Below, in pieces: positions 1 through 64,000 of a stretch of DNA of 64,000 nucleotides. A model generated the notes under the pieces. It made no database searches and had not been told where the DNA came from. It was given only the letters and a program-made list of their open reading frames with translations. The stretch lies in assembly GCF_003148625.1 (NCBI RefSeq), contig NZ_QGGO01000009.1, positions 62,001 to 126,000 of the forward strand. The letters run 5' to 3'. Source of the DNA: Arcicella aurantiaca (GTDB lineage: Bacteria; Bacteroidota; Bacteroidia; Cytophagales; Spirosomataceae). Position 1 is the stretch's first letter, and every line of letters begins with the position of its first letter. Both the position numbers and the translations under genes were made by a program.

Positions 1-27
1 AATAGTGCAGTGAAAACTAAAAAATAG
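1..27 (+). CDS. Possible 3' end of an upstream gene (partial)
   Basis: Frame 1 is open from the window edge and would encode NSAVKTKK before a TAG at 25-27; the other two forward frames stop earlier. A gene end 18 bases before the next start would fit a tightly packed glycosidase operon, but eight codons prove nothing and this could be plain spacer. Confidence 0.25.
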   Translation, partial: NSAVKTKK

Positions 28-45
28 TTACCAAATAAATTTCTA

Positions 46-990
46 ATGAAAAAAATATTATTCCTTTTGTTAATTGCAAGTAATGCAATGGCTCAATTAG
101 TTGAATTGCCCAATGGTAATCCAATTATTAAAGATAAATTTACTGCTGACCCTGCTGCATTAGTTTATAAAGACAAAATGTACATTTATGCAGGACACGA
201 CGAAGCCCCTGTTAAGGAACAACGTTACGTAATGAATGAGTGGTTGGTTTTCTCAACTTCTGATATGAAAACTTGGACTGAACACGCTGTACCGTTAAAA
301 GCAACAGATTTTGCATGGGCAAAAGGCGACGCTTGGGCGTCGCAAGTGGTGGAACGTAACGGAAAATTTTATTGGTATGTGGCTATTTCTCATGGAACAA
401 TTCATGGAAAATCAATCGGTGTAGCAGTTGCAGATAATCCACTTGGACCTTTTAAAGATGCGAGAGGTTCGGCAATTATTACCAATGATATGACCAAAGG
501 GGCAAAGATTTCTTGGGACGATATTGACCCAACCGTTTTTATTGATGACGACGGACAAGCCTATCTTTTTTGGGGAAATACTGCTTGTTATTATGCCAAA
601 TTAAAGCCTAATATGACTGAATTAGACGGTGAAATCAAGCAAGTAGAAGTACCAACAAAATTTACAGAAGCTCCTTGGGTGCATAAACGTAAAGGCATTT
701 ATTATTTGAGTTATTCAATTGATTTTCCAGAAAAAACCGTTTATGCAACCAGCAAGAGCATTCATGGCCCTTGGAAATTTGAAAGTTTAATTTGTGAAAA
801 TGCAGGAAATTGTAATACCAATCACCACGCAATTGTGGATTTTAAAGGTAAAAGTTATTTTGTTTATCACAACGGAGCTTTATCGCCAGATGCGGCAAGT
901 TTTCATCGTTCGGTTTGCGTAGATGAATTGAAATACGATAAAAATGGAAAAATTTTGCCTATTGTAATGACTTCGGCAGGATTGAAATAA
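46..990 (+). CDS. Secreted glycoside hydrolase family 43 (arabinosidase/xylosidase type)
   Basis: This 314-residue protein is probably an exported inverting glycosidase acting on arabinose- or xylose-containing polysaccharide. Residues 1-16 (MKKILFLLLIASNAMA) are a signal peptide. The rest is one five-bladed-propeller-sized GH43 domain with all three acidic residues in their usual contexts: general base D35 in TADPAAL, pKa modulator D161 in DIDPTVF, and general acid E208 in FTEAPWV. There is no extra C-terminal beta-sandwich, so it is a short family member. It starts a same-strand run of arabinan-degrading enzymes, which favours an arabinan-related substrate, but the GH43 subfamily cannot be fixed by eye. 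The ATG at 46 is the first start that gives a signal peptide. Confidence 0.9.
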   Translation: MKKILFLLLIASNAMAQLVELPNGNPIIKDKFTADPAALVYKDKMYIYAGHDEAPVKEQRYVMNEWLVFSTSDMKTWTEHAVPLKATDFAWAKGDAWASQVVERNGKFYWYVAISHGTIHGKSIGVAVADNPLGPFKDARGSAIITNDMTKGAKISWDDIDPTVFIDDDGQAYLFWGNTACYYAKLKPNMTELDGEIKQVEVPTKFTEAPWVHKRKGIYYLSYSIDFPEKTVYATSKSIHGPWKFESLICENAGNCNTNHHAIVDFKGKSYFVYHNGALSPDAASFHRSVCVDELKYDKNGKILPIVMTSAGLK

Positions 991-1004
991 TTAAGTATCG
1001 TAGA

Positions 1005-1090
1005 ACCTCACCCCCGCCCCCTCTCCAAAAGAGAGGGGAGTATTCGTTCTTTATCTCCCCTCTCTCTTGGAGAGGGGGCGGGGGTGAGGT
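1005..1090. repeat. GC-rich long palindrome between genes
   Basis: Two arms of about 36 bases (1005-1040 and 1055-1090), starting ACCTCACCCCCGCCCCC and ending in the complement, surround a 14-base loop. The arms are strikingly GC-rich for this AT-rich DNA. It lies just after the GH43 stop, so it could end or stabilise the transcript, or be a dispersed palindromic repeat. Confidence 0.8.
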
Positions 1091-1175
1091 TTTGTGGGCT
1101 TTACCATACTCTGTACTTTTGTTCAATCTTAATCAAATACAATAGCGAATACTAATTGCCAAAACCTAAAAAACA

Positions 1176-3488
1176 TTGAAAAATATATTTAAACATAGTA
1201 TTCTTTTAGCCATCATTTTTGCGAGTGTTTTTCCCACTGCTGCACAAATGCAAACCTTTCCGTTGCAGTCGGTAAAGTTGACGAATGGTGCTTTTAAAAA
1301 TGCTCAGGACGTTGATTTGAAATACATTTTAGCTCTAAATACCGATAAATTATTAGCTCCCTATTTGATTGACGCAGGTTTAGCTTTAAAAGCTGAAAGA
1401 TACGGTAATTGGGAAAGTTCAGGACTTGATGGGCATATCGGAGGGCATTATTTGTCGGCTTTGGCAATGATGTATGCTTCCACAAAAAATGCCGAATTAA
1501 AGAGCCGTTTAGATTATATGATTTCTGAATTAGCTCGTTGTCAAGCTAAAAATGGCAATGGTTATGTGGGTGGTATTCCGCAAGGAAAAGTATTTTGGGA
1601 ACGTATCCATAAAGGCGATATTGATGGCAGTAGCTTCGGTTTGAACAATACTTGGGTACCTCTTTACAACATTCACAAACTTTTTGCAGGCTTACGAGAT
1701 GCGTATCAGTTTACCAATAATAAGCAAGCTTTGAAGGTTTTTATTGGTTTGGGAGATTGGTTTGCGGACTTAATAAAACCGCTTTCAGATGAACAAATCC
1801 AAATAATGTTGCGGACAGAGCATGGCGGAATGAATGAAGTTTTTGCTGATTTATACGAAATCACAAAGGACAAAAAGTATCTCCAAATTGCAGAAAAAAT
1901 ATCGCACAAAGCTATTTTAAATCCATTAATTCAGAAGCAAGATAAATTGACGGGTTTGCACGCCAATACGCAAATTCCAAAAGTGATTGGGTTTGAAAAA
2001 ATAGCTCAGTTGAATGGAAACAAAGATTGGTCTGACGCCGCAGTTTATTTTTGGAATAATTTGACGCAAAAAAGAAGCGTTGCTTTTGGTGGAAATAGCG
2101 TTCGAGAACATTTTAATCCAACTAATGATTTTTCTAAAATGTTGGAGTCGAATCAAGGGCCAGAAACGTGCAATTCTTACAATATGCTTCGTTTGAGTAA
2201 AGCACTTTTCTTGGATAAAAATGATTTGCAATACCTCGATTTTTATGAGAAAACGCTTTACAATCATATTCTTTCGAGCCAACATCCAACGCATGGTGGT
2301 TTTGTTTATTTTACGCCCATTCGTCCAAATCATTACCGAGTTTATTCTCAACCAGAAACAAGTATGTGGTGTTGTGTGGGTTCAGGTATAGAAAATCATA
2401 CTAAATATGGCGAGTTGATTTACAGTCATAATCAGCAAGATTTATTTGTAAACTTATTTATTCCATCTGAACTAAACTGGGCAGACCGAGACATAAAACT
2501 CACGCAAAAAACGCAATTTCCATTCAGCAATTTTTCAGAAATGATTGTCAATTTAAAGCAATCGAAAAACTTTAAAATTGGGATTCGTTTCCCGAAATGG
2601 ACAAGTCAAATGAAAGTTTCGGTTAATGGTGTAAATCAGAAATTTACTGCAAAATCATCTGAATACATTTTGCTTAGTAGAAAATGGAAAAATGGCGATA
2701 AAATTTTGGTAGAATTGCCGATGAAAACGCATTTGGAATATTTGCCAGATAGTTCAAATTGGGCGGCTATTATGCACGGGCCAATTGTTTTAGCTGCCAA
2801 AACAGATACAACAAATTTAGATGGACTTTTTGCAGATGATAGCAGAATGGGACACGAAGCCAAAGGAAAATTATATCCTTTGGAAACTGCTGTGGCATTG
2901 GTTGACGATAACAAAAATTATTTGAATAAGATAAAGACTATCAATCCTAAAAAACTTGAATTTTCGTTTTCAAATCTTACCCTGATTCCGTTTTTTGAAT
3001 TGCACGATGCACGTTATCAAATGTATTTCCAAACGATGAATTCGGAAGAATTTACGAAAAATACAGAGAAATTTAAAAACTACGAATCTCAGATTTTAGC
3101 TTTGGAAGCCAACACCGTTGATAAAATAAATTGTGGTGAACAACAACCCGAAGTTGACCACAATTATAAAGGCGAAAAAAGCGACTCAGGTTATGAAGAA
3201 GGGCATTTTTGGAGAAATACAAAAGCATTCATTTCTTATCAATTAAGTAATAAAAATTTAGAAGGAAAATTCATTGAAATATCAGTTTTAGACAAATTTA
3301 AAACAGAAAATATGGCATTTTTATTGAATGAAAAGCCTTTAGAAATATTATCAAATGAGAATAAAATCATAAAGTTGAAAATTCCTGATTCGGAAAATTT
3401 AACTAAAAATCTTGTACTAAAAATCAGTGCAAACAATGGTGTATATTCACCTCGAATTCATCAAATTAGATTAACAATAAAACCTTAA
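1176..3488 (+). CDS. Secreted GH127 beta-L-arabinofuranosidase
   Basis: This 770-residue protein has an N-terminal signal peptide (through about AAQ at 24) and the GH127 (former DUF1680) signature. Characterised family members release beta-linked L-arabinofuranose by a retaining mechanism with a zinc-bound cysteine nucleophile. The catalytic set is visible: E311 in REHF (probable acid/base), E330 and C332 in PETC, and C399-C400 in MWCCVGSG, matching the Glu-Cys-Cys-Cys zinc site of the family. About 100 extra residues at the C-terminus look like a beta-domain. The start is a TTG: no in-frame ATG precedes the signal peptide. The next gene begins 4 bases after its stop. In context it would remove beta-arabinofuranose caps that GH51 and GH43 enzymes cannot. 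Confidence 0.9.
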   Translation: MKNIFKHSILLAIIFASVFPTAAQMQTFPLQSVKLTNGAFKNAQDVDLKYILALNTDKLLAPYLIDAGLALKAERYGNWESSGLDGHIGGHYLSALAMMYASTKNAELKSRLDYMISELARCQAKNGNGYVGGIPQGKVFWERIHKGDIDGSSFGLNNTWVPLYNIHKLFAGLRDAYQFTNNKQALKVFIGLGDWFADLIKPLSDEQIQIMLRTEHGGMNEVFADLYEITKDKKYLQIAEKISHKAILNPLIQKQDKLTGLHANTQIPKVIGFEKIAQLNGNKDWSDAAVYFWNNLTQKRSVAFGGNSVREHFNPTNDFSKMLESNQGPETCNSYNMLRLSKALFLDKNDLQYLDFYEKTLYNHILSSQHPTHGGFVYFTPIRPNHYRVYSQPETSMWCCVGSGIENHTKYGELIYSHNQQDLFVNLFIPSELNWADRDIKLTQKTQFPFSNFSEMIVNLKQSKNFKIGIRFPKWTSQMKVSVNGVNQKFTAKSSEYILLSRKWKNGDKILVELPMKTHLEYLPDSSNWAAIMHGPIVLAAKTDTTNLDGLFADDSRMGHEAKGKLYPLETAVALVDDNKNYLNKIKTINPKKLEFSFSNLTLIPFFELHDARYQMYFQTMNSEEFTKNTEKFKNYESQILALEANTVDKINCGEQQPEVDHNYKGEKSDSGYEEGHFWRNTKAFISYQLSNKNLEGKFIEISVLDKFKTENMAFLLNEKPLEILSNENKIIKLKIPDSENLTKNLVLKISANNGVYSPRIHQIRLTIKP

Positions 3489-3492
3489 TTCA

Positions 3493-5037
3493 TTGAAAAA
3501 GACATCTTTATCAATCGTTTTTTCTTTGTTTTTGTCAGGAATGATTTCCGCACAAAACAAAATTACTTTGAATACCGATTTGGCTAAAACCAAAATCGAT
3601 AAACACATTTATGGGCATTTCGCTGAGCATTTGGGAAAATGTATTTACGGTGGAATGTATGTGGGTGAAAACAACACAAAAATACCGAATACAAACGGTG
3701 TTCGTAATGACGTAATTAAAGCTTTGAAAGACTTGAAAGTGCCTAATTTACGTTGGCCAGGTGGTTGTTTTGCAGATACTTACCAATGGAAAGATGGTAT
3801 TGGACCAAAAGCAAAACGCCCAAGTATGATTAATGCTTGGTGGGGCGGCGTTACGGAAGATAACAGTTTTGGAACGCATGATTTCTTGGATTTATGCGAG
3901 CGTATCGGTGCTGAACCATATTTAGCGGGTAACGTAGGAAGTGGTACTGTGAAGGATTTAACTGATTGGGTAACGTATGTGAATCACCCAACGGGAAGCC
4001 CAATGTCAGAATTACGTAAACAAAATGGTCGTGAAAAGCCTTGGAACGTAAAAATTTGGGGTGTTGGTAACGAAGCTTGGGGTTGCGGAGGAAATATGAC
4101 GGCCGAACATTACAGTAATATTTATCGTCAATACGCAACTTTTATGGCAGATTGGAGCAATACAGGCGGTTTATACAGAATTGCTTCGGGAGCAAGTGAT
4201 GGCGACTATGCTTGGACAGAAACTTTGATGAAAAACATTCCTCATAATATGCTTTCAGGCGTAGCATTGCACCATTATTCTGTTTTGAGTTGGGGCGATA
4301 AAGGACCTTCGGTAGATTTTACGGAAGCTCAATATTTCAAAACAATGGATGAAGCTTGGAAAATGGAAGAATTCGTAACTCGTCACTCAACGATTATGGA
4401 TAAATACGACCCAGCTAAGAAAATTGCTTTGGTTGTTGACGAATGGGGCGGTTGGTATAATGTTGAAGCAGGAACAAATCCGGGCTTTTTATACCAACAA
4501 AATACCATGCGTGATGCCATGATTGCAGGGATTACTTTAAACATTTTCAATAATCATGCTGACCGTGTAAGAGTTGCTAACTTAGCTCAAATTGTAAACG
4601 TGTTACAGTCGGTTATTTTAACAAACGAAGAGAAAATGTTGCTTACGCCAACGTATCACGTCATGAAAATGTACAACGTTCACCAAGATGCAACGCTTGT
4701 TCCTATTTCGATTGAATCGGCTTCTTATGAATATCAAGGCAAAAAATTGACGGCTGTTTCTGCTTCTGCTTCAAAAGATGCAACGGGTAGTTTGAACGTT
4801 TCTTTAACAAATATTGATTTTGCAAAACCACAGGAAGTAACCATCAATTTGAGAGGTGAAGATTTTACAAAAGTTTCTGGACAAATCTTAGCTTCTGCAA
4901 AAATCAATGATTTCAACTCTTTCGAGAATCCTAACAAAATTGCCGTACAAGATTTCAAAGGAGCAAAATTAGAAAAAGGAGTATTAAAATTGACACTTCC
5001 TGCTTATTCGGTAGTGGTTTTGAATTTGAAAAAGTAA
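3493..5037 (+). CDS. Secreted GH51 alpha-L-arabinofuranosidase (short form)
   Basis: This 514-residue protein has a signal peptide ending near SAQ at residue 20. GH51 enzymes are retaining alpha-L-arabinofuranosidases that remove side chains from arabinan and arabinoxylan. The acid/base is E194 in GVGNEAWG and the nucleophile is E317 in VVDEWGGW, in a TIM barrel opened by the RWPGGCFAD segment; a C-terminal beta-sandwich follows and ends VVLNLKK. The start is TTG at 3493, only 4 bases after the GH127 stop, so the two genes are almost certainly cotranscribed. Its length matches the compact, usually intracellular GH51 enzymes, but here the protein is exported. It is clearly different from the longer GH51 that follows, which suggests complementary linkage specificities. 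Confidence 0.92.
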   Translation: MKKTSLSIVFSLFLSGMISAQNKITLNTDLAKTKIDKHIYGHFAEHLGKCIYGGMYVGENNTKIPNTNGVRNDVIKALKDLKVPNLRWPGGCFADTYQWKDGIGPKAKRPSMINAWWGGVTEDNSFGTHDFLDLCERIGAEPYLAGNVGSGTVKDLTDWVTYVNHPTGSPMSELRKQNGREKPWNVKIWGVGNEAWGCGGNMTAEHYSNIYRQYATFMADWSNTGGLYRIASGASDGDYAWTETLMKNIPHNMLSGVALHHYSVLSWGDKGPSVDFTEAQYFKTMDEAWKMEEFVTRHSTIMDKYDPAKKIALVVDEWGGWYNVEAGTNPGFLYQQNTMRDAMIAGITLNIFNNHADRVRVANLAQIVNVLQSVILTNEEKMLLTPTYHVMKMYNVHQDATLVPISIESASYEYQGKKLTAVSASASKDATGSLNVSLTNIDFAKPQEVTINLRGEDFTKVSGQILASAKINDFNSFENPNKIAVQDFKGAKLEKGVLKLTLPAYSVVVLNLKK

Positions 5038-5227
5038 CACAGGTTTCTAACCTGTCATCAGTAAAGTAACACAGGTTTCCAACCTGTCATCAGTCAAGTA
5101 ACACAGGTTTCTAACCTGTTGTCACCAGTAAAGTAGCACAGATTTCCAATCTGTCATCAGTAAAGTAACACAGGTTTCCACCCTGTTAAATATTAAAATG
5201 ACAGGTTGGAAACCTGTCCTATGTTAA
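5036..5227. repeat. Tandem 32-bp palindromic repeats (five direct, one inverted)
   Basis: The whole gap between the two GH51 genes is built from a unit whose core is ACAGGTTTCCAACCTGT followed by CATCAGTAAAGT. Copies begin near 5036, 5068, 5100, 5135 and 5167, and an inverted copy lies at 5200-5227. The copy at 5135 has ACAGATTTCCAATCTGT: both arms changed together so the hairpin is kept. Spacing is about 32 bases with no unique spacers, so this is not a CRISPR array. Confidence 0.9.
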
Positions 5228-5228
5228 A

Positions 5229-7232
5229 ATGAAAAAAATATATATTATCGCTTTGTGTTTATTCGGAATAAACGCTTTTGCTCAGAAGAAAATAGTTGTA
5301 GATGTTCCTAATAAAGTTTCGGAAATTCAGCCAACCATGTGGGGCGTATTTTTTGAAGATATTAATATGGGAGCCGATGGCGGTATTTATGCCGAATTAA
5401 TTAAAAACCGTTCATTTGAGTTTGCGAAGCCTTTAATGGGCTGGAATATTGAATATCCTGCCGAAGCAAAAAAAGAAGTCATTGTGAAATTAAGACATGA
5501 AGGCGAAATTTTGGTACAGAATAGAATGGACAAAACCTCAGCCAATCCACGCTATCTAACAGTTACCGTAAACAATACCCAAAAAGGAGAACTCGGACTT
5601 TCAAACGAAGGCTTTAAAGGAATGGGTTTCAAAAGTGGATTACGTTATGATTTCTCAGTTTTAGCAAGAGTAATTACGGGGTCGGTAAAAATGCACATCG
5701 AGTTATTAAATGCTAAAAAAGAAGTTATTGGAAGTACCCTTGTTACGCCAAATACTAAGGAGTGGTCTAAAATTGAATCAAGTTTTAATGCACTTGCTTC
5801 AGAACCAAAAGGTACATTTCGTATTTGGTTTGAAGGCACAGGGGTTGTTGATTTAGATATGATTTCATTGTTCCCTTCTGATACTTGGAAAGGGCGTAAA
5901 GGTGGAATGCGTGCTGATATGATTCAATTATTAGCCGATATGAAACCTGGTTTTGTTCGTTTCCCTGGAGGTTGTATTGTAGAAGGATTTGACTTGAATA
6001 ACCGTTACCAATGGAAAAAAACATTAGGGCCAATCGAAGAACGTCAGTTAATCATGAACCGTTGGAATATTGAGTTTACGCACCGTCCAGCTCCAGATTA
6101 TTTCCAAACTTTCGGTTTAGGGTTCTTTGAATATTTCCAATTATGTGATGATATTGGTGCTGCTCCACTACCAATTTTAAATTGTGGAATGGCTTGTCAA
6201 TTCAATTCTGCGGAAGTTGTGCCATTAGACCAATTACAACCTTATATCGACGATGCACTTGATTTAATTGAATTTGCCAATGGCGATGTTTCTACCAAAT
6301 GGGGTAAAACTCGTGCAGATATGGGGCATCCTGCACCCTTTAATTTAACAATGATGGGAATTGGAAACGAAAACTGGGGACCTCAATATGTAGAACGTTT
6401 GAAAATATTTACAAAGGCAATCAAAGCCAAATATCCAACGATGAAAATTGTAAATAGCTCAGGTATTGACCCAGAAAGCCGTATTTTTCAACATTTGAAT
6501 ACTGAATTACGTGCCATGAATGCTGACATCATCGACGAACATTATTACAATAAACCTGAGTGGTTTTTGAAAAATGCAAGTCGTTATGATTCTTACGACC
6601 GTAATGGTTCAAAGGTTTTTGCAGGTGAATATGCAGCTCAAAGTGTACAAACGGTGAGTCCAAATAATAAAAATACTTGGCAATGTGCTATGTCAGAAGC
6701 TGCTTTTATGACAGGTTTAGAACGTAATGCTGCCGTAGTGAGTATGGCTTCTTATGCTCCATTATTTGCTCATGCTGATGGCTGGCAATGGACGCCAGAT
6801 TTGATTTGGGTGGACAATCTCCGTAGTTATGGAACGCCAAATTATTACGTTCAAAAATTATACAGTAACAATAAAGGAACGCACGTATTGCCAATTACTG
6901 AAAGTGGTTCGACCATAGCAGGGAAAGATAGTTTATACGCAGCGGCAGCTTGGGACAAAAATGCCAATGAGGTAATTATCAAGGTTGTGAACGTATCTGA
7001 AAAAGCTCAAAACCATGAATTGTCATTGGCAGGTGTTAAAAAACTCGACCCTAAAGCAAAGACGTTTGTGATGCAAAAAGACAATTTGAATGAAGTGAAT
7101 TCATTTGAAAATGCAACAAATGTTAGTCCAGCAGAACAGGACATAACTGTTGATGTCAAAAAGAAAACGATTAATTTAAGTTTACCTGCAAAATCATTTA
7201 TCGTTTATCGAGTAAAGGTTTTAGATAAGTAA
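5229..7232 (+). CDS. Secreted GH51 alpha-L-arabinofuranosidase (long form with N-terminal insert)
   Basis: This 667-residue protein has a signal peptide ending at FAQ (19). Between the first barrel strand (MWGVFFEDINMGADGG, about 37-52) and the rest of the barrel (KPGFVRFPGGC, near 240) sits a beta-rich insert of roughly 150 residues, like the carbohydrate-binding insert of long bacterial GH51 enzymes. The acid/base is E381 in GIGNENWG and the nucleophile is E467 in FAGEYAAQS. The C-terminal beta-sandwich ends SFIVYRVKVLDK. It probably removes alpha-L-arabinofuranose side groups from arabinan or arabinoxylan in the periplasm or at the surface. It is the second GH51 of the operon, separated from the first by the tandem palindromes. 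Confidence 0.92.
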   Translation: MKKIYIIALCLFGINAFAQKKIVVDVPNKVSEIQPTMWGVFFEDINMGADGGIYAELIKNRSFEFAKPLMGWNIEYPAEAKKEVIVKLRHEGEILVQNRMDKTSANPRYLTVTVNNTQKGELGLSNEGFKGMGFKSGLRYDFSVLARVITGSVKMHIELLNAKKEVIGSTLVTPNTKEWSKIESSFNALASEPKGTFRIWFEGTGVVDLDMISLFPSDTWKGRKGGMRADMIQLLADMKPGFVRFPGGCIVEGFDLNNRYQWKKTLGPIEERQLIMNRWNIEFTHRPAPDYFQTFGLGFFEYFQLCDDIGAAPLPILNCGMACQFNSAEVVPLDQLQPYIDDALDLIEFANGDVSTKWGKTRADMGHPAPFNLTMMGIGNENWGPQYVERLKIFTKAIKAKYPTMKIVNSSGIDPESRIFQHLNTELRAMNADIIDEHYYNKPEWFLKNASRYDSYDRNGSKVFAGEYAAQSVQTVSPNNKNTWQCAMSEAAFMTGLERNAAVVSMASYAPLFAHADGWQWTPDLIWVDNLRSYGTPNYYVQKLYSNNKGTHVLPITESGSTIAGKDSLYAAAAWDKNANEVIIKVVNVSEKAQNHELSLAGVKKLDPKAKTFVMQKDNLNEVNSFENATNVSPAEQDITVDVKKKTINLSLPAKSFIVYRVKVLDK

Positions 7233-7255
7233 AATATTGTCTTTTCTCTGAATAT

Positions 7256-7309
7256 AGGATTATTAGCTATTAAGATTTTACTGAAATTATCTTGATAATT
7301 GATAATCCT
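7256..7309. repeat. Imperfect inverted repeat upstream of the double GH43
   Basis: Arms 7256-7276 (AGGATTATTAGC...) and 7289-7309 pair over 21 bases with four mismatches around a 12-base loop. No T-run follows, so it is not a standard terminator. It could be a leader structure or an operator. Confidence 0.55.
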
Positions 7310-7338
7310 AAATTTATAGTAAAGCCTAAAAATCATAA

Positions 7339-9228
7339 ATGAAAAATAACCTACTTGCCTCATTAAATATTATCCTTTGCTTGCTGTTTATCCAATTTTT
7401 AGGTGTTGCCCAAGTAAAAAAGCCGTTATACCGTGACCCTATTTACGATGGTGCTGCTGACCCTGTTGTAATCTGGAATAAGCCCGCCCAAAAATGGTTT
7501 ATGTATTACACAAACCGTCGGGCTAAAGCAGAAGGTTTAGATGGCGTTACATGGGTACATGGTACACGTATTGGCATAGCAGAATCAAGTGATGGTGTAA
7601 ATTGGTCGTATAAAGATACTTGTGATATTCAATATCGTTTGACAGATTACACACATTGGGCTCCTGAAGTCATTGAAAACAAAGGGCTTTTCCATATGTA
7701 TTTGACTTATGTACCCGGTGTTTTTAAAGATTGGAAACATCCTCGATACATCGTTCATCTAACCAGTAAAAACGGTATCAATTGGCATTTTGAATCCAAA
7801 TTAAAACTTGCTTCCGAACGTTGCATTGATGCTTGTGTTTTTCCGTTATCGAATGGTTCGTGGCGAATGTATTATAACAACGAAGCCGACGGAAAATCAA
7901 TTTATTATGCCGATTCACCCGATTTGTATCAATGGACGGATTCGGGAAAAAGAGTTATCGGCGATAAAGGCGGAGAAGGTCCAAAAGTGTTTGAATGGCA
8001 AGGAAAATATTGGATGGTTGTTGATAATTGGCAAGGCTTAGGCGTTTATCAGTCTGATGATTTAGTTAATTGGAAACGACAAGCCAATAATATTCTCAAA
8101 GAAGCAGGAAAAGGCATTGATGATGGTGTTATGGGAGGACATCCAGATGTGGTAGTTAGCGGTGATAAAGCCTATATTTACTATTTTACCCATCCCGAAA
8201 AAACTTCAGAAAATAAAGGCGTTGATAATTATGGAACTCGTAGAAGCTCCATACAATTGGCAGAATTAGAATATCAGAATGGAGACATTGTTTGTAATCG
8301 TGATAAAGTCTTAAACAATGTTAGACTTTTACAAAAAGGCGAAATCTTCACGCATGACCCAAGTACCGTAAAATTTGATAATGGAAAATACTTCTATTTT
8401 TCCACAGGAAATGGTATTCAAGCTGTTCAATCGACCGATTTAAAGAATTGGAAAATTACAAAATCCATTTTTGAAAAAGATAAATTTCCCGCTTGGATTA
8501 CAGAATTGGTTAAAGATTTCAAAGGACATTTTTGGGCTCCTGATGTCATTTTTATGAATGGTTATTATTATTTGTACTATTCGTGTTCTTTCTTTGGTTC
8601 GGCGGTTTCTGCTATTGGAGTGGTACGTTCCAAATCCTTAGACCCAAAATCTGAGAAGTATCTTTGGGAAGATTTAGGCATGGTTGTGAAATCTGAAAAG
8701 AAGACTGATTTTAATGCTATTGACCCCGCTTTATTTCGTGATGATAATAACAAAATCTACTTGACTTACGGCTCGTTTCATGGTGGAATTGGAGCTGTTG
8801 AAATTGATTCTGTTTCTGGAAAAACGGTCGGTGAAATCAAAAAACTGGCAGGTGGGAGAGAGTCAGATTGGGAAGCTCCGTACATCATCAAAAACAAAGA
8901 AGAATATTTCCTTTTTGCCAATAACGGTCTGTGTTGTAAAGGTTTAAATAGTACCTATCGAGTGGTAGGCGGAAAATCTAAATCAATTTTTGGACCTTAT
9001 CTTGACCAAGAAGGACGTGATTTGACCAAAGGTGGCGGAACTACCGTTTTGGCTACCAAAGGCAATGTCATTGGACCGGGGCATTTTGGTTTATTATTGA
9101 AAGACAACAAGAAATTAATCTCCACTCATTTCTATGACCCCTACAAAGAAGGTCAGCCAACTTTCAAGTTTTGGGAATTAAAATTTAAGAATAATTGGGT
9201 TGTTTTGCAGGATTCTTTTGATAATTAA
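7339..9228 (+). CDS. Secreted two-domain GH43-type enzyme
   Basis: This 629-residue protein has a signal peptide to about GVAQ (25) and two complete propeller domains. The N-domain (about 30-315) has candidate catalytic residues D41 (GAADPVVIW), D164 (CIDACVF) and E213 (GEGPKVF) and is a divergent GH43/GH117-like fold. The C-domain (about 325-629) is a clear GH43 endo-arabinanase type: D340 in FTHDPSTV, D462 in NAIDPALF and E512 in WEAPYI, plus FWAPDV and GPGH motifs. The pair suggests one chain that both cuts the arabinan backbone and trims oligosaccharides. No linker of repeats is seen between the domains. It is the last glycosidase before the regulator and intracellular genes. Confidence 0.88.
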   Translation: MKNNLLASLNIILCLLFIQFLGVAQVKKPLYRDPIYDGAADPVVIWNKPAQKWFMYYTNRRAKAEGLDGVTWVHGTRIGIAESSDGVNWSYKDTCDIQYRLTDYTHWAPEVIENKGLFHMYLTYVPGVFKDWKHPRYIVHLTSKNGINWHFESKLKLASERCIDACVFPLSNGSWRMYYNNEADGKSIYYADSPDLYQWTDSGKRVIGDKGGEGPKVFEWQGKYWMVVDNWQGLGVYQSDDLVNWKRQANNILKEAGKGIDDGVMGGHPDVVVSGDKAYIYYFTHPEKTSENKGVDNYGTRRSSIQLAELEYQNGDIVCNRDKVLNNVRLLQKGEIFTHDPSTVKFDNGKYFYFSTGNGIQAVQSTDLKNWKITKSIFEKDKFPAWITELVKDFKGHFWAPDVIFMNGYYYLYYSCSFFGSAVSAIGVVRSKSLDPKSEKYLWEDLGMVVKSEKKTDFNAIDPALFRDDNNKIYLTYGSFHGGIGAVEIDSVSGKTVGEIKKLAGGRESDWEAPYIIKNKEEYFLFANNGLCCKGLNSTYRVVGGKSKSIFGPYLDQEGRDLTKGGGTTVLATKGNVIGPGHFGLLLKDNKKLISTHFYDPYKEGQPTFKFWELKFKNNWVVLQDSFDN

Positions 9229-9246
9229 TAAAAATAAAGTAATATT

Positions 9247-9261
9247 GTGTCATTAGTACAC
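9247..9261. promoter_or_regulatory. Candidate AraR operator upstream of araR
   Basis: GTGTCATTAGTACAC is a GTGT-N7-ACAC palindrome in the spacer before the araR gene. The same architecture recurs before the ribulokinase gene at 10099. Binding by AraR is inference. Confidence 0.4.
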
Positions 9262-9357
9262 GATTTGGAAGAGATTTTAGCAATTTTGCATTTTTAAGGA
9301 ATATTTGTTTGATTCGTGAAAATATTTACCTGAATAAATCAATTATTAAGCATTTTC

Positions 9358-10056
9358 ATGGCGAATTATCCACATATTAATAGAATTCTTGTTGCACTTG
9401 ACTGTATCGTGTTTGGCTTTGACGGAGAAGACATAAAATTATTGCTCATCAAGAGAAATTTTGACCCCGAAAAAGGAAAATGGTCATTGATGGGAGGCTT
9501 TTTAGAATCTGATGAAGACCTCGAAGATGCCACCAATCGGATTTTATATGATTTGACAGGATTGAAAGGAATTTATTTTGAAGAGATTCAAACTTTTGGA
9601 AAAGTAAACCGTGACCCTGTTGAAAGAACATTATCCGTTTGTTTCTTTGCATTAATTAATATTCATGCTCATGACCAAGATTCTGCAAAGGCTCAAAATG
9701 CTTTTTGGATAAATCTGAAAAATAGACCAGAACTCATTTTTGACCATAATGAAATGGTTGATATTGCTCTGGAAAGACTAAGATACAAGGCAGCTTTGCA
9801 TCCGATTGGATTTGAGTTGTTGCCAGAAAAATTTACCATTCCGCAGTTACAAAAACTCTACGAAGCCATTTATGATTCACTTTTAGACCGAAGAAATTTT
9901 AGTCGAAAAATACTTTCTACTAAACTATTATTGGATACAGGTGAAAAGAACGAAAACTCTACCACGAAAAAAGCAATTCTGTATAAATTAGATAAAGATA
10001 AATATCAAAAGCAATTTAACGCTTTTCATTATTTTATTTCAGATTCAGTTCGATAA
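9358..10056 (+). CDS. araR: NUDIX-family transcriptional regulator of arabinose use, AraR
   Basis: This 232-residue protein has an N-terminal NUDIX domain (about 8-150) and a C-terminal winged-helix segment (about 150-232, starting near FTIPQLQKLYEAIY). The NUDIX box at 47-69 reads GFLESDEDLEDATNRILYDL: G, the first E and R are kept, but the REUXEE glutamates are replaced by RI..DL, so hydrolase activity is unlikely. Bacteroidetes AraR proteins are known NUDIX-type regulators that release DNA on binding L-arabinose, and the position directly before araB and araA fits that role. Candidate GTGT-N7-ACAC sites lie before this gene and before araB. An NrtR-like regulator of another pathway is the alternative but does not fit the context. 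Confidence 0.88.
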   Translation: MANYPHINRILVALDCIVFGFDGEDIKLLLIKRNFDPEKGKWSLMGGFLESDEDLEDATNRILYDLTGLKGIYFEEIQTFGKVNRDPVERTLSVCFFALINIHAHDQDSAKAQNAFWINLKNRPELIFDHNEMVDIALERLRYKAALHPIGFELLPEKFTIPQLQKLYEAIYDSLLDRRNFSRKILSTKLLLDTGEKNENSTTKKAILYKLDKDKYQKQFNAFHYFISDSVR

Positions 10057-10098
10057 GGGAGAGAAACTATTGAAAGATTTTTAATTAAAATTATAATT

Positions 10099-10113
10099 GT
10101 GTTAAATAAACAC
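10099..10113. promoter_or_regulatory. Candidate AraR operator upstream of araB
   Basis: GTGTTAAATAAACAC is a 15-base palindrome with five-base arms, 11 bases before the ribulokinase ATG. It shares GTGT-N7-ACAC with the site at 9247. The assignment is inference from position and symmetry. Confidence 0.4.
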
Positions 10114-10124
10114 GAATAACAAAA

Positions 10125-11762
10125 ATGCAAAATAAATTCACAATTGGGCTTGACTATGGTACAGATTCGGTACGTGCTTTAGTTGTTAATACTCAGACAG
10201 GTGAAAATGTTGGAACTGCTGTTCATTATTACGAAAGATGGAAGAAAGGATTGTTTTGTGATGCTTCCATTTCGCAATTCAGACAACACCCACTTGACTA
10301 TGTAGAAGGCTTGGAAGGAGCAGTTAAAGGAGCTTTAGCGGGTCTTCCAGATGAGGTAAAGCAAAACGTAGTCGGGATTTCAGTGGATACCACAGGTTCT
10401 ACTCCAGTAGCGGTTGATTCAACTGGTGTTCCATTAGCTTTATTGCCAGAATTTGCAGAAAATCCAAATGGAATGTTTATCCTTTGGAAAGACCATACCG
10501 CTAATGCAGAAGCCGAAGAAATCAATAATTTAGCTCATCATTGGGATGTTGATTATACAAAATATGTAGGCGGAATTTACTCTTCTGAGTGGTATTGGGC
10601 AAAAATTTTACGTACCCTTCGTGTAGATAAGAACGTTCAAGAAAAGGCTTTTTCTTGGGTTGAACACTGTGATTGGATTTCTGCTTTGCTTACAGGAAAT
10701 ACGAATCCATTAACTTTCAAGCGTTCAAGATGTGCCGCAGGACATAAAGCTCTTTGGCATGAAGAATTTGAAGGTTTGCCGTCAGAAAATTTTTTAACAA
10801 AACTTGACCCATTATTGGGCGGTTTACGTGATAGACTTTTCAGAAATACTTATACTTCTGACGAATCTATGGGAACAATTTCTGAAGAATGGGCTACAAA
10901 ATTAGGTATTCCTTCAGACGTGAAAATTGGCGTTGGTGCATTCGATTGCCACATGGGAGCAGTTGGTGCTGAAATTGAGCCTTATGATTTCGTGCGTGTA
11001 ATGGGAACTTCTACTTGTGATATGTTGATTGCTCCAAATGAAGAAATTGGGCATTTACTTATCAAAGGTATTTGTGGTCAAGTTGACGGTTCAATTATTC
11101 CAAATATGTTGGGAATGGAGGCAGGGCAATCTGCTTATGGTGATTATTACGCTTGGTTTCAACGCATCATTACTGAACCTGTAAGAAGTCTTTTGGGCGA
11201 TGCAGCGGCAGAAGAATTGAGTCAAAAATTGATTCCATATTTATCTGAACAAGCGTCACAATTACCCATTACAGAAAACGATATTGTAGCAACAGATTGG
11301 ATAAATGGTAGAAGAACTCCCGATGCCAATCATACCTTGAAAGCCTCTTTTATGGGTTTAGGTTTAGGAACTGATGCTGTTAAAATATTCAAAATGATTG
11401 TGGAGGCTACGGCTTATGGCTCAAAAGCCATTGTAGATAGATTTATTCAAGAAGGTGTGCCAATTAAGCAAGTAATTGCTATTGGTGGCGTTGCCAAAAA
11501 ATCACCATTTGTGATGCAAACGCTTTCAGATGTATTGAATATGCCGATTAAAGTGGCAAGTTCAGACCAAGCGTGTGCATTGGGTGCTGCCATGAATGCC
11601 TCAGTTGCCGCAGGAATTCACGCAACATTAGCTGACGCACAAAAAGCAATGGGTTCTGGTTTTGATGCCAATTACACGCCACGTCCAGAAGCGGTTGAAG
11701 TTTATAAAAGTTTATACGAAAAATATCAAAAATTAGGAAAATTCACTGAAAATAATGCTTAA
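10125..11762 (+). CDS. araB: Ribulokinase
   Basis: This 545-residue FGGY-family kinase would phosphorylate L-ribulose to L-ribulose 5-phosphate with ATP in the cytoplasm. The N-terminal nucleotide-fold start is FTIGLDYGTDSVRALVV, followed by VVGISVDTTGSTPVAVD. The probable catalytic base is D274 in GVGAFDCHMG, and the C-terminal FGGY segment includes IAIGGVAKKSPFVMQTLSDVL. Length matches bacterial AraB (about 540-570). It overlaps the araA start by 8 bases, so the two are probably translationally coupled. A candidate operator lies just before the start. Confidence 0.96.
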   Translation: MQNKFTIGLDYGTDSVRALVVNTQTGENVGTAVHYYERWKKGLFCDASISQFRQHPLDYVEGLEGAVKGALAGLPDEVKQNVVGISVDTTGSTPVAVDSTGVPLALLPEFAENPNGMFILWKDHTANAEAEEINNLAHHWDVDYTKYVGGIYSSEWYWAKILRTLRVDKNVQEKAFSWVEHCDWISALLTGNTNPLTFKRSRCAAGHKALWHEEFEGLPSENFLTKLDPLLGGLRDRLFRNTYTSDESMGTISEEWATKLGIPSDVKIGVGAFDCHMGAVGAEIEPYDFVRVMGTSTCDMLIAPNEEIGHLLIKGICGQVDGSIIPNMLGMEAGQSAYGDYYAWFQRIITEPVRSLLGDAAAEELSQKLIPYLSEQASQLPITENDIVATDWINGRRTPDANHTLKASFMGLGLGTDAVKIFKMIVEATAYGSKAIVDRFIQEGVPIKQVIAIGGVAKKSPFVMQTLSDVLNMPIKVASSDQACALGAAMNASVAAGIHATLADAQKAMGSGFDANYTPRPEAVEVYKSLYEKYQKLGKFTENNA

Positions 11763-13245
11763 TCTAAAGAGTTTTGAAGTTTGGTTTGTAACAGGTAGCC
11801 AACATTTATACGGAGAAGAAACACTTCGTCAAGTTGATGAACACTCAAAAGTCATCGCTGATTCATTTAACAATGCTTCGCAAATCCCTGTGAAAGTGGT
11901 TTTTAAACCAGTTGTGAAGTCTGCTGAGGAAATTACAACCATTTGTAAAGCAGCCAATGCTACGCCAAATTGTATTGGTATCATCGCTTGGATGCACACA
12001 TTTTCACCTGCTAAAATGTGGATTAATGGCTTGAATGTTCTTCAATTGCCATTGTTGCATTTACACACACAATTTAACCGTGATATTCCATATTCAGATA
12101 TTGACATGGATTTCATGAACTTGAACCAGTCGGCTCATGGTGACCGTGAATTTGGACATATCATGTCTAAAATGCGTATCAATCGTAAAGTAGTAGTTGG
12201 TCACTGGCAAGCAGAATCTGTACTTGACAAAATTAATGTTTGGTCACGTGTGGCAGTTGGAACTTACAAAATGAAAACCATGAAATTGGCTCGTTTTGGC
12301 GATAATATGCGTTACGTTGCAGTTACAGACGGCGATAAAGTATCGGCAGAAATGAAGTTTGGTTTTGAGGTAAATACTTATGCCGTTGGAGATTTGGTAA
12401 AAGTAATTAATCAAATTTCTGATGCTGAAATTCAAACTTTGATTAAAGAATACGAAGCTACCTACCAAATGATGTCATCATTGGCAAGTAGTGGAGCAAT
12501 GCGTTCGTCTTTAGTAGAAGCTGCAAGAATTGAATTAGGATTAAAAGCATTTTTAGAAGACGGAGGTTATTCAGCTTATACAAATACTTTTGAAGATTTA
12601 CACGGAATGCGTCAGTTACCGGGGATTGGTTCACAACGTATGATGGCAGCAGGTTATGGTTACGGTGGCGAAGGCGACTGGAAAACATCTGCAATGGTTC
12701 ATGTTTTGAAAGCAATGTCAAGCGGAATGCAAGGTGGTACTTCTTTCATGGAAGATTATACTTATCATTTCAATCCTGCAAATCCAATGGTATTGGGTTC
12801 TCACATGTTGGAAGTTTGCCCAACCATTGCTGACGGAATTGTAAAATGCGAAGTTCATCCATTAGGAATTGGCGGAAAAGAAGACCCTGTTCGTTTAGTT
12901 TTCAACGGTCAAGAAGGTCCAGCAATCAATGTTTCATTAGTTGATATGGGCAATCGTTTTAGATTAATCGTAAACGAAGTTGATGCAGTTAAAGTAACCG
13001 AAGAATTCCCTAAATTACCAACGGCTCGTGCTTTGTGGAAACCACAACCAAGCATGGAAGTAGGCTTACAATCTTGGATTCTGGCAGGTGGAGCTCACCA
13101 TACCGTTTATAGTCAAACTATCACAACAGAATACATTGAAGATTTAGCTGATATGTTGAATGTTGAATTAGTAATTATCGACAAAGACACAACAATTCGT
13201 GGCTTGAAAAACGAGTTGAGATACAACGAAGTTGCTTTTAAATAA
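11755..13245 (+). CDS. araA: L-arabinose isomerase
   Basis: This 496-residue enzyme interconverts L-arabinose and L-ribulose with a divalent metal. The metal/catalytic residues fall almost exactly at the E. coli numbering: E306 in GEGDWK, E333 in SFMEDYTY, H350 in GSHMLEV, and H448-H449 in GAHHTV. The sequence opens with the family motif VWFVTGSQHLYGEETL and has full length. The ATG at 11755 lies inside the end of araB. A long imperfect palindrome follows the gene. Confidence 0.97.
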   Translation: MLNLKSFEVWFVTGSQHLYGEETLRQVDEHSKVIADSFNNASQIPVKVVFKPVVKSAEEITTICKAANATPNCIGIIAWMHTFSPAKMWINGLNVLQLPLLHLHTQFNRDIPYSDIDMDFMNLNQSAHGDREFGHIMSKMRINRKVVVGHWQAESVLDKINVWSRVAVGTYKMKTMKLARFGDNMRYVAVTDGDKVSAEMKFGFEVNTYAVGDLVKVINQISDAEIQTLIKEYEATYQMMSSLASSGAMRSSLVEAARIELGLKAFLEDGGYSAYTNTFEDLHGMRQLPGIGSQRMMAAGYGYGGEGDWKTSAMVHVLKAMSSGMQGGTSFMEDYTYHFNPANPMVLGSHMLEVCPTIADGIVKCEVHPLGIGGKEDPVRLVFNGQEGPAINVSLVDMGNRFRLIVNEVDAVKVTEEFPKLPTARALWKPQPSMEVGLQSWILAGGAHHTVYSQTITTEYIEDLADMLNVELVIIDKDTTIRGLKNELRYNEVAFK

Positions 13246-13264
13246 AAAAATATTTTCTGACAGT

Positions 13265-13360
13265 AGGGTTTGTGTATTTAAAATTGTGATGTAATTAGAA
13301 TTCTATGATATATTAAGATTCTTTAATTACATTGAGAAGAATTTTGAGATACACAGCCCT
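13265..13360. repeat. About 96-bp imperfect palindrome between araA and mgsA
   Basis: The left half (AGGGTTTGTGTATTTAAAAT from 13265, then TGTAATTA at 13290-13297) is mirrored by the right half (TTTAATTACA at 13322-13331, AATTTTGAGATACAC at 13340-13354, AGCCCT at 13355-13360). The centre is about 11 bases near 13305-13315. Small bulges interrupt the pairing. It resembles a MITE-like insertion or a leader hairpin. Confidence 0.65.
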
Positions 13361-13398
13361 TTTGTTTTATCTCATAAACAAAACAATTTCAAATTAAT

Positions 13399-13869
13399 AT
13401 GTCAGAAAATAAAAACATCATTAGAAAGTTAGATGCCCGTAAAAGAATTGCTTTAGTAGCTCACGACAATAAGAAAGATGATTTAATAGATTGGGCAATT
13501 TATAATAAAACGGTCTTGTCCAAACATCAACTTTTTGCCACAGGTACAACAGGAAGGCTTTTAGAAGAATCACTTGATGTTCATGTTACCAAATTTTTAA
13601 GCGGTCCATTAGGAGGCGACCAACAAATAGGGGCTTTAATTGCAGAAGGAAAAATAGATATTCTTTTCTTTTTTTGGGACCCGATGGAAGCACAACCGCA
13701 TGACCCAGATATCAAAGCACTTTTACGATTAGGAGTAGTATGGAATATTCCTATGGCTTGCGACCGTGCAACGGCAGATTTCTTATTGACTTCAAGCCTT
13801 ATGCACAGCGAATACGAAACCATAATTCCTGATTATAAAAGTTATTTAAAGAGAAATATACCATTATGA
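13399..13869 (+). CDS. mgsA: Methylglyoxal synthase
   Basis: This 156-residue enzyme converts dihydroxyacetone phosphate to methylglyoxal and phosphate. Conserved elements include ALVAHDNKKDDL (H22), SGPLGGDQQIG (D74, the catalytic-base position) and HDPDIKALLR (H101, D104), matching E. coli H19, D71, H98 and D101. Length is standard. Its TGA stop shares the ATGA overlap with the araD start at 13866, so it is translationally coupled to an arabinose gene. No allosteric or extra domain is seen. Known roles are as a bypass of lower glycolysis when phosphate is short or sugar phosphates build up. Here it may vent triose phosphate formed during pentose catabolism (inference). Confidence 0.93.
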   Translation: MSENKNIIRKLDARKRIALVAHDNKKDDLIDWAIYNKTVLSKHQLFATGTTGRLLEESLDVHVTKFLSGPLGGDQQIGALIAEGKIDILFFFWDPMEAQPHDPDIKALLRLGVVWNIPMACDRATADFLLTSSLMHSEYETIIPDYKSYLKRNIPL

Positions 13870-14570
13870 GTATTTATAAATCACTGAAAGAAGAATGTTT
13901 TGAAGCAAATATGATGCTTCCAAAATTAGGCTTGGTGTTATTTACCTTCGGAAACGTAAGTGCCGTAGATAGAGAAAAAGGCGTTTTTGCTATCAAACCA
14001 AGTGGTGTAGATTATGACTTATTGAAGCCAGAAGACATCGTAATTATGGATTATGATGCCAAAGTGGTAGAAGGAGCAATGCGTCCGTCGTCTGATACCA
14101 AAACTCATGCTCAATTATACAAAAATTGGGAAGACATTGGCGGAATTACGCACACACATAGCACTCATGCAGTAGCTTGGGCTCAAGCAGGAAAAGATAT
14201 TCCAATTTTCGGAACAACTCACGCCGACCATACGCACCAAGATATTCCTTGTGCGGCAGTGTTAACCGATGAAATGATTGAGGGAGATTATGAGTATGAA
14301 ACAGGAAATCAAATCTTTGATTGTTTTAGAGACAAACAGTTATCTCACAAAGAAATGGAAATGGTTTTATTACAAAATCATGGACCTTTTACTTGGGGGA
14401 AAACCGCTCAAAAATCAGTTTATAATGCCGCAGTGTTAGAAGAAGTTGCTCGTATGGCATATTTGACCTTACAGATAAACCCACTAACGCCACGCATTAA
14501 AGACACACTTAGAATGAAACATTATGAGCGTAAACATGGCAAAAATGCCTATTACGGTCAAGGGTGTTAA
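13866..14570 (+). CDS. araD: L-ribulose-5-phosphate 4-epimerase
   Basis: This 234-residue class II aldolase-type epimerase turns L-ribulose 5-phosphate into D-xylulose 5-phosphate, feeding the pentose phosphate pathway. Zinc ligands are H96 and H98 in THTHSTHA and H172 in QNHGPF; the substrate-site motifs GNVSAVD and PSSDTKTH (D78 region) are present. Length and motifs fit AraD rather than fuculose aldolase. The start overlaps the mgsA stop by 4 bases (ATGA). Palindromic repeats follow the stop. Confidence 0.95.
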   Translation: MSIYKSLKEECFEANMMLPKLGLVLFTFGNVSAVDREKGVFAIKPSGVDYDLLKPEDIVIMDYDAKVVEGAMRPSSDTKTHAQLYKNWEDIGGITHTHSTHAVAWAQAGKDIPIFGTTHADHTHQDIPCAAVLTDEMIEGDYEYETGNQIFDCFRDKQLSHKEMEMVLLQNHGPFTWGKTAQKSVYNAAVLEEVARMAYLTLQINPLTPRIKDTLRMKHYERKHGKNAYYGQGC

Positions 14571-14573
14571 AAT

Positions 14574-14664
14574 GTAACGCAGGAATCTTTCCTGTAAACT
14601 ATGTAACACGGGAATCTTTCCCGTGATTTGATTAAACATTTCACGGGAAGGATTCCCGTGTTAC
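14574..14664. repeat. Three palindromic repeats of the GTAACAC family
   Basis: Two direct copies (14574-14595, GTAACGCAGGAATCTTTCCT...; 14603-14625, GTAACACGGGAATCTTTCCC...) and one inverted copy (14642-14664) fill the gap after araD. The first copy differs in both arms (AGGA/TCCT against GGGA/TCCC), so pairing is kept. The GTAACAC-gg head is shared with the repeats at 5036-5227. Confidence 0.85.
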
Positions 14665-14685
14665 CATTCCTCAAAAACAACAAAC

Positions 14686-16344
14686 ATGAAACTTGGATTA
14701 GAAACCCTCGACTACTGCATTTTCTTTATCTATTTTGTCATCGTTTCCAGTTATGGATACTGGGTTTACAAAAATAAAGGTAAACAAGATGGTGGCGACT
14801 CAAAAGATTTTTTCCTTGCTGAAGGTTCACTTACTTGGTGGGCAATTGGTGCTTCGATTATTGCTTCAAATATTTCTGCCGAACAATTTATTGGTATGAG
14901 CGGACAGGCATTTCAATTAGGAATTGCCATTTCTGTTTATGAATTATTAGGTGGTGTTTCGTTAATAATTGTGGCGGTTTATTTTCTTCCAATGTATCTC
15001 AGGAATAAGATTTATACCATGCCACAGTTCCTTGCCAAACGTTACGATGAGCGTTTAGCTACCATTATGGCTGTATTCTGGTTATTCTTGTACATTTTCG
15101 TAAACTTAACTTCAATCATTTATTTAGGTGGAATTAGCTTAGAAAAAATGACAGGTTTAAGCTTTATGACTTGTACTTTATTCCTAACAGTATTTGCGGT
15201 AATTATTACCTTAGGAGGGATGAAAGTGATTGGTTATACCGATGTTATTCAAGTAGTTTGCTTGATTTTCGGAGGATTGGCGACCACTTATTTAGCACTT
15301 GATTTATTGTCAAATAAAGTGGGTACAGGTTCGGGTGTTTTAGAAGGTTTATCCTTGATTAAAGACAAAGCGGATAGTCATTTACACATGATTTTTACGC
15401 CAAATCAATACCAAGTTCATGATGGTAGAGGAGGTTTTATTGATGCTTATCGTCAATTACCGGGTATTATGATGTTCATTATTGGCGGTCAATGGGTTAA
15501 TAACCTTAATTACTTCGGATGTAACCAATACATGACGCAAAGAGCTTTAGGTGCTGATATTTCAACGGCACGAAATGGGGTATTATTTGCAGGATTTATG
15601 AAAATGTTAATGCCATTTATCGTAGTTCTTCCAGGATTGGCGGCTTATGTTATTTTCCAAGAAAATGCAGACGCTTCAATTGTAAATGGAATTACGCAAG
15701 ACGGTATTGTGAAACCAGATAATGCTTATCCTGTGTTATTAAATCTTTTACCTGTTGGCTTGAAAGGTTTAGCTTTTGCAGCTTTAACGGCAGCGATTGT
15801 AGCGAGTTTAGCAGGTAAAGCAAACAGTATTTCAACGATTTATGTATTAGATATTCACCGTAAATATTTCAACAAAAATCTTACTGAAAAACAAACGGTT
15901 TGGACGGGTAGAGTTGCTATTATCGTAGCTTTTGCCATTGCTTTGGTGGTGAGTCCATTATTGAGAAACTTCGGTCAAGCATTTGAGTATATCCAAGTTT
16001 ATACGGGTTATATTTCTCCGGGTATTTTGAGTATTTTCTTATTAGGTTTCTTCTGGAAAAAGGCAACTGCCAATGGTGCTTTAACGGCAGCTATTTTGAG
16101 TATTGCTTTGTCTTCATGGATTAATTATCAGTTCCCTGAATTCCCATTCATGAACCGTATGGGCGTTGTATTCTGGATTTGTTCATTAGTTCACGGTGCA
16201 ATCAGCTTGATAGAATCTAAAGGAAAAGACCATCCAAATGCTTTTGAAGTAAATAGAGAATGGTTTAAAGTAGAACCAATGTTTAGATATGGTTCAATTG
16301 TAATTCTTGCCATTTTTAGTATTATTTACTTTATTTTCTGGTAA
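14686..16344 (+). CDS. Sodium/solute symporter (SSS family), probable arabinose importer
   Basis: This 552-residue inner-membrane protein has about 14 hydrophobic segments, starting with LDYCIFFIYFVIVSSYGYWVY. SSS-family signs include SKDFFLAEGSLTWWAIGASIIASNISAEQFIGMSG and LAALTAAIVASLAGKANSIST-like text near residues 360-385, as in sodium/galactose symporters. It would import L-arabinose with sodium. It sits between araD and a mutarotase on the same strand, as expected of the pentose permease of the locus. Substrate is inferred from context only. No in-window SusC/SusD pair adjoins the glycosidases, so outer-membrane uptake must be encoded elsewhere. Confidence 0.9.
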   Translation: MKLGLETLDYCIFFIYFVIVSSYGYWVYKNKGKQDGGDSKDFFLAEGSLTWWAIGASIIASNISAEQFIGMSGQAFQLGIAISVYELLGGVSLIIVAVYFLPMYLRNKIYTMPQFLAKRYDERLATIMAVFWLFLYIFVNLTSIIYLGGISLEKMTGLSFMTCTLFLTVFAVIITLGGMKVIGYTDVIQVVCLIFGGLATTYLALDLLSNKVGTGSGVLEGLSLIKDKADSHLHMIFTPNQYQVHDGRGGFIDAYRQLPGIMMFIIGGQWVNNLNYFGCNQYMTQRALGADISTARNGVLFAGFMKMLMPFIVVLPGLAAYVIFQENADASIVNGITQDGIVKPDNAYPVLLNLLPVGLKGLAFAALTAAIVASLAGKANSISTIYVLDIHRKYFNKNLTEKQTVWTGRVAIIVAFAIALVVSPLLRNFGQAFEYIQVYTGYISPGILSIFLLGFFWKKATANGALTAAILSIALSSWINYQFPEFPFMNRMGVVFWICSLVHGAISLIESKGKDHPNAFEVNREWFKVEPMFRYGSIVILAIFSIIYFIFW

Positions 16345-16385
16345 AGAAAATTGCTGAAAATAAGGTGTCATATTTGACTTGGAGG

Positions 16386-16418
16386 AACTTCCCGAAAGTT
16401 CAAAACTTTCGGGAAGTT
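16386..16418. repeat. AACTTCCCGAAAGTT-type palindrome
   Basis: Arms AACTTCCCGAAAGTT and AACTTTCGGGAAGTT flank a 3-base loop. The same family recurs at 20936, 20983, 51376 and, more diverged, 63841. It may work as a transcript end, but it has no T-run. Confidence 0.85.
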
Positions 16419-16493
16419 GAACGGAAATGACTTGCTACTTTAAAATTTACAATTCCCTTAAATAATCATCAAAACTCCAAAAACGATATTAAC

Positions 16494-17663
16494 ATGAAAA
16501 TAAAATCATTTCTTACGCTCGCATTAGGTATTGTAATTTTACAAAGTTGTTCGAGTAAAAAAAACGAAGACAATCAACAAAAAGATTCTGTAACTGTGAA
16601 TAAAATTGAAAAAACATCATTTGGAAATCTTCCAGATGGACGTACTGCCGACTCATACACATTGAAAAATGCCAATGGTATGGAAGTGAAAATTACTAAT
16701 TACGGTGGTGTAGTTTCGCATTGGACTGCCCCTGACAAAGACGGAAAATACGAAGACATCGTTTTGGGTTTTGATTCTTTGGCTGGATATTTAACGCCTC
16801 CTCCGTATTTTGGAGCTTTAATTGGTCGTTACGGCAATAGAATTGCAAAAGGTAAATTCAAATTGGAAGGCAAAGAATACACTTTGGCAACCAATAATAA
16901 TAACTTAAATCATTTACACGGTGGAGTAGTTGGTTTTGATAAAGTTTTATGGAATGCAGAACCAATTGATGGAGAAGAACCTGCTTTGAAATTGACTTAT
17001 TTAAGTAAAGATGGTGAAGAAGGTTATCCAGGGAATTTGAATGTAACGGTAATTTATACTTTGCAAAAAGATAATTCTTTGAAGATTGATTATTCAGCAA
17101 CGACTGATAAAACGACGATTATCAACTTGACAAATCACTCGTATTTCAACCTTTCTGCTTCAAAAAATAACATTCTTGACCATGAAGTTACTTTGAATGC
17201 AGACAGATTTTTACCTGTTGACAAAGGTTTAATTCCAACGGGAGAACTTCGTGCGGTGAAAGGAACGGTGTTTGATTTTACAAGTCCAACCGTGATTGGC
17301 AAAGGAATTAATGACGAAAAAGACGAGCAAATTAAATTAGGCGGAGGATATGACCACGCTTGGATTTTGAACAAAAAAGAAGGCAACGAATTGAGTCTTG
17401 CGGCAACCGTTGTTGATAAAACATCGGGACGCAAAATGGAAGTTTTAACGACAGAACCAGCCATTCAATTTTATACAGGAAATTTCTTGGACGGTAAATT
17501 GACAGGAAAAGGTGGGGTAAATTATCCAAAACGCTTTGCTTTATGTTTAGAATCAGAACATTATCCAGATTCTCCAAACCAAGCAGCTTTCCCAACAACT
17601 GTTTTGAAACCAAACGAAACTTATAAAACGACCACGATTTATAAATTTTCGGTTGTGAAATAG
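16494..17663 (+). CDS. galM: Lipoprotein aldose 1-epimerase (mutarotase)
   Basis: This 389-residue protein has a lipoprotein signal with lipobox LQSC (C19), so it is probably membrane-anchored in the periplasm. Mutarotases interconvert alpha and beta anomers of free aldoses. The GalM catalytic residues are visible: H142 in LNHLHGG, H215 in NLTNHSYFNLS and E353 in CLESEHYPDSPNQ. Here it would equilibrate released L-arabinose for the neighbouring symporter or isomerase. It ends the same-strand arabinose run. Just downstream begins a repeat-framed insertion. Confidence 0.94.
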   Translation: MKIKSFLTLALGIVILQSCSSKKNEDNQQKDSVTVNKIEKTSFGNLPDGRTADSYTLKNANGMEVKITNYGGVVSHWTAPDKDGKYEDIVLGFDSLAGYLTPPPYFGALIGRYGNRIAKGKFKLEGKEYTLATNNNNLNHLHGGVVGFDKVLWNAEPIDGEEPALKLTYLSKDGEEGYPGNLNVTVIYTLQKDNSLKIDYSATTDKTTIINLTNHSYFNLSASKNNILDHEVTLNADRFLPVDKGLIPTGELRAVKGTVFDFTSPTVIGKGINDEKDEQIKLGGGYDHAWILNKKEGNELSLAATVVDKTSGRKMEVLTTEPAIQFYTGNFLDGKLTGKGGVNYPKRFALCLESEHYPDSPNQAAFPTTVLKPNETYKTTTIYKFSVVK

Positions 17664-17766
17664 TTTGTGGCTTTTGCACGCAGATGAGACTTGCCGTCCG
17701 CCCAGATACTCCGTAACGCTGATTTTATAGATTGGTGTTGCGGAGTTTTTGGTTTATTATCTTTAT

Positions 17767-17833
17767 GCCTTTGTTGGTGTTTTCCACCAACAAGTTACCG
17801 TCCGATTTGTTGGTGGAAAACACCAACAAAGGC
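17767..17833. repeat. Perfect 27-bp inverted repeat with self-complementary arms
   Basis: Arms 17767-17793 and 17807-17833 are exact reverse complements with a 13-base loop. Each arm also folds alone, because TTGTTGGTG and CCACCAACAA pair around TTTT. The region has short open frames on both strands, but they are by-products of the palindrome. Confidence 0.85.
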
Positions 17834-17912
17834 GAAAAAACAAAATGCTTACGAAAGATGTCTGGGTTTAAGCGAGGACGCTTGAACCAGTGGAGGACAC
17901 CAGGGGACATAG

Positions 17913-18359
17913 TTACCTACTAAATTCCTCTGAAATCTCATCCATTTTTTGTCTTATCTTATTTATATATCTAAAATAAAAAGGCTCGTATCCTTTTTTA
18001 GTGTCAAATATAAACTTTCGTGTCAGCCCACAAAACTCAAATGAAAAATAATAACCACCTTGGTCTGCACTGTCTGGAAACCCGAAGACTCCTCTCGGCT
18101 CAAAAAACATAATCAAAGGAATTTCTAACAAAAATTGATTAGTTTCAACTTTATTTATTATTCTTCGTCTGGTAGATGTCTGATTTTCTAAGACGGAACA
18201 GAATCTTGTTGGATAATCGAGTGTTAGACTGTTTGAGGTTACTCCATATACAACAGCACAAGAGTCAGTACACTCACAATGATAAATGCCAAACTCTTGC
18301 TTGCTTGGAGCGATGTCTATAAGTACAGACAATCCTAAAAATATCATTAGCCCTGCCAA
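17913..18359 (-). CDS. Small secreted or membrane-anchored protein of unknown function
   Basis: I do not recognise this 148-residue protein. As called it starts at TTG (MAGLMIFLGLSVLIDIA), a hydrophobic segment that lacks the basic start of a signal peptide. Just upstream, ATG at 18379-18377 followed by GCAAAAAGACC would give MAKKTKILAGLMIFLG in frame if the run of five A were six, so a one-base deletion or sequencing error may hide the true start. The rest contains CECTDSC, a DYPTRFCSVLE segment, a beta-rich middle (PRGVFGFPDSADQGGYYFSFEF) and a charged C-terminal helix. It is the only gene in the repeat-framed cassette. Confidence 0.5.
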   Translation of the reverse strand: MAGLMIFLGLSVLIDIAPSKQEFGIYHCECTDSCAVVYGVTSNSLTLDYPTRFCSVLENQTSTRRRIINKVETNQFLLEIPLIMFFEPRGVFGFPDSADQGGYYFSFEFCGLTRKFIFDTKKGYEPFYFRYINKIRQKMDEISEEFSR

Positions 18360-18506
18360 TATTTTGGTCTTTTTGCCATTTTTTATGTGTCAAAGTTCTA
18401 AATTTCTGATAGTAAAATTTTTAAAGTTATTGATGTCATTATTTACATAGAAATCTGTAAAATCAGCGTTACGAATTATCTGCGGTATCTGCGTGCTATA
18501 TCCATC

Positions 18507-19433
18507 TTAAAGCCCCAAACAAACCACCAATCCCCACATCATGGCAAAGCTAATCAGCATGGAAAGGTTTACTAAAACACCTGCCGTTTTGGTATCGTAG
18601 CCCAATTCGTCCGAAAATGGGAGGAGTGTCATTCCCACAGGCACAATTAAAACAATCAATAAAACGCTTTTGTACAGTTGCTCAAAAGGTAGAAAATAAA
18701 AGAATAAAAAACCCAATAATAATCCCCAAAAGTATCTGATTAACAATACATTAATCGCCTTTTTGAAAATTTCTTTTGGAATAGAAAAATTGAGATAAAT
18801 CCCCATAATTAACAAGACAATTACCTTATTTCCTTTTGCCAAAACGTCCAATACATTCATCACAATTTCGGGTAATTCAATTTTGGTGAGGTTAATAAAA
18901 ATACCCACCAAAATGGCTTGAAAGGGTAACAAAGTCATTATTTTGAGCAATGCTTTTTTAACGTTTTCTTTTTTAGGAATATCCACACTTCCTTCCGACA
19001 TAAATACGCCCGTTCCGTACACCAAACCAAAAACGGCAAAAGCATTTCCTGTGTCGAACATGGCGGCATAAACCATGCCCTCTTGTCCCCAAATACCTTC
19101 AATGAGCGGATAGGCGAAAAGTCCCAAATTAAATCCACCACATCCCATAATTAACAAAGCCCGTAATTGTTTCTCTTGCGTTTTGAATAAATATTTAGCC
19201 GAATACATCGTCAGAACAGAGAAGCAAAAAGCAATTACGGGAAGCAATAATAAATTCAATTCCATCTTTACCCGAACCATCGTTACAAAAGTCAAAGCAG
19301 GGAAAGTGCTGTGCATCAAGAATTTAGAAATGGTTTTTCCTTCTTGTTCAGAAATGATATTTTTTCGTTTTAGAAGGTACCCAAAGAGAATAATGGAAAG
19401 TGAAATGATAAAAACGGTATTGGTTTGGTTCAT
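18507..19433 (-). CDS. AEC (auxin efflux carrier) family permease
   Basis: This 308-residue inner-membrane protein has about ten hydrophobic helices in two halves, the layout of the AEC family, whose bacterial members move malate, malonate or other small organic anions. Typical features are an N-terminal GYLLKRKNIISEQEGKTISKFLMHSTFPALTF, an NLGLFAYPLIEGIWG segment and a C-terminal VPVGMTLLPFSDELGYDTKTAGVLVNLS. It is convergent with galM and divergent from the carboxynorspermidine dehydrogenase gene. The substrate is unknown; neighbours do not settle it. Confidence 0.85.
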   Translation of the reverse strand: MNQTNTVFIISLSIILFGYLLKRKNIISEQEGKTISKFLMHSTFPALTFVTMVRVKMELNLLLLPVIAFCFSVLTMYSAKYLFKTQEKQLRALLIMGCGGFNLGLFAYPLIEGIWGQEGMVYAAMFDTGNAFAVFGLVYGTGVFMSEGSVDIPKKENVKKALLKIMTLLPFQAILVGIFINLTKIELPEIVMNVLDVLAKGNKVIVLLIMGIYLNFSIPKEIFKKAINVLLIRYFWGLLLGFLFFYFLPFEQLYKSVLLIVLIVPVGMTLLPFSDELGYDTKTAGVLVNLSMLISFAMMWGLVVCLGL

Positions 19434-19666
19434 CGGACAGAATTGAAAATGGAGTTTTATTTTGAGTATTCTTAACTAATTGAAGTTTGTAAAAAAGGGG
19501 TTGAATAAGCTATTAATTCCTAATAATTTACTCATTCGCTTTCTCGCAAATCGCTTTTCGCTAAATATAAAGACGATAATCTTACAAATTTAACCGAATA
19601 GTGACTTATAATTTCTTTAGGTTTGACTAATTTTGTGTTATTCTTTTAACAGAAACCGATAACAAA

Positions 19667-20881
19667 ATGTCAAAGAAAGTTTTAATCATTGGTGCAGGAG
19701 GCGTTGGAAACGTAGTAGTGAAGAAATGTGCCATGAATCCCGATGTATTTTCGGAGGTAGTTTTAGCCAGCCGTACAAAACGTAAATGTGATGCTATTGC
19801 AGAAGAATGTGCTAAAATTGGTTTACCAACAAAAGTGCAAACTGCTCAGGTTGATGCTGATAATGTTCCTGAATTGGTAACATTAATCAATGAAGTAAAG
19901 CCGTTTATGGTGATAAATGTGGCACTTCCATACCAAGATTTAACCATTATGGATGCTTGTTTAGAAACAGGTGTTCATTATATGGATACTGCTAATTATG
20001 AACCAAAAGACGTTGCTAAATTTGAATATTCATGGCAATGGGCTTATCAAGAGCGTTTTAAAGAAGCAGGTTTGATGGCACTTTTGGGTTGTGGTTTTGA
20101 CCCAGGTGTTACCCAAGTTTATACTGCTTATGCAAATAAGCATCATTTCGACGAAATGCACTACTTGGATATTATTGACTGTAATGCGGGCGACCACGGT
20201 AAGGCATTTGCTACCAACTTTAACCCAGAAATCAACATTCGTGAGATTACTCAAAAGGGAAAATATTGGGAAAATGGTGAATGGGTAGAAATTGAAGCGA
20301 TGTCGATTCATAAACCAATTGATTATCCAGGAATCGGACCCAAAGAATCTTATGTACTTTATCACGAAGAATTAGAATCTTTGGTGAAAAACTTCCCAAC
20401 ATTGAAGCGTGCAAGATTCTGGATGACTTTTGGTCAACAATATATTACCCACTTAAATGTGCTTGAAAATGTGGGAATGACAAGTATTAAGCCAATCAAA
20501 TTTCAAGGAATGGATATTGTTCCTCTTGAATTTTTGAAAGCTGTACTTCCAGAACCGGGAACTTTAGGAGAAAATTATTCTGGCGAAACCTCAATTGGTT
20601 GTCAAATCAAAGGAATTAAAGACGGTGTTGATAAAACATATTACGTTTGGAATAATTGTAAGCACCAAGATTGTTGGAAAGAAGTACAAGCACAAGGAGT
20701 AAGTTATACAACAGGTGTCCCTGCGATGATTGGAGCAATGATGATGATTACAGGCGAATGGATGAAACCTGGCGTTTGGAATTGTGAAGAGATGAATCCA
20801 GACCCATTCATGGCAATGTTGAACGTACACGGTTTGCCTTGGAACGAAATTGTGGACGGAACACTTCCACATGAGTATTAA
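19667..20881 (+). CDS. Carboxynorspermidine dehydrogenase (saccharopine dehydrogenase family)
   Basis: This 404-residue protein starts with a Rossmann motif, VLIIGAGGVGNVVVKKCA (5-22), and has the body of the LYS9/saccharopine dehydrogenase family. The gene that follows encodes carboxynorspermidine decarboxylase, so the likely reaction is NADPH-dependent condensation of a diamine (putrescine or diaminopropane) with aspartate semialdehyde to carboxyspermidine or carboxynorspermidine. This is the alternative bacterial spermidine route. The ATG at 19667 gives the standard N-terminus. A hairpin terminator lies downstream, before nspC. A true lysine-pathway enzyme is less likely given the neighbour. 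Confidence 0.88.
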   Translation: MSKKVLIIGAGGVGNVVVKKCAMNPDVFSEVVLASRTKRKCDAIAEECAKIGLPTKVQTAQVDADNVPELVTLINEVKPFMVINVALPYQDLTIMDACLETGVHYMDTANYEPKDVAKFEYSWQWAYQERFKEAGLMALLGCGFDPGVTQVYTAYANKHHFDEMHYLDIIDCNAGDHGKAFATNFNPEINIREITQKGKYWENGEWVEIEAMSIHKPIDYPGIGPKESYVLYHEELESLVKNFPTLKRARFWMTFGQQYITHLNVLENVGMTSIKPIKFQGMDIVPLEFLKAVLPEPGTLGENYSGETSIGCQIKGIKDGVDKTYYVWNNCKHQDCWKEVQAQGVSYTTGVPAMIGAMMMITGEWMKPGVWNCEEMNPDPFMAMLNVHGLPWNEIVDGTLPHEY

Positions 20882-20935
20882 AATGAGGTGATTGGTTTTA
20901 GGGATTAGGTTTTACGAATAAATAATTTTGTTCTT

Positions 20936-21016
20936 AACTTCTCGAAAGTTCTTTTTACTTTCGAGAAGTTCTGTCCCAAAAGAACTTCCCGAAAGTAGAA
21001 GAACTTTCGGGAAGTT
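20936..21016. repeat. Pair of AACTTCCCGAAAGTT-family palindromes
   Basis: Copy one at 20936-20970 has arms AACTTCTCGAAAG and CTTTCGAGAAGTT; copy two at 20983-21016 has the common CCCGAAAG/CTTTCGGG form. The C-to-T and G-to-A changes in copy one are paired, so the hairpin is preserved. Confidence 0.85.
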
Positions 21017-21032
21017 GAAATTCTAAAATATT

Positions 21033-21076
21033 AAAAGTACCTGTATTTGAAATTAAACAAATGCAGGTACTTTTTT
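21033..21076 (+). terminator. Intrinsic terminator after carboxynorspermidine dehydrogenase
   Basis: The arms AAAAGTACCTG...ATTTG and CAAAT...CAGGTACTTTT pair around a short AT-rich loop, and TTTTTT follows. It would reduce read-through into nspC, so nspC may have its own promoter. Confidence 0.75.
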
Positions 21077-21116
21077 ACTAAGCCCTAAAACCTAAGCCCT
21101 AAAACCTTAAAATAAA

Positions 21117-22253
21117 ATGATTGATTTCAAACAAATACCATCGCCTTGTTATGTGTTAGAAGACAGGCTTTTAAGAAAGAATTTAGAATTATTGAAATAC
21201 GTTCAAGAACAGGCAGGAATAGAGATTATTTGTGCTTTGAAAGGTTTTTCTATGTTCTCAACTTTTCCGATGGTTCGACAATATTTGGCAGGTTCAACGG
21301 CAAGCTCCTTGAACGAAGCACGTCTTGGTTTTGAAGAAATGGGTAGTAAAACTCACGTGTATTCTCCTGCTTATTTAGAGAATGAATTTGAGGAATTGAT
21401 GTCTTATGCAGGACATATTTCTTTTAACTCTCTCAATCAATATAATCAATTTAAAGACCGTGCCATTGCTAACGGAATCAGTTGTGGTTTGAGAATTAAT
21501 CCACAATATTCTGAGGTTGAGACAGATATGTATAATCCTTGTATTGCGGGTTCTCGTTTAGGAATTACTCGTAATCAATTGGGCGATACTTTACCCGAAG
21601 GCATTGAAGGCTTACATTCACATACACTTTGCGAAAACGATTCTTATACTTTAGAAAGAACTTTAAAAGCTATCGAAGAACGTTTTGGCGATTTATTAAA
21701 ACAAGCAAAATGGTTGAATTTGGGCGGAGGACACTTAATTACTCGTGCCGATTATGAACCAGAACATTTGATTTCAGTTTTGAAAGGACTGAAATCTCGT
21801 TTCCCGAATCTGAAAATTATCATGGAACCAGGTTCGGCAGTAGGATGGAGGACTGGTTATCTGACTTCTACGGTTTTAGATATTATTGATTCTCAGGGAA
21901 TTGACGTAGCTATTTTGGATGTAAGTTTTGCGGCTCACATGCCAGATACTTTAGAAATGCCTTATAAACCAAAGATTTTAAATGCTCATCAAGAACCAGT
22001 TGCAGGAAAACCAACATATCGCTTTGGTGGTATGACTTGTTTGGCGGGTGATTTTTACGGAGATTACTCTTTCGACGAGCCTTTGAAAATTGGTGATTCT
22101 ATCGTTTTTGATGATATGATTCATTATACAATGGTGAAAACGACAACTTTCAACGGCGTAAATTTACCTTCAATTGGCATTTGGAGAGAAAACGATACTT
22201 TTGATTTAGTGAAAACTTTTGGCTACGAAAGTTTTAAAGATAGACTCAGTTAA
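21117..22253 (+). CDS. nspC: Carboxynorspermidine decarboxylase
   Basis: This 378-residue PLP enzyme of the alanine racemase-fold decarboxylases would remove CO2 from carboxynorspermidine or carboxyspermidine, giving norspermidine or spermidine. The PLP lysine is K42 in CALKGFSMF. Other family elements are SSLNEARLG, LRINPQYSEVETDMYNPC, the GLHSHTLCEND segment, LNLGGGHLI and EPGSAVGWRTGYL. Its length fits NspC and is shorter than diaminopimelate decarboxylase. It follows the partner dehydrogenase on the same strand, separated by palindromes and a terminator. Confidence 0.93.
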   Translation: MIDFKQIPSPCYVLEDRLLRKNLELLKYVQEQAGIEIICALKGFSMFSTFPMVRQYLAGSTASSLNEARLGFEEMGSKTHVYSPAYLENEFEELMSYAGHISFNSLNQYNQFKDRAIANGISCGLRINPQYSEVETDMYNPCIAGSRLGITRNQLGDTLPEGIEGLHSHTLCENDSYTLERTLKAIEERFGDLLKQAKWLNLGGGHLITRADYEPEHLISVLKGLKSRFPNLKIIMEPGSAVGWRTGYLTSTVLDIIDSQGIDVAILDVSFAAHMPDTLEMPYKPKILNAHQEPVAGKPTYRFGGMTCLAGDFYGDYSFDEPLKIGDSIVFDDMIHYTMVKTTTFNGVNLPSIGIWRENDTFDLVKTFGYESFKDRLS

Positions 22254-22261
22254 TGATGTAT

Positions 22262-22367
22262 AATTAATAGAGAATAGTTAATGGTTTTAAGAACCAATAA
22301 AAAAGGGTTTATGAATTACAAATTCATAAACCCTTTTTACTATTCATTATTCTCTATTAACTATTCA
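22262..22367. repeat. AT-rich inverted repeat family, copy 1
   Basis: AATTAATAGAGAATAGTTAA near 22262-22281 is mirrored by ATTCTCTATTAACTATTCAC at about 22348-22367, enclosing the terminator. The same words recur in the gap at 62728-62814. Confidence 0.65.
22301..22338. terminator. Bidirectional terminator between nspC and susD
   Basis: AAAAGGGTTTATGAATT and AATTCATAAACCCTTTT form a 17-base perfect stem with a 3-base loop, flanked by A-run and T-run. It can serve both convergent genes. Confidence 0.9.
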
Positions 22368-22372
22368 CTGAA

Positions 22373-24037
22373 TTAGTATCCCTGATTTTGTGGAAATGTT
22401 GTTGCTCCACCTTCAGTACGGTCAATTTGAGTTTGAGGAATTGGTCTAACCAAGTGCATGGCTTTTACATTTGGTGCCGCTTGTGGATTATATTTCTGAA
22501 CTCTATCCACTAAATTACCCCAACGTTTCAAGTCCATCCAACGAATTTGCTCACCTACTAATTCACGTCCACGCTCTTCAATAATCATTTCCATGTTCAT
22601 TTGAGCTTGTGTGATTGTCATCGCTGCTTCTTTACCAGCGAATGCGGCACGGCGACGAACCAAGTTAACATTATCAGTTGCATCTTTTACTTTTCCTTGC
22701 AATAATTGTGCTTCAGCTAACATTAAATGTGTATCAGCTAAACGGAAACAGATAAAATCTCTACTACCAGCTTCGTAAGTTCTATCTGGGCGAAGTGGGT
22801 CTAAGAATTTTTGTAATGTTGGAAATAATGCTTCATTATAAAGACTCGGAACTAATACTTGATATGATTTTTTTGCTCTATCTGCCAATGACATTTCATA
22901 ACCTGGAATAAAAATGGTAGTATCTCCTGTTTTGAAAGTTACTGATTTCTTAGAGTTATCAAATACGTTGGTAAATGTTCCGGGACTATTACAAGTCCAA
23001 GTATCTTTAAACGTTTTTTTATAGCGAGAGTCATTTACTCTATCTCCAAATACAGTATTTAAACAGTAGGCAGTTGGGCGTAAACGTTTAAATGGGCGAC
23101 CATTAGCTACGTCACGAACCATACCCGCTTGTACGTCGTATTGCATTCCAAAAAACAAGTGTAAGTTATTTCCACCGCCATTGGTTAGGGCATCAGAAGT
23201 ATATTGAACTGCAAAAATGACTTCATCATTAACTTCTCCTGAGCCTTGAGCAAATACACTTGCAAAATCTGGCAATAACTTGAATCCGTAGTTTTTAATT
23301 ACGTTAGAAGAATACGTTTCTGATTTAGCATAGTCATCTGTAGCTTTTGCAGATGAGTTTCCTTTTGCTAAATAGACTCTTGCTAATAAATGTTCAGCCG
23401 CAGGTTTAGTTGCACGTCCATATTCAGATGAACGAATTTTATTCTCTAAATCTGGCAATGCTGATTCTAAATCTGCAATGATTGCTTTATACATATCAGC
23501 ATCACTTGCTCTTGAAGTAATTTTGGTAGGAGCTAACGTTTCTGTTAATCTTAAATCTACGCCACCAAATTGTTGAAAAAGAATAAAATAGTAATGAGCT
23601 CTTAAAAATTTAGCTTCGGCTATTCGTTGTTTTTTCAATGCGTCAGAAATACCTGTGGCTTTAGGAGCTCTCTCTATTACGGCATTACAAGTGTTGATTC
23701 CACGATAGGTTTCATCCCAGATGATTTGCAAATAATCTACTGTTGGTTGTAACTGTGTGTCATAAAAGTGAAATCCTTTATAACCACCATCGGCACCTGT
23801 TGCATATAAATCTGTACCATATTCAGTAACGGTGAGTCCTTGTTGCGTGCCATAGTAGTTTCTTAAAGGAGCATAAGCAGCCTTAACAGCATCTTCAAGC
23901 CCTTTAGGAGTATTTATATAATCGTTACCAATAGCTGAAACAACTGTTTCTTTCAATACATCTTCACATGACTGACCTGCCAACATTAGGGCAAGCAGAC
24001 TGAAAGTTCTTATTGATTTTATATATGATTTTTTCAT
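22373..24037 (-). CDS. SusD/RagB-family outer-membrane nutrient-binding lipoprotein
   Basis: This 554-residue protein has a lipoprotein signal with cysteine C24 in LAGQSC and then the helical SusD fold: an N-terminal GLEDAVKAAYAPLRNYYG, TPR-like helices (AEAKFLRAHYYFILFQQFGGV, ATKPAAEHLLARVYLAKGN) and the C-terminal signature NLVRRRAAF...EERGRELVGEQIRWMDLKRWGNLV. SusD proteins capture oligomers at the cell surface and hand them to the SusC channel. It follows susC on the same strand by about 80 bases. No enzyme adjoins the pair, so the substrate is unknown. Confidence 0.95.
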   Translation of the reverse strand: MKKSYIKSIRTFSLLALMLAGQSCEDVLKETVVSAIGNDYINTPKGLEDAVKAAYAPLRNYYGTQQGLTVTEYGTDLYATGADGGYKGFHFYDTQLQPTVDYLQIIWDETYRGINTCNAVIERAPKATGISDALKKQRIAEAKFLRAHYYFILFQQFGGVDLRLTETLAPTKITSRASDADMYKAIIADLESALPDLENKIRSSEYGRATKPAAEHLLARVYLAKGNSSAKATDDYAKSETYSSNVIKNYGFKLLPDFASVFAQGSGEVNDEVIFAVQYTSDALTNGGGNNLHLFFGMQYDVQAGMVRDVANGRPFKRLRPTAYCLNTVFGDRVNDSRYKKTFKDTWTCNSPGTFTNVFDNSKKSVTFKTGDTTIFIPGYEMSLADRAKKSYQVLVPSLYNEALFPTLQKFLDPLRPDRTYEAGSRDFICFRLADTHLMLAEAQLLQGKVKDATDNVNLVRRRAAFAGKEAAMTITQAQMNMEMIIEERGRELVGEQIRWMDLKRWGNLVDRVQKYNPQAAPNVKAMHLVRPIPQTQIDRTEGGATTFPQNQGY

Positions 24038-24115
24038 TGTTTTAATTTTTTAATGATGTCATCGAAATACTGGAAAATACTTTTAATCCTTCATTTCTAA
24101 AACCTATTCCCTAAC

Positions 24116-27100
24116 TTAGAATTTGACGTTTAAGCCAAGTGTAATAACACTGGTAGCAGGAGTAATACCATTGTTTACCGCCGTTCCTGATGTTTCAGGG
24201 TCAACTCCATTGTATTTGCTACGATATGTTGACCAAATGAACGGTTGTTGAATACTTGAGAACAAACGTAATGATTCCATTCCCATTTTCTTGGCAACTT
24301 GTGGTGTGAAAGTATATCCAAAATTAATGTTACGCAATTTGATGAAAGTACCGTCAAAATACATAATTGCAGTGTTATTTACTGGGAACTCTTGGTCTTT
24401 GTTTGGTTGTGGGAACTCATTAGTAGGATTGTTTGGAGTCCAGTAATCAACTTTAATTTGTTGATAACGACCCGCCAAAGCATTATTGTTTTGATGGAAA
24501 CCACTCACAATCATTTGTCCGAATCTTCCAAAGAAGAAGAATGATAAGTCAAACCCTTTATAAGTAAATCTGTTAGTGATACCTGCACTAAAATCAGGAA
24601 TATCTGAACCTAAAAGTACACGGTCGTCAGCATTAATTTTACCATCGCCATTAGTATCTTGAACTTTAATTTGTCCAACTCTACTACCATAAGATTTAGC
24701 TAAATCTGCTTCGTTTGTTTGCCAAATACCTGCTTTTTTGTAATCAAAGAATGCTGATAAAGGTTGTCCAATAAACCATTTGTTACCTAAGTCATCCTTT
24801 GCACCGTTATAAAGTGAAATGATAGCTTCTGTATTTTTAGAGAAGGTAAAATCAGTAGTCCATTTGAAACCACTTGCAGTATTAGCATTTACAGTAGTTA
24901 TTCCTAATTCAATACCTCTGTTACGAGTTTCACCAACGTTACGAGTTACAGCACTAAAGCCAATAGAACCTGGTAATTGGTCAGATAATAATAAGTCTGT
25001 TGTATTAGTTTCATATAATTCTAATGAACCTTGAATACGTCCTTTCAAGAAACTGAAATCTACACCAATATTTTTTGTTGCTGATGATTCCCATTTTAAG
25101 TCAGGATTACCAATTGTACTTGGACGGTATCCGTAAGCTGCCGCTGAGTTCCAAGCATAAATAGTACGACCTAACAAACCTTGAGTTTGATATGGTGATA
25201 CCCCTTGGTTACCTACTGAACCATAACTTGCTCTAAGTTTTAATAAGTCAATACCAGTCATTCCTTTCATGAAAGGCTCATTACTAATATTCCAACCGAA
25301 TGCAATACCTGGGAAGTTACCGTATTTGGTGTTTTCTCCAAAACGAGAAGAACCGTCTCTACGTAGTGTTAAAGTGAATAAGTATTTGTCGTTATAGTCA
25401 TAATTAACACGTGCCATATAAGAGTTGATTGTCCATTGAGATAAGATTGAACCAACACCTAAAACAGAACTTGCATTACCAACACTATAGAATTGTTGAC
25501 TTTCTGCAGGAATACCCTGTACAGAGATGTTACTTCCTTCAAAATTGTCTTTTTGGATTGAATGAAGAGCAGTAACAGCAAGGTTATGTACTTTATTATA
25601 CGTTTTATTATAACTAAGAATGTTTTCTAAAGTCCAGTTGAATCCATACTGACTTGTAGTTGATGCTTGAGGGTCTCCACCTTTACGAGCATTCGTTTGA
25701 GCTCCAATAAAACGTCCATTACGTTGAATTGTAAAGTCTGGACCAAAGTTTACACGGTATTTTAAGCCATCTAAAATTTTAACTTCTGCATATAAACTAT
25801 TGAAAATACGGTATTTTTTAGCTTCATCAACTTGAGCTCCAGGAACAATTTCCGCTAATGGGTTAGTTAAAAGGGCATCGTTTGTTGGAGCGAAAATGAT
25901 ATTTCCAGCATCGTCATACGCTTTTCCTAATGGGTTTTGTTGAATCGTGAATGAATACGGGTTCAAGTTTTCACCATTTCTAAGGCTATACATCAAGTAA
26001 GTAGAAACCCCAACTTTCAAAGATTTATTGATGTTATGGTCAATATTTACTCTTAACGAAGTTCTTGTAAAATCTAAACCTTCTGAAATACCTTTATCTT
26101 GGAAGTAGTTACCCGAGATATAAAACTGTGTTTTATCATTTCCTCCTTGAACACCCAATGAATGGTTTTGTTGGAAACCTTGACGAAGAATCATTGATTG
26201 ATAGTCAGTAGTACGTCCTTTAGCGATACCGTCTAATTCAACTGCTTCAAATAGTTTTGAGTCAGCATAAGCATCAATTTGTCCTGATGGAACAGGGTTC
26301 CCGTTAATATCCTTATATAAACTACCACTAACAACACCACGACGAGATTCACGGATGAATTCTGCAAATTCAGCTCCAGAGAATAATTTAATTTTATCGA
26401 GTGCATTTGTCACACCGACATAATTGTCATAACTAACAGTTGTTTTACCTTTTTCAGCACCTCTTTTAGTTGAGATAAGTACAACACCATTGGCACCTCT
26501 TGCTCCATAAATAGCTGTTGATGTAGCATCCTTTAGAATTTCCATTGATGCAACATCATTAGGGTTTAAATCTTCATAGCCAGCAGACAATGGAATACCA
26601 TCAACTACATAAAGCGGGTCATTACCTGCATTGAATGAACGACGACCACGAATTAAAATCTTTGGAACTGTACCGGGTTTACTACCTGATTGCGATACGT
26701 CAACTCCAGCAACACGACCTTGCATCGCTTGACCAAGGTTGGTAATTGGCATTTCAGCAATTTGTTTTGATGAAACTTGTGAAATCGCACCTGTCAACTG
26801 ACTTTTTTTCTGAGTACCATAACCAACCACAACTACTTCACCTAATGATTGAACATCAGAAGCTAACTTTAAGTCGATTACAGTTTTTGTTCCAACTTCA
26901 ACTTCCTGACCAACAAAACCAACTGCTGAAAATGTTAAAATTGCTTTGTTTGATACCGCAATTTTGTAATTCCCACTCGCATCAGAGGTTGTACCCTTAT
27001 TGGTACCTTTAATAGCGACACTTACTCCTGGTATTCCTTGACCATCTTCCGAAGAAGTGATTCTACCAGTTACAGATTGTTGACTGTAACCCGTTAGTGT

Positions 27101-27172
27101 AATAATCGATAGCATTAGGCAGATTGCCCAACCGATATTACCCCGAAATTTTTGTAAAGATTTCATACTCAT
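24116..27172 (-). CDS. SusC/RagA-family TonB-dependent outer-membrane receptor
   Basis: This 1,018-residue protein imports ligands through the outer membrane with TonB energy. After a signal peptide (to about YSQ, 31) comes a carboxypeptidase-regulatory-like domain (VTGRITSSEDGQGIPGVSV..., about 33-110), then the plug with LGEVVVVGYGTQ and the SusC hallmark PLYVVDGIPL (about 112-235), then a long beta-barrel ending GLNVKF. There is no STN domain before the regulatory-like domain, which means it lacks the usual signalling extension that contacts a FecR anti-sigma factor. It sits downstream of a short FecR-like gene and upstream of susD, in one likely operon. The start could also be the Met two codons later. 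Confidence 0.95.
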   Translation of the reverse strand: MSMKSLQKFRGNIGWAICLMLSIITLTGYSQQSVTGRITSSEDGQGIPGVSVAIKGTNKGTTSDASGNYKIAVSNKAILTFSAVGFVGQEVEVGTKTVIDLKLASDVQSLGEVVVVGYGTQKKSQLTGAISQVSSKQIAEMPITNLGQAMQGRVAGVDVSQSGSKPGTVPKILIRGRRSFNAGNDPLYVVDGIPLSAGYEDLNPNDVASMEILKDATSTAIYGARGANGVVLISTKRGAEKGKTTVSYDNYVGVTNALDKIKLFSGAEFAEFIRESRRGVVSGSLYKDINGNPVPSGQIDAYADSKLFEAVELDGIAKGRTTDYQSMILRQGFQQNHSLGVQGGNDKTQFYISGNYFQDKGISEGLDFTRTSLRVNIDHNINKSLKVGVSTYLMYSLRNGENLNPYSFTIQQNPLGKAYDDAGNIIFAPTNDALLTNPLAEIVPGAQVDEAKKYRIFNSLYAEVKILDGLKYRVNFGPDFTIQRNGRFIGAQTNARKGGDPQASTTSQYGFNWTLENILSYNKTYNKVHNLAVTALHSIQKDNFEGSNISVQGIPAESQQFYSVGNASSVLGVGSILSQWTINSYMARVNYDYNDKYLFTLTLRRDGSSRFGENTKYGNFPGIAFGWNISNEPFMKGMTGIDLLKLRASYGSVGNQGVSPYQTQGLLGRTIYAWNSAAAYGYRPSTIGNPDLKWESSATKNIGVDFSFLKGRIQGSLELYETNTTDLLLSDQLPGSIGFSAVTRNVGETRNRGIELGITTVNANTASGFKWTTDFTFSKNTEAIISLYNGAKDDLGNKWFIGQPLSAFFDYKKAGIWQTNEADLAKSYGSRVGQIKVQDTNGDGKINADDRVLLGSDIPDFSAGITNRFTYKGFDLSFFFFGRFGQMIVSGFHQNNNALAGRYQQIKVDYWTPNNPTNEFPQPNKDQEFPVNNTAIMYFDGTFIKLRNINFGYTFTPQVAKKMGMESLRLFSSIQQPFIWSTYRSKYNGVDPETSGTAVNNGITPATSVITLGLNVKF

Positions 27173-27220
27173 ATTAATTGGATTAAGTTGAATTGGTAAA
27201 ATTGGATTAATTGATAAAAT

Positions 27221-27487
27221 TTAAGTGGTACTGATTGTTTTTGTAATTTTTTCCCAGAGGTCGTCAATTTCTTGATGTGATAATTGATTGATATGAAGAG
27301 TTGGATTTAATATTTTATGTCGAGCCATTTCGATGTCATGTACTTTTTCAGGATGTTTTTTTAGAAAAGACTCCCAAAAAAAGGAATATATTAAGTTGTT
27401 TGGCGATTGAATCCATTCTGAGAAATAAGCGTCCTGTGCAAAGTCTTCCGAACCATATTTTTCATATTTTTGAAAATCTAATGCCAC
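27221..27487 (-). CDS. Short FecR N-terminal-like protein, possible stand-alone anti-sigma
   Basis: This 88-residue protein starts at GTG (no nearby in-frame ATG). The text YGSEDFAQDAYFSEWIQSPN, then FFWESFLKKHPEK and a helix with QEIDDLWEKI, resembles the cytosolic N-terminal domain of Bacteroidetes FecR anti-sigma factors, the part that binds the sigma factor. The transmembrane helix and the periplasmic FecR domain are absent, and the stop is 48 bases before the SusC start, so there is no room for a lost remainder. It lies between an ECF sigma gene and an STN-less SusC. It may be a soluble anti-sigma or a decayed remnant; no motif proves either. Confidence 0.6.
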   Translation of the reverse strand: MALDFQKYEKYGSEDFAQDAYFSEWIQSPNNLIYSFFWESFLKKHPEKVHDIEMARHKILNPTLHINQLSHQEIDDLWEKITKTISTT

Positions 27488-27615
27488 CTTGTTTTTTTTG
27501 TGATTTTTTGAGTTTATTTTGGATTATAATGTTAAAAGTCTTGCTCGTTTTCTTTCTACTCAAATAATTGAAAGATTTTTTATATTTTATCGTAAAATAA
27601 TGATGTATTGTAGAT

Positions 27616-27649
27616 AAAAAAAGCCCGATTGTCTCCAATCGGGCTTTTT
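27616..27649 (-). terminator. Intrinsic terminator after the ECF sigma gene
   Basis: AAGCCCGATT and AATCGGGCTT form a 10-base GC-rich stem with a 6-base loop, with A-run and T-run on either side. It separates the sigma gene from the FecR-like/susC/susD unit, which then needs its own promoter, probably within 27488-27615. Confidence 0.88.
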
Positions 27650-27667
27650 AATGCAGTTTATATTTTT

Positions 27668-28249
27668 TTAAGCAAATGCTAATTTGTCTTGCGAAATATG
27701 TTCTTTTAAAATCTTTAATGCTCCAAATATCAAGTTATATACCGACTGCGGATTGATATTCATCGCATTTGAAATTTGGTCTGTATCCATATCTTGAAAA
27801 AATTTCAACGATACTGCTTCTCTTTGTCTTTTGGTTAAATATCTGAATGACTCACTAAGATTATCTGACAAAAGCTTTTCTTCTTCAAAAGCTACCAAAC
27901 GATGTTCATGCGAGCCAATAAAATCAGGATTTTCAAGATAATAAGCTTCATGATGTTGAGTATGACGCTGTTGAGTTTCCAAATGTCTCACCAACTTACG
28001 TTTTATTGAAGCCATTAAGTAGAAACGTACAGAAGTAGTTTCACCTAAATTTTGATGATTTTTCCAAAGCTCAACAAACAAATCGTGCAAGCAATCTTTA
28101 ATTAATTCACGGTCTGGAGTGATGCTCGTGCTATAGTTATAAAGAAGGTTCACATAGTTTTGATAAATCTGTGTAAAGGCTGCGTGATTCCCTCCTCTGA
28201 AGTCATTCCACATTTTAATATCATCACTATTTTTTGGGCTAATCAACAT
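27668..28249 (-). CDS. ECF RNA polymerase sigma factor
   Basis: This 193-residue protein has sigma-70 region 2 (AFTQIYQNYVNLLYNYSTSIT...IKDCLHDLFVELWKNHQNL, about 24-70) and region 4 (LTKRQREAVSLKFFQDMDTDQISNAMNINPQSVYNLIFGALKIL, about 138-182). There is no region 1 or 3, as expected of an ECF factor. In Bacteroidota such factors near susC genes switch on their transport operon when a cognate anti-sigma receives a signal. The likely target is the susCD unit just downstream; the likely partner is the 88-residue protein. Its upstream gap carries a tandem AAACGTTT palindrome. Confidence 0.93.
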   Translation of the reverse strand: MLISPKNSDDIKMWNDFRGGNHAAFTQIYQNYVNLLYNYSTSITPDRELIKDCLHDLFVELWKNHQNLGETTSVRFYLMASIKRKLVRHLETQQRHTQHHEAYYLENPDFIGSHEHRLVAFEEEKLLSDNLSESFRYLTKRQREAVSLKFFQDMDTDQISNAMNINPQSVYNLIFGALKILKEHISQDKLAFA

Positions 28250-28640
28250 AATCTTGTTATGGTTATAAAGTAATATATAAACTTCAATAATTGATATTTG
28301 TCATAAAGATATACCAAAAAAATATCACTATTCAAGGGTTTTATTGAATATTTTTCCGTAAACGTTTACGGAAACGTTTACAGTTCAAAAAAATAAAAAT
28401 ACGGGTAAGTACAGATAGGTGAAAAATTAATATTTTAGAAGTCAGTAAATTTTTAAGATGGCTTGCTTTTAAGGGTTTTGTGACAAAAATCTTTTACTAC
28501 TTATGGTCGCTTTGGTTTCGTTGAGTAATTCTTCTCATTCGTCACAAGCTTTCGTTGAAATCAGGATAATCCGATTGGATATTACTTTTTTACCTTTTAC
28601 TTTTAAAGAATTATTCATCACTACCAAAAATCAAATACCA
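28250..28640. other. Divergent intergenic region
   Basis: This spacer separates the ECF sigma gene from the amidohydrolase gene. Apart from the tandem AAACGTTT palindromes I see no gene or terminator. In-frame sequence extends upstream of the amidohydrolase start from 28503, but it lacks a signal-peptide character and is probably untranslated. Confidence 0.5.
28358..28381. promoter_or_regulatory. Tandem AAACGTTT palindromes (LacI/GalR-like operator)
   Basis: GTAAACGTTTAC (28358-28369) is a perfect 12-base palindrome; GGAAACGTTTAC (28370-28381) follows at once. A central CG in an A/T-rich palindrome is typical of LacI/GalR-family operators. The site lies between the divergent ECF sigma and amidohydrolase genes. 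No LacI-type gene is in the window. Confidence 0.5.
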
Positions 28641-31600
28641 ATGAAAAAACTGTTTATTGCATTACTCAATTTTTTACTGTTGAGTCCCATTATTCATGCA
28701 CAAACCCAAACCTTCCCTCGAAATGGGGTACAAGATGAAAGACTTGACTTGTACGCTTTCACCAACGCAACAATCATTACAGATGTAAATACCACGCTTG
28801 AAGGCGCAACACTTATTATTAGAGGTTCAATAATTGAGGCTGTCGGTAAGGGAATTGCTATTCCAAGCGGTGCAACTGTGGTTGACTTAAAAGGTAAACG
28901 AATTTATCCTGCCTTCGTAGAAGCATATTCAAATTATGGTGTTCCTGAATTGAAGCGTGAAGGAACAGGTGGATTTAGAGGAGAACCTCAAATGGAATCT
29001 AAAAAGAAAGGAGCTTACAATTGGAATCAGGCTGTTTTACCAGAAACTGATGCTGCCAGTTTATTTACTGTAAATACTCCTGCGGCAGAGGAACTTCGTA
29101 AAATTGGTTTTGGTGCAACTATTAGTCACGTACAAGATGGAATCGTGCGTGGAACTTCTGCTTTAGTTGCTCTTATTGATGGTCGTGACCAAGAAGCTTT
29201 AATCAAAAGTAAGGTTTCAGCTCATTATTCCTTATCAAAAGGAACTTCAACGCAAGACTATCCAAATTCTTTGATGGGTTCGGTTGCTTTGTTACGCCAG
29301 ACTTATTACGATGCTGATTGGTTTAAGAAAGCAAAAACAAAAACTGAATTTAATATTTCTTTAGATGCTTTTAATAGCAATCAAGGAATTCCGCAAGTTT
29401 TTGAAACGACCGATAAATTAGGTGTTTTACGTGCCAATAAAATCGGAAAAGAATTTGGTATTCAATATATCATTAAAGGAATGGGGGATGAATACCAACG
29501 TCTTGATGAAGTGAAGGCAATCGGTGCATCTTTAATTTTACCATTAAATTTCCCGACAACGCCTGACGTGGAAGACCCACATGATGCAAGTGTTGTTTCA
29601 TTAGCTGAAATGAAGCATTGGGAAATGGCACCAGCCAATGCAGGAATTTTGTCTAAAGCAGGAATCAATTTTGCTTTGACGAGTTCAAACCTAAAATCAA
29701 GAGCAGATTTCTTAGCGAATCTTCGTAAAGCAATAGAAAATGGTTTAGACGAAAAAACGGCTTTAGCTGCTTTGACTTCAACGCCCGCAACGATGATGAA
29801 AGTTGAGAATTTAGTTGGCTCTCTGAAAACGGGAATGTTAGCGAACTTCTTAATTACTTCGGATAACTTATTCAAAGACGGAAACGTGATTTACGAAAAC
29901 TGGGTAAAAGGAAGACGTTACGTTTTGTCAAATATGAACGTAAATGATATTCGTGGTAATTATGATTTGTCAGTTGGTAATAATTCAAAATTGAAATTGA
30001 ATATTACTGGAAAAGCTGATAAACCAGAATATCAAATTGTAGTGACAGATTCAGTAAAGGTTACGCCAAAAGTAACTCGCATCAATGATTTCTTAACAAT
30101 CCTTTTTAAACTTGATGCTAAGAAGGAAAAAGCTGATTCGAGAATTAGTGCATATTATGATGGAAAGAATATCAAAGGAGAAGGCATTGATGCTGATGGA
30201 AAACCTTTTACATTATTAGCAACTTTTAAAGAAGCTGTAAAAGAAACTCCTGCAAAACTTGATACCGCAAAAAAAGCGAAAATTGAAATCGGAAAAATTC
30301 TTTATCCTTTCAATGGATACGGTAGCGAAGAGAAACCAAAAGCAGAAACTATTTTAGTGAAAAATGCAACGGTTTGGACGAATGAGTCGGTAGGAGTTAT
30401 TCAGAATACTGACGTTTTAATTTCAAACGGTAAAATTGCTCAAGTAGGTAAAAACTTGCCAAGTACAGGAGCAAAAGTTATTGATGGAACGGGAAAACAT
30501 TTAACAAACGGAATTTTTGATGAACACTCGCACATTGCACTTTTTGCGGTTAACGAAGGAACGCAGTCGGTTTCGGCGGAGGTGAGAATGGAAGACGTTG
30601 TCAATTCAGAAGATGTAAATATTTATCGTCAGTTAGCAGGTGGTGTAACGTCTTCTCAATTATTGCATGGTTCAGCCAATAGTATCGGTGGACAATCGGC
30701 AGTGATTAAATTGAAATGGGGTGAAGCTCCAGATGCGTTGAAAATTCAGAACATGGAAGGCTTCATTAAATTTGCTTTAGGTGAAAACGTAAAACAAGCC
30801 AACTGGGGCGACCGTGCAAGAGTTCGTTTTCCACAAACTCGTATGGGCGTTGAGCAAGTAATGATGGATGCTTTCTTGAGAGCAAAGGAATATGAAAAAG
30901 CCATGAAAAATACAACGGGTCTTCCTGTTAAACGTGATTTAGAATTAGATGCTTTAGTTGAGATTTTGAATAAAAAACGTTTTATCACTTGTCACTCTTA
31001 CGTACAGTCTGAAATTAATATGTTATTGAAAGTAGCTGATTCGGTTGGTTTCAAAGTAAATACATTTACACACATTTTAGAAGGCTATAAAGTAGCCGAT
31101 AAAATGAAAGCACACGGAGCAAACGGTTCAACATTCTCTGATTGGTGGGCATATAAAATGGAAGTAAAAGAAGCGATTCCTTTCAATGCAGCCTTGATGA
31201 CAAAAGTAGGGGTGAACACTTCAATCAATTCTGATGATGCAGAAATGGCTCGCCGTCTAAATCAAGAGGCTGCCAAAACGGTTATGTACGGAGGAATGAC
31301 TGAAGAAGAAGCTTGGAAAATGGTAACGTTGAACCCTGCCAAAATGATGCACTTGGATAATCGTTTGGGAAGTATTAAAGTTGGCAAAGATGCAGACGTT
31401 GTACTTTGGAATAATAATCCATTGTCGGTTTATGCAAAACCAGAGAAAGTTGTTATTGACGGTGCAGTCTATTTTGACATTGAAAAAGACAAAGTTTTAC
31501 GTGCCAATATTGCCACAGAACGTAGCCGTATTATTCAAAAAATGTTAGCTTCAAAAGCAGGAGGAGCCGCAACTGTAAAACCAGAAGCGAAGAAACCAAG

Positions 31601-31667
31601 ACAAATGTACTGTAATTCAGAAGGTGATATTTTTGCGGAAGAAACTCATACTGAGCATAACGATTAA
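28641..31667 (+). CDS. Secreted double amidohydrolase-family protein, one active half
   Basis: The ATG at 28641 gives a clean signal peptide (MKKLFIALLNFLLLSPIIHAQ); an in-frame extension to 28503 exists but would bury it. The 1,008-residue product has two amidohydrolase domains. The N-half has the domain edges (VVDLKGKRIYPAFVEAYSNYG; STPATMMKVENLVGSLKTGMLANFLI) but no HxH metal motif. The C-half has H629 and H631 in DEHSHI, H785 in CHSYV, H811 in THILEG and D865 in NSDDAEM, a full metal-ligand set as in imidazolonepropionase-like or secreted dipeptidase-type amidohydrolases. Substrate unknown. It ends at 31667 and a second amidohydrolase-like gene follows on the same strand. Confidence 0.87.
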   Translation: MKKLFIALLNFLLLSPIIHAQTQTFPRNGVQDERLDLYAFTNATIITDVNTTLEGATLIIRGSIIEAVGKGIAIPSGATVVDLKGKRIYPAFVEAYSNYGVPELKREGTGGFRGEPQMESKKKGAYNWNQAVLPETDAASLFTVNTPAAEELRKIGFGATISHVQDGIVRGTSALVALIDGRDQEALIKSKVSAHYSLSKGTSTQDYPNSLMGSVALLRQTYYDADWFKKAKTKTEFNISLDAFNSNQGIPQVFETTDKLGVLRANKIGKEFGIQYIIKGMGDEYQRLDEVKAIGASLILPLNFPTTPDVEDPHDASVVSLAEMKHWEMAPANAGILSKAGINFALTSSNLKSRADFLANLRKAIENGLDEKTALAALTSTPATMMKVENLVGSLKTGMLANFLITSDNLFKDGNVIYENWVKGRRYVLSNMNVNDIRGNYDLSVGNNSKLKLNITGKADKPEYQIVVTDSVKVTPKVTRINDFLTILFKLDAKKEKADSRISAYYDGKNIKGEGIDADGKPFTLLATFKEAVKETPAKLDTAKKAKIEIGKILYPFNGYGSEEKPKAETILVKNATVWTNESVGVIQNTDVLISNGKIAQVGKNLPSTGAKVIDGTGKHLTNGIFDEHSHIALFAVNEGTQSVSAEVRMEDVVNSEDVNIYRQLAGGVTSSQLLHGSANSIGGQSAVIKLKWGEAPDALKIQNMEGFIKFALGENVKQANWGDRARVRFPQTRMGVEQVMMDAFLRAKEYEKAMKNTTGLPVKRDLELDALVEILNKKRFITCHSYVQSEINMLLKVADSVGFKVNTFTHILEGYKVADKMKAHGANGSTFSDWWAYKMEVKEAIPFNAALMTKVGVNTSINSDDAEMARRLNQEAAKTVMYGGMTEEEAWKMVTLNPAKMMHLDNRLGSIKVGKDADVVLWNNNPLSVYAKPEKVVIDGAVYFDIEKDKVLRANIATERSRIIQKMLASKAGGAATVKPEAKKPRQMYCNSEGDIFAEETHTEHND

Positions 31668-31673
31668 ATGATG

Positions 31674-31735
31674 GTAGAGGCGAATAGCATTCGCCTTTGG
31701 TTTAGATTCTTTGGGCGAATTCTATTCGCTCCTAC
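31674..31735. repeat. GTAGgggCGAATAG...ATTCGCC inverted repeat
   Basis: Arms of about 23 bases, 31674-31696 and 31713-31735, pair with three mismatches. The repeat lies between the two amidohydrolase genes and includes GGCGAATAGCATTCGCC, itself nearly palindromic. This argues that translation of the next gene starts after it. Confidence 0.75.
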
Positions 31736-31754
31736 AAAATTATCCAACAGAAAA

Positions 31755-33059
31755 ATGAAAAACTTAAAATACATATATATAGCTGTATTCGTATTTATCT
31801 CGAATACTATTTTTGCCCAAAACCAAGCGGCAGGTAGTCCACAAACAAAAGCCATTGCTTTGGTGGGTGCTACCATTCATACTGCTACGGGACAAGTTAT
31901 TGAAAATGGCGTTATTGTCTTTAATAAAGGAATAATCACAGCAATTGGGGGTGTTGGTACGGCTTATGATAAAGTCAATACTGAAACGATTGATGTGGCA
32001 GGAAAAAGGATTTATCCCGGATTAATTTCACCCGTGAATAGTTTAGGTTTAGTAGAAATTGAAGCCGTTCGTGCTACCAATGATTTAAGCGAAATCGGAG
32101 GGATTAATCCTCACGTAAGGTCTTTGATTGCTTACAATACAGATTCAGAATTGATTCCGACCGTAAGAAGTAATGGAATTTTAATTACTCAGCCAACGCC
32201 ACAAGGGGAAATTATTGGCGGAATGTCGTCGGTAATGCAAATGGATGGTTGGAACTGGGAAGATGCCGTTTTGAAAAAAGATGATGGTATTCACTTAAAT
32301 TGGATTGGTTATTTCAAGCGTGAATTTGATTTTGCCACAGGTACTGCCAGCACCAAAAGAAATGATAAACGTGATGATATGGTGCGTGAATTAGACAAAA
32401 CTTTCAATGATGCCATTGCTTATGCACAAGTGAAAAATCCTGCAACAATTAATGTAAAATTGGAAGCAATGAAAGGGCTTTTTGATGGTACTAAAAACCT
32501 TTATATTAGTGCTGATTATGGTAAAGAAATCATTGAAGCAGTGCAATTTGCGAAGTCGAAGGGAGTAAAGAACATTGTAATTATTGGAGCAGAAGAAGCT
32601 CTTTTAGCCGCAGATTTCTTAAAGGAAAATAACGTTTCTGTTATTGTAAGTTCAACGCATCGTTTGCCAAATAATGCCGATGATGATACTGACATCGCTT
32701 ATAAATTGCCATATTTACTGTCTCAAAAAGGTATTTTAGTGGGTTTGGCTTATGTAGGTTTAAACTGGAGAACTCGTAATTTACCATTTTTAGCAGGTAC
32801 AGTAGCAGGTCACGGAATGAGCAAAGAACAAGCATTACAATTGATTACTGCTAATAATGCTAAAATTTTAGGCATAGATAAAATGGTGGGTACACTTGAA
32901 ATTGGCAAACACGCAACACTAATTGTGTCAGCGGGAGATGCCTTAGATATGCGTACAGCTAAAATTGAACAGGCATTTATCCAAGGTCGTAAAGTAGATT
33001 TGGACGATAAACAAAAAAGATTGTATCGTAAATATTCGGAGAAATACGGAACGAAATAA
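31755..33059 (+). CDS. Secreted amidohydrolase-like protein lacking metal ligands
   Basis: I choose the ATG at 31755, which gives a signal peptide (MKNLKYIYIAVFVFISNTIFAQ) and a 434-residue product; longer in-frame sequence from 31668 only translates the palindromic repeat. The amidohydrolase beta-sandwich edges are clear (ALVGATIHTATGQVIENGVI; ITANNAKILGIDKMVGTLEIGKHATLIV), but the HxH motif is replaced by YPGLISPVNSLGL and no later His/Asp ligand set stands out. It resembles the N-half of the preceding protein. It may be a non-catalytic partner of the active upstream domain, in the periplasm. Confidence 0.82.
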   Translation: MKNLKYIYIAVFVFISNTIFAQNQAAGSPQTKAIALVGATIHTATGQVIENGVIVFNKGIITAIGGVGTAYDKVNTETIDVAGKRIYPGLISPVNSLGLVEIEAVRATNDLSEIGGINPHVRSLIAYNTDSELIPTVRSNGILITQPTPQGEIIGGMSSVMQMDGWNWEDAVLKKDDGIHLNWIGYFKREFDFATGTASTKRNDKRDDMVRELDKTFNDAIAYAQVKNPATINVKLEAMKGLFDGTKNLYISADYGKEIIEAVQFAKSKGVKNIVIIGAEEALLAADFLKENNVSVIVSSTHRLPNNADDDTDIAYKLPYLLSQKGILVGLAYVGLNWRTRNLPFLAGTVAGHGMSKEQALQLITANNAKILGIDKMVGTLEIGKHATLIVSAGDALDMRTAKIEQAFIQGRKVDLDDKQKRLYRKYSEKYGTK

Positions 33060-33084
33060 TAATTGATTGGTACATATTAAGTAA

Positions 33085-33132
33085 AAAAAGCCAACTTTTT
33101 GATGTGAAATATCATTAAAAAGTTGGCTTTTT
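33085..33132 (+). terminator. Intrinsic terminator after the amidohydrolase pair
   Basis: AAAAAGCCAACTTTTT and AAAAAGTTGGCTTTTT are perfect 16-base arms around a 16-base loop. It ends the 28641-33059 unit. Confidence 0.9.
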
Positions 33133-33467
33133 CTATTAAATAACTTTCAAAGAGTAGCATTTTAGGATTACTCAACTTTTCAATAACTTCTATAATTCCT
33201 TCTATATTCTCTTTACAATTGCCAAGTATGGGGCTTGTGGTATGATATTTGAAACAATCATCTAAACCAATAAAAGTATTCCTTTTTCTTTATTCTTTAA
33301 ATGATGTTGTATAAAACAATAGGATAAAAAGAAGAATATTGAGCCTTTTTGAATATAGTTTATTGGTTCGGCACGTAATTTGTACCATAAAATGGTATAT
33401 AAAAGTTCTTTATATATTTAATCTTTTCCGCTAAAAGGATTATGTATTCAAATTGAGATGACTGACT

Positions 33468-33489
33468 GTCCAAGACAATTGGACTTTTT
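33468..33489 (+). terminator. Small terminator-like hairpin
   Basis: GTCCAA and TTGGAC flank a 5-base loop, followed by TTTTT. The stem is short, so activity is uncertain. Confidence 0.45.
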
Positions 33490-33493
33490 ATAG

Positions 33494-33566
33494 AATCCTC
33501 ATGAAATCATATCTCGGCAAAGATTTAACTGGTGTCGGCGTGATTTTATGAGGATTTATTTTTTTA
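33494..33566 (+). terminator. Long-stem terminator-like or structured RNA element
   Basis: AATCCTCATGAAATCA (33494-33509) pairs with TGATTTTATGAGGATT (33541-33556) with one mismatch, enclosing a 31-base loop; TATTTTTTTAC follows. The large loop is unusual for a plain terminator and would suit a small RNA. Confidence 0.5.
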
Positions 33567-33852
33567 CGCACACCAATATTTAACCATTGATTTATATCCC
33601 AACAGCCCAAGTAATTAAACATTTATAAGTTCGGTACTTAATATTATTAATCTCCGAAACAAATTTTCTAAGTAGAATTTATTATTTGAAATTTTCAAAG
33701 CCTTTCGGGGCTTAGTTATATCCTATTGTCTTTTTTCGACGATTCTATCATATTTTTAAAATTAAATTACAATGAGTAAAACAACTACCGCCATAGTTGA
33801 TTCTCGTGGGAAAATTGCATTACGTTTTTTATCCTACAATGAATTAGATACC

Positions 33853-33914
33853 AACACACAAACACAAGACACCGTATTGAGGAGTCTTGAATTTGTGTGT
33901 TTTTTTTATTTTTT
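33853..33914 (+). terminator. Strong terminator hairpin in the leader of the giant gene
   Basis: AACACACAAACACAAGAC (33853-33870) and GTCTTGAATTTGTGTGTT (33884-33901) form an 18-base stem with two mismatches, then a long T-rich run to 33914. It lies about 260 bases before the giant gene's start and may act as an attenuator or end a short leader RNA. Confidence 0.7.
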
Positions 33915-34171
33915 GCCTTGGTATTATTTATTACAATCCTTACAAAGAACACAACTGTTTGACATTGTACAGAGCTTTAATAGCCTATTGAGAGGTCAAA
34001 AACATCGCCTCAGAAGCTGTATAAGAGTTCTATTTCAGCTACACCTTACAGGTTTTAGTACAGGTTAGGAATATTTTCTTTGTTTTAATTCTGCGAAACC
34101 ATTGTCAGGATGTAAGTGTCTGATAATGAGATTTTTAAATAGTATTTGTATTAAAATTTAATAATTGAGCT

Positions 34172-37100
34172 ATGAGAAAGACTCTTTTACTCATTTTTGC
34201 CACCGTTCTGACCATCATTCAAGCATTTCCGAATAGTTCGGATAATGGTCAAACTCCTGTGCCTAAGCAAGGATGGCAAAACGAACAAATTCAGCGAGTT
34301 GTACAAGCACAGAGTAGTTTGTGTTCTGTACAAACATCACAAACCAGTCAGCACAGTAGTGGAGCTACCAACAGACAAACTACGGTTTTGTTTGCCATGG
34401 GAGTTTTACTGTTGATGGTTTTAGGACGATTAAAGTATCGTTCATTTTCAATTGGCATTCGTCGGGCATCATTATTAACGATGATGATGGCTGCTGGACT
34501 TGGTAGTATTAGCGTTTATGGTCAAGCAAGTTATAATGCAAGTTTGACTTGCGTTGCCAGTACGCATAATGCACAGGCTTTGACCAAAGCTACTACCAAT
34601 TATACAAATCTAACTGCACAAAATTATGCAGGTACACAAGCTACGGGTACAGTCATTACCGAGTCTTGGAAAGTAAAAGCCGATGCCAATGGGCAGTTGG
34701 GCTTTTTTCATGGAATACAAACTTTGGCAGGTTTTTTTAGTGGACAAACTTGCTTAGATAATACTTCAAACTCTCGTCAATTTGCTTTGTATTCTTATAC
34801 AGGTAATGTTTGTTCAGGAACAGCAATTGCTCCAACAACAACCAACGGTGGAGTTGCACATGGAGGTAGTGAATCAAACTCTCTCAATCCCGAATGGTTG
34901 ACCCTTACACCTAATGGAGATTATGTCGTAATCGTAAAAACCACCGTAGGTTCAAGTTGTTCAGACCTTAATGCAACCTATGGAGGGTATTATGGGAATG
35001 TAGTTCCAATTTCACCTTGTAAATGTGGGGATAATCTTAATTGTGGACTAAATACTTATACAACTGAATCAAGTGCCTTTTCAGCTTATGATGCACAATC
35101 AGCTACAAAATTTGATGTTAGAAGCTATGATTTAAGTCATTCTATAACTCATTCCTATCCATTTTGTGTTGATTATACGACTGGTGCTACTGAGACTCGT
35201 ATAGGTGTAAGACAATTGGTTGAATTTACAAGTACTTGTAATACAGGTTTTGCAAGAACGTATGCACTTACGCCTAAATCGGATTGTAATTTACCAGTCA
35301 CTAATTTAGGTGCTAATATAACTGGCGGTACAAGAGGATTTAATTATTACACTGTTTCTCCTAATACGGCTTATAGAGCATGTGCAACTGTTACAACAAA
35401 TCCTTGTTCTAATCTTTCTGCTGGTGAATCAGCTCCAGAATATCTTACATCAACTTTTTATGTTTATAATGCAACGCCTCCACCTGCATCATTCACATTT
35501 AATTGTGGTACTGCTTCGACAACAGGAACTTTTGCTGCAAGTGGTACAGGTGGGCAAACAGGAACACTTACAGTTCCCATCACTGGTGCAACTGCTGGGT
35601 CAGCGGTATTTAATGTAAGCGGAACTGGTTTTACAGGTACATTAGCCGTAAACTTAACTGCTGGACAAACATCAGTTGTTATTCCAATTACTTTTGATGG
35701 TAGTGGCTCGTTTGGAAGTAGAACTTTAACGATAACAGCTTCAGTTGGAAATGCAACTGGTTCTTGTACTAAAAGTGTTTTTGTAACGGGTGTTCCAACA
35801 GGTACTCCGGGATGTGTAACAACCAACCTTACTGCATGGTTTAAAGCTAATGATTTGTCAGGTGCTGATGGAAGTGCTGTTTCATCTTGGTCGAACGGAG
35901 CATTAAATGGCTATGATATTACGCAAGGTAATGCTTCTTATCAGCCTAAACTCTATAATACTGATGCTACAAAATTGATAAACTTCAACCCTGTATTAGA
36001 ATTTGATGGTTCTAATGACTATTTGCGTAACCTTACGCCATTGATGTCAAGTACAACACCATATACTTTCTTGGGTGTCAATACCGACGAAGCGGCAGAT
36101 TTAGGTTATCGAGCATTTTTCAGTTCAGAACAGTACGTTGACCATTTTATTCTTTATAAACAAAATGGTGCAACAGCTGATAACGGTTGGACTCCTTATG
36201 CTATCGGTGGTGTACCTGATAGAGGAACTTTTGGGAAGGGAACAAAATACTCAATAGATGGAGGTTCAAATGGCTACTGGAATGGTACAAACTTTACGAG
36301 CGATGCTTCTGTAAAAGTTGTTCAACCTTCTATCGTAGGTATGAGTGGCGATAATGTCTTGGGAGCTGCCAGTCATCCAAATTTCTTTACATGGGCAGAT
36401 GGCTATAAGGGTAATCCCGGTAACTGGTCGCCAACGGGTGAAGGCTCTGCTCTGTATCAAAGTTATTTATTCAAATCTTTTGCTATTGGTGCTGATATGT
36501 CAAGTGCTGATGCAGCTTTTGAATTTTGGAAAGGACGTATTCCTGAAATTGTAGCTTATAGCCGTCAATTGACCGATGCCGAAATGGCAAAGGTGAATAC
36601 CTATTTTGCTATAAAATATGGTACAACCTTAGGACAAGGAAATGGTAGTGTTGCTAAAAACGGAAATAATTATAATTATGTAAAAGGTGATGGTGCCATA
36701 ATTTGGGATGCCACCGCTAATACTACTTATAAATTCGATATTTTTGGTATTGGTAGAGATGATTGCCAAGGTTTAGACCAAAAGCAATCAAAATCAGTAA
36801 ATGTTGGCTTTACGCCGATTATTTCTACGACAGGTTTTGCCGCTACTAATACTGCTAATGCTACCAACTTTACGGCTGATAAATCTTTTGAAGTATCAGG
36901 CTCAGACGGTACTGCAAGTGTTTTCGGAACACCATTTGTTTTCGGAACTATGAATAACCGTATCACTCGTGTCTGGAAAATCCAAGAAACGGGTACCGTC
37001 GGAACGGTCAAAGTTGCTATTGAAAAATCGAATATTCCTGGTAATGCTACTCAGGTTAATTTACTTCGTAGTACAGATGCTACTTTTGATGGTTCGGATA

Positions 37101-40100
37101 CAAAAGTAGCCATGACACTTGAAACAATTGGTTCTGAAGAATATTATACAGCAACCATAGATTTTAATAACAATGACTACTATACATTTGGAGCTTATTT
37201 AGTAACGCCAGGTTGCGTAGCTGCAAACCTAACAGCTTGGTATAAAGCTGATGCAGGGGTGACAGGTACAACTGCTGTAACGAAATGGGCAGATAATATA
37301 AACGGATATGATGTAATTCAAGCAACTACTGGGCAAACTCCTGCTTTCGATGCAGGTGCTTCGGCAATCATGAACTATAATCCTTACCTTGTCTTTGATG
37401 GTTCAAACGACCATTTAGAATACAAAGCAGGACGTTTTATGAGTACCACAAGCCCAGGTACATTGTTTGGTGCTGGTACAAATAAAATTGATGGTGGATA
37501 TGAAAATTTAGCTGTGTTAGGAATTGATAACCCACACATGGGTACACTTACTGACCAGCAAATTATGTGGATGAATGGTTCTGCTCCAGTAAGAATAGAC
37601 CACCCGACATTAATTCAGAAAGACCTTCCAACGGTTTTTGATTATTTCTGGAATTCTGGAGCTAATGCAGGTAGTGGTTTAAGACAAAACGGTAACGAAT
37701 TTTATGATGCTACAACCGATGCCACACTTGTTGGTAATGGTGGTGGTACTGATGGTATGTTTACAATTGGTGGTTGGGAAGCCGTTGAGGTTTGGAATGG
37801 TAATATCTCAGAGGTTGTTCTTTACGATAGAAACCTGACACCAACTGAAAAAGACAAAGTTGATACCTATTTAGCAGTGAAATACGGCTCGACACTCTCG
37901 CACAATTATTTAATGGGCGATGGTACTACAATTTACGACGTGTCAGCTTACGGTTCTCATGTTTTTGGTATTGGTCGTGACGATTGTCAAGGTTTAAATC
38001 AAAAACAATCAACTTCAACTGCTGATAGCTATGTAAAAGTAAGTTTAGGTGCTTTAGCAACTACCAATGCTGGTAATACAAATACCTTTGCCAATGACAA
38101 AAACTTTGAGATTATCGGTGATAACAACTTAACAAAAGAATATGCAGTAGCCTATGCACCTACTACATTTACACCAGCAGGTTCGTTCTTCCGTATGAAC
38201 CGTATCTGGAAAGTAGATGAAACAGGTACAGTAGGGTCGGTACGTATAACAGTACCGTCAGGAGCTGATAGATTATTAGTAAGTAGCTCAGCAACGTTTG
38301 GAGCTGGTACTCAAGAACTATTATTAACAGCAGACGGTAATGGTGGATTCTATGCCAATGTTGATTTTGCAGATGGTGCTTTCTTTACATTTGGTAAAGC
38401 ATTGACAGCTCCAGGTTGTGTTACGACAGGCTTGAATCTTTGGATTAAAGCAGATGCAGCGGGTATTACAAATGGTACAGATGCTATCATTGATAATTCT
38501 CCAGTTGGTCAAGATATTCCAAAAATTGGTACAACGAATTTATTACAAGCAGCAGATGCTGCTCACAACTATAATCCTTTCTTATCAGGATTTAGCTCGA
38601 CCAACTTCTTCAAAAATATGAATAGCCCAATGGCTCCACAAGGTGCATTCCAAGCATCTGAGGTAACTATGATTGCGGCTGTTCGTCCAAGTAGTGCAGG
38701 TACAGGTCGTATCGTTGGTATTGACAATGACGATAATTATAGTAGTGAACCCGATTTGAGTATCAATGCAGGTAAGCCAGCTTATTACCGTTATTGGATT
38801 TCGACACAAAATATTATTCATCCAACAACAGCGGCTACTGGTCAAACTTCAATCTTCTCGGCTCGTACATTAAGTACAACCGCAACCGTTGGTTTGAATG
38901 GTAATTTCAATAATCAAACAATTACTGCTGGTGGTGGTCTTTGGGGAGATATTCTTACACTCGGATACGGTACTTGGGCAAATGCAGGAGCTTTCCCTGG
39001 GGATATTCAAGAGGTAATTTGGTATAAATCTTCATTGAGTGATACAGAGGTTCAGAAAATCAACTCATACTTAGCCATCAAATATGGTTCTACGTTGGCT
39101 CAGAATTATTTGAGTGGTGCGGGTACACAAGTATTTGCTGCAAACGGTGGTACTTCTACTGATTTTGATGCTAACGTATTTGGTATCGGTCGTGATGATT
39201 GTCAAGGATTAAATCAAAAACAATCAGTAAGTACATCAAGTAGTGTTCTTACAGTTGGTATTGATAATCAGATAGCGGCAAGCAATGCTGCTCATACAGG
39301 AGATTTTGCTACAAATGCAACGTTCTTGATGTTTGGGGACAATAATTTAACAGGTACTTCGGCATTCCCAACAGGACCAAGTGCTTGTCCTCCTCCTCCA
39401 AGCAATGACAAACGTCTTACAAGAGTATGGAAAGTAACAGAAACTGGAACGGTTGAATCATCTAAGATTCGTTTTGATGCTTCAGGTTTTGGATTTAATA
39501 CTGATATGCCTGTTTATATGTTAGTTTCTTCAGCTTCATCAATGGCTACTTATAGCTCAATCCCGATGACAAGTGCAGGTGGAACAACATTTGAAGTGAA
39601 TTATGATTTTGCAGCGAATGCTAATACTTATATCACATTCTCTGGTAATACTACACCAATTACAAACCTTTGTACGGGTGGTAGTAAAGAATTAAACTGG
39701 CTTTCATTCTTACCATTTGATTGGTGGCAATGGGGAACTCGTTCAAAAACATATAATTTAGGTAATGGACAATCTGCAAAAGTTACCGTTACTGACCCTA
39801 ATAATGTGATTTTGTACAAGGCTACAGCTCCATTCCCTTGGTATCCTGTAAACTATGGTAACTATTTGTATATCCCACGTTATGATGACCAACCAACGTC
39901 GATGATTACTACAAAAATCGCTTTGGTAAATACAGCAGACGGTGTAACTAAACAACCTGCTCAAACAGTAGATTTCAAATTGAAAGATATTGACGGATGG
40001 GTTTGGGGTAAAGACGTAGTGAATGTTTATGGTAAATTGAACGGTGCGAATATTTATCCAAAAATTACTTTAAATAAATGGACTAATATTTCATTGTCAG

Positions 40101-43100
40101 GTACAAATCCAATAACAATGACAGGCTCAATTTGGCCTTGGGATTGGACAACTCTTGGAGATGCGTATGTAAACTTTGATTCTCCAATTGATGAAATTTA
40201 TATAGAATATACCAAGAATAACACGCTCTTCCCAACATGGAAGAAATTTAACGACCTTGCTATCGGGCATATTAATATACAGTGTGGAATACCAGTTCCA
40301 GCAGTTATTACACCTGATAACGTGTATTTGTACAAAGAAGCATCGCCTAAAACAGTGCGTCAGGGTGAACCATTTACTTATAAGTTTACTTTACAAAACT
40401 TAAATTGTGATGCCAAAACAATTAATCTAACCGATGCACTTCCTGCGGGACTTACTTGGAAAGATAGCACATTGGCAACCTCTTTAGTAATTGGTACAAC
40501 CAATTCTTATGGTAATACTACTAATTTGAATTTGCAAAATATTACTGTGCCTGCTGGTACTTCATACTTATACATTGATGCCATTGCAGCCAATGCTGGT
40601 ACATTAAATAACCAAGCATCGTTTGTAGTAAATGGTAACACATATCAGTCTGATGAACCAAATACGGCTGGAGCAGCCAATCCAACGCCTGTAACAGTTT
40701 TAGCAGCTACAAAAGCTAATATGACCATTACGAAGGCAGTGGATAAAGCACAAGTTCAAGAAAGTGGTGTTGTTAAATACACATTTACATTGAGCAACAA
40801 CGAAAGCACAGACATGACGGTATTCTTTGACGATAACCTCGACAAAGATGCAACCTATATTTCTGGTTCGTTGAGTTCACTTTCAGCAAGTTTGACAACT
40901 CCTCAAACAAGCACGTATGCAGGAGCAAATAGTATTACGATTCGTGATTTGACAATCCCTGCTAATGGCTCATTAACATTTACGATTGACGCAGATGCTA
41001 ATGCTACTGCCGTAGGTGATACCATTAAGAATATTGCAAAAATGACGGTAGATGCTTCTGAATTAGGAACTTATCTACAAACTACCTTCATATCGAATCA
41101 AGTAAATACCAGAGTAAACGGTGATTCGGATGGTGATGGAGTAGCAGATAGTGCTGACTTAGATGATGATAATGATGGTATTTTGGATAGTGTGGAAACG
41201 GCTTGTGGAAGTACAAATACTGTATATGCTATGGATGCTACACAGACAAGTTACACAGGGTTTGGTACAGATGGAGGATATTTTGATATTAAATATGTAC
41301 TTCAAAGTGGTACGGCTGTTCCATCTTTAGGTAACTCATTTAATGTACGAGTTAATTATACTGACTTCACTAATAACTTTGGAACTGATAATAAATGGGA
41401 AGGTGCAACAGGATTAACAACCTATGCAGGTATTAAACCAAATGTTACAACCTTATACACAGGATTGCCTTCAACAAATACTACTACTGAAAATGCAACA
41501 GGAAGTAGTTTTGATATTGCATTTAATGGTTTAATTACTTCAAATGCTATCCAAAAATTAGGAACATTTAGTATTAGTATTGATGCTGTTCCAAGTCCAG
41601 CAGGATATCAACTTGTTAGTCAGTCAATTAATATTTTCTCTGACCAAAATGCGGCAAGTAGTACTAACTGGTTGAGTGGATTTTATGCAAGACCTCAGGT
41701 ACAGACAGCGTTAAATTCAGTAAACGCTTCAACTACTGTACCGTTTACGGCAAGTCATGGGCAAACATATATTTATGATTATACTGCCTTTTCAAGTACA
41801 GCTCCTACTGGAGTTTCAAATGCCACAAGAGGTTTGATTGCATTAAATGCAGGAACAATCACTTACATAGCATTATGTGACGCAGACAATGATGGAATTG
41901 TAAACAGCCTTGACCTTGATTCAGACGGTGATGGTATTCCTGACAACATCGAAGCTCAAACTACCGCAGGTTATATTGCCCCAGGTACAGCAGTAGATGC
42001 ACAAGGACGCTTAACAGCTTATGGTACAGGTCTTACGCCTGTTAATACTGACGGTACAGATAACCCAGATTATACAGATACTGATTCTGATAATTCAGGA
42101 GGAAATGATACTGCCGAAGCTGGTCTTACCCTTGCAGGTGCAGATAGCGATGGCGATGGTTTAGATAATGCAGTTGATACAAACGATAATGCTTTTGGAC
42201 CAGTAAATGCAGGAATTACAAATCCAGCAACAACTTATCCGAACAATAATGCTTCACCAGAAGTCAATTATCGTGATAACACAGCATCGTTTATATTCAA
42301 TTGTAGCTCGCCAACATTCTCAGGTTCATTTGTAGCGAATGGTACAGCAGGACAATCAGGTACAGTTACGATTGCTTTGATAAATGCAACAGCAGGTGTA
42401 GCAACGTTCAATGTAACTGGTACAGGTTTCACGGGTACTTTAAGCACTACGCTAACAGCCAACCAAGCCTCAGTAGTAATCCCAATTACTTATGATGGAA
42501 CAGGGGTAGCAGGTAGCCGTGTATTAACGATTACTTCGCCACAAGGTTCAAGTTCGTGTACGCCAAGTGCAACAGTAACGGCTCCAATAGCTTCGTTTGT
42601 GTTTAATTGTGTAGGCTCAACGGTTTCGGGTACGTTTGTTAATAGTGGAACACCACAAAATGGTTCAATCACAATTGGCTTAACAGGTACAACACTTGGT
42701 AGTGCAACGTTTACGGTTACAGGTACAGACTTTACAGGAACTTTAACGACATCACTTACAGCAGGGCAAACATCTGTAACCATTCCTATCACTTATGATG
42801 GAAGTGGTGCAGCAGGTAGCCAAATACTTACAGTTACATCTGCACAAGGTACAGGCGTATGTCTTAACACTGTGACAGTATCAGCTTCTGATATGGATAG
42901 TGATGGACTGACTGATGCTGAAGAAGCAGTATTAGGTACAAATCCTAATAAAGCAGATACAGATGGTGACGGAATCAATGACCTAAAAGAAGTAGGAGCT
43001 GACCATATTTATACAGCAGGCGTTGATACAAATCCATTAGATGCAGATACTGACGACGATGGATTGAGTGATGGTGCAGAAACTGGCGTGGATGGTGTTT

Positions 43101-46100
43101 ATACTGTTGGTACTGATACCAACCCACTAAGTGTTGATACTGACGGTGATGGAATCCAAGATGGTACAGAAAAAGGTATCACTACTCCAGTAGCTGACCC
43201 AGACGGTGCAGGTCCTTTGCTTGGTACTAATACCGCAACTTTTGTAGCAGATGTTGACCCAGCAACTACTACTAATCCATTAAGTGTAGATACTGATGGA
43301 GATGGTTTAGCTGATGGTATTGAAGATGCTAATAAAAATGGTAAACAAGATAATGAAACCGTTGGAGGTACAGGTACATCACCATTAGTAGGTTATGAAA
43401 CTGACGCTACCGACCCAGATTCAGATTCTGATGGATTGAGTGATGGTAATGAAGTATTAGTTAGACTTACTAATCCGATGGATACTGATACTGACGATGG
43501 TGGTACAAATGATAAACAAGAAACCATTGACGGTACTAATCCAAGAGCTGGTTTTGGTGCAGACGATTTAGATGGTGACTCAGACGGTGATGGTATTGGT
43601 GGTAGAGCCGAACTTTTATTAGGCACAGACCCACAAAATGCCGATACAGATAATGATGGAATTAGCGACGGTGCAGAAGTTGGAGCAGATGGTGTTTATA
43701 CCGTAGGTACTGACACTAACCCACTCGATAAAGATACTGACGATGACGGATTGAGTGATGGTGATGAGAAAAACGGTACAGGACCTTTGGCAGCTTATGG
43801 AGCAACTAATCCGCTCAATGGTGACACTGACGGTGATGGTATCAAAGACGGAACAGAAGCAGGTGTTACGGCTAAAATTAATGGAGGTATTTCTTCGCCA
43901 GGTGGTAAAGTTTATACAGGTACATTGATTACAAGTCCAAATTTTGTGATTGATACAGACCCAACTACCAAAACAGACCCGACTAAAACAGATAGTGATA
44001 ACGATGGTATTGCTGATGGATTGGAAGATGTCAATAAAAATGGTAAGCAAGATTTACCAGTAATTGGCGGAACAGGTACAAGTGGTAGTGGTGAAACCAG
44101 TGCAACAAATCCAGATTCGGATGCCGATGGTTTGAAAGATGGTGACGAGAAAAATGGAACTGGTACAAACGCTGGTAAAATCTCGAATCCTATGGATACT
44201 GATACTGATGATGGTGGTACAGAAGATGGACAAGAAATCACAGATGGTACAAACCCGAGCTTAGGCAACGGAAGCGATGACTATGCAGGTGACCCAGATA
44301 ATGATGGTTTGACAACCGCTGAGGAAATTGCTTTAGGAACTAATCCACAAGTAGCAGATACAGACGGTGACGGAATCAAAGACGGTGCCGAAGTAGGTGC
44401 AGACGGAGTTTACAATGCAGGAACTGATACCAATCCAAAAGATGCAGATACTGATGATGATGGATTGAGTGACGGCGTTGAGAAAAATGGAACAGGTCCT
44501 TTAGCAACTATCGGAGTAACCAATCCATTGAATAAAGATACAGATGGTGATGGTATTCAAGATGGTACTGAATTAGGAATAACCACTCCAATTGCAGGTG
44601 GTACTTCTGGTACAGCAACTTTCACAGGTACTGACCCATTAGTATTCGTACCTGATGCAGACGCAACAACCAAGACAAATCCAAAAGTTACGGATTCTGA
44701 TTTAGATGGAATTGCCGATGGTGTAGAAGATGCTAATAAAAACGGTAAACAAGATAATCCAGTTATTGGAACATCTACAACCGTAGGAAGTGGTGAAACC
44801 GACGCAACAAATCCAGATTCAGACGGGGATACTTTATTAGACGGTGCTGAATTATCAGGAAATGGTGTTGGAAAAATCACGAATCCAATGGATAAAGATT
44901 CTGACAATGGAGGTACTAATGATAATAAAGAATTATTAGATGGTACGAATCCTTCTGTTGGAAATGGAGCTGATGACTTCGACGCTGATAATGACGGCGA
45001 TGGATTAACAAATGCAGAAGAAGGATTATTGGGAACAAATCCAAATGTAGCAGATACAGATGGCGACGGACTTAGTGACTTTGCAGAAGTCGGAGCAGAT
45101 AAAATTTACAATCCATTAACTGATACCAATCCAAAAGATGCTGATACTGATGATGATGGATTGAGTGATGGAACAGAGAAAAACGCAACAGGACCTTTGA
45201 CAGCTTACGGAGCAACTAATCCTTTGGCAGCAGATACTGATGGTGATGGTATCAAAGACGGTATCGAAGCAGGTTTAACTGCTGGCATAGCTGACCCAGA
45301 CGGAGCAGGCCCATTATTAGGCACAACAGGTTTTGTAGCTGATGCAGACCCATTAACTAAAACAAATCCAACATTACCAGATACTGATGGTGATGGATTG
45401 AGTGATGGTGTAGAAGATGTTAACAAAAACGGTATGCAAGATGCTCCAGTTATTGGTAACTCTACAACAGTAGGTTCAGGTGAAACGAATCCAAATAATA
45501 ACGATTCAGATGCTGATGGTTTGACAGATGGTTTTGAAGTAAATACATCACTCTCAAATCCAATGGATACAGACTCAGATAATGGTGGTATTTTGGATAA
45601 ATATGAATCTGACAATGCTATGAATCCAAACTCTGCCACTGATGATAAAGACTCAGACGGAGACGGAGTACCTGATGCAGTAGATACAGATGATGATAAC
45701 GACGGTGTTTTAGATACAGTAGAAGGTACAATTGATACAGACGGCGACGGTATTCCAAATAATAGAGATTTGGATTCTGACAACGACGGAATCAATGATG
45801 TACGTGAAGCTAACGGAACAGATGCCAATAATGATGGTATTATGGACGGAACGCCTTCTGCAACTGGTGTTGTTGGGGCAGGTTTAACGCCTCCAGATAC
45901 TGACGGAGATGGTGTTAAGGACTTCTTAGATTTAGATTCTGACAATGATGCTCTTAGTGATTTGGCAGAAAGTGGTTATCCAACTGTTGATGCCAATAAC
46001 AATGGTGTAGCTGATGGACCAGATACAGACTTAGACGGTATTGTTGACTCAGTAGATGCAAAAGTAGAATTTGGAGACTTAAATGACCCAGCTCCGAAAA

Positions 46101-49078
46101 ATACTGACGGAACAGACCAACCTGATTACCGTGATGTTGATAGCAACAACGATGGCAAATTTGATATTGTTGATGCAGGAAAAGGTAGCTTAGACGGAAA
46201 TGCAGACGGAAAAGTAGATGCTCCACTTGACCCAGATGGCGATGGTATCGCTAACAACGGTGGATTGGATACTTTACCACTTGGTTTCGGAGGTTTACCT
46301 GCTCCAGATTCTGATGGTGATGGTATCGCTAACTATTTGGATAATGATGATGATAATGACGGTATCTTGGATACAGTTGAAGGAACAGCAGATACAGATG
46401 GTGATGGCGTACCAAACAACTTAGATTTAGATTCTGACAACGACGGAATTAATGATATTCGTGAAGCAAATGGCGTTGATTTAGATAATAACGGTTTAGC
46501 AGACGGAACGCCAAACGCAACAGGTGAAATTATTGCAGGTGGTCTTACTCCTCCTGATTCTGACGGAGACGGAGTGAAGGATATGTTTGACTTAGATACC
46601 GATAATGACGGTATTGGTGACTTAGTTGAAGGTGGAAGCAATGGCACTGACTTAGATAATGATGGTGTAGTTGATGGTCCAGATTCAGACGGAGACGGTA
46701 TCATGAATAGTGTTGATGGAAAAGTAGGTACAGGTGACTTAAATGACTCACTTCCGAAAAATACTGATGGCACTGACCAACCAGATTTCCGTGATACTGA
46801 CAGCAATAACGACGGTAAATTCGATATTGTAACCATTGGTAAAGGTGGATTGGATGTTAACCTTGATGGTAGAATTGATAATCCAACAGACCCAGACGGT
46901 GACGGTATTGCTAACAACAGTGGTTGTGATACAAAACCAACAACTTTCGGTGGTATTGTAGCACTTGATAGCGACGGTGACGGTATTCCAAATGCAGTTG
47001 ATACTGATGATGATAACGATGGTATCCTTGATACTGTTGAAGGATTTGCAGATACAGACGGTGACGGAACGCCAAACAATAACGACTTAGATTCTGATAA
47101 TGATGGAATCAACGATGTTCGTGAAGCCAACGGTATTGACGTAAATAATGATGGTATTGCTGATGGAATACCAAATGCACAAGGTGCCCCAGTGGTTGGT
47201 GGTCTTACTCCTCCAGATACTGACGGTGATGGTGTGAAAGATTATTTAGATTTAGATTCTGACAATGATGCTCTTAGTGATTTACTTGAAAGTGGTGTAA
47301 CAACTGCAATTGATGCAAATAATGATGGAGTAGTTGATGGCCCAGATGATGACGGTGACGGTATTATGAACACAGTGGACTTTAAGGCTTCTTTTGGAGA
47401 CCAAAACGACCCACTTCCTGTCAATACCGACGGAACAGATAATCCTGATTACCGTGATTTAGACAGTAATAACGACTCACAAGGTGATATTCTGAAAACG
47501 AATTATGCAGCATTGGATATTAACGGTGACGGTAGAATAGATGCTCCAGTTGACCCAGACGGTGACGGTATCGCTAATAATGGTGGTTTAGATTTCAAAC
47601 CAGCAGCCTTTGGAGGTTTAGCTTCCCCTGATACAGATGGAGACGGTATTCCTGATAATGTTGATATTGATGATGATAACGACGGTGTTTTAGATACAGT
47701 AGAAGGTACAATTGATACAGACGGCGACGGTATTCCAAACAATAGAGATTTGGATTCTGACAACGACGGAATCAATGATGTACGTGAAGCTAACGGAGTA
47801 GATACCAACAATGATGGTATTGCTGATGGAACACCAAATGCACAAGGTTCTCCAGCAGGTGGAGCTCTTACTCCTCCTGATACAGATGGAGATGGTGTGA
47901 AAGATATGTTTGATTTGGATTCTGATAATGACGCTCAAAGTGATTTAGTTGAAGGTGGTAGCAATGCTATCGATGCTGATAAAGACGGTGTTGCAGAAGG
48001 TCCAGATGCAGATGGAGACGGTATTGTTGACTCAGTAGATGCAAAAGTAGGATTTGGAGACTTAAATGACCCAGCTCCGAAAAATACTGACGGAACAGAC
48101 CAACCAGATTATCGTGATGTTGATAGCAATAATGATGGAACAAAAGACATCATAGATGCAGGTAAAGGTGCATTAGACCTAAATGGCGATGGTAAAATTG
48201 ATAGCCCACTTGACCCTGACGGAGACGGTATCGCTAACAATGGAGGTTTAGATGATAAACCAAGTGTATTTGGTGGCTTAGGAATTACTTCAAGCTCTGT
48301 GAAAATTACCTCTAAGGTGTTCTTACAAGGTGCAGGTACATTGGTTAATGCTCCATTTACTGCTAACGTGGACGGTATGATGCGTACTGATTTGACAAGT
48401 GTATTACCAACTACTGAACCTTACACAGGTTTAGGATACACAGGAGTAACTGTGAAAGCAGGTTCGCCAGTGTTTACAGGTACAGGTAATGATGCAATTG
48501 TGGACTGGATTTTAGTTGAATTACGTTCGGCTACTTTATCAACAACAATTGTTGCTCGTCAAGCAGGTTTATTACAAAAAGATGGAGACATCGTTGATAT
48601 TGATGGAGTATCTCCGCTTACGATAAATGTTCCAAATGGTAATTATTTTGTGTCGATTCGTCATAGAAATCACTTAGGAGTAATGGCAATGAATGCAATG
48701 CCATTGAATATAATTCCTACAACTATTGATTTCACAACTAATACGCTTGCAGTATATGGTACGAATTCACAAGCAATTATTGGAGGTAAAAATTATCTAT
48801 GGGCTGGAAATGCGAATGTTAATAGTAATGTGATTGCTCAAGGAAGTAATAGTGATAGAAGTGCTGTGACAAATGCAGTTACTAATAACGGAGGAAATAC
48901 AGCAGGTGTGAATACATTTATCTTAAATGGATACCTTCCTACTGACGTGAATATGGACGGTAAAACAATTGCAAAAGGTACTAATGCTGATAATACAATT
49001 ATCTTAAATATCATCTTAGGTTACCTTAGTAATACAGCTGGTACAAACGTATTTATTATCACACAACAACTTCCTTAA
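34172..49078 (+). CDS. Giant (4,968-residue) repeat-rich surface protein
   Basis: Probably an exported adhesin-like or matrix protein. The N-terminus has three hydrophobic stretches (about 3-20, 70-87, 99-117), the last resembling a signal peptide ending VYGQA. Rough layout: a beta-domain at 438-533 ([12 protein letters not shown]...), three LamG-like units starting near 547, 1013 and 1414, each with the motif [10 protein letters not shown](D/N)QKQS; a unique domain at 1833-2033; two DUF11-like units (2043-2313); an unknown beta-domain (2349-2570); two more FNC beta-domains (2705-2906); DxDxDG calcium-type repeats (2908-4703); and a C-terminal module (4707-4968) with [19 protein letters not shown] and paired dockerin-like motifs. 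The three genes that follow end in the same module. Secretion by T9SS is inferred. Confidence 0.92.
35812..39640 (+). repeat. Three LamG-like coding repeats
   Basis: Units of about 1.2-1.4 kb begin at about 35812, 37210 and 38412. Each encodes GCV(T/A)..L.xW.KA..., a DGSND or related strand, a YLAxKYGSTL segment, and [10 protein letters not shown](D/N)QKQS. Divergence between units is considerable. Confidence 0.8.
42894..45650 (+). repeat. Coding array A: four ~700-bp DxDxDG super-repeats
   Basis: Units recur at about 42906, 43603, 44317 and 45010, marked by (A/T)EE..LGTNP...ADTDGDG, and each carries [17 protein letters not shown], GIxDGx[10 protein letters not shown] and [12 protein letters not shown]. 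Each short Asp-rich motif has the form of a thrombospondin type 3 or EF-hand-like calcium loop. Confidence 0.85.
45655..48285 (+). repeat. Coding array B: four 660-bp DxDxDG super-repeats
   Basis: Units start near 45655, 46309, 46969 and 47629, marked by DDDNDGxLDTVEG, [17 protein letters not shown] and [14 protein letters not shown]. Units one and four share 127 bases (45691-45817 and 47671-47797) with one mismatch, 1,980 bases apart. Confidence 0.88.
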
Positions 49079-49086
49079 TGTATATT

Positions 49087-49117
49087 CTGGGTGCATAGCT
49101 TCGTGTTATGTACCCAG
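49087..49117 (+). terminator. Hairpin after the giant gene
   Basis: CTGGGTGCATA and TATGTACCCAG pair with one mismatch around a 9-base loop. No strong T-run follows, so it is a weak terminator candidate or an RNA-stabilising stem. Confidence 0.5.
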
Positions 49118-49157
49118 TTATTTCAATAATTAAAATCATATTAAAATTGATATTCAA

Positions 49158-51353
49158 ATGGAAAAATTAAGATACATACTCAATTTCAATAAGTTATTGA
49201 TTTTGTTCTTTATGTTTTTAGGAGGAAAAACATTTGGTCAAGTTACTTTATCGCTCAGGTATCTTTCTGTTGATAATAAATACCACGTGTATTTGACACC
49301 CACTACAGCTTTGGCTGCGGTTGCCAATCCTAAATTAACAGATGGTAGTTCTCAAATTACCTTGATGGCTTCCACAGGAAACTTGACCATTGGTACAGTT
49401 ACTTCTGTTAGCCCATCAGGAAGTTGGGATTTATCAACAACTACCCGAAACAATGGGGATGTTGTGAGTGGAGCTCCGCTTGGAAAAGACTTTTTTGTCA
49501 TTACGCCAGCAGGTGACTTTACCGCTATTAACTATACCTCTGGTACGGAGGTCGAATTATTTAATTTTGATGTTACTGGTACTTGTACTGGAAGTTTGGA
49601 TATTCTTCCAGCAGGAAGCCAAACCGCAGGTGGAGGTACGCTTAACATTGGTTCGTATTTTAGTGTAAAAGGTTATACAGGCGGAATTGGTACAAACCAT
49701 TTTGCAAGTACATATAGTATGAGTGCTGCTTGTCCTGTGGCTGTCACTACTTCGCCAGATTTAGTAACATCTATTGGGCAACCTGCTACACCATTAACAG
49801 TTGGACAAGCAAGTAATGTACCTGTAACGATTACAAACGTTGGAACTGCTCCTGCAACTGGACCAATTCTTACAACCATTACTATTCCTACTGGAACAAC
49901 TGCTCCAGCAAGTTTTTTGAGTAATGGTAGTTCTTGTACAACTTCTGGGCAAACTGTAACTTGTTCAACGCCAGGACCAATTAGTAATGTTTCACCAACG
50001 AATACTGCTCTAATTAATGTTCCCGTAACACCTTTGCCAGCTTCGGCAGGTACAAGTCCTCAATTTACGGCTACAACAACTGGACCTAATGAACCTGTTG
50101 CAAATGTTGGAAATAATCCTGCAACGCCAATGACACCTTCAACACCAATTGCAGGTGTACCAGACTTAACAACAACGATTGGTCAGCCATCAACACCTTT
50201 AACAGTGGGTATGCCAAGTAATATTCCTGTAACAGTAACCAACATTGGTTCGGCTCCAGCAACAGGGCCTATCACAACAACTTTTACCTTGCCAACAGGA
50301 ACAACAGCTCCAGCAAGCTTTTTGAGTAATGGTAGTTCATGTACAACTTCTGGACAAACAGTAACTTGTTCGACACCGGGACCAATTAGTAATGTTTCGC
50401 CAAATAATACAGCTTTGATTAACATTCCTGTAACTCCTTTGGCAAGTACAGTTGGAACAAACCCTCAATTTAATGCCACAACGAGTGCTCCAAATGAACC
50501 TTCTAACAATGCAACAAACAATCCTGCAACACCAATGACTCCAATTGCAGCGGTTGTAGCAGGCAATACAGTCGTAAGTGTAAAAGCTTTATTACAAGGA
50601 GGTTATCAAAGTGCAGGTTTAATGAGAGACCAATTACGTACAAAAAGTTTGATTCCAGCCACTGAACCATATACTGCTTTAGGTTATATCCACAAAGGCG
50701 GAGGCGGTAGCGAAACCGTATCAAGTTCAGTTTTAGCAGTTTCAGACCCAAACAATGCTATTGTTGACTGGGTTGTGGTTGAATTAAGAGATGCAACAAC
50801 ACCAAGCACAGTCATTGCGAGTAAATCAGCTTTAATTCAGAAAGATGGAGACGTTGTAAGTGCCACAGATGGCGTTTCGGCGGTAACATTCACAGGAATT
50901 TCAGTAAACAATTATTACGTATCGGTAAAACATCGTAATCACTTGGGAGTAATGACTAAAACGGCATTGAACTTTGCCACAGCAGTTGGTTTGATTGACT
51001 TTTCATTACCATCAACTTTAACGAATGGTACAAATCCTCAAAAAGTATTGAGTGATGGTAGATTAGCACTTTGGGCTGGAAATACAACAGGAGATAACCA
51101 AGTTATTTATTCAGGAACATCAAGTGATGTTTCGCCAATTTATAACTATATCTATAACGACCTGAGCAATACTGCCAAAACAACCACTTTTGTAAAAACG
51201 GCATATACTCGCAATGATGTAAACTTAACTGGAACAGTTGTGTATCAAGGACCTTCAAACGAAGTAGATATGATTATGGTAAATATTCTTACTCACCCAG
51301 CCAACTTGGTTAGTAAAAGTCCATCTTTCATAATCTTAGAACAAATTCCTTAG
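49158..51353 (+). CDS. Secreted surface protein with two DUF11-like repeats and the shared C-terminal module
   Basis: This 731-residue protein has a signal peptide ending TFGQ (28). Residues about 29-195 form a beta-rich domain (VTLSLRYLSVDNKYHVYL...). Two near-identical repeats follow (about 205-330 and 340-465), each with DL.(T/S)xIGQPxTPLTVG, APASFLSNGSSCTTSGQTV and CSTPGPISNVSP. The last 250 residues are the shared module: [55 protein letters not shown], and NDVNLTGTVVYQGPSNE. It follows the giant gene by 79 bases on the same strand and probably shares its export route. Function is likely structural or adhesive. Confidence 0.88.
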   Translation: MEKLRYILNFNKLLILFFMFLGGKTFGQVTLSLRYLSVDNKYHVYLTPTTALAAVANPKLTDGSSQITLMASTGNLTIGTVTSVSPSGSWDLSTTTRNNGDVVSGAPLGKDFFVITPAGDFTAINYTSGTEVELFNFDVTGTCTGSLDILPAGSQTAGGGTLNIGSYFSVKGYTGGIGTNHFASTYSMSAACPVAVTTSPDLVTSIGQPATPLTVGQASNVPVTITNVGTAPATGPILTTITIPTGTTAPASFLSNGSSCTTSGQTVTCSTPGPISNVSPTNTALINVPVTPLPASAGTSPQFTATTTGPNEPVANVGNNPATPMTPSTPIAGVPDLTTTIGQPSTPLTVGMPSNIPVTVTNIGSAPATGPITTTFTLPTGTTAPASFLSNGSSCTTSGQTVTCSTPGPISNVSPNNTALINIPVTPLASTVGTNPQFNATTSAPNEPSNNATNNPATPMTPIAAVVAGNTVVSVKALLQGGYQSAGLMRDQLRTKSLIPATEPYTALGYIHKGGGGSETVSSSVLAVSDPNNAIVDWVVVELRDATTPSTVIASKSALIQKDGDVVSATDGVSAVTFTGISVNNYYVSVKHRNHLGVMTKTALNFATAVGLIDFSLPSTLTNGTNPQKVLSDGRLALWAGNTTGDNQVIYSGTSSDVSPIYNYIYNDLSNTAKTTTFVKTAYTRNDVNLTGTVVYQGPSNEVDMIMVNILTHPANLVSKSPSFIILEQIP

Positions 51354-51375
51354 AAATTAGGGGAGTTTGTATAGC

Positions 51376-51408
51376 AACTTCCCGAAGGATTTAAACTTTC
51401 GGGAAGTT
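51376..51408. repeat. AACTTCCCGAA-family palindrome
   Basis: Arms AACTTCCCGAA and TTTCGGGAAGTT surround GGATTTAAAC. It lies just after the 49158 gene and belongs to the family at 16386 and 20983. Confidence 0.8.
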
Positions 51409-51488
51409 CAAAAAAATGCTTTTACAATTTCCCTAAACAACGCCTAAAATACCATGAACCTTTGGTTTTATCTAAAATGTTCCAAGAT

Positions 51489-54400
51489 ATGAAAAGTCCT
51501 TTTTACATAATCAAGTCTTGGTGTCTTGCACTTTTGCTGAGCTTTCTGGCATTAGCACAAGCAGGTTTTGCCCAAAATGTAAAACTGTTTGTCAGAAGTA
51601 AAGCTGCAAGCCCAAACGTCTATGAAGTGGGTATGATTGCCTCTGGTTCATATTCAAATGTATATTTTAATACAGGACAAGTTACGCTTAAAGCTCCCAA
51701 ATCTGGTATGGCATTTTGTAGTGTCAATACCAAAATAGGAGATTGGGGCGGGGCTACCTCTGTTATAAATAATACCAATCCTAATACTACTGCAACACCG
51801 TATTTCACCACAGTTAGAAATGCCACTGCCAGTAGTGTTGCTTTGCCCGATGATTATTTTATCATTGGCAAAACCAGTTCCCCATTAGCTGTCAATATCA
51901 GTGCTAATACTGAGTATATTTTATTTGAATTGTCGGTTTGCCCAGGCACTTGCTCGGGTACACTAAGTTTATACGAAAATGGTGTAGATACTTGGAATGG
52001 TAGCGATTTGAGCTATAACGTTGGGCAATCTATTAGCCTTGACGGTATTGACCAATATCAAGCCAACGACAATACAAGAGGCACAGCCAATTGTTCTGTT
52101 TTATTAGCAGATACTGATGGAGATGGTTTAACTGATACCCAAGAATTAGCTTTGGGTACAAATCCAAATGACTTAGATTCTGACGATGACGGAATCAGCG
52201 ATGGAGATGAAGTTAACGGCACAGGGCCATTAACGGCAAGTATCAAAACCAATCCTTTATTAGCTGATACCGACGGTGATGGCATCAAAGATGGTACAGA
52301 AGTAGGCGTAGTAACTCCTATTGCTGACCCTGACGGTGCTGGGCCTTTATTAGGTACAAATGTAGGGGCAGGCAATTTTATTGTAGATGCCGACCCAACA
52401 ACCAAAACAGACCCAACCAAAGCTGATACTGATGGTGATGGTTTGTCTGACGGAATAGAAGATACCAACAAAAATGGTAGAATTGATGCTGGTGATACCA
52501 ATCCTTTAGTTATTGACACAGATGGCGACGGATTGTTGGATGGAGCAGAAGATGCCAACCATAATGGTATTGTTGATTCAGGAGAAACTGACCCACGAGT
52601 ATTTGATGCTGTTTCTCCAACTTGTGAAGTAAGCTATTTTATTAGAACAAAAACGGGTTCTACCAATGTCTTTGAAGTTGGTATGATTTCTCCAAATACG
52701 TATAGTAATGTATATTTCAATACTGGACAAGTAACCTTCAAAGCTCCGAAAGGAACAGCAGGAAAACAGTTAAGTATTTGTAATGTTGATACAAAAATTG
52801 GAGATTGGGGTGGTGCTACAACTACTGCCAATAATACAAATCCGAGTGTAACATCAACAGCATATTTCACTACTGTAAGAAATGCAACAGGTATTTCTGG
52901 TGCTTTGCCAGACGATTATTTTATCGTTGGTAAAACCGCAACCCCTGTATTACAAAACGTTACGCCTAATACGGAATATATTTTATTTGAAATGACGGGC
53001 TGTCCTAATAGCTGTACTGGTGATTTGCAATTATATGAAAATCAAGGTAAAGTTAATGCAGACGCTTGGACAGGAACAGATTTAAACTATAATCCGGGAG
53101 AAGAAGTTAGTTTTGACGGTGTCGATAGATATTGTGGCAATGTTCAAAGAGGTGCAGCCACTTGTACTGACCCTGTTTTATTAACAGATACTGATGGTGA
53201 CGGTGTACCTGATTCTCAAGAATTAATAGATGGAACAAGTATTACAAACTCATGTAGTTTTGTATTGGCTCATCAGAATACTGCCCCAACTACGGCTTGG
53301 AATATCGCTGACTGTGACGGTGACGGTGTAACCAATGGTAAAGAAAAAATTGATGGAACAGACCCATTAAATATGTGTAGTTTCATTCAATCAAGTCAAA
53401 CTTTAACGCCTTCGGTTGCTTGGAATAGTGCAGACTGTGATAGCGATGGTAATCCAAATATTTCTGACCCTAACAAAGGAACAGCTACGGCAACCAACGA
53501 TGCGTTGAATGCTCCATTGGGAATTCCTTCAGTAGTAAATGTTTTAGCCAATGATGATTTCTTGGCTGGTGCAAACCTAAGTATTACCCAAACAGGTGGT
53601 ACGGCGGCGGGTACAGTGGCATTTAATCCTCTTACAGGAATGATGACTTACACACCAACAGCGGCAGAAGCGGGTTCAACCGTAACTGTGGTTTATCAAG
53701 TTTGTAAGAATACTCCTTTACCACAAGTTTGTGCTTCGGCTACGGTAAGTATTCAAGTTGGTCCAGCTCCAACTTGTGAGATTAGTTTGTTTGTGAGAAC
53801 AAAAGTAGGAACAACAAATACCTTTGAAGTAGGTATGATTTCTCCAAATACATATAATAATGTGTATTTCAATACTGGGCAAGTAACTATCAAAGCTCCT
53901 AAAGGCGTTGGTGGAAAACAATTCAGTATTTGTAATATCAATACAAAAATTGGAGATTGGGGTGGAGCTACTTCTGTGGCAAATAACACAAACCCAAATA
54001 CTGCCTCTACTGCTTTATTTACAAGTATTCGTACTGCTACGGCAAGTGCAACGGCTTTACCTGACGATTATTTCGTGATTGGTAAATCGTCTGCTCCTGT
54101 GTTGCAAAATATTACTCCGAATACAGAATATGTTTTGTTTGAAATGACTGGTTGCCCGAACACTTGTACAGGAGACTTGAAGCTATACGAAAATCAAGGG
54201 TCAGCAACACCTGATACTTGGACGGGTACAGATTTGAGTTATAACCCAGGTCAAGCCATTAGTTTTGACGGTGTTGATAGATATTGTAGTAATGTATTAC
54301 GTGGTGCAGCAACGTGTTTAAATGTTGATAATCCATTGGCTATTAATGACATAAACATTACGCCCAAAAATACAGCTACTACTGGAAATATCTTAACGAA

Positions 54401-55937
54401 CGACAATAAAGGTAGTTTGCCATTAACAATTACAGTATTGACACCTGCGGCAAATGGAACATTTACTTTAGGAACTGCTGGAGCTTACACTTATACGCCA
54501 AATAGCAATTTTGTAGGTAAAGATTCAGTACGTTACCAAATCTGTAATAACCAAACTCCTGCCGTTTGTGACCAAGCTTGGGTTTATATTACCGTAACGG
54601 ATGCCCCAAGTGCAACGCCTACCAATCCTCCGATTGCGATGGCAGATGTAAATCAGACGTTGGTAAATACCCCTGTAAGTGGTACAGTAGCTAATAATGA
54701 TAGTGACCCAGACGCTGGACAAATATTGAGTTTTACAAAACTTACTAATCCGAGCAATGGTACAGTAACATTTAATGCTACCACAGGTGCTTATACGTAC
54801 ACACCAAATAATGGTTTTGTAGGAACTGATATTTTCACTTATAAAGCTTGTGATAATGGTTCGCCAGTACAATGTGCATCTACCAATGTGACAATTAAAG
54901 TTACGCCTGATAATAGTGCAGGTGGAAACATTAAACCTGTTGCTAATGATGATGTTTATACAACAGGTAAAGGGGTAGGGGTAAACGGTAATATTTCATT
55001 AAATGACCATGATGCAAATACTGGACAAACATTAAGTTATACTACGGTTTCTTTACCATCTAATGGTATCGTTTCTGTAAATTCTGATGGTACATTTAGT
55101 TATGCACCAAATGCAACTTTTGTTGGTACAGATGTATTCTTGTATAAAGTTTGTGATAATGGCTCACCTGCCATGTGTGATACTGCAACGGTTTATATCA
55201 ACATTACAGACCCTTTAAATACGGTTTGTGTAACGTTTAGTCTAAAAGCAATTTTGGAAGGACCTTTAAATTCAGTTTCTGGATTGATGAGTACATTCCT
55301 TAATACAAGAGGTTTATTACCGGGACAAACGCCTGTGGGTATCAATGGAGTGGCAACGCCAAATGGACAACCATATTCAACTGCACCTTGGAATTATTCG
55401 GGTACAGAGGCAATGCCAATTGGTGGGTATCCGAGCAATGTAGTTGACTGGGTGTTAGTTTCATTGAGAACAGATTCTTTGACAAGTACGCCAGTGTTCA
55501 GAGCAGCAGGTTTACTGCGTGAAGATGGTACTATTACTTTCGTAAGTCCATGTTTTAGTATTCCAAATGGTTCATACTATATCTTGGTAGAACATCGTAA
55601 CCACATGGGAGTTATGAGCGATAAGAAAGTTACTGTAACTTCTGGAACATTGACGTATGACTTTACCGTTAGGGATTCTTATGCTCATACAAACCCTCCA
55701 TCGTATGGTCAGAAATTGGTTGGTACAAAATATGTTCTTTATGCAGGTGACCCTAAAAAGGCTCTTACAAATGACAATTTTGATATAAATGCCGCTGACT
55801 CAAACCTATGGAAAGGGCAGTCAGGTATTTTTGACCGATATATGTATGGCGACTACAATTTTGATGCAGATGTAAATAATGCTGATAATACCTTATGGAA
55901 AGTCAATAATGGACGATTCTCGGGTGTAGTACATTAA
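51489..55937 (+). CDS. Large secreted protein with three cohesin-like modules and four cadherin-like repeats
   Basis: I choose the ATG at 51489, giving MKSPFYIIKSWCLALLLSFLALAQAGFAQ as signal peptide and 1,482 residues; a TTG at 51462 and an ATG at 51477 are alternatives. Three copies of a roughly 180-residue module (nt about 51570-52110, 52620-53160, 53770-54320) share EVGMI....Y.NVYFNTGQVT.KAP, IGDWGGAT and LPDDYFI(I/V)GK. DxDxDG repeats separate them. Four cadherin-like/Big_9 repeats with TYTPN and YK(V/A)CDNGSP...C follow (about 53480-55200). The end is the shared module, VVDWVLVSLR, VEHRNHMGVM and two D.NxDADxNxxDNxLWK-type motifs. The three modules are beta-rich and might be binding domains; cohesin-like is my reading, not a proven match. 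Confidence 0.88.
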   Translation: MKSPFYIIKSWCLALLLSFLALAQAGFAQNVKLFVRSKAASPNVYEVGMIASGSYSNVYFNTGQVTLKAPKSGMAFCSVNTKIGDWGGATSVINNTNPNTTATPYFTTVRNATASSVALPDDYFIIGKTSSPLAVNISANTEYILFELSVCPGTCSGTLSLYENGVDTWNGSDLSYNVGQSISLDGIDQYQANDNTRGTANCSVLLADTDGDGLTDTQELALGTNPNDLDSDDDGISDGDEVNGTGPLTASIKTNPLLADTDGDGIKDGTEVGVVTPIADPDGAGPLLGTNVGAGNFIVDADPTTKTDPTKADTDGDGLSDGIEDTNKNGRIDAGDTNPLVIDTDGDGLLDGAEDANHNGIVDSGETDPRVFDAVSPTCEVSYFIRTKTGSTNVFEVGMISPNTYSNVYFNTGQVTFKAPKGTAGKQLSICNVDTKIGDWGGATTTANNTNPSVTSTAYFTTVRNATGISGALPDDYFIVGKTATPVLQNVTPNTEYILFEMTGCPNSCTGDLQLYENQGKVNADAWTGTDLNYNPGEEVSFDGVDRYCGNVQRGAATCTDPVLLTDTDGDGVPDSQELIDGTSITNSCSFVLAHQNTAPTTAWNIADCDGDGVTNGKEKIDGTDPLNMCSFIQSSQTLTPSVAWNSADCDSDGNPNISDPNKGTATATNDALNAPLGIPSVVNVLANDDFLAGANLSITQTGGTAAGTVAFNPLTGMMTYTPTAAEAGSTVTVVYQVCKNTPLPQVCASATVSIQVGPAPTCEISLFVRTKVGTTNTFEVGMISPNTYNNVYFNTGQVTIKAPKGVGGKQFSICNINTKIGDWGGATSVANNTNPNTASTALFTSIRTATASATALPDDYFVIGKSSAPVLQNITPNTEYVLFEMTGCPNTCTGDLKLYENQGSATPDTWTGTDLSYNPGQAISFDGVDRYCSNVLRGAATCLNVDNPLAINDINITPKNTATTGNILTNDNKGSLPLTITVLTPAANGTFTLGTAGAYTYTPNSNFVGKDSVRYQICNNQTPAVCDQAWVYITVTDAPSATPTNPPIAMADVNQTLVNTPVSGTVANNDSDPDAGQILSFTKLTNPSNGTVTFNATTGAYTYTPNNGFVGTDIFTYKACDNGSPVQCASTNVTIKVTPDNSAGGNIKPVANDDVYTTGKGVGVNGNISLNDHDANTGQTLSYTTVSLPSNGIVSVNSDGTFSYAPNATFVGTDVFLYKVCDNGSPAMCDTATVYINITDPLNTVCVTFSLKAILEGPLNSVSGLMSTFLNTRGLLPGQTPVGINGVATPNGQPYSTAPWNYSGTEAMPIGGYPSNVVDWVLVSLRTDSLTSTPVFRAAGLLREDGTITFVSPCFSIPNGSYYILVEHRNHMGVMSDKKVTVTSGTLTYDFTVRDSYAHTNPPSYGQKLVGTKYVLYAGDPKKALTNDNFDINAADSNLWKGQSGIFDRYMYGDYNFDADVNNADNTLWKVNNGRFSGVVH

Positions 55938-55950
55938 TTTAATTAGTAAC

Positions 55951-56011
55951 GATTTATGAATTAGTGATTGAAGTTTATATCAAATCACTAATTCATAAAT
56001 CAATTTTTTCC
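55951..56011 (+). terminator. Perfect-stem terminator
   Basis: GATTTATGAATTAGTGATT (55951-55969) and its exact complement (55983-56001) enclose 13 bases and are followed by AATTTTTTC. A related half copy (AAATCACTTAGTCATAAATC) lies near 56104. Confidence 0.8.
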
Positions 56012-56220
56012 TCTCTAAGTATTCATTAAAAACTTATAATCTTTTTCTTTTTTGTGGATTTATGCAAGCGTTTTAGTAAATGCTTTTATATGAATTTGTG
56101 TGAAATCACTTAGTCATAAATCATAATTCACATCTAAAAACGTATATCCGACACTTTTTCCTGCCAGATGAAAGTGGATATTTTTATACAAATTAGTAAC
56201 AACCTAAACAATTCAGTCAC

Positions 56221-59200
56221 ATGAAAAAACTGCTATCAATGCTGTTCCCAGCTATGCTTCTCTTTTGGGGAGTCATTAGTTCCGCCCGGGCTCAGAGTGG
56301 TGTGCATCCCGTAGCAGCGGGGAAATTCGATGTGAGATTTACAGTCAAAAATGTTGATTGTTCTGTCTCACCCCAAGTGCTCACCATTGCAGTACAAGTT
56401 CGGGCTACATCAATCGCAGACACCTTCCTAATGGGAGATGCCAATTACCGTTTTAGATTTAAGACTACTCAGCTAAGGCTTTTGGGTACTTCGCCCACTT
56501 TTGCCACCAGTTTGGTAAGTCAAGAAAATTTTTCGGCAAAAGCACCGTCGAGCGATTTTAACTATGGTTTTCAGAACCTAAACGGTTCTGGAGAAGGTCC
56601 TACAGAAGGGATTGTTTCTTTAAACACATTTTACTCTGGTTCAAATCAGGGAGCAAAATTAGTGGGAACATCGTGGATGACGGTTGCCTGCATCAAATTT
56701 AATGTGGTGGCAGGTAATAATTGCTTTGATTTGGTCTGGGATGACGACAAGACATTCCCAGTAACAGGTATGAATGAGGTTTATGACATTTCAACTAACC
56801 CTGCCTTTGACTTTAAACAAGCCAATGTAGCAGCAGGTGGATATTTTGGAAATGTTAGTTCGTGTATGACTACGTATTGTTCGCCCATTTTGGCAGTAAA
56901 TGACATCAATATTACGCAGATTAATACAGCAGTTAGTGGTCAGGTTTTGACAAATGATATTGGTTCGGGATTAGTTGTGAATACCACTCCTATAAGTAGC
57001 CCAGCCAACGGTACAGTTGTTTTGAATACCAACGGAACTTATACTTATACTCCAAATACAAGTTTTACAGGTACTGATACCTTTAAATATAAAGTATGCG
57101 ATAATATTACTCCCCAGAAATGTGACACAGCTTTAGTTTCAATTACTGTATTGCCAAACCCTCCGACTGGTGGGGTGAATGCTCCGCCAGTGGCAATGCC
57201 TGATGTTAATCAGACTACTGTTGGTGTACCCGTAACTGGAAATCTTTTAGCAAATGATGTTGACCCAAATGCAGGACAAACACTTACGGCAAGTACAACG
57301 CCTGTAAGTAGCCCAACAAATGGTACAGTAACTATTTTGCCTAATGGAAGTTACACTTATACACCAAACGCTGGTTTTAGTGGGCAAGATACTTTCACGT
57401 ATAAAGTATGTGATAATGCTACTCCTCAGGCTTGTAGTAATGCTACGGTTACGATTGATGTAACAGTAGATAATAATCCAACTACGGCAAATGATAAGCC
57501 AATTGCTGGTGATGATATAGGTGTGACTCCTAAAAATACTACTTTGACAAGTGTATTGGCAGGTAATGATTCAGACCCAAATGCTGGACAAACTTTAACT
57601 TATACAACTACGCCAATTGTAGCACCAACTCACGGAACAGTAACAATTACTCCTACGGGTGGTTATACTTATGTGCCAACCACAGGCTATGCAGGTCCTG
57701 ATAAGTTTACATATAAAGTTTGTGATAATGGTACACCTTCATTGTGTGATACGGCAACTGTATATTTAACAGTATCAGCAGCTCCGAACAACTTGCCCGT
57801 AATTACACCTCCTGCCGTTACACCAACAACGCCAGAAGATGCAACTACTCCAATCACGGTTTGTGTAACGTATTCAGATGCTGATGCAACAGATACTCAC
57901 ACACCAACAGTTTGTGGTACAAATAATGGAACAACAACGATTGCAAGTACCAATCCTGTTACAAAACAAGTTTGTTTGAGCTATAAGCCAAATGCAAACT
58001 TTAGTGGAACAGACTCTATTTGCGTGAAAGTTTGTGATAATAATGGTGGATGTACTACTTTGAAAATTCCAGTTACGGTAACTCCTGTAAATGACCCTCC
58101 AGTATTACTTCCGAAGCAAATAACAATGCCAGAAGATTCAGCAGCGAAAACGATTTGTTTACCAATAACAGACCCAGATTTCCCTTCTGATACACATATT
58201 GCAGGTTTATGTGCTACGCCAAAATCTGGCTCAACGGCAACGGTGTTAGTTAATAATGTTACGCACGAAATTTGTGTAACCTATTCGCCAGCACTTAATT
58301 ATGTAGGGCAAGATACTATTTGTGTAAAAGTTTGTGATGCAGCAGGTTTATGTACTAACGTATTGATTCCTGTGGTGGTAACTGAAGTAGCTGATAGCCC
58401 TGTTATTACGCCAATCCCGCAAACTGTTGCAGAGGATTCACCAATAACTGCTTTATGTTTACCAATTTCAGACCCTGATAAAAATGATACACATACAGTA
58501 ACCGTTTGTGGAGCTCCGAAAAATGGAACTGCAACACCAACCGTAAACAATACAACACATCAAGTATGCTTGAATTATAAGCCAAATGCTAATTATGCAG
58601 GTAAAGATTCAGTTTGTTTAACGGTTTGTGATTCTTACGGAAAATGTACAAATGTGATGGTGCCAATTACAGTTTCACCTGTACCTGATGCTCCAACGGT
58701 TATTGTACCTCCATTCACAATGCCTGAAGATTCTGCTTCTAAAACAGTTTGTATGCCAATTACAGACCCTGACGCAGGAGATACACATACAATTACTCCG
58801 TGTGCAACTCCTAAAAATGGAACTGTAACGACTACGGTTAATAATACAACACATACACTTTGTGTTACTTATACTCCATTTACCAATTTCTTTGGTCAGG
58901 ATACTGTATGCGTAAAAGTGTGTGATGCTTCAGGATTATGTACAGACGTAAAAATACCAATTACGGTAACATCTGTAAATGATAAACCTTTGGCAATCAA
59001 TGATGTTAATTTAACCAAGAAAGCAACGCCAATATCTGGTAATGTGTTGACAAACGACAAAGACCCTGATGTAGGACAAACTTTGACGGTTTCAACCATT
59101 CCAGTAACAGCACCTGCAAATGGTACAGTAGCTTTAGGAGTGAATGGGGCATATACTTATACGCCAAATCCATTGTTTGTTGGTACTGATTCATTTAAGT

Positions 59201-62200
59201 ACAAAGTTTGTGATAATGGAACTCCTTCTCTTTGTGATACCGCAACGGTTGTTGTTGAAGTGACAGACCCAACGGTTATTCCAGGTGTAAACAGAAATCC
59301 AGTTGCGTTGAATGATAACGTTACTACGCCAACTGGTACGCCAATTGTAATTGCAGTAAAAGCAAATGATACAGACCCAGACGGAAATCCATTAGGATTG
59401 CCTACGCTTGTACCAACTTCTGGACCTTCAAAAGGTACAGCCGTTGTTAATCCAGACGGAACGGTAACTTATACACCGAACCCAACGGCAACAGGTACTG
59501 ATACATTCAAATATGTTGTTTGTGATAATGGTACGCCTTCAAAATGTGATTCTGCCACTGTAACTGTTGAGCTTACGCCTAAAAATACAGGAACAGGTAT
59601 TGTAAATGAAGCTCCAATTGCAGTTGATGATAGCAAGCAAACATCTAAAAATGTACCAGTTTCAGGTACAGTAGCTACTAATGATACTGACCCTAATGCT
59701 GGACAAACATTGACGTTTACGCAATTAACAACAACTACTAATGGGACTATTACAGGTTTTAATCCAACAACTGGTGCTTATACTTATACACCAAATACCA
59801 ATTTTGTTGGAACTGACCAATTTACCTACAAAGTATGTGATAATGGAACGCCAAGTTTATGTAGTAATGCAACTGTTTATTTGACGGTAACTAATACTAA
59901 TTCGACAGCTCCAGTGATTGTTCCGCCAACAACGACGCCAACATTGCCTGAAGATGGAACACCATTGACTGTTTGTATGAATATTGTTGACCCAGATGCA
60001 GGTGATACTCACGCTGTTACGCCATGTGGTGCTTTAAATGGAAATGTTACTTATACAATCAATAATGCAGTAACGCCACACCAAGTTTGTGCTACTTATA
60101 CGCCAAATCCAAATTTTGCAGGTACAGATTCTATCTGTGTAAAAGTTTGTGATAATTATGGAAATTGTACTACAATCAAAGTTCCTGTAATTGTAACACC
60201 AGTACCAGACCCTCCAGTGGTAACTCCTCCAGCTCCAACTTCATTACCTGAAGATGGAACAGTAACGGTATGTTTACCTATCACTGACCCTGACGCTAAC
60301 GATACTCATACTGTATCTTTATGTGCAGCTCCTAAACATGGTTCAAGCAGTGTAACGGTAAATAACAGCACAATACCGCATAAAGTATGTGTGACTTATA
60401 CACCACTTCCAAATTACAACGGACAAGATACTGTTTGTGTGAAAATTTGTGATGCCGCTGGAAATTGTACAACAGTAAATGTGCCATTTGTGGTAACACC
60501 TGTTAATGATGCTCCAATTGCTAAAAACGACTTGAACTCAACAACAGTAGGAGTTCCTGTTTCTGGAAATGTATTGACAAATGATACTGACCCTGATGGA
60601 AATCCATTAACAGTAACGGGTCCATTGGCAGGTACAGCTCCAACAAAAGGAACAGTAGTTGTTAATCCAAATGGAACGTACACTTATACGCCTAATGCAG
60701 GAGCAACAGGTACGGATAAGTTTAAATACCAAGTGTGTGATAATGGAACGCCTTCGTTGTGCGATACTGCTACGGTAACAATTACCATTACTCAGCAGTT
60801 GGCTCCGGGTAGTAATTTACCTCCTGTGGTAAACCCTGATGCAACGTCAACGCCTAAGGATAAGCCAGTTACGGTAAATGTATTGCCAAACGACGGTGAC
60901 CCTGAAGGTACGCCATTGAAAAAACCAACAATTGCAACACCTCCTACACATGGTACAGCAGTTGTAAATCCTGATGGTTCAGTTACTTATACGCCAAATC
61001 CGGGTTCAACAGGTGATGATATTCTTGAATATGAAGTGTGTGATTCTGGCTCTCCATCAGCTTGTAGTATTGCAAGTGTAGTTATATCGGTGACAGAACC
61101 AAATAATATTGTTAAAAATGAACCACCAGTTGCTACTGATGATGCTAAAACGTTGAATAAAAATTCAACAGTAACTTCTTCGGTTTCAGCTAATGATGTT
61201 GACCCAGGTCAGATATTAACTTTTAGCAATACATCAAATCCAACAAATGGTACAGTAACTTTCCTTCCAAACGGAACTTATACTTATATTCCAAACGCTG
61301 GATTTGTGGGTAATGACTCATTTACCTATCAAGTTTGTGACTCAGGTACGCCAAGTTTGTGTACTAATGCAACAGTATATTTTACGGTAGTTGACCCTCT
61401 TTTGCCATTACCGCTTAATACTTTACCAATTGCGTTAGATGATAATTCTGCTACTTTAATAGGTGTTGCAGTAAGCATTCCTGTAAAAGTAAATGATACT
61501 TATTTGGCTGGTTTATTGGGTAATCCAACAGCGGTTACCAATCCAACCAATGGTACTGTGATTACAAATGCCAATGGTACAATGACTTATACACCAAATT
61601 CAACTTTTGTAGGTGTTGATTCATACAAATATAAAGTTTGTGATGCTACCAATACGGCAAAATGTGATACGGCTGTGGTAACAATCACTGTGAAAGACCC
61701 TAATTCGTCTGTACCAGTAGTGGTAAATAATCCTCCAGTAGCGATTGACGATTATAAATTAACAACTAAAAATACTCCTGTTTCTTCAACAGTGGCTGCT
61801 AATGATAGTGACCCTGATGCTGGACAAGTATTGACGTTTACTAAATTGACTAATCCGACAAATGGTGCAGTAACTTTCCTTCCAAACGGAACATTTACTT
61901 ATACCCCAAATGCTACATTTATTGGTACGGATATGTTTACGTATAAAGTTTGTGACAACGGAAGCCCAAGTTTATGTACTAATGCAACGGCTTATATTAC
62001 AGTGCTTGACCAACCATGTATTACGTTTGACTTTAAAGTGTTACTTGAAGGACCATACAATTCTTCTACGGGATTGATGAATACTACTTTAAATCAACGT
62101 GGTTTATTACCGGGACAAACGCCTGTCGGAAGCTTTGCTGTGCCAACTCTTGGCGGACAACCGTTCAATTTAGCACCATTTAGCTATGCTGGTACAGAAG

Positions 62201-62721
62201 TAATGACAGCTTATGCAAGTACAGTTGTGGACTGGGTATTGGTGTCTCTTCGTTCAGACTCAACTTTATTGGGTCAGGTATTTAGAGCAGCAGGTTTATT
62301 ACATAACGATGGACACATTTCATTCACAAATCCATGTTTTGTGATACCAAATGGTTCATATTATGTAGTGGTAGAACATCGTAACCACATGGGGGTAATG
62401 TCAGCAACGAAAGTTCCTGTAACTGCTGGAAAAATTACTTATGACTTTACAGCAGCACAAAGCTATCAATTGACAAACCCTCCATCGTTCGGACAAAAAG
62501 CAGTTGGAAGCAAATTCGTAATGTTTGCGGGCGAAGGTATGAAATCTACTATCAATGATAACTATGATGTCAACTTCAAAGATTCTTTATTGTGGAAATC
62601 TTTATCAGGAAGTTTTGATGTCTATTTATTAAGTGACTTCAACCTTGATGCCGACTCAAACTTTATGGATAACAGTTTGTGGAAAGCTAATAGCGGACGT
62701 TTCTCTGGTGTATTACACTAA
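56221..62721 (+). CDS. Large secreted protein with 17 cysteine-bearing Ig/cadherin-like repeats
   Basis: This 2,166-residue protein has a signal peptide ending ARAQ (25). Its N-domain (about 30-215) has MGDANYRF, EGIVSLNTFY and FPVTGMNEV, shared with the gene at 62906. I count 17 repeats of about 90-110 residues in the order 3 type I, 4 type II, 3 type I, 2 type II, 5 type I. Type I ends YKVCDNGTPSLCDTATV; type II starts MPEDS..TVC.PITDPD and has about five cysteines (VCVKVCD..G.CT). The C-terminal shared module has VVDWVLVSLR, VEHRNHMGVM and two Asp-rich dockerin-like motifs, closest to the 51489 protein. The role is probably an extended surface stalk or adhesin. Confidence 0.9.
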   Translation: MKKLLSMLFPAMLLFWGVISSARAQSGVHPVAAGKFDVRFTVKNVDCSVSPQVLTIAVQVRATSIADTFLMGDANYRFRFKTTQLRLLGTSPTFATSLVSQENFSAKAPSSDFNYGFQNLNGSGEGPTEGIVSLNTFYSGSNQGAKLVGTSWMTVACIKFNVVAGNNCFDLVWDDDKTFPVTGMNEVYDISTNPAFDFKQANVAAGGYFGNVSSCMTTYCSPILAVNDINITQINTAVSGQVLTNDIGSGLVVNTTPISSPANGTVVLNTNGTYTYTPNTSFTGTDTFKYKVCDNITPQKCDTALVSITVLPNPPTGGVNAPPVAMPDVNQTTVGVPVTGNLLANDVDPNAGQTLTASTTPVSSPTNGTVTILPNGSYTYTPNAGFSGQDTFTYKVCDNATPQACSNATVTIDVTVDNNPTTANDKPIAGDDIGVTPKNTTLTSVLAGNDSDPNAGQTLTYTTTPIVAPTHGTVTITPTGGYTYVPTTGYAGPDKFTYKVCDNGTPSLCDTATVYLTVSAAPNNLPVITPPAVTPTTPEDATTPITVCVTYSDADATDTHTPTVCGTNNGTTTIASTNPVTKQVCLSYKPNANFSGTDSICVKVCDNNGGCTTLKIPVTVTPVNDPPVLLPKQITMPEDSAAKTICLPITDPDFPSDTHIAGLCATPKSGSTATVLVNNVTHEICVTYSPALNYVGQDTICVKVCDAAGLCTNVLIPVVVTEVADSPVITPIPQTVAEDSPITALCLPISDPDKNDTHTVTVCGAPKNGTATPTVNNTTHQVCLNYKPNANYAGKDSVCLTVCDSYGKCTNVMVPITVSPVPDAPTVIVPPFTMPEDSASKTVCMPITDPDAGDTHTITPCATPKNGTVTTTVNNTTHTLCVTYTPFTNFFGQDTVCVKVCDASGLCTDVKIPITVTSVNDKPLAINDVNLTKKATPISGNVLTNDKDPDVGQTLTVSTIPVTAPANGTVALGVNGAYTYTPNPLFVGTDSFKYKVCDNGTPSLCDTATVVVEVTDPTVIPGVNRNPVALNDNVTTPTGTPIVIAVKANDTDPDGNPLGLPTLVPTSGPSKGTAVVNPDGTVTYTPNPTATGTDTFKYVVCDNGTPSKCDSATVTVELTPKNTGTGIVNEAPIAVDDSKQTSKNVPVSGTVATNDTDPNAGQTLTFTQLTTTTNGTITGFNPTTGAYTYTPNTNFVGTDQFTYKVCDNGTPSLCSNATVYLTVTNTNSTAPVIVPPTTTPTLPEDGTPLTVCMNIVDPDAGDTHAVTPCGALNGNVTYTINNAVTPHQVCATYTPNPNFAGTDSICVKVCDNYGNCTTIKVPVIVTPVPDPPVVTPPAPTSLPEDGTVTVCLPITDPDANDTHTVSLCAAPKHGSSSVTVNNSTIPHKVCVTYTPLPNYNGQDTVCVKICDAAGNCTTVNVPFVVTPVNDAPIAKNDLNSTTVGVPVSGNVLTNDTDPDGNPLTVTGPLAGTAPTKGTVVVNPNGTYTYTPNAGATGTDKFKYQVCDNGTPSLCDTATVTITITQQLAPGSNLPPVVNPDATSTPKDKPVTVNVLPNDGDPEGTPLKKPTIATPPTHGTAVVNPDGSVTYTPNPGSTGDDILEYEVCDSGSPSACSIASVVISVTEPNNIVKNEPPVATDDAKTLNKNSTVTSSVSANDVDPGQILTFSNTSNPTNGTVTFLPNGTYTYIPNAGFVGNDSFTYQVCDSGTPSLCTNATVYFTVVDPLLPLPLNTLPIALDDNSATLIGVAVSIPVKVNDTYLAGLLGNPTAVTNPTNGTVITNANGTMTYTPNSTFVGVDSYKYKVCDATNTAKCDTAVVTITVKDPNSSVPVVVNNPPVAIDDYKLTTKNTPVSSTVAANDSDPDAGQVLTFTKLTNPTNGAVTFLPNGTFTYTPNATFIGTDMFTYKVCDNGSPSLCTNATAYITVLDQPCITFDFKVLLEGPYNSSTGLMNTTLNQRGLLPGQTPVGSFAVPTLGGQPFNLAPFSYAGTEVMTAYASTVVDWVLVSLRSDSTLLGQVFRAAGLLHNDGHISFTNPCFVIPNGSYYVVVEHRNHMGVMSATKVPVTAGKITYDFTAAQSYQLTNPPSFGQKAVGSKFVMFAGEGMKSTINDNYDVNFKDSLLWKSLSGSFDVYLLSDFNLDADSNFMDNSLWKANSGRFSGVLH
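56885..62000 (+). repeat. Coding array of 17 Ig/cadherin-like repeats, two subtypes
   Basis: Type I repeats carry NGTYTYTPN..F.GTD.F.YKVCDN; type II carry THTV..C..PKNGT and VCVKVCD. Their block order 3-4-3-2-5 looks like duplication of a mixed block followed by loss or gain of units. Confidence 0.8.
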
Positions 62722-62727
62722 AAAAGT

Positions 62728-62814
62728 GAATAGTTGAAAGAGAATAATTAATAGTTTGTTGCAGAAGTCAGTATTTTACTGCAACAGCTATTAACTATTC
62801 TCTATTAACTATTC
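62728..62814. repeat. AT-rich inverted repeat family, copy 2
   Basis: GAATAGTTGAAAGAGAATAA from 62728 and its near complement, CTATTAACTATTCTCTATTA and ACTATTC up to 62814, flank an inner stem TTGCAG/CTGCAA. The outer words match the repeat around 22262-22367. Confidence 0.7.
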
Positions 62815-62905
62815 ATCAATCAAAAAACTGGCTTGGTATTTGCTTAATCTATACCGACCATGAACTTTGTTCTCGAACCGCCAGAAGGCACAAAAATTAA
62901 TGGAC

Positions 62906-63823
62906 ATGAACAAAAAAATTCTTTATATATTGGGGCTTTCCCTGATAGGTTCTCAAACCTTGAAAGCTCAAAGTGGTGTGTTTGATGTAAAAATCACCAC
63001 GAATAAATTGGACTGTGCCACCAAAAAACTTTTGGTTGATGTACAGGTAAAAGCTCATGATGAAAAAACAAAATTCAAAATGGGTGATGCCAATTATCGC
63101 TTCACTTACAACCCTTCAATTCTTAATAACCCAATCCTCGAAAAACAGGGCTTTTTCTCGTCAAGAGGTGAATCTTCTGACCCAAATTATGGTACGCATA
63201 ACTTGAATGGAAGTGTGGCTCGAATGAAAGAAGGTATCGTTTCTTTAAACACTTTTTATGGTGGTTCTGGCGAAAATGCTACTGAAGTTGGAACGGAATA
63301 TTTGACTGTATCAACCATTGGCTTTGACCTTGTTGATTTGAAATCTTCGGTCGAAATTAAATGGAATGAAGGTGTAGGTAAGAGTTTTCCTGCAACAGGA
63401 ATGAATGAAGTGAAATTTTCTAAAAATGCAAGTGGTGAGATTGATTATCAATTATATAACACCAATGCAACAGGTAGTTTTGAGGGCTTGAAAATTAATT
63501 TAGGAGAAACCTGTTCGGCAGATTTAAAGTCAAACCCTACCAATGAAAGTTTCTTTATTCCAGAAGGTTTTTCACCTGATGGAGATGGTGTGAATGATGT
63601 TTTTGAAATCAAAAATCCACAAGGAATAAATATGGGCGTTTCGATTTTTGACCGTTTTGGTAAATTGGTTTATAAATCAGATGACTATAAAAATGATTGG
63701 GATGGAAGACCTAACCAAGAAGGTTTTGACAACAGTCGCCCAATTGGAAGAGGAACATATTATTACGCAGTAAAACGTGCCGATGGTACAACATTTACTC
63801 GATTTATGACTGTTAATTATTAA
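62906..63823 (+). CDS. Secreted protein with a T9SS type B (gliding-motility) C-terminal domain
   Basis: The ATG at 62906 gives MNKKILYILGLSLIGSQTLKAQ, a good signal peptide; ATG 62900 and TTG 62867 are in-frame alternatives. The 305-residue product has an N-domain (FDVKITTNKLDCATKKLLVDVQVKA..., MGDANYRF, EGIVSLNTFYGG, FPATGMNEV) homologous to that of the 2,166-residue protein, and a C-terminus with FFIPEGFSPDGDGVNDVFEI, VSIFDRFGKLVY, DWDGRPNQEGF and GTYYYAVKRADG...F, the hallmark of the gliding_CTERM type B T9SS signal. It is thus exported by T9SS and held at the surface. It is the only clear T9SS tail in the cluster and may anchor the others (inference). Confidence 0.93.
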   Translation: MNKKILYILGLSLIGSQTLKAQSGVFDVKITTNKLDCATKKLLVDVQVKAHDEKTKFKMGDANYRFTYNPSILNNPILEKQGFFSSRGESSDPNYGTHNLNGSVARMKEGIVSLNTFYGGSGENATEVGTEYLTVSTIGFDLVDLKSSVEIKWNEGVGKSFPATGMNEVKFSKNASGEIDYQLYNTNATGSFEGLKINLGETCSADLKSNPTNESFFIPEGFSPDGDGVNDVFEIKNPQGINMGVSIFDRFGKLVYKSDDYKNDWDGRPNQEGFDNSRPIGRGTYYYAVKRADGTTFTRFMTVNY

Positions 63824-63840
63824 GAAAAGAATATTATTAT

Positions 63841-63876
63841 ACTTTCCGAAAGTGTCAATAGCCTTTCGGAAAGTGT
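63841..63876. repeat. ACTTTCCGAAAG-type palindrome
   Basis: ACTTTCCGAAAG and CTTTCGGAAAGT flank a 12-base loop just after the type B gene. It is related to the AACTTCCCGAAAG family with paired base changes. Confidence 0.7.
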
Positions 63877-63977
63877 AGAAAATCTGCCTTTGTAAAAAAT
63901 ATTGAAGCTCAAGCATATTGCTGATAGCCTAAAATTAGATAAGCACACAGCTTAATTACAATTAAATAAATACAAAC

Positions 63978-64000
63978 ATGAGAAAAGTTTTAGCCGCCAC
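63978..64000 (+). CDS. Start of a further gene, cut by the window edge
   Basis: ATG at 63978 begins MRKVLAA..., which looks like the start of a signal peptide. Genes directly after type B T9SS proteins often encode PorP/SprF-family outer-membrane anchors, so that is my guess, but only seven codons are visible. Confidence 0.45.

Follow-up and report, generated by a model that had tools for sequence, protein, structure and literature searches.

The closest described relatives of the locus considered here are the cell-surface signalling systems of the FecI-FecR-FecA type and their SusCD versions in Bacteroidota. The N-terminal domains of FecR proteins inhibit the sigma factor in some cases and activate it in others, and the earlier evidence comes from cut-down constructs and mutants (extracts of PMC9249621 and PMC13118517). 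For example, a 73-residue N-domain of a FecR-like protein, encoded by Leptospira genes placed in E. coli, inhibited its sigma factor, stabilised it and displayed no pro-sigma activity (PMC13118517). E. coli FecR fragments ranging from 1-59 to 1-116 led to inducer-independent FecI activity, whereas an N-terminal fragment of FpvR inhibits (extract of PMC9249621). In class I anti-sigma domains, three helices lie on sigma region 4 and are followed by a linker and by a fourth helix that lies on region 2 (extract of PMC7406223). In Pseudomonas, the signalling domain of the receptor shields the anti-sigma factor from proteolysis (extract of PMC11637429). Neither a natural soluble FecR N-domain nor a stepwise reduction of FecR was found in the literature searched, which was covered in part.

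The window, i.e. the whole stretch of 64,000 nucleotides analysed here (Arcicella aurantiaca, contig NZ_QGGO01000009.1, positions 62,001 to 126,000), carries on its minus strand, in the order of transcription, an ECF sigma factor gene, an 88-residue gene, susC and susD (Table 1). Two genes are divergent from the sigma gene, 28503-31667, which encodes an amidohydrolase according to Pfam, and 31668-33059.

Table 1. Features of the locus (positions are those of the window)
Feature	Position	Strand	Basis
Short FecR-type anti-sigma domain (ASD) protein, 88 aa, GTG start	27221..27487	-	ORF, homology, conservation, dN/dS
Codons for residues 71-86, the final predicted helix, which g13/g31 still retain	27230..27277	-	
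Promoter-like element, GAGTAGAAA (27553-27561) + 14 bases + CTTT (27535-27538), upstream of the short gene	27535..27561	-	
Terminator-like hairpin at the end of the sigma gene	27618..27649	-	
ECF sigma factor, 193 aa, probable partner	27668..28249	-	
SusC/RagA outer-membrane transporter without STN, 1018 aa	24116..27172	-	
SusD-family lipoprotein, 554 aa	22373..24037	-	

The sigma factor matches Sigma70_r2 and r4_2 above the Pfam cut-offs and TIGR02937 with a score of 76.2 (cut-off 42.9), while its score of 93.9 with the Bacteroidota model TIGR02985 lies below the cut-off of 126.4. The transporter displays the CarbopepD_reg_2, Plug and barrel domains in Pfam and matches the SusC/RagA model TIGR04056 over its full length (843.8 for a cut-off of 368.25). 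The original prediction described a receptor devoid of STN and a FecR-like gene devoid of membrane and periplasmic parts that ends cleanly before susC, and all of this agrees with what was found. Indeed, the transporter has neither an STN domain detectable by Pfam nor an N-terminal extension. The highest 19-residue Kyte-Doolittle mean of the short protein is 0.03, versus 1.67-3.11 for its anchored relatives, i.e. it has no transmembrane stretch, and Pfam finds in it neither the periplasmic FecR domain (PF04773) nor FecR_C (PF16344). As the stop codon of its gene lies 49 nt upstream of susC, a FecR remnant cannot fit between the two. The prediction further expected homologues at the same position beside other susCD pairs, and these were encountered before the orthologous susC in 14 genomes belonging to three genera.

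The short protein aligns with the N-termini of two full-length FecRs of its own genome (35%, E 1.3e-9, with a FecR that is a 370-aa open frame; 26%, E 0.001, with the other). It has no match above the cut-offs of Pfam and NCBIfam; in the full-length FecRs, the Pfam matches (FecR and FecR_C only) begin at residue 127-132, the ASD part being uncovered there too. A match to DUF7000 (E 0.019, below cut-off) and the top matches of a PDB profile search, choline/ethanolamine kinases (E 0.003), were taken as chance; no relative by sequence was found in the PDB, and Foldseek and VIA-align 2 returned no useful fold match for the model of the short protein. This model, which was built from a two-sequence alignment (mean pLDDT 73), predicts helices up to residue 60, then a weak stretch, then a helix at residues 71-86. 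Such an arrangement would fit a three-helix bundle followed by a linker and a fourth helix, as far as a model of moderate confidence, with two sequences behind it and no fold match, can tell. In a 16-member alignment of the family, F22, W25, F37, W38, P46, A55, L77, W78 and I81 are near-invariant, and these positions are common to the full-length FecRs and to the anchored forms; no Cys/His pattern is conspicuous across the alignment.

Globally, sequence comparison gives good support to an origin of the short protein from the FecR signalling family. The protein is a variant of the FecR/ECF type that fails full membership of the signalling family on the anchor, the periplasmic domains and the STN. 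A common origin with the FecI-FecR-FecA systems and their SusCD versions is indicated by the ASD and the sigma factor retained in the window and by an outgroup, f5 (genus and family codes are working labels of the genome set), that shares both the gene order and the promoter-like element. In contrast with these systems, the window lacks the STN, the FecR domain, FecR_C and the anchor, a hairpin separates the sigma gene from the ASD gene, and the locus would probably receive no signal from outside. Like the class I soluble anti-sigma factors, the short protein would be a cytoplasmic ASD whose final helix is predicted to follow a linker (extract of PMC7406223). The isolated N-domain of the FecR-like protein LIC12756 of Leptospira inhibits its sigma factor, but it is a cut-down construct (extract of PMC13118517). 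The window protein differs from both in that it apparently arose from a membrane FecR through successive losses and would be made from one unit with SusCD. Membership of the Dma anti-sigma family, which spans two membranes according to its name (extract of PMC13088901), was ruled out, the short protein having no transmembrane stretch. Elsewhere in the same genome, one of the two FecRs is followed by the start of a receptor that gives an STN-like match (E 2.7e-6, narrowly below the Pfam cut-off) and, therefore, ordinary signalling has not disappeared there.

The hairpin, followed by a U-run, lies between the sigma gene and the short gene (-21.5 kcal/mol, z -6.7) and was missed by a simple terminator scan. 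Neither this hairpin nor the promoter-like element figured in the original prediction. Because both are located between the two genes, the short gene seems to open the susCD unit rather than to be the second gene of a sigma operon. An operon of the two genes is also made unlikely by the draft genome G052, in which the pair is unlinked.

The short gene precedes the orthologous susC in 14 of the 200 genomes of the family (eight of g1, five of g2 and one of g6), with an intact frame in 13 of them. In the remaining genome (G078, L110, g2), it is split into two frames, by a sequencing error or by early decay. Its GTG start is kept in seven of the eight g1 genomes, the eighth having TTG. The short gene is under purifying selection, as its dN/dS within g1 is 0.11-0.38 (from the 21 of 28 pairs with a computable dS, which often exceeds 1); the corresponding values for the sigma gene are 0.02-0.04 (12 of 28 pairs, many with dS above 1). 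Conservation, dN/dS and the 49-nt gap to susC rule out that the short gene is a pseudogene or a fragment. The sigma gene adjoins it in 13 of the 14 genomes. In G052, the sigma gene is on another contig than the short gene and susC and still adjoins a gene like those of the divergent pair of the window.

The association between the sigma factor and the ASD family extends far beyond these genomes, and its near-perfect co-occurrence across 200 genomes, whether the genes are linked or not, is new here. The sigma factor has one match per genome (E<=1e-45) in 156 of the 200 genomes, from 23 of 36 genera. A query with the anchored form of the ASD (E<=1e-15) gives exactly one match in 112 genomes, 110 of which are sigma-positive; the two others, G137 and G199, are drafts that are 82-83% complete. 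The 46 sigma-positive genomes without a match to the anchored form comprise 14 with the soluble form, 31 from g13/g31 (remnants) and one, G128, with none. Neither gene occurs in 42 genomes, i.e. 42 of the 44 sigma-negative genomes have no ASD. A targeted look at 44 genomes found one core ASD of at least 81 bits in all 18 sigma-positive genomes, 16 of which had shown no ASD beside the core susC, and no core ASD in the 26 sigma-negative ones (best score, 41 bits). The pair is therefore kept together even where its genes lie apart. Indeed, none of the seven sigma loci that were read (g3, g5, g9, two of g27, g32 and g33) has an ASD gene within 7 kb, whereas in g1 (except G052), g2, g6 and g13/g31 the sigma gene directly precedes the ASD gene or its remnant, then susC. 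In six of the seven loci (L165-L170), the sigma gene lies between adenine-deaminase-like and RarA/MgsA-like genes (identities checked by Pfam in G134, L166, only), and in the seventh (G002) it has only the deaminase-like neighbour.

Ahead of the ASD gene, nearly all sigma-positive lineages carry a promoter-like element made of two boxes, GAGTAGAAA-N14-CTTT, which can be followed back to the outgroup with a canonical sigma-FecR-SusC arrangement. All eight g1 genomes carry (G/A)AGTAGAAA, 14-15 bases and CTTT in the gap before the short gene. Among the 104 core-susC loci tabulated, which were hand-chosen for genus spread from the 186 genomes with a match, 46 display the strict pattern, always with an ASD gene behind it, and two more (g32) a loose match. 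The 56 others consist of 13 sigma-negative loci (none of which has the strict element), nine with the ASD elsewhere (three of g3, five of g9 and G048), 20 of g33, four with a one-base change before the ASD (g12, g18, g30 and G026) and ten of g13/g31. Scoring of the element in front of each ASD gene gave 10 or 11 of 11 for 35 of 39 core-ASD genes (that of G003 is counted both here and among the 46 strict loci). Scores of at least 10 are obtained for 16 of 18 ASD genes of g33, where the element takes the form GAGTATAA, and for g9 (5/5), g3 (1/1), g27 (2/2), g16 (2/2), the outgroup f5 (3/3) and one gene each of g4, g7, g12, g18, g25 and g30. The 35 include all seven genes from g3, g9 and G048 whose ASD is not beside susC. 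The four genes without a good element are those of G007 (7.5), G023 (9), G162 (9) and G141 (7). Shuffles of the same stretch scored 11 in 0 or 1 of 200 cases and 10 in 0 to 6 of 200, and none of 13 other FecR genes reaches 10 (best, 9). In g13/g31, (G/A)AGTA, a similar gap and CTTT were read from the alignment in 21 of 21 genomes. In four of the five g2 genomes (L010, L012, L013 and L110), the element occurs twice, the additional copy lying more upstream, shortly after a hairpin-like stretch that follows the sigma gene.

The window contains a single match to the element, for 0.05 expected. Genome-wide, no enrichment is seen in the genome of origin, with 17 matches versus 20 for the reversed control; the eight g1 genomes give 18 versus 12, seven of the 18 being the short-gene sites. 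Five of the 16 other sites of the own genome look intergenic by a simple ORF test, three of them with an ORF downstream. A larger regulon was rejected on the basis of this little or absent enrichment; therefore, the regulon is probably very small, and the link between the sigma factor and the element rests on conservation and co-occurrence. The sigma gene shows no good element of its own, the scores upstream of it being 7-9.5 of 11 in 11 loci.

The length of FecR drops across the family in discrete steps, from full to devoid of the C-domain, to a stub, to the anchor only, to soluble (the window), to one helix and to nothing. Beside the core susC, the tail that follows the ASD comprises 269-271 residues in G016 and G026, 176-196 in g5, g19, g30 and the other seven g17, 78-86 in g4, g12 and g18, 42-48 in g32 and g33, and 1-4 in g1, g2 and g6 (G038 and G054 were classed by open-frame length alone, and G176, whose locus L108 of 638 bases has nothing upstream, was left out). 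Pfam detected FecR and FecR_C in the four full-length members tested (L082, L091, L184 and L172), FecR alone in the two middle-class members tested (L083 and L163) and no domain in four shorter ones (L073, L098, L100 and L017). In 20 of the 21 g13/g31 genomes examined, among 31 sigma-positive ones, a frame of 44-77 residues occupies the place of the ASD, the script finding no frame in the 21st; these frames resemble one another across subgroups mainly in their ~24 C-terminal residues, which correspond to the last helix of the ASD.

An STN-like extension is present in two of the 104 SusCs of the family, those of G016 and G026, i.e. the two with a full FecR at the locus. As the Pfam STN model is weak there (E 0.066 for G016; for G026 no STN match, but FecR_C at 7e-4), this assignment rests on a profile built from five control STN receptors (7.7e-6 and 4e-4, in a database consisting of those two sequences only), on hhalign (64%) and on the length of the extension, 124-126 residues. 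In three outgroup f5 genomes, the sigma gene, a full FecR gene and a susC encoding a long STN-like N-terminus follow one another in that order; one of these SusCs (L174) passes the control profile, and the two others are termed STN-like from their long N-termini and a shared HILYN sequence. The original prediction held that the STN and the periplasmic part of FecR had been lost together. This stands at the level of the clade, whose outgroup keeps both, but not as a single step. Indeed, G048 keeps FecR_C, away from susC, with a core SusC devoid of STN, so that the STN was probably lost first; a large grade without FecR_C retains the FecR domain and the anchor, and the anchor was lost later.

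A tree of the SusC N-terminal parts (104 rows plus three outgroup rows, 204 columns) requires 13 class changes, versus a mean of 63 after shuffling. One branch (support 95) gathers 26 of 29 anchor-only rows, all 14 soluble, seven of ten remnant and all 13 'none' rows; 33 of the 104 inner branches of the tree are open, and the branching does not establish the soluble class as a single clade. Six SusCs are placed outside their own genus (G032, G119 and G141 of g33; G090, G107 and G155 of g13) and may therefore be paralogues. In two genomes of the sigma-negative g28, a gene encoding an AraC-family regulator is divergent before the core susC (L093:3391-4254, by Pfam; L094:3405-4268, with a like start) and perhaps replaces the lost sigma control. 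A different ECF sigma gene adjoins the core susC in two g9 genomes (L076:3554-4240 and L106:3558-4172) and in G028 of g29 (L095:3721-4392), the identity being given by Pfam for L076 and L095, which might reflect a change of regulator.

Regarding the function of the short protein, we lean, with some reserve, towards a brake that binds the sigma factor and is made from the sigma factor's own promoter, in a feedback loop deaf to the exterior of the cell. The ancestor would have possessed a canonical sigma factor, a membrane FecR, an STN-bearing SusC and a SusD, and the lineage would then have shed the STN of the receptor, the periplasmic part of FecR and its membrane anchor, leaving a free-standing ASD. 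The loss of the STN may by itself have lifted repression and set the decay in motion, since the signalling domain protects the anti-sigma factor in Pseudomonas (extract of PMC11637429). The adjacent ECF sigma factor would read GAGTAGAAA-N14-CTTT and transcribe the short gene, susC and susD, the short protein being the first product of this transcript. The latter may bind the sigma factor, its bundle of helices contacting region 4 and its final helix region 2, and thereby limit further transcription, so that the level of SusCD would be self-limited without any outside signal. Such a loop is the simplest reading because the element lies upstream and no sensing part is left. Of the two modes of action put forward in the original prediction, control of the protein by its own level is thus favoured, since the short gene lies behind what is likely the sigma factor's own promoter, and the sensing of something in the cytoplasm found no support.

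This second mode, in which a soluble anti-sigma factor would free the sigma factor upon sensing a cytoplasmic ligand, a partner protein or a protease, would provide the input that an inducible susCD is expected to require. It is nevertheless improbable, as the ASD-like helices of the model use up all 88 residues; furthermore, the near-invariant residues are those of anchored and full FecRs and therefore do not point to a new pocket, and no shared Cys/His pattern is conspicuous in the family alignment. The main rival is of another kind: the fragments of E. coli FecR that activate FecI imply that the effect of the short protein may have the opposite sign to a brake (extract of PMC9249621). It would then be a natural counterpart of FecR1-85, a helper that is always active (pro-sigma factor or chaperone), stabilises the sigma factor and keeps susCD on. 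In E. coli, nonsense mutations in codons 82 and 202 of fecR, like fragments 1-59 and longer, confer FecI activity without inducer, and the RseP product has about the size of FecR1-85 (extract of PMC9249621). The short protein would correspond to the same part of the protein as this proteolytic N-terminal fragment and has nearly the same size and end point (88 aa, no anchor), except that in the window it is the whole product of a gene. A helper role would account for the persistence of the ASD after every sensing part has gone, and the Leptospira N-domain does stabilise its own sigma factor (extract of PMC13118517). However, the same domain lacks pro-sigma activity, and the FpvR fragment inhibits. 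Above all, the helper segment of FecR corresponds to residues 9-59 (extract of PMC9249621) and so would not include the last helix, whereas g13/g31 retain precisely this presumed region-2 helix and not the helper segment; the brake is favoured for that reason, and we regard the helper as rather unlikely.

The short protein could also be a relic on its way out, with weak or no binding, an effectively constitutive SusCD and a gene kept for a minor reason such as the translation of susC. The steps of loss do end in the remnants of g13/g31 and in the loss of both the sigma factor and the ASD, and the short gene is split in one genome. In addition, the soluble class lies in the same branch of the SusC tree as the rows that have lost the regulator entirely, as expected of a system in decay, which counts against the brake. 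This reading is slightly less credible still than cytoplasmic sensing, given the low dN/dS within g1, the retention of the promoter-like element and of the near-invariant residues, and the intact frame in 20 of 21 g13/g31 genomes.

The conserved two-box element and the stepwise shortening of FecR are new here, together with the co-occurrence described above. It is conceivable, though we would rather doubt than assert it, that a trans-envelope system was taken apart starting from its outer side, with the inner loop preserved. After the STN of the receptor, FecR would have lost successively its STN-binding end, the periplasmic domain and the anchor; in g13/g31, the last step would have left a protein of 44-77 aa in which a single sigma-binding helix persists. 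The sigma factor, its private promoter and a sigma-binding peptide made from that promoter would then form an autoregulatory loop that needs no signal. If this is true, the g13/g31 proteins, with one working helix and a basic leader, would be among the smallest sigma regulators. The element provides a candidate promoter sequence for a FecI-like sigma factor of Bacteroidota. Evolution has produced, beside orthologues of one sigma factor and one element, the equivalents of the constructs made in the laboratory, i.e. full FecR, no C-domain, anchor only, soluble, one helix and none. This ladder offers a ready series for assigning binding, inhibition and help to the individual parts, and for testing how signalling turns constitutive.
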